Source of the DNA: Gonapodya prolifera JEL478
Taxonomy: Eukaryota; Monoblepharomycota; Monoblepharidomycetes; Monoblepharidales; Gonapodyaceae
NCBI GenBank assembly: GCA_001574975.1
Contig: KQ965864.1
Coordinates: 54,754 to 78,201, forward strand
Length of the DNA: 23,448 nucleotides
Reading direction: 5' to 3'
Shown here: in pieces, positions 1 through 23,448 of the stretch
Numbering within the stretch: the first letter of the stretch is position 1
Layout of the letters: every line of letters starts with the position of its first letter
Notes under the pieces: model-generated
Databases searched by the model: none
Told to the model about the DNA's origin: nothing
The model's input: only the letters and a program-made list of their open reading frames with translations
Translations under genes and position numbers: made by a program

Positions 1-578
1 GGCGAAGGATACCTGAACTTCATGGGCAACGAATTCGGCCACCCTGAATGGCTCGACTTCCCTCGTGCGGGCAACAACAACTCGTACTGGTACGCGCGGC
101 GACAGTACAACTTGCCAGACGACCCGCTTTTGCGCTACAAGTTCCTCAACGAGTTTGATCGAGCGATGCAGCATTTGGAGAAGAAGTATAATTGGCTCGA
201 TAGTCCCAACGTGAGTACTGGCGCGANGACGTCGTGTGTCAAGTGTGGTAGCCATCTCACACTTGTCACCATTCTTAGGGCTACGTCTCGTGGAAGCACA
301 ATGGGGACAAGATCGTTGCATTCGACCGCGGCGGTCTGGTGTTCGTGTTCAACTTCCACCCGACCAAATCCTTCACCGACTACCGCATCGGCACACCGTT
401 CAAGGGCGTCCACAGAGCCGTGCTCAGCTCGGACGACTCGAAGTTCGGCGGCCACAACAGGATCGATTATAGGGTCGAGCACAAGCCCATGAAAGAGAGC
501 TGGGGAGGTCGAGACTACTATGTTCAGCTTTACATTCCAAACAGGACCTGTACCGTGTACGCTCCAGACAGTTACTGA
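1..578 (+). CDS. 1,4-alpha-glucan (glycogen) branching enzyme, 3' end only
   Basis: This enzyme makes alpha-1,6 branch points in glycogen in the cytosol. The frame is open from base 1, so the gene starts outside the window. Exon 1-210 carries the conserved family block [15 protein letters not shown], followed by [20 protein letters not shown] phase-0 intron (211-278, GTGAGT...TTAG) contains the only undetermined base, n at 227. Exon 279-578 gives [19 protein letters not shown] and the FNFHP-x-KSFTDYR block, which are typical of the C-terminal all-beta domain of eukaryotic GH13 branching enzymes, and ends at TGA 576-578. The catalytic barrel lies upstream. The gene looks intact here. A separate N-terminal piece of the same family lies on the opposite strand at 8067-8321. 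Confidence 0.93.
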
Positions 579-769
579 ACGCCATATTCGGGACGAGGTC
601 GATGTTTTCTTTGGAGTCGCTGAGGTTGCTCATTGTCTTCTTTCTGCAGAATCAGAGTTTTTCGAAAATGTATTGCATGCTTTGTATCACAATCAAAAAT
701 TGACGTCAATGCATGGACTCTCTCGGAGGCGGATTATCTGCCAGGCCAGGGAGACTGTATATCGCGCAC

Positions 770-784
770 GATATATGTATATCC
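770..784 (+). promoter_or_regulatory. possible TATA-like element upstream of the LRR-SH3 gene
   Basis: The 258-base spacer between the branching enzyme stop (578) and the ATG at 837 holds one AT-rich TATATGTATA-like stretch about 55 bases before that ATG. This is only sequence resemblance; no transcription start is known. Confidence 0.25.
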
Positions 785-836
785 ACACAAACGAAGTGAT
801 CTTTTCTCCTTTTCCAAACCTTTCCGACTTCGTGCA

Positions 837-3800
837 ATGAACGTCAAGATCGCCCGTAGGGCCAGCCCCTCGTTCTTCGTCCTTCTGGTTGTGGTCGTCG
901 TCGGTCCAATACAAACAACTGCAGCCCCTTCCCCCGACTGCGCCTTCCTAGATGCCTTGGTTTTGCAGTCCAACACGAATGTCACCGCGATGAACTGGAC
1001 ATTGGGTGGCGAATGCTGCGGATGGACGACGAAAACCGCGCCGTATCCATTGGTCAACTGCACTGCGGACGGAAGGGTGCGAGGGATCGATTGGTCGGAC
1101 ACCAGCTACAGATTGAAGGGGCCGGTACCGTCGCTGAACGCACTCCAGGCACTGGAATACGTCGACTTTTCGGGTACGGATTTCAATGGTGGGTCGTCGC
1201 GATCGCGAGCTGTCTTAAGGCCAACGCCAAGGGGAGACCGAGGACTCATTCGCGGAGCAAACCCGAGGCTGAAGTGCCAAGCGCTAACCAAAGACTCCGC
1301 CGTTGGCGCATATTTCATGCGGAGCGTGTATTGCTTGAGGACTGGTGTGTGCCGCCCGGCGGAGGTGAATGATCCGTAGATCGGAATAAGCATGAAGTGC
1401 CGACCGGCGGCAACATATGTACCCCACGCGGAGTGATACTCATCGCTCCATCCATCACTCTCTCTCCACGTAATCTCACACTACGACATTTGTATCACGA
1501 AATGACGCATCAATGCACTTTGATCTTCCCCAACTCAGGTCCCCTGCCCGATTTCTCAAACCTCACGAATCTCACAACTGTCATTTTCGACAACTGCGAG
1601 TTCACGGGATCGTATCTGCAACCCTTTCTGAAGAACCTACCGAAGCTGACAGTACTCAGTCTCGTCAACAACAGTCTTTCGGGTCCACTGCCTACCGACT
1701 TGACTGGGGTGCCAAACTTGGAACAACTTGTACTGAAACTGAACAGTTTTTCAGGTACGCAACAACGTGCAGCAAAAAACGATTGAACCCAATCAATAGC
1801 ACACTCCCCTCGCTTTACTAGGTCCACTCCCGCAATACAACCATTCGAATCTTCGCAACATTAATATCCACCTAAACCTATACGTCAATGGGACTTTGCC
1901 ACGTTTTGATGGATTGCCCAACATGGAGGTGAGATAAAATCACATTGCTCAGTGCTTCCCTAGTCACCCACTCTGATGACACGTTTGCAGGAACTTCACC
2001 TTGGTGACAATAGTTTCACGGGGACAATTCCACCGCTTCAAGTCATGCCACATTTGACTTGGTTCCAGGTCTCGAGAAATCAACTCGAAGGTATGTTTGG
2101 CGAAGGAGAAACTGCAGAGCAGCGTTTTTTTCTTGCAGCGGTCCATGTACTGAACTACTTCTTTCTCCGCTAGGACCCATTCCAAACCTTGCCGGGCTAG
2201 TTAATCTGACACGCTTGAAGGTTACAGCCAAGTAAGAAACCCTCGGTCGCTCTGTGTTCGAGAGCACATAATTTAATGCGTTTCAAAACTCACATCCCAT
2301 TAGCGTAGACATGTCTGGCCCCCTACCTGATTTTGCAAAATTGAATATAACGAAGCTTACAGTGAGTGAGAAGTTCCTGGGAGGCACGAAGTTGTATATT
2401 TCGAACTCCTTATCTCAATGTCACATAAAGCGCTTGATTGCAACCAGAACAAAGCTCTCTGGACCGATTCCGGATATGTCCAAGGTAAGTGATTGTTCAT
2501 GTGTTCCCGAATTCTTTAACATATCACCGATTTACACAACCGGCATCATGAACCAGCTAAAAGCTCTCGTTGCAGTAGAGCTGAGTAACAACAACCTCTC
2601 TGGCCCTGTCGATGGCAAGATTCCATCCCAGGTCACTCGATGCTTCCTCACCCTGGGTGGAACGAACCCAGGCTTGACGCAATGCACGTACGACGTTCCT
2701 GTTCCTTGTCGAGCATCAGGCCAGAGCATCGCGAAGCAGCAGAACTGTCCAAACCCAAAGCCGAACACCAATGCTGCAGACTGGTGTGTTGAATAGTTTT
2801 CTGGACGGTAGTACCTGACGACTCTTCTCACCTCTGTGTCGCATCTGTCTCGCAGTCAAATTCTCGCAGACTTCTTGGATCATTCGAACATCCCCAATGG
2901 AATCTTCTGGCTTCGACCAGCTTGCTGCTCCCGTGATGATAGTGACACTCTTGTCGACTGCGACAATCTTGGACGTGTTACTGGATTGCGATTCTCACAG
3001 ATCGGATTGCAAGGCAACATTTCTGGGGATCTTTCAAAATTGTCAAAGTTGGAGAGTTTGGATCTGTCAAATAATGAGTGAGTCCCTCCTCTTCCGTAAA
3101 GTTGGAACACGATGCGATTGACAGATCCAATATATCGATCATCGTAATTTGTCTCACAGCTTGGGCGGGACCATCCCTGATCTGCGAAATCTGACCAACC
3201 TCAAATACGTAAATCTTGCAGGTATGCCATGTCGATGAATTGGTGATCATTAATGTGGTGGTCCTAAAACGATCACACCAATAGGGAATGATCAACTCGA
3301 CGGTTCTATCGACGGCGTCCTCCCCACGACAGTATTATCTTGCACCCTTGATGCTACCAATTTTGACTCCTGCGACCAGTCTTCAGTACCAAAGGCTTGC
3401 TTGTCCGGGACGACTTTTGAGCCGGGCCCCACGTGCCAGCCCTCGCGTGCAAATGTCGGAGCCGTCGCGGGATCGTTGGTCGCGGTTGTTGCGGTCGTTA
3501 GTGTCGTGGCGGGGTATCTGTACTTCAGGAACGAGCGGCGGCTCAAAACTAAGCGTGAGTTCTGTCTCACGAACTCTGCATCAAATCAACGTATGAATTT
3601 CCGCCGACACGTCTTCCAGTCCTGACTGCGGAAACACAAGTCCGGCAACTCAGCGACGTCATTGAGTCGATTCGTGAATCACACATGCGAGAATGGGAAG
3701 CGGGCAAGACGGCAAGGATGGCCAACGCTGCTGAGGGAAGGGACTCAACTGATTCAGTGAGTCGGGGTGCATGGGCGATTTTATCAGAGTTCCACGTGTG

Positions 3801-4576
3801 ACGATTACTTTCTGGCTGGGAATGTTGTAGTCCGGACATTGGTTCTTCTTGCGCGTTGCTGGATATTCCATTGAAGGATCTTTTTCTGCAAAGTACCAAG
3901 GAGCTCCGTTCTTGGTCACGAGACCGGTAAGCGTCATGCAGTCCAGCGCGTCATCTTGGGACACGTAATGATTGCTGTGCATCCCTACTCCAGTACACTG
4001 CTGAAAACAACGATGAAGTTGACCTAGTACCCGGTCAATTCTTCCAACTGGTCGAGGTTTTCCGTGACGGCTGGGGTGAGGAAAATTTCTTTTCTTCTTT
4101 CTTCGGGTGGTTCTGGAAGATTTAATCACGGTTGTTTCTAGGAGTGGGCACAAACCTCGACACCGAACATTACGGCGCGCTGCCACTGTGAGAATAATTT
4201 TATTGCGACAGTGGTTCACCTCATACCTTCAACATCGCCCTTGTTTTCATCCTTCGAACAGTGTCTGTCTGCGTTTGGAAGACACACTCCCCGACGTGCT
4301 CCGCGACCACCTCATGTACGCCGCCGCGAAAGTTGCTTCCGCCGCTGAGCAGCAGCATTCCGATCCAGATTCCATGGTCGTGAGCAACACGAGCAGCAAT
4401 AAGACTATGTTGGTGAGAGGGAATACGGCAATTGTGAGTACTGCGGTTTCATCTTGAAACGTTTTGGGAGATGCTTGAGGCTGAACAATCCGTCGTTGTC
4501 CCTACGCAACTTCATAAGACTGTTCCAGGTGACGACTCACTCGACACGACTGAAGAAGACCACTCACAAACAGTAG
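837..4576 (+). CDS. LRR ectodomain - transmembrane - SH3 receptor-like protein (768 aa, 17 exons)
   Basis: Exons: 837-1188, 1539-1754, 1822-1928, 1991-2090, 2174-2231, 2304-2361, 2431-2484, 2557-2783, 2856-3077, 3160-3221, 3285-3554, 3620-3756, 3831-3926, 3994-4075, 4142-4187, 4262-4433, 4529-4576; total 2307 nt with no frame break. The ATG at 837 precedes a signal peptide (hydrophobic FFVLLVVVVVG, then TTA-AP). Two Cys-rich caps (about residues 30-80 and 388-435) each precede plant-type LRRs of the form L-x-x-L-x-L-x-x-N-x-L-x-G-P-P; several LRRs fall on single exons. A Cys-containing stalk leads to one transmembrane helix (about 543-566, AVAGSLVAVVAVVSVVAG) followed by RNERR. The cytoplasmic part has an SH3-like domain (about 645-705): YTAENNDEVDLVPGQFF, then DGWGVG and YGALP. 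A cell-surface sensor or adhesion role is inferred. Intron 1 (350 nt) is unusually long. The last exon is the least certain: a shorter intron would give an acidic tail ending near 4613. Confidence 0.85.
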
Positions 4577-5253
4577 CAACCGACTCATGCCAGCACTTGG
4601 GAGGAGCGGCGTAGCATTAAAACTTTGTTGCATGGGTTTCCTTCTTCATCAATTATGCAGTCTCTTTGTACATACATACTTACGCGGTGAATCTTGGTTT
4701 GAAGGTCCCGACGCACCAGCCACACCTTCATCTGCTACCCACAGATGTTACGTGGAAGGGGAAAACGAAAAGGCATTTAACCCAACGCCAGAGATCGGCA
4801 ACTAGCCACTTGCATATCGCAAAACGTGACCTCCACACTCGCTTCACCTCACTCGTCCGTTCAGGCGGTCATCCTTGATGACTTGATCAACTTTCTCTCT
4901 GCCCTCTCAAGCGTTGGTTACGTAATCTCAACAATACTCGGAGGTTCCCATCTACTTTGAGCTGTAGCAACCAAACAGAACTCATAAAATGATTGACCAA
5001 TGCACAATAGCGGAGCTTGGATCTGCACTATTGCGGTCGCTGCCACACCATGCGGCCAACTTGCTCTTTGTCTGGATGTTGTACTCTGGAGCGACAAAGA
5101 TTTGAATGACATTACAATCGTCAATCATCCCCTGATACACAAGACGAGGGCAGAAACGTTTGTTTGTAATGGTGATAATACTGAATAAAATTGCAAATAC
5201 TGCTGATTATCGACGTGTAAAACTTAATCCTCAAAATCGCAATCAACATAATC
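4577..5253. other. intergenic, no gene seen
   Basis: Between the stop of the LRR-SH3 gene and the stop of the Cys-rich minus-strand gene, both strands have only short ORFs without family motifs or splice-consistent joins. The two flanking genes converge here, so this should be 3' sequence for both. An AATAAA at about 5184 on the + strand is a possible polyadenylation signal. Confidence 0.5.
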
Positions 5254-5963
5254 TCAGTCGAGACAAATACTTTTAGCACACTTGGGACACGTCTTCAGGC
5301 CGTCCATCTCATCTTCCTCGTATTCCTGTGGTAGACAATCTTTACATATTGCGAATCCGCAAAGGCGACAGTCGAACCAGTTCCGCAGGCATTCCTCAAC
5401 TGCGCATGCCCAGTTGTCGCAATAGTTGCAATTGATTGCACATTCTGTCCAGCAACCATCGGTCCCTTTCGCACATTAGTGCTCTCCACAACTGTGGCAT
5501 TGCTGGAAATTGTAAACACCACACTTGTAGCACTGGACTTCATCAACCCCCGACATCGCAGCGATACCTACGAAGGGATGCACAAGAATCGCAGAGCAGC
5601 TCAGATTTATCACAATACCAATAGTCACATGTCCACAAACTGCAATCCTCGGTCTCGCATAACTGACAGTTGGAATCGCCATCCTCTCCAGGCTCCAACA
5701 CAAGCTGCACTCCACACACAGTCCTAATATCCGATATTTCTTTCCGTACTGAATAATGTGGGGTAGAATAAGCGAGGCTGAAGTCCAATATGACTGCTGG
5801 CTCGATATTTTCATCGCCGTCGCTGGATGTTTTTCTGAATTGGCACTGCTTGTTGTGTCAATATCCGGAAACCAGGTCAGCAAGTCGTCCAAAAGGGCAT
5901 TTGGGCAGTCGCGGGCTATCATCGGACTGATGTTGTCGACAACTCTGTCGCGTTGCGAGAAAA
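5254..5963 (-). pseudogene. Cys-rich, zinc-binding-like protein with frameshifts and an in-frame stop
   Basis: Reading leftward, several frames carry protein-like sequence that must be joined. First comes a piece with ARDCPNALLDDLLTWFPDID (about 5963-5870). A second frame follows with CQLCETEDCSLWTCDYWYC and LLCDSCASLRRYRC. A third has QCYKCGVYNFQQCHSCGEH, then TAA (5478-5476), and in the same frame continues CAKGTDGCWTECAINCNYC ... CRLCGFAICKDC ... CPKCAKSICLD to TGA at 5256-5254. The dense CxxC pairs across all pieces imply one metal-binding protein. The change between the second and third pieces lies at a GGGGG run (about 5548-5553), where one base fewer would restore the frame. I could not find a plausible intron that removes the stop. 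It is either a recent pseudogene or affected by sequencing error. Family not recognised. Confidence 0.6.
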
Positions 5964-6014
5964 CTACGGGCTACGGGGTACAGGCCACGGGATTGTAGGA
6001 AGTCGACATCATTG

Positions 6015-6290
6015 GAAATGGTATTTTGAAGATACCGTCCTCAATGGCAGTGGTGGGCTTGTTGATGATACGGAAGACATCCATGCCAGTGAGGGTACCA
6101 GCGTCCTTTATTCTTTATTCGCCGCGAGTCGTTGAAGTAGGCTGGGGCGGTGATGACGGCATCCATGACTTTGTGGGCAATGTTGTCGTCCCGCAGTCTC
6201 CTTCATCTTAACAACAAGGGAAACAAGATTGCATTGAGGTGAAGGTCTTTTCCTCGCCCCTTCATTATTTCACGGGTGATGGACAGGACG
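6015..6290 (-). pseudogene. HSP70 fragment (decayed)
   Basis: Pieces of the HSP70 ATPase domain lie in family order on the minus strand but in different frames: GEEKTFT (about 6258), KMKETAG (about 6206-6187), DAVITAPAYFNDSRR (about 6165-6118), then KDAGTLTGMDVFRIINKPTTA and IEDGIFKI (about 6110-6027). They match the consensus blocks KMKE-A, HAVxTVPAYFND, KDAGxxxGLxVxRIINEPTAA and IEDGIFEV. The link between the -PTTA and IEDGIF blocks lacks the roughly 35 residues with the phosphate-2 loop. Single-base shifts occur around 6110 and 6185. It cannot make a working chaperone; it is a relic or a captured fragment. Confidence 0.75.
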
Positions 6291-6677
6291 CGAGCTGGTT
6301 GAGAAAAACAGCGAGTCGTGGATTTACTGCATTCGTCAACTTGGAAGAGAGTGACCCAGACGAATCCATTCCTCTCGCGAGAGCATGTGTCCGTTGCAAC
6401 AACATATAATTTTGTGTTGCCTTATGAATCGACTTGGTGCAGGTAGAGTTGTCACCTGATAGTTAGAATTTATATTTATATATATCCATTTCACATCTGG
6501 TAGTGGAAATCTCACTGAGTTCGCTAAGGAAAAGCGAGCGTACACTAATGAAGGGTAAAGGGAGAAGATTTGTTGAAGTGATGAGTTATAAAATTGACAG
6601 TGTTACAGTTTTTTTTTCTGTTGTTGTGGAAAGCCCTCGCACCATCCTTCTACGCATAAAACATCGATTTTGCGAAC
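6291..6677. other. intergenic, no gene seen
   Basis: A stretch downstream of the PIWI gene with AT-rich runs (around 6465-6485) and a T tract near 6609-6618. No ORF with recognisable motifs on either strand. It presumably includes the 3' untranslated region of the PIWI chimera. Confidence 0.45.
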
Positions 6678-7999
6678 TCAGCCGCCGTCACTTTCCCACC
6701 CATCGCCGGCACGAGATTCTTGTGCACCGCGATCTTTGAGCAACACACGCAGACGTGCGCGATCTAATGGAACAAACAATAGTGTAATTCTCGTCGCGAT
6801 GATCAAGACTTGAGCTACTTACAGATGAGAAGATGAGCGTAGTACGTCGGAGGAACAAGTGACACCGAGCGCGCGGCACGAGTGTATACGTAGCAGGGCC
6901 GGTAGGTGAACTGAGGCGGTGAATATAAAAGTAAATATGGTTAATCTGATGTCGGAATTAGAAGCGTCCCGCAGTGTGGTTTACAAACTTGATGCATCAC
7001 GTCTCCCGAGAGCCCATTCTCATCAAGAAGGACGTAGTAGTGAGCCGGGCTTCACATGTTCCATTTAGTTCACCATCAGCCCAACGGGAACCAGTTAAAC
7101 CTCACCAACTCGTTCCCAGGATGCCAGCGTGACTCATGAGGAAGTCTAAGTCGGACTCAAACGGGTGAGTAATCGTCGTGTCCACCACGGTTCCTGGCAT
7201 GGCGTTTCCAGACTTGTCCGCGTTGTTGGTGCCGGGCTTGTCCACGAAGATCTTGGTCTTGTGGCGTTTCGTCATCACCGTCTATCATGGGGGAAACGAA
7301 GAACGTCAATACAGGTCAATCGCATCACATCTCGAACATACAATGGTGATCTTGGGGTTGTATTTTTGCTCCAAGCTTTGACACACTCTCTTGACGGCCT
7401 TGATCTCTGAGGCGAAGACCCTTTGGAAATGGTCCTAGAAGGCGTGACAACAATCATGACTTGATTCGTGAGCGATCAATCGAGAGAACGTGGAGTGCGC
7501 ACCTTGGATACTTCATCGCGGTAGAACAGAATCCACTGAGGCTTTCGTGATTGGTTGGCGCGGTAATAAGCGATAAAGGTATCTTTCATCTGTGGGTGAG
7601 TGGCGGAGAGGTTTCGTTACTTCTTTCTGAAGACTGAGGAAAGAATCACAAACTCACAATGCCTTGCATGTCTTCGATTACTTCGGTTTTGTTGGACTGT
7701 GTTGGTTTAAAAGCGACCGTTAAAGTTTTATCCTCAAATGAAGGAATTAGGCGCCGTATCAACAAACCTGACGTTGGACGGTGGGGAAGTACTTGGTGGG
7801 TGGAGGGTCAATCGTTGATACATGGACAGAGATATCAATGAGTACTGGATTGCTTCACAACTATCAACAAAGCGAGGGGGCCCAAACAAGGTACTCACCG
7901 CGGCCGCAATACTTGGCATACCGTGAGACCTTGTGAAATGAGGGACGTCTGCCACACCAACGATAGTGTCAAGGCCCTTTACAAACTCAGCAGGTTGTT
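6678..7999 (-). other. PIWI (RNase H-fold) module of the chimera
   Basis: In Argonautes this domain cleaves or clamps the target RNA paired to a guide. Nine exons, all in frame, cover it from the first strand with the first catalytic Asp to the C-terminal YYAHL block and a 25-residue tail. Against the family consensus, GADVTH is replaced by GVADVPH (one extra residue, Thr to Pro), while the other conserved blocks are close to consensus. The short tenth to twelfth introns use GTGAGG, GTTTGT and GTAAGT donors. Confidence 0.88.
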
Positions 8000-10324
8000 C
8001 TAATGAAACAGAAACATAGTATTCGTGAAAGTGAAAGCACATTTAATAGACACTCCGCGAACTCACCGAGAAGCCTCTGGTTGGCCTTCTTGAACTTCTC
8101 CATCCCTCCCTCCTCGGAGTCAAAGTTGAGCTTCCATTGGTTATAAATCCAGAATCGGTGCTCCAGGGGGCCCTTGTGGGACTCCAGGTAGGGGTCGAGG
8201 TCGAGGAGGGGCTTCACGGGAGACGTGTTTGGTGGGAAGGTCGATGGAGGGGCGGGAGTGAGGTTCTCGCGGATGGGGACGGATTTGGAAGAAGGCGTGT
8301 CAATGTCGGAGCGTGAAGATACTGAGAAGATGGGTGGTAGACGGTGGTTTAGACAACGTGTCACGATTCAACTCGCGGCGAGGCTTACCTGCTTCTGGTC
8401 GGTGGCAGACATTCCCAGCGTCCTCTTTCGCTTCAACGCTTTCCATTTGTACTCGAAATAGAGCTTCTTCCAGCGCAACTACCTCTGCTTTGAAATCCGC
8501 GAGAGCATTTGAAAACCCGTCACCGGCAGTGAGGGTGTTCGAGTGGAGCTCTGTCAACGTACTGAGCTTCTTCGAGACGCCGTCTTTCGAGGCAGACACC
8601 GGCACGCTTGCCAGGACGCCTTCGAGGTCACCAGTGATGTCCGAGAGAGGATTGCCACGGAACGATTCAATTGCCTCGTCGGCAGAGGCCTCGGGCCCGT
8701 CCCCAGTAGTGCGGCAAAAACCAGCGAGCCGTGCGGCAATGGCTGCTATCGGACATCCGTCCTGCTGCTGTCCGGCCCTGAGCGCCGATGACGGGTGCGA
8801 GGTACATTCGACGAGTTTGTGGGCAGCGACGAGGGAGCGATCGACGAGAAGCTCGGATGGGCGCTTAGTGTGAGAGTAGGGGGATTGATTGCCAGTCGTG
8901 TCCCCGCGGTCCGGTATAATGGTGTCGTAACCATCCTCGTCATCCAAATCCGTCTCGTCGCCGCCCTCCCCGCCGTCCTCCCCGCCGTCTTCATTCTCCT
9001 CCTCCTCGCCGTTCTCCCCCTCACCACCGTCACTCCCCTCTCCGCCGTTCTCCCCACCTGCGCCGTCCTCACCCCCATCCTCATCCTCTTGCCCATCTTG
9101 CTCCTCATCCTCATCCCCGTCTTCCTCCTCCACCACCTCCTCTGCTCCCTCCTTTTTACCTGCTTCTTCCTCGTCTTCGCTGTTTTCGTCTAGCTGCGGC
9201 TCACGGAAAAATATGTCGATGTCCCCGTCCTCGCCTATGTAGAAATCAGTGGACCACCACATGGTGAGAAAAGATATCGGTGTTCTAATACCAGCAAATC
9301 ATCTCACCGGGATAATCCTCGGGAGGACATTCGACCTGAGCTTTCAGACTCACCCCATCCGGAACTGTTCTAAACAGGCCAGTTCCCACGCCAAGCATTG
9401 GGCCGCCGAAATCGGAGAAGTCGTGCGGTTGGGGGACAGTTACGGTCTGATCCGGTATGAACCCTGGAACAGCCACGCTAACGCGATGCGCCTTGGTTTC
9501 CGGAGGGGGCAACATAAAGTCAAAAATTCCGGCATGAGCTTGCTGCTTCAACACGTCTGGATACGAGTCCACGAGGTCTGTCAGACTCCGATTCTCATAC
9601 GGTGGTCGTCCGATTTCCTCAGACTGGGCGAATGTCTCTCGCAAGCTCGAGTCCATGGTCGGCGAGCCTTGTCGAGACCCAGGCAGTGTCAACCTGTAAT
9701 CCGTCTCATCCACATCGAACGGCAACATTTGAGACTCGTCTTGGACTCTGTTTGCCTCTTGAGACAGTATGGCAGGCTCTGCCTCCATCAGAGATACCGC
9801 TGGGTCAGCAACGAGCTGCGACGTGAAATCAAGCTCCGCGGCGACATCTGCTTCCTCCACCGCATACAACGCAGGCACCGCATCCATGGTGATGCCGGGC
9901 CGGTGCTCCGTAGACTCAGCAGACTCGATGGGCTCAACGGCCTCGGCGGAATACGCGGCATCAGCCGACTGCGTAGCCTCGGCAAACTCTGGAAGGTGGT
10001 CTGGTATGTAAGCGCTCGGCGTTGTGGGGGATGGGAGTGGGGATGGCAGCGGAGAGGACTAGTTGACGTCGATGAGTCACCCGTTAGCATCCAAGCGGGG
10101 AAGCGACGAGACTGGGAACCACGCCAGCTGAAGCTCACAGATCGACGGGTTGTGGGGTCCGTGTCGCCCATGCGGGCCCGCTTCCAGTTCTGTCGTGATT
10201 TGCATGACCTGTGAGCGTTCGATTCCGCAAAATCCACGGCGAGAAGACGCACGAAAGAGTCGCCAGTGTGCCGATCGCCATCGTCGTCCGCCACAGGGGC
10301 CCTTCTTTTCACGGGGGCTGGCAT
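6678..10324 (-). CDS. chimeric protein: acidic/helical region + branching-enzyme N-terminus + PIWI domain (949 aa, 13 exons)
   Basis: Exons, high to low: 10324-10139, 10058-9308, 9234-8389, 8321-8067, 7999-7895, 7844-7768, 7696-7658, 7589-7503, 7434-7342, 7281-7106, 7049-6989, 6910-6823, 6763-6678 (TGA); total 2850 nt, frame preserved at every junction. Residues 1-594 are not recognised: Pro/Ser-rich, then Glu/Ser-rich with [11 protein letters not shown], then a long Asp/Glu/Gly run (about 325-420) and a helical stretch. Residues 595-679 include [19 protein letters not shown] and EEGGMEKF, the N-terminus of glycogen branching enzymes. Residues 680-949 are an Argonaute PIWI domain: [104 protein letters not shown]. 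The DEDH set appears present (D697, E745, D778, H875). N, PAZ and MID are absent. The first ATG and the exon 3/4 join are uncertain: it may be two genes, the second starting at 8412. Confidence 0.7.
8067..8321 (-). other. glycogen branching enzyme N-terminal segment within the chimera
   Basis: One exon encodes a Pro/Ser/Thr linker and then the N-terminal helical segment typical of eukaryotic branching enzymes (LDPYLE, HKG, LEHRF, EGG-EKF). After EKF the family normally has a Gly-Tyr-Phe-Gly stretch and the CBM48 domain. Here the sequence instead runs KANQRLL to a GTGAGT donor at 8066 and splices into PIWI coding sequence. Confidence 0.8.
8389..8412 (-). other. alternative start (MSATDQKQ) in a second frame
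   Basis: An ATG at 8412 in context GGGAATGTCTGCC opens an eight-codon exon ending at the same GTAAGC donor (8388) as exon 3 of the long model, but in a different frame. Spliced to an alternative acceptor (CGCGAG at about 8270-8266) it reads in frame into the branching-enzyme segment at 8265. This would be an independent start for a shorter branching-enzyme-N/PIWI protein. Confidence 0.35.
8930..9200 (-). repeat. Asp/Glu/Gly low-complexity coding stretch
   Basis: On the minus strand this is an irregular purine-rich GAG/GAC/GGC tract coding for an acidic run inside exon 3 of the chimera. On the plus strand the same bases read as Leu/Val-rich nonsense. Such tracts slip easily, so its length may vary. 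Confidence 0.7.
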
Positions 10325-10629
10325 GTCGGGGGATGGACTTGGAAGCGATGTGCCCCCAGCAGTTGGACCTGCACCACAGCCATGCCAAATACATTGTGGG
10401 CACACGACCCCCTTCTATCAAAACGTCTCCACAATGCTTCGAATTCATTGGAAGATTGTTATTGGATTCTATGTACATCATGGACAAGTACTACAAAGTG
10501 AGTAACATTGGGTGCAAAAAAGTTGGAAAATGTTGTATGTCCAGTTGAGTCAGAGAAAATCTTTAACATAAGACGAGGGGGAACGTAACAACAAGGGTTG
10601 GGCTCGTGGCAGGTTTTGCCGCCAGTGCA
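10325..10629. other. upstream region of the chimeric gene
   Basis: The minus frame stays open above the chosen ATG to about 10405 and includes CPQCIWHGCG, which could belong to a 5' exon entering at a TGATAG acceptor near 10412. I found no convincing first exon beyond that. A short minus ORF overlaps but has no motif. It should hold the promoter or the true 5' end. Confidence 0.35.
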
Positions 10630-11060
10630 TTAGGCTGGAGAGACCAGCCGGTAGGTAGAATGGGGATGCAAACGTCTGAGAACGTGTGGAACCATTCGAA
10701 ATTCAGGTTGGATCCCCCCCCCTCTAGGCAGCACCGGTGCTGCTGTATCCACGGTGAAGGGTGCATCGAAAAACGCAGATCTGCAGGAGGGAGTGGCTTT
10801 GGGGGCAAAGTGCTTTCTCAGGTTGATTGCAATTCCTGTGGTCACTAGTGCTGGGGGAGGGGGCTTACCAATAAGGTTTGCGACATCAAAGAGCACCAAT
10901 GAATTGTAGAGGGCGTTGGAGCGCGTGCAAATTAACAGGGGCTCGGAAGATGTTCGAGTTGTATCGAAGGTGGAGCCAGGGTGGAAAAGAGGTACACGGG
11001 TACGCAGATACCGGCGCGCCGCCTCCAAAAGACCACCGGGAGCGCTGCTTTAGTGGCGGC
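10630..11060 (-). other. unassigned minus-strand open frame, possible gene fragment
   Basis: A frame with protein-like composition (RYLRTRVPLFHPGSTF; YNSLVLFDVANLIG), followed at 10867 by a GTAAGC-type donor, then an open stretch with GIAINLRKHFAPKA. I do not recognise the family. It lies downstream of the decayed paralogue, in the place where the intact gene has its acidic and branching-enzyme parts, but shows no similarity to them that I can see. Confidence 0.3.
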
Positions 11061-11714
11061 AAACGGAACTCGATGGAAGGCGTGTGAGGCGCGCACATGA
11101 GGCAGCAGCCATCATCCTCTTTTTCCTTCACCTCACCGAAATATGTTCTTGTCGTCCACGTAGAAATCAGTTGCAATACCACCACGCAATGAGGAAAATT
11201 GTTCTCACCGGAATCGTTCTCGTGAGGACGGCATTCGGCCTGTCCCAGCCTCACTTCGCTAAAGTGCGCCCCTCACACACAGCATTTCTCCACCGACGAA
11301 GAAGTCGCCACTTGTGGAAGAGCGCACGTCTTGCCTGGAAGAATCCCAAGGACGCCCATGCTCACTCGGTGGGCATTGGTTTCCGGAGGGGGCAAGTGCT
11401 CGGTGCTTCGAAACGTCCAGGAGAAGTTTGCCAGTTTCCGGTCGTCGTACTCTAATGTTTTGCGGTCGTTGCACTCTAATGTTTCGCGGTCGACACCGTG
11501 GTAGAGCGCGGATGACTTCAGCATGTCAGGGTCGACTGGCGTCGGTGAGCCCTCACGAGACCCAGGGCGCAGCATCATAACGTAATCTCCCCCCGGGGTC
11601 ATTGAGCTGCGAAAGTGGGATCCAGCTATTCGCCCTCGGCATCATTTCTTTCGTCCAACGCATGCACTGCGGATACCGCATCCAGATTCCATTGTGATAT
11701 TGGGCTGGGCCTCT

Positions 11715-11970
11715 GCCGAATCACCAGACTCGACGGACTCGTCGGACTCGATGGACTCGATGGACTTGATGGACTCGATGGACTCGATGGACTCGATGGA
11801 CTCGATGGACTCGATGGCCTCGACGGCCTCGACGGCCTCGAGGGACTCGGTGGACTTGGCGAACTCGACGGATTCAGTGGACTCGGCGAACTTGACGGAT
11901 TCGACGGCCTCGACGGACTCGGTGGACTCCGCGGACTCGACGAATTCGACGGACTCGACGGCATCTGCAA
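11715..11970 (-). repeat. 9-bp minisatellite (GACTCGATG family) coding Glu-Ser-x
   Basis: About 28 head-to-tail copies of a nine-base unit, read on the plus strand as GACTCGATG, GACTCGGTG, GCCTCGACG and variants. The most homogeneous part is around 11750-11820. On the minus strand in the paralogue's frame it codes ESIESIESI, then VES/AES variants, matching the shorter Glu/Ser-rich region of the intact gene. Confidence 0.9.
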
Positions 11971-11983
11971 ACTGGATGACCTC

Positions 11984-12131
11984 CGCAGAGGATTGACTTG
12001 TGAGCTTCACTTGGCGTGGTTCCCAATCTCGTTGCTTCGGTGTTTGGATTATAACGACTGGTACACCACACCAATCACATCCCCAACACCAAGCACACTC
12101 GTGCCTGACCATCTTTCTGAGTCGCAGAGGA
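11984..12131. other. inverted ~130-bp segment flanked by 9-bp direct repeats
   Basis: The plus strand here (GTGAGCTTCACTTGGCGTGG, then TGGTTCCCAATCTCGTTGC, later CCTGACCATCTTTCTGAG) matches the minus strand of the intact gene at about 10138-9990, namely its first intron and the start of exon 2 ([15 protein letters not shown]). Everything downstream in this paralogue is on the minus strand, so this piece is reversed. The nine bases CGCAGAGGA occur at both edges, at 11984-11992 and 12123-12131, in direct orientation. Confidence 0.75.
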
Positions 12132-12250
12132 GTTGGCGATGCCCACAAAGGCCAAATCTGTGACACGTAGAACGTTTCAGCAGCCAGCGCCCTCGACGAC
12201 ACATATAGCACATGAGGCTTGACACTTGTGGCGTTGGATCAGGCCGAAGC

Positions 12251-12635
12251 ACTGGCGAGCCCGGTAGTTTCGGTAGATCTACAAATCATTCCCTCCATAT
12301 TATTCATCTCTTTTCCATGCGCAAAAGCTCATTTTATTGCAAGAATTTGTCAGTGACGTGAAATATCAATACAGATGCTAAAGAGACTCCTAGAACAACC
12401 TTCGCACATTCACCGGCTACTCTCACATCTTCATCGTGATCCCACCTAACTGAGGTTCAGATTTCGCAACGTAAGAGTATAGGCTGAATGGTGAAGACGT
12501 CTGGAGAGTTGCTGGTCAAAATTCTTGATGTGGTCACTTTCGGCGCCTTGTGTCGTGGTGAACAAATCGGGGCGCCTCTTGTTCCAGCTCGCCACAAAGG
12601 CACCCTACCAAAACATGAAAATGCAATACACAAGA
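12251..12635. other. intergenic, no gene seen
   Basis: Spacer between the decayed paralogue and the 3' end of the next minus-strand gene. Only short motif-free ORFs on both strands. It should contain the 3' untranslated region of the 12636-14753 gene. Confidence 0.45.
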
Positions 12636-14753
12636 TCAAGCTCGAAGCAGATACATTTGCTCAAACTTCAAGTAGCTCACCACTTGTTCCATGAATTGAG
12701 ATTGGCCTTCCAACATGCCAAGGAGCTTCATCAATACCGACGTTTGTTGCTTTGAGACAACGTAAGAGATTCGGGATTTAAAAGGTAGCAGGAAGCTGGA
12801 ATGTTCGTACAACTTACTTTCGGTACTATCGGAGGCACTCCAGTTAACCCAAGACAATCCGCTCCACGTTGAAACTTTTCCAGAAATGAAATCAGCTTTG
12901 TACCTGCAATGGGTTGGGGGCGGCTGGGTATCAACAAAAAGACTTTGCACTGGAAAGCGTAGGCAGGAACACTCGCCCATTAAAACTTGACGTGCTTCAT
13001 CCTCCGAGATATTCGTTCGCGACCAGCAAGGTGAGTGAGGCAGGACCATGTTGAGGACCATGACCCAGGTAAGCGGTTTAACACCATGGGCTCGGACTTT
13101 CGGGATCAGAGTCTGCATAAATCTGAGTGGCAGTTGGATTTTGGACGCCAAGCAAGGGCTCAGAGTGGATAAAAGATCCGGATCCAGCGTAATGCCGAAA
13201 TTATCCTGGAGGTCACGAATGTATTCTCCCAACGTAGCGTTGTTCACAACGCTCGGCGGGATGAAGATTTGCCGGATGAAAGAAATTGACGCGTCCTCTG
13301 CGTCGTCAACTCTTAGAGACTCGAATTCCTTCTTGAGGTGAGGCAAGAACACATGCCATGACAGCAGAAAGGTTGCAAGATTCCACTTTGCGCGATAGGT
13401 TGCAATTTGTTCCAGTGATGGCGGCTGAGTTTCAGTTGACTGTGAAGCGAGCTTGCGCTCTTGGACACGACTCATTATACTTCGTTCAGATGCAAAGACA
13501 TCAAGGAATAGGAAGTGATTCCAAGTATTCTCACTGCACACGCAAAGAGTGATCATAGCCTTGTCCAATGTGGTACAATGTTTGTCGAAGGCAGCCTTTA
13601 AAAAGATCAGCCCATTAGTTGCGAAATATGAAACTCTTTGAGCACCTCCAAAATTATCTTACGAAATCGCGCCTGGTGTCCACATCCACGAGCTGGGTTG
13701 CGACCAACTGCATTTGAACAAGAGCGTTTATTCACAAACACGGAAGGTTCTTTGCCAAGTTTTACCCACATCCCGAAAATCCGTCAATCGCAATGGAACT
13801 CCAAAGTACGTACAAATACGCAGCAAAACGAGAACAGCATTGGCAAATCTCTGTCCCGGCAATCCAAAAAGGATATCAAACTCCAACTGTTGGGAATCTT
13901 GATCCAGCTGAGTCCACGTCCCGGACGGCGAGGCATCGAGATACTGGAGCCCGAGGAACTTCTCCAAGAGCGGCGAGAGGTTCGAAGAGCGTAAAGCCAA
14001 TATCACATCGCCAAGCTCCCGAAGTGTAGATTCCGTATATGAAATCGCTTGTCCAGCTGGCGCGGTACTCGGGGTTAGCGAAGGTGCTGAAAGCGTAGCT
14101 TCCAAACGACCATTCAAATCAATACACGATGTAGACGCTCCCGGTTCCTGAGAGAGCTCGATTGGCAGTAGCACCGAGGATTCTGTGGAACCAATGACCC
14201 GAATTCCGCGGGCAACGAGTAGAACTGAAATATCGTCGAGTCTGAAAGGGTTCTTTGGGTCACACAGCCAGAAATCGCAGGACCACCGTCGCGTCGCTTT
14301 ACCTGTGCATGATGAGGTCGTGGCTGTCCGATGATCCAGAAATCTGGAGGTTTCCGATGCGATCGAAGTGCGACCGAACGCGGGGCCACAGGGTGGGGAT
14401 AGCAATCTGGAGTAAGCGCCAGTAGAAGGCTCCCGAAGTGGTGTGCGTCGTAGCGGTCAGCGCCGGCATTGCGACTTCGCACGGATTCACGAAGGATGCT
14501 GGGAATTGCAGAACAATTCTGTGCTGTGGTCGGTCACCCGCCAAGGATTCTGCAAAGTACCGTCCAGTCGTTCCTCCCTCCGTGCTCAGCGAGTAAACGC
14601 CGACATCTTCTCGGTAGTGTATGCGTGAAGGTAGCGAGGTGCGACATTCTTTGTACTCTCAATATCTTGTGGTGCGACTATTTCGCGGAGGCTGGACGCG
14701 TAAAGTGCAAGGTGTGACGCGGTAAAACGGAAAGAGTTAGCAGTTTCGTGCAT
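12636..14753 (-). CDS. uncharacterised ~640-aa protein, one apparent frameshift
   Basis: Exons 14753-14303, 14241-13770, 13707-13663 and 13595-12636 (stop) join with consistent phases. The ATG at 14753 opens MHETANSFRFTASHLALYA ... VAPRYLHAYTTEK; coding sequence then continues in the next frame at about 14607 (VGVYSLSTEGGTTGRYFAE). One extra base there would give a continuous protein, so the sequence has a 1-nt deletion or error. Later parts include FVNPCEVAMPALTATT, VLLVARGIRVIG, LRELGDVILALRSS and a long C-terminal exon that looks helical. No signal peptide, transmembrane helix or known motif is visible. A GTAAGT at about 12816-12821 could be a further donor that would change the C-terminus; I kept the unspliced frame because it gives a regular amphipathic end. 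Family not recognised. Confidence 0.6.
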
Positions 14754-15404
14754 ATTATTCGTAAAGTGCGGTAAGCAATAATCTCAAACAAAGTCCGCTC
14801 CCCCCGCCCATGTCGCAGCGCATCAGCGTTCCCCGATTATCCGTCGCATCACTTTGTCAGCAGCCCACTTCTCTGTCTCTGTGCCATCGCGGATCTGGGC
14901 GATAATTGGGTAATATCATTTTCCTGGGTTGGATTTTCAGTCCATGTATGTGCCGGAGGCAACTTGGAAATGTCACAGCTCGGAGAAGATAGGACGCAGA
15001 GCAGTGCTCTGCGAGACTGAAGCCCAGGTGAATTGCTGCCTTACTGCTTTGTACGTTGAAGAGCTCCTGATCGAGTTGGGCGCGCGCCCTTCGGTTGGTG
15101 GATTTTGTTCCTGGAAGCAGGGTCCAAGTGATGGATATTTGTGGCATATATTCTACGCTTTGTTATCAACCTTCGTTCGAGTTGACTTAATTCACAAGCA
15201 ATCGACCAGGCTGGGCTGCGAGTGAGGTCACAATTACGTGAAGGTGTGGCGTAGATAAAAGGATTTCACCCGGCCAAGCAGGTGACTTTCAAAGCAAACC
15301 CAAATGGCAGGGTAAGTTCGATTCCATCGCGATGAGATGCCCGTAGCTCCGCAAACATGCTAGCAACATCATTCCACACCTCGATGCTTTCGATTCGGCC
15401 GTCG
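14754..15404. promoter_or_regulatory. divergent intergenic region
   Basis: This lies between two genes transcribed away from each other (ATG at 14753 leftward, ATG at 15405 rightward), so it should carry both promoters. A TAGATAAAAGG stretch at 15252-15262 is TATA-like for the rightward gene. The longest ORF inside shows no motif. An ATG-GCAGG-GTAAGT at about 15304 could be a small upstream exon, but its frame does not reach the downstream protein. Confidence 0.35.
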
Positions 15405-15934
15405 ATGGCCATTCGTCGGTTGTGTTCGATCGACACACCCTGCCCTTCTATTCGCCGAATCCGCCATCAATCGGACTCATTCCAGCAACAACCGCTTCCT
15501 TCTCTTGCTTCTTCTTCTCGGAGCCTTTGCTTCGAACCCCGGTGAGTTCTTCAGGGCGAAAAGGGTGGAAGGAAGCTGGAGCTCACATCTGCCTCCTTCA
15601 TATTTCATGACTGGCCATTCTCGCGACCTCAGACGAGGATAGCTTCCGCCGATACGCCGAGAAGGTCATTCAGAAGAAGGGAGGAACGTGGTTAGAGGCC
15701 AAACTCTTGACGGCCAGCACTTTGGTGTTCAAACGATTGGTACGTGATCGATTCAGTCGGATTACACTCGTTGAGCCTTGACGTAGCTGCTTGTCCCCCT
15801 CTGTTCAGAATCTCTGGTTCCTTTCGATTGTGACGATCGAGAACAACGACAGCGTTTGGGTTGGAGTGTTCTCCCAGTGGATCCCACTGCCCTCCACGAA
15901 ACGTTTGGTCGACATTGCGGGAGGGAAGAGCTGA
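15405..15934 (+). CDS. small secreted protein (~99 aa, 4 exons)
   Basis: Exons 15405-15418, 15486-15541, 15633-15739 and 15809-15934. The start is fixed by joining MAIR to R-NNRFLLLLLLLGAFAS, which makes a clear signal peptide (basic n-region, seven leucines, likely cleavage after AFA). The mature part NPDEDSFRRYAEKVIQKKGG ... WLEAKLLTASTLVFKRL ... DSVWVGVFSQWIPL ends at TGA. Without the first intron (donor GTTGTG, weak) there is no ATG in the leucine-rich frame, which supports the model. The charged helix followed by an aromatic GVFSQW segment reminds me of short secreted or organelle proteins with an NP-x-E/D-x-x-F/Y start, but I cannot name a family. Confidence 0.6.
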
Positions 15935-16834
15935 TAGGCGCCGCGCTAGGCGCCCCTGCTGTTTTGGTGTTGTGACGGGATTCATGTGTACTTTGGGCAG
16001 AATGGTATGAATATCAAATTATCTCACTTTAGTCAAGTCGAAAGGACACATGTTGTCGCAGGTAATTGCGACCTGCTTGGGTTTGACTGCACGACCAGCG
16101 GCCCAAATGGAATGCGGTACGGACCATGTATATTATTGGACCGGGAGCGGTACGGATTAAATGGTTTTTTGTGTCTGAGTTTATTTGTGCGTGATTCTGT
16201 GTGGACTTTGGGTTGGATCTTCAAGTGATGAGTAGCTTTATTTGGCTTAGCAAGACGCATATTTTAGCTGTGTGCCGGGAGACAGAAGAAAGGGAATACA
16301 CCGATTTTTGTGGACGGAGGCGAAACCCGACCACCGAAGCCACGCGGGCCGAGGACCGGTTTGGGGGACGAATTGGGGGACTGCTGGTTTCTGCTGGATT
16401 GATTGTGTCTTGCGTGCTGAGTTTACATTCGACTGCGTACTCTCTATCGGCGGGCTTGATCATCATATCACCCGCCGAGGCCCACCTGCGACATCCTCCT
16501 GATCATTGAGTTGTCTGTGAGTCAATTGGACTTGCGACAATGTCCAGTTCGATGCATCACCATAATCGGGCCAAGCACGACCTGGTTCGCCGACACCCTT
16601 TCGAAGTCGTCCCTGAACGTCGCCGAAGTATTTGAGGATAACGTAACCTAATTAAGCAATTTGCTTTTGTTACCAGTCGCTGGCTCGGTCGGAGCCTTTT
16701 ACCTGTCGGGGAATGGCGGCCAACAGTTCCACCCACGTTCACCGCACGTTCGTCTGGGAACCTCATCCTCAAAATGCAAAAGCCCTGTAATTTTAATTTT
16801 CACGATCAGTCCTTTCGTTTTCCTACCAGCCACG
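15935..16834. other. 900-base intergenic region, no gene seen
   Basis: Both strands have ORFs up to about 100 codons, but none has a motif, signal peptide or splice-consistent partner. The right end should be the promoter of the GDPD-like gene; no clear TATA box is visible within the last 100 bases. Confidence 0.4.
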
Positions 16835-19697
16835 ATGAAGGGATCGGCGCTGAGCGTTGTGGCATTGGGCATTGCATTGACTTCCGTTGCCGAAGCGTGG
16901 ATTCTGGTGCCATCGACCCCTCTGAACCAGGTCGGAGGCATCAACACGAACAGAACAGTGTGGCCTTTCGCTTCAAAGTGCTGTTAGTGGACGCAAGATA
17001 GTGTGTTCGCTGAATGATCGCCAAGACCAGGATTTATATGGGATTCATTTGACAGGGAAAACTCTGAACGGACTCCCAACCGAGTTTTCGGCGCACAGAG
17101 GATCGCGATGGCACCTGCCTGAACACTCAAAGGTGTGGCCTTGCGTTCGAATCCAATGACGACTGCAGAAATGTGATATTGGGATGTTGCGCCTTTGCAT
17201 CTTCTCATTGAAGGGAGCCTACTGGGAGGCAGTTTTAAACCACGTTGACTACGTCGAACCGGATCTTGTCTTCACCAAGGACAAGATTGTGATGGTCAAC
17301 CACGACTCTTACTTGGACTCGACCGTCGATGTTGCGACGAGGTCGGAGGTAAGCGTTCCATTCAGGTTTTGCGTTGGTCGCAAGTGAGTAGGATTGACGG
17401 GTGCTTTTCCGCTCAGTTCGCCAGCAGGAAAACAGGAAAGGACATGTAGGCACAGAATCCGTGGTTTCTCTTTGGTGTTCGAAATCACTTACGTCAAACG
17501 CCGAATGAAATCTGCTGATGAATCGATTTACAGCTGGGCCGAAGATGTGTTCTACCCTAACCGCTCTTCGTGGTGGTGAGTGGTCGAATATCAATCCGGC
17601 TCTTCGTCAAATTGTCCAGGATTCACTCACGGCTCAACCTCCAGGATTGGCGACTTCACGTCCGATGAAATCGCCACAATGTACCTTCAGCAGTCCTATC
17701 CTTCTTAAAAGCAACTGCGACATGCCTTCAGTACATTGACCAAAACAAAAACCTGACAACCATCTTGAACACCAGCGTCGGTTTCATTCCCGAGATTAAG
17801 CAGCCTTTCTACCAGGTCAGTCGATATGGTTTAGTTTTGTATTTGTAATGCTCAAACAGTCCTCTGCCGTAGAACACTGTTGTTCTCAACCCCTCGCTGG
17901 AAAGTTCCCTTACCCTAAGCTCGGTATGTATCTCTCATCGCTCATACCGCCAGCTCCGTTTCTCTAAGCAGTGATGTGCGATTTCTCCAACCCTAGGTGG
18001 TAACGCCTCTGTCTACCCCCACACCGCCGAGGACCTTGTCATCGAGATGCTCCAGAACAACAGCCTGCCATCAGCCAAGCACCCTGTTCTCATCCAGAGC
18101 TTTGAGTACGAGACCGTTGAGTATCTCGGTACGTTCTCTGCTGGCCAGATGTCATGTCGTTGAGAAGCTGTGGAACTAAGTTCACGTTCTCCACGGTTCT
18201 AATATCCCATGGGGCATTTTGCAGCCACGAAGTATCCCAACGGAAAAGCTTTCAACGGCTTGCTTATGCTCATCGGATCCGCAAACTGGTGGATTCTCAC
18301 GTACAAGGGTCTCGACAAGCTTGCTGCCCTTTCGCGAGCCACGAACAACACCATCTACATTGCGCCGTGGAAAGAGTACGTCGAGCCACTTTTCGAATCC
18401 AACTCCAAGTCACTTAACCCTGACTGTTCGAATCACCACAGTGTGCTCACTGACGGAATGCCGCTTTACGTGCTGCAGAGCTTGAACATTGACATTTACG
18501 CTTGCAACAACACCCTGACGTTCGATGGCTTTAGCGCAAACGACACCGTGCCTCCCTCGGATCTTGTCGCTGAGCTCCACTCTCGTGGCCTTAAATACTC
18601 GTGAGCTCCTGTAGTAGTATTGGAGCAACATATCGCTGAACACGTTTCTTTTAGCGGATACACCTCATACGCCTCTCCTCAGTCTCTGAGCTTCAACTGC
18701 CAGTCTAAGGTGCCTTCATCGTACAACCTGTCGAGCTTGAGCTACAAGCCGGTGCCTTGTCCGAAGGTGAGACAAGTGTTTCTTCGCTCCCACAACACGA
18801 CGGGAGAGCTTAACGTGATGCCTTGACTGTGACAGACGAAAAGGGCGGAGTACTTCATGTACTTTTCTCAGGGTCTGGTGAGTCCATTTGCTTTTACTTT
18901 ACTCAGAGTTTTGTTCGCTAAATAATCATTGTCGTGGATCATCACTTCAGGACAACTTCTTCGTGGAGAACATCCAAGAAGGTGAGTACATAGCTCCATG
19001 TGAAAACTCAGAGTCTCCGCGCTGGACTCATACGTAACGCGATCAGCTCAACAACTTCGTGAGGAGTTCAACTTCTGGCTCATTTCGCAGTGCGCAAAGG
19101 ATGCTCCAGAGTCGCTTTGGAAGAGCATGCGCGAAGCCATGAAAAAGGAAAACGTTCCAGGATTGAATTTTTTTGATATCTAGATTATGAGTAGTGAGGA
19201 AGCCGGCAGAATGGGTAGTCCGGCAGAATAGATATTTTGTTTCCCACCTCATTTCAGTTGGCCATCCAGCGCGACCGGAACCGCAGCGACATCCGCTACC
19301 GATACGCTGGTAAGTTGACTCCCTTCATTTGAGTCTCACCGACATCTGCGCCACCCATCCCGCGTGATGCTTTCCACAACACAAAACTGATTTAATGAAT
19401 CTGAGTCAAGGGGAGGCCACAAGCCAAACCTGCCTGTCGACAAATTTCGGAACTGATGGACGTGATGGGGGCCTGATGTCGCGAGGACGTTTCCGAAATG
19501 GACTTTTACCTTTGGACAACAACTGACCTGACAATCTCATTTCAGGTTACAAGCTCCTGTCTCCCTACGAGAGCAGCACCCCACTGTGTACCAGGACTCA
19601 AGCAAAGGAAGTGAAAACTATTGTTCATCTGCTTGGTTCGAACTGCGTTCCGTCACCTCTGGAACCGTTCTGCTTCGATCCAACAGATGAGCCATAG
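16835..19697 (+). CDS. secreted glycerophosphodiester phosphodiesterase-like protein (~556 aa, 15 exons, one frameshift)
   Basis: Exons: 16835-16982, 17056-17132, 17214-17348, 17417-17445, 17534-17575, 17645-17815, 17860-17923, 17997-18128, 18225-18600, 18655-18766, 18836-18877, 18951-18981, 19047-19153, 19258-19309, 19546-19697. A signal peptide (MKGSALSVVALGIALTSVAE) precedes GDPD-family blocks: FSAHRGSRWHLPEHS (catalytic HR), YVEPDLVFTKDKIVMVNHD (metal-binding E-x-D and second His), IGDFTSDEI, VGFIPEIKQPFY, HPVLIQSFEYETV. GDPDs split glycerophosphodiesters into sn-glycerol 3-phosphate and an alcohol; secretion would suit phosphate or choline scavenging (inference). All junctions keep frame except inside exon 6 near 17700, where one base is missing between QQSYP and FLKATATCLQYI. 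If intron 19154-19257 is not spliced, the protein stops at 19183 (NFFDI). Broken as read. Confidence 0.75.
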
Positions 19698-19915
19698 ACT
19701 CCACTTCTATTTTTGTCGGCAGCTCTCTCGAGATAGCCATGCTGATGAAATCTGCTTGAACACGACACTCGGACTGTGCTTACATTTCATTCGTCTTCCA
19801 GTTGGATCACAGTAGAGGTTTCGATGACCTTGTCCTCCCACTCTTGGAATCGCTGTGACTCTGAATCGAACGTTTCAGAGTGACATAAGTTCTTTTAGTC
19901 GAAGGAATTCTTCAG

Positions 19916-20260
19916 AACGATGTTGGTTACTTGACTAATGAACTCGGGGATGTTAAAGCACCATTTCAGATACCCTTTTGCATCGCAGACTTGGCAATCT
20001 CATTCGTTGGATTTCGGAGATGATCTTCTTGATGTTTTGTTCACCTGTAGATCTCATTTCAAACGCTGCACTTGGAACTTACTCTCTGGTACATATCGGG
20101 CAATACAGTGCACCCACTCTTTGTACCGGCCAACGAACCTTTCACCCTCAAAGTGGCAACTTCTCCGCCCGTAAATTTCACTCGCAGTTTGGTCAAGTTG
20201 TCGTGGAAACAGAATGTGCTTCTTGTCTTTCCACCACTCGATCGAGTGCAACGCATTTGA
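19916..20260 (+). pseudogene. fragment of a possible secreted or membrane protein (DUF3712-like pattern)
   Basis: Two segments join in frame across a 45-base intron (20006-20050): NDVGYLTNELGDVKAPFQIP ... CIADLAISF, then LTLWYISGNTVHPLFVPANE and PPVNFTRSLVKL, ending at TGA 20258. The pattern of a Gly-Asp-Val, Pro-Phe-x-Ile-Pro-Phe segment and a short beta-rich tail resembles fungal DUF3712-type proteins, but the match is weak. No start codon or upstream exons were found, so it is at best a remnant. Confidence 0.25.
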
Positions 20261-20699
20261 ACGCGGCATTCATGGTCAGCGCACCAGGTGAATAGTTCGG
20301 GAACGTCGTGAAGCAACGAGTTGGAAAGCAGGCGGCGATGGGTGCTTTTTTTGGTTGCATTTGAAAAAAAGCTTTGGAGACAATTGCATTACTATTGGAG
20401 CAGTGTGTTGAGATAAATTTTCAGTAATACCTGATTGGACTAAAGTAAATAATTGACTAGAAACCAAATTTTGATTGATTCTATTCAGTATTGTAACTAG
20501 AAATTCGAGAAAGTCCACGCCAATGTTGACAAACACGACGAAGAATCCGCTTTCGAGGCGTGCGCTTTGCCAGCTTTCTACGATGCAGCAACTACCGTGC
20601 CAGTAGTCAATCGGGATCCCCTTCTGGTTGAGGCTATGAACATTGGTGGTTGAGAACAAGGCAGCCTTTGGAAATCTTCTCAATGCAATGCTGAATCTT
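20261..20699. other. no gene seen
   Basis: A stretch without recognisable coding sequence on either strand. Minus-strand ORFs of up to about 135 codons lack motifs and splice partners. Confidence 0.4.
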
Positions 20700-21272
20700 C
20701 AACTCATTACCGTCCCGGAGCTATGTGTTGTAGGTCCAAATCGGTCCCCGACTTCAGCTTTGCTTGGGAGATCAAACAACTTCTTCAGCGACTGCAGCAG
20801 AATACGCCGAGAAAGGTATCAATGTGTATCACGAATCTGGGCACAGAAGATGGACATACGCTGAGTGACCTGAGTGCTCTGGAGGACCTGCAGTTCAAGC
20901 AAACTATTCTGGGACTCAACTCCCCTAGTCGCTGCGTCGAGATATGTCACTACCCTCAGCATTTCTTGACATGCTACCAGCATTTTGGCAACTCAAATCA
21001 CAGACGCAACATTAGAGGGTTTGGTGAACTGTGCCCCCGTGCTGGAGGTTATTGACGTGCACAGCCAGTATACAGGAATAAGCAAAGCCTCTACAATCAA
21101 CTGTATTTTCAAAAATTGTCTCGCTCTGAAAGTCTTCAGGGTTGATAGCCTCGAATCAATGAGAAAACCTGATGATATCGACTGGTCGCTTGCGCTGAAC
21201 CACCCAAGTCTTCGTGAACTCATGTACAATGAGAAATTGATCGCAAAAGGGGCCCATTTGCAGGAGATCTGA
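20700..21272 (+). pseudogene. LRR (F-box/LRR-type) gene fragment with in-frame stop
   Basis: In one frame ASRYVTTLSIS is followed by TGA (about 20969), then ILATQITDATLEGLVNCAP, LEVIDVHSQYT, FKNCLALKVFRVDSLES and SLALNHPSLRELM to TGA 21270-21272. The repeated -L-x-x-L-x-x-C-x-x-L-x-x-L/I- spacing and the start TDATLEGLV are typical of Cys-containing LRRs found with F-boxes. Upstream sequence in a neighbouring frame (EIKQLLQRLQQNT) may be the linker. No F-box lies before it, so the fragment is 5'-truncated. Confidence 0.5.
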
Positions 21273-21653
21273 TGAGAAAAGTTTGGAACCCATTCACTAT
21301 TGCGTCGCGTCAAATTTGTCGGACGAATTTCAATTCAAAGGGAAGAAGGTGGACAAGTGCTTGACGGTGGCGACTCGGAGCTGGAAAGTGAAGGATGTGA
21401 TGGATGGGAAACTGAAAGCGCTGATGAACAAGGAAACCATCCTGGCGATGAGAGCATGGAAGGGTGAGGGAATATGATCACTTTCAACCAATCCTTGTTT
21501 ACTCTTGTTAACGTAACAATAACGTGAAATGCATTCTAAATATTCATATCTGTGGAAGTGAGTGCCGACGTGTCTCCACCGAAAAAGTCTGCAACCACTT
21601 CTCTCACAATCATCAACGTCTGCTCCGTTTCGTTGCGAAGTTGCTGTTTCGCC

Positions 21654-21669
21654 AAAAAAAAAAAAAAAA
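21654..21669 (+). repeat. A16 homopolymer
   Basis: Sixteen consecutive A residues end ten bases before the ATG of the F-box gene. It may be a chance promoter or 5'UTR tract, or the remains of a poly(A) tail. Its length may be misread. Confidence 0.8.
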
Positions 21670-21678
21670 TCCTGCACC

Positions 21679-22071
21679 ATGTCATTGGCGTCGCTGCTGC
21701 AGGAAGCAACCCAGCATTACAAAACGGCGTGCAATCGATACCGGAAAGCATCTCACTGCCAGCGCAGCTTCTCGCTTGACACTCTTCCGGCCGAATTATG
21801 GCACCGCATATGCCGCTTTTCGACCCCAAGAACCTACTACAACGTTCTCCCTCCGCTCTCCCGCACCATCCGACCTCATATCCGGGGTGCGTTTCTGTGG
21901 GACACCGAGAAAATAATCGGCGTCCATTGCACAATTGTTGCGAGACCACATAATGTGCATTGGAAGGCGAACTTCGATCCGGTACGGAGCAAGGAGAACG
22001 CTGATGGATTCGGACGTTTCTTGTCCCACTTTCACCCTCCCACGCATTCAGCCTCATATCTTACGAGGTGA
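21679..22071 (+). CDS. F-box protein, short or truncated (130 aa)
   Basis: F-box proteins bring substrates to SCF ubiquitin ligases through SKP1. The ATG at 21679 (CACCATG context) opens MSLASLLQEATQHYKTACN, then the F-box LDTLPAELWHRICRFSTPRT ... VLPPLSRTIRPHI at residues about 35-70, followed by AFLWDTEKIIG. The frame ends at TGA 22069-22071 with no LRR or other substrate-binding domain, although fungal relatives are usually several hundred residues long. After about 22015 another frame carries protein-like sequence (YEVTVTLVDPFCAPAEV), so a frameshift near 22010 may have cut the protein. A 3' AATAAA lies at 22319-22324. Confidence 0.6.
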   Translation: MSLASLLQEATQHYKTACNRYRKASHCQRSFSLDTLPAELWHRICRFSTPRTYYNVLPPLSRTIRPHIRGAFLWDTEKIIGVHCTIVARPHNVHWKANFDPVRSKENADGFGRFLSHFHPPTHSASYLTR

Positions 22072-22442
22072 CTGTGACGCTGGTGGATCCTTTCTGTGCG
22101 CCGGCAGAAGTCTCATCTGTTCCCAACCCCAATACTGTGTTCGATGCTCCAGTTACTGTAATAGGCGAGAGAACAAAACAGTGAGGAGCATGCACAGTCG
22201 CTCAATCGTGTAAATACCAGTAAGAGGTATCTGCTGCGGTGCGGATTCGCATAATGCCTGTAGACCTTAAAACATGCAGCGGTCGAACTCCCTCTGATCT
22301 GGCACCCAACCAACCTTCAATAAAATTACATAGACGGTACTAATAAAGTTAATTATTGAATTCATAGCTACCATAATGGTATTTCTAGCAATTATGACTA
22401 GTAAAAGTGTGTAGTAGAAAATGCTCACAGGATCAATCGCTT
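22072..22442. other. AT-rich spacer
   Basis: The spacer between the convergent F-box gene and the SGNH pseudogene. The part from about 22315 to 22430 is AT-rich with an AATAAA at 22319-22324, a likely polyadenylation region. No coding sequence recognised. Confidence 0.45.
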
Positions 22443-23335
22443 TCAAGGATTACTTGACTTCATCTTCTCCAAAACCTCCACCAGCTTGTCTACGAGAAGC
22501 TTAGCCAACTTCACTCCTCCCAGCTCAACACTGTCAATGTTGTCAGCAGTGTCCCTCCCATCGAGAGCATCGTACAGCCGCACAGGAACCACAGCGTCTA
22601 CATTGGGTACACGTACATAGAACGTGGCTATTGCGTTTGCCCTGATGGCTAACTGGAGTTTCAAGTGGTCTGAATCGTATCCAAGCCCTCCCAGTGCCCG
22701 GTCTGCCCAGCTCTGACTCACAGGGCTCATGTCGGGGTAGTAGATGGTGCAGACAAGTATGGCGCGAGGCTTCGTGAAAGCTGTAACACGATTGAGGTAG
22801 TACGTAACAAGTGTTTTAAAGAGGTGAAGGAAATGGCCCAACCCAGGAGGGAGGGACCACCAAGAGGTTGCGTTTTCTGCAGTCGTGTTGGCGATGCAGT
22901 CGAGTCAGAAACGTGGGATCGCCCACGTGAGGATGAGCATGTTGAAGATGGTCGAAAGCGTCGTACGGAGTGCGATATCGTTGGCTCCCAGCGATGCAAC
23001 CATCACATCTCCCCGTCTGACATTCTGAGCCGCAAACTCGTCCTATGCGAGCAACTGTCCTGTCCTCTTGCTGGGGCACGCCGCCTCTGTGGTGCTGTTG
23101 AGGCAGAACCACTCCTGACCCAACCCTCGCCGCACGAGTGCCACGAGTCACTGACGTGATGATAAAAATCAGTCAGCTTCACCAAATTTACTTGACGTAA
23201 TAAATACCAATTTTTATGGTAATCACTGCCAGGAACAAAGAGGAAGATTGTATCAGAGAGTACAAATAACCAGAATGACGTCGGCCCAAAGGTCATTGGT
23301 CAAAGACGTGAAGTACAGACTGTCACCAGCATAGA
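22443..23335 (-). pseudogene. SGNH/GDSL-type hydrolase-like gene with two in-frame stops
   Basis: One minus-strand frame runs from about 23147 to the stop at 22445-22443: QEWFCLNSTTEAACPSKRT ... QLLA, TAG (23045-23043), DEFAAQNVRRGDVVASLGAN ending in the GxND-like block III (SLGANDIALRTT), MLILTWAIPRF, TGA (22907-22905), LDCIANTTAENATSWWSLPP, FTKPRAILVCTIYYPD, SWADRALGGLGYD, and C-terminal VELGGVKLAKLLVDKL. A GDSL block I candidate (VYAGDSLYF) lies at about 23331-23305 in another frame, presumably a different exon. SGNH hydrolases act on ester substrates through Ser-Asp-His. The usual DxxH near the C-terminus is not evident. The frame is otherwise uninterrupted for 230 codons, so loss looks recent. 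Confidence 0.6.
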
Positions 23336-23448
23336 CTATAGGATGGGCGCAATGAAGTCGCACAGATGTCGAAGATGTTGGTCCCAACCAGCGTTGCGAT
23401 GAGTGCAAGACAGAAGGAAGGATAGCATGGCCTCTCTCCTGATTTCCG
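23336..23448. other. right edge, nothing assigned
   Basis: The last 113 bases may belong to the 5' part of the minus-strand SGNH-like gene, but no motif or start codon can be tied to it. Confidence 0.4.

Follow-up and report, generated by a model that had tools for sequence, protein, structure and literature searches.

On the minus strand of one contig of Gonapodya prolifera JEL478, a long open frame joins the start of a glycogen branching enzyme (GBE) to the end of an Argonaute, and the locus raises the question of whether the two form a working fusion protein or were brought together by accident. The window analyzed here is the whole stretch of 23,448 nucleotides (C134:54754-78201), and genome searches covered the 47.6 Mb assembly of 207 contigs. 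The nearest Argonaute is a gene on contig C58 with Pfam matches to ArgoN, L1, PAZ, L2, and PIWI, those to ArgoN and L2 lying below the Pfam cut-off. The chimera consists of the following features.

10324 to 6678, minus strand: chimeric open frame, 13 exons in a single frame.
8083..10324, minus strand: 5′ donor, with N-extension exons 10324-10139, 10058-9308, and 9234-8389 and the GBE N-terminus in exon 4 (8321 to 8083); an open frame whose order is shared with a decayed GBE paralog.
8852..9234, minus strand: acidic, low-complexity stretch that opens exon 3 (E 33, G 27, and D 23 of the 128 residues counted).
8082..8083, minus strand: junction of GBE (...EKFKKA) and Argonaute (NQRLL...), in frame and inside exon 4 (8321-8067), where the C58 homology starts (blastn).
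8000..8066, minus strand: inherited Argonaute intron, in place and phase as in the C58 Argonaute.
7792..7898, minus strand: damaged intron 5, whose acceptor, in C58 CCAG followed by GTATCAACG, is in the chimera CCATG followed by TATCAACG.
6678..6763, minus strand: last exon with an 8-nt deletion, leaving the Argonaute C-terminal tail (VHKN...FYA) in another frame (blastn gap, frames).
6290..8082, minus strand: Argonaute 3′ fragment, comprising the RNase H-like part of PIWI, introns, and ~390 bp of 3′ flank, with 75% DNA identity to C58:222189-224009.

The frame itself was borne out. Enumeration of intron 5 gave 16 in-frame, stop-free choices, one of which (7894-7845; donor GTACCT, 50 nt) yields the 13 exons and 949 codons of the original prediction and fits its coordinate of 7895. 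The alternative reading of the intron as 7898-7792, which closes with an AAG acceptor, gives 930 codons and uses the inherited donor at 7898 (GTGAGT), which is stronger than that at 7894. Residues 1-679 are the same in both versions. The frame passes from an acidic stretch through the GBE N-terminus to a PIWI fragment, and it lacks MID, PAZ, and the catalytic GBE domains. This is the order originally proposed, with the amendment that the acidic stretch and the GBE N-terminus share one source (see below).

The assignment of the 3′ part to PIWI was confirmed by a Pfam Piwi match (E = 2.6e-51) covering profile positions 110-298 of 302, a partial domain, and by a match to human AGO2 (E = 1.1e-51). 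PIWI matches were found on eight contigs in the genome search, C134 included; this number of Argonautes and the shortness of the GT-AG introns are in keeping with a fungus. At the DNA level, blastn homology to C58 sets in abruptly at 8082, past the MID and PAZ region of the C58 gene and past the first part of PIWI, and extends to 6290, taking in exons, introns, and 3′ flank alike. A PAZ search found no match at the chimera locus, and Pfam lists no MID even in the C58 gene, so its silence on MID is uninformative alone. All four residues of the Argonaute catalytic tetrad (D, E, D, H) are still encoded; the first D is placed by alignment with C58 and the other three by alignment with human AGO2. 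Around the second D, the motif YRDGVSEGQF of C58 has become YRDEVSKDHF. The locus thus resembles eukaryotic Argonautes (C58, human AGO2) in its RNase H-like PIWI part, D-E-D-H residues, and inherited introns, but differs from them in lacking N, PAZ, MID, and all of PIWI before NQRLL, and in its damaged acceptor, shifted C-terminus, and undetected constraint.

The homology to C58 also fixes the point of joining. In C58 the NQRLL codons are preceded by KVNTKLGGI and in the chimera by the GBE residues EKFKKA; together with the start of homology at 8082, this places the join within exon 4. Parentage changes at 8083/8082, 16 nt ahead of the splice (8067/7999) originally named as the fusion point. 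Fusion at intron 8066-8000 is ruled out because C58 Argonaute homology already begins at 8082; this intron is an ordinary Argonaute intron. The window sequence has no N letters at the junction, and a DNA search of the assembly found no second copy of the mosaic.

The source of the 5′ part is harder to recognize from its own sequence. Pfam gives no GBE match for the GBE N-terminus, and its best match to solved GBEs (E = 0.03) is weak alone. The one other match in the genome lies at C134:101538-101705 (59% identity over 56 residues), within a paralog at C134:100.7-103.3 kb that carries the N-extension and the GBE N-terminus, has a stop at codon 12, and ends in the GBE C-terminal domain. An N-extension query found a weak match just upstream of the paralog GBE N-terminus (E = 0.0015). 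Since the paralog has both in matching order, the combination of N-extension and GBE N-terminus, judged by this comparison, predates the join. An unrelated third partner, which the original prediction called an uncharacterized acidic protein, is thereby ruled out: this region belongs to a GBE paralog, as the N-terminal extension of that gene, although no counterpart of the strongly acidic part of exon 3 itself was found in the C134 paralog.

No significant Pfam domain was found in the N-extension. Among 1000 order-1 Markov resamplings, two reach the open length of exon 2 and none that of exon 3. Exon 2 cannot by itself be taken as evidence of coding, as a still longer frame (299 codons vs. 257) is open on the other strand of that region; the openness of exon 3 exceeds what chance would give. 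The chimera leaves the GBE sequence after EKFKKA, and CBM48, GH13, and the C-terminal all-beta domain are missing. Genome searches for CBM48 and GH13 returned zero matches anywhere, a result that is not credible as absence and is uninformative. Compared with the N-extended GBE paralog, the chimera has the same start, N-extension, and GBE N-terminal region in order, but its GBE sequence ends after about 45-55 residues, it has none of the three domains, and it has the extra acidic part of exon 3.

The N-extension query also matches C56:282955-283188 over the acidic stretch (E = 5.5e-4, better than the 0.0015 of the paralog), and it has weak matches on C2 and C5 (E = 0.03 and 0.2).

Two lesions mark the Argonaute part: the lost acceptor AG of intron 5 and the 8-nt deletion in the last exon are both found in the chimera and neither in C58. 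No Argonaute-type C-terminal tail ending in hydrophobic residues occurs in the chimera; aside from these lesions, no premature stop interrupts the PIWI exons.

Substitutions in this part were polarized with the Argonaute on C5 as outgroup, dropping every column gapped in one or more of the three genes and keeping 234 of 236 codons, 23 of them near intron 5 and placed by hand from the window letters. At the 35 amino-acid differences between chimera and C58, C5 sides with C58 in 27, with the chimera in 1, and with neither in 7, so that 27 of the 28 polarizable amino-acid changes since the C58 split fall on the chimera branch. First and second codon positions account for 26 changes on the chimera branch and 2 on the C58 branch; third positions changed 14 and 10 times, respectively, with the caveat that C5 is saturated at synonymous sites (dS about 3), which makes synonymous polarization weak and rough. 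For the PIWI part, the chimera ratio of 26:14 is near the unconstrained 2:1. Counted codon by codon (233 of 236 codons kept, 10 of them hand-placed), nonsynonymous and synonymous changes number 23:13 on the chimera branch and 0:11 on the C58 branch (Fisher p = 2e-4). The pairwise dN/dS between chimera and C58, 0.27, includes a constrained history.

Residue conservation was compared at positions invariant in the Argonautes of C5, C151, and C92, where, in counts that predate the last 13 hand-placed codons, the chimera has changed 16 of 112 and C58 4 of 112. Leaving out one gene at a time, the corresponding numbers are 5/113 for C5, 19/127 for C92, and 21/129 for C151, all more distant Argonautes than C58; the 16 changed residues by themselves are no proof of decay, and the contrast that counts is the one with C58. 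In a related list of changed residues (15/115), the final three entries fall at or past the limit of reliable alignment and are not to be counted. The PIWI part is decaying. No constraint on it was detected, and weak constraint is possible, as the 23 nonsynonymous among 36 changes on its branch are not significantly, though close to significantly, below neutral (p = 0.07). What stands of the proposed gene fusion is that, in the DNA, the 5′ part of a GBE gene is joined in frame with the 3′ part of an Argonaute gene; a working PIWI-only protein with a new tether is not supported, given a PIWI half that evolves as if unconstrained and carries two disabling lesions.

The surroundings of the chimera contain further pieces of GBE and other genes.

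1..578, plus strand: C-terminal portion of a conserved GBE, with the 5′ portion falling outside the window, within the N run.
6035..6259, minus strand: degenerate HSP70-like fragment, 225 bp with a broken frame, 30 bp past the Argonaute flank.
11306..12121, minus strand: degenerate second copy of N-extension parts, including a 9-nt tandem array and one inverted segment.

The GBE C-terminus at 1-578 matches a solved GBE with E = 3.5e-67 and abuts a 5.1 kb N run (C134:49646-54753) bordering the window, which represents either a gap or withheld sequence. A search with the GBE C-terminal domain found only this copy (C134:55035) and that of the decayed paralog (C134:102972), and broken GBE pieces were located at C134:100.7-103.3 kb and C36:3728-3850. 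The C36 piece retains only the last 41 codons and was therefore rejected as a guide to the missing 5′ portion of the GBE. A homologous segment on C149 was likewise rejected as an unfused state: it is colinear with window positions 15107-22047 only and, within 20 kb, extends no further left. In a neighborhood this rich in broken and duplicated gene pieces, an accidental join is plausible.

We therefore consider it probable that the locus is a chimeric pseudogene made by rearrangement, or at most a gene in which the N-extension is followed by an Argonaute tail under no selection. A C58-type Argonaute gene would have been duplicated, and a chromosomal break within the copy would have been joined to a break in the N-extended GBE paralog, so that the 5′ part of the paralog took the place of the 5′ half of the Argonaute. 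We infer end joining in a rearranged, duplicated region as the mechanism; the join falls between two codons, with the frame kept by luck (a 1 in 3 chance). Synonymous divergence between the Argonaute copy and C58 (dS = 0.25) is lower than between the GBE copies (dS = 0.62 and 0.78), and on these distances the Argonaute copy appears younger than the GBE duplication. In Argonautes, MID and PAZ serve guide binding; in branching enzymes, CBM48 serves glycogen binding. Because all three domains are missing, neither guide binding nor a glycogen tether would be expected, contrary to the suggestion that the protein might carry an RNA-guided function or attach it to glycogen. From sequence features, then, a protein function appears unlikely.

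Other readings account for parts of these observations. The N-extension could be a gene of its own, stopping ahead of or inside the Argonaute part, for instance by reading into intron 4, with PIWI as dead downstream DNA. The openness of exon 3 and the fact that translation running on into intron 4 meets a stop within about 30 codons speak for this, but the other N-extension copies are decayed, the N-extension has no recognized domain, and exon 2 is open on its opposite strand too; we regard this reading as unlikely. Somewhat less likely still is a reciprocal inversion, in which tail-to-tail GBE and Argonaute genes swapped 3′ halves and the partner hybrid (Argonaute 5′, GBE 3′) is the gene ending at 1-578, its upstream portion hidden by the N run. 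The opposite strands of the chimera and this GBE C-terminus, about 7.5 kb apart, are as such an inversion would leave them; there are two visible GBE N-termini and two C-terminal domains; and both halves lie at similar synonymous distances from the decayed paralog (0.78 over 53 codons, 0.62 over 139). The assembly also shows no orphan 5′ Argonaute half outside the N run: all five PAZ matches fall in five loci that also bear PIWI. However, the strongly conserved GBE C-terminus better fits an intact GBE that extends upstream into the N run, and with the further 41-codon tail on C36 the copies exceed two. Should the N run hold the reciprocal product, the locus would be an uncommon instance in which the two hybrids of a single inversion are caught together.

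An expressed and selected fusion gene, placing an RNase H-like PIWI without MID on the GBE N-extension, would explain why 949 or 930 codons are open, the catalytic residues retained, and intron 8066-8000 intact. Against it stand the neutral-like change and two lesions in PIWI, the altered motif around the second D, homology that starts past MID and the first PIWI part, and a C-terminal tail out of frame, and we consider it highly improbable. More speculatively, one could imagine either a single translated protein, in which the MID-less PIWI sits on the GBE N-extension and its relaxed change reflects a move toward a guide-free role, or two expressed reciprocal hybrids of an inversion with the partner in the N run; taken together, these scenarios seem very unlikely. 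Least probable is an assembly error joining two loci. A 5.1 kb N run does lie directly beside the window, but the junction is free of N, no orphan 5′ Argonaute half is visible elsewhere, and the Argonaute part is ~25% diverged from its nearest relative with lesions of its own, which indicates a separate locus.

As a probable chimeric pseudogene, the locus offers a clean example of how an exon-internal join of unrelated genes can keep a long frame and good splice signals and so mimic a new protein family, and automated gene prediction might well label it a fusion of GBE and Argonaute. Among the papers listed in literature searches for GBE-Argonaute or other Argonaute fusions, titles and abstract openings showed no fusion of the two. 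Duplication and loss of Argonaute genes are known in basidiomycetes, according to the parts of two reports that were consulted (PMC7522536, PMC4290597).

The locus resembles chimeric pseudogenes and gene fusions born of rearrangement in its unrelated fragments joined within an exon, its disabling lesions, and its neutral-like change, and differs in that its frame is open for 930-949 codons. It shares with gene capture by Helitron-type transposons the presence of several gene scraps adjacent on one strand, but no second copy of the mosaic was found in the assembly, and no helicase domain was found in the stretches and strands scanned. Among these scraps, the HSP70-like fragment is matched by Pfam HSP70 twice, in different frames and each time below the cut-off (E = 0.001 and 0.0083), and its DNA is ~79% identical to sites on C107 and C55.

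Comparison of the window with other contigs of the same assembly revealed an extended homologous segment on C149: window positions 15107-22047 are colinear with C149:43693-52781 at approximately 79-86% identity outside a dispersed repeat. This colinearity ends at 15107, with none found further to the left within the 20 kb compared, and the pairing suggests that the assembly contains either diverged haplotypes or a segmental duplication. The repeat itself spans ~490 bp (16049-16542) and takes in 30 of the 45 DNA matches listed. The sequences flanking it on either side have their C149 counterparts 5 bp from each other, so that C149 shows an empty site. Shorter stretches are also found elsewhere: ~90 bp at 10631-10719 is held in common with C36, C75, and C122 (78–84% identity), and 5643-5917, where a Pfam scan of the three plus-strand frames returned no domain, aligns with C8:173327-173630 at 65% identity.

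Among the other Argonaute loci, both flanks of the C58 gene, the nearest to the PIWI part of the chimera, also occur on C118 (C118:83500-88500; 86.6% and 93.6% identity). Between these common flanks lie 78 bp on C118 versus ~4.1 kb including the Argonaute on C58, a difference of presence versus absence of the whole gene. Another Argonaute on C35 (C35:132500-138500) contains a stop within the YRDG motif, which surrounds the second catalytic D, and two frameshifts in the spliced alignment, and is possibly a pseudogene.

Within the degenerate second copy of parts of the N-extension, which belongs to the 5′ part of the chimera, a tandem array of a 9-nt unit (GACTCGATG type) occupies 11727-11960. 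The acidic stretch of the N-extension (query residues 267-345) matches C56:282955-283188 (38% identity, E = 5.5e-4), which may reflect low complexity only. Opposite exon 2 (10058-9308), the plus strand contains a stop-to-stop frame open for 323 codons (9243-10214).
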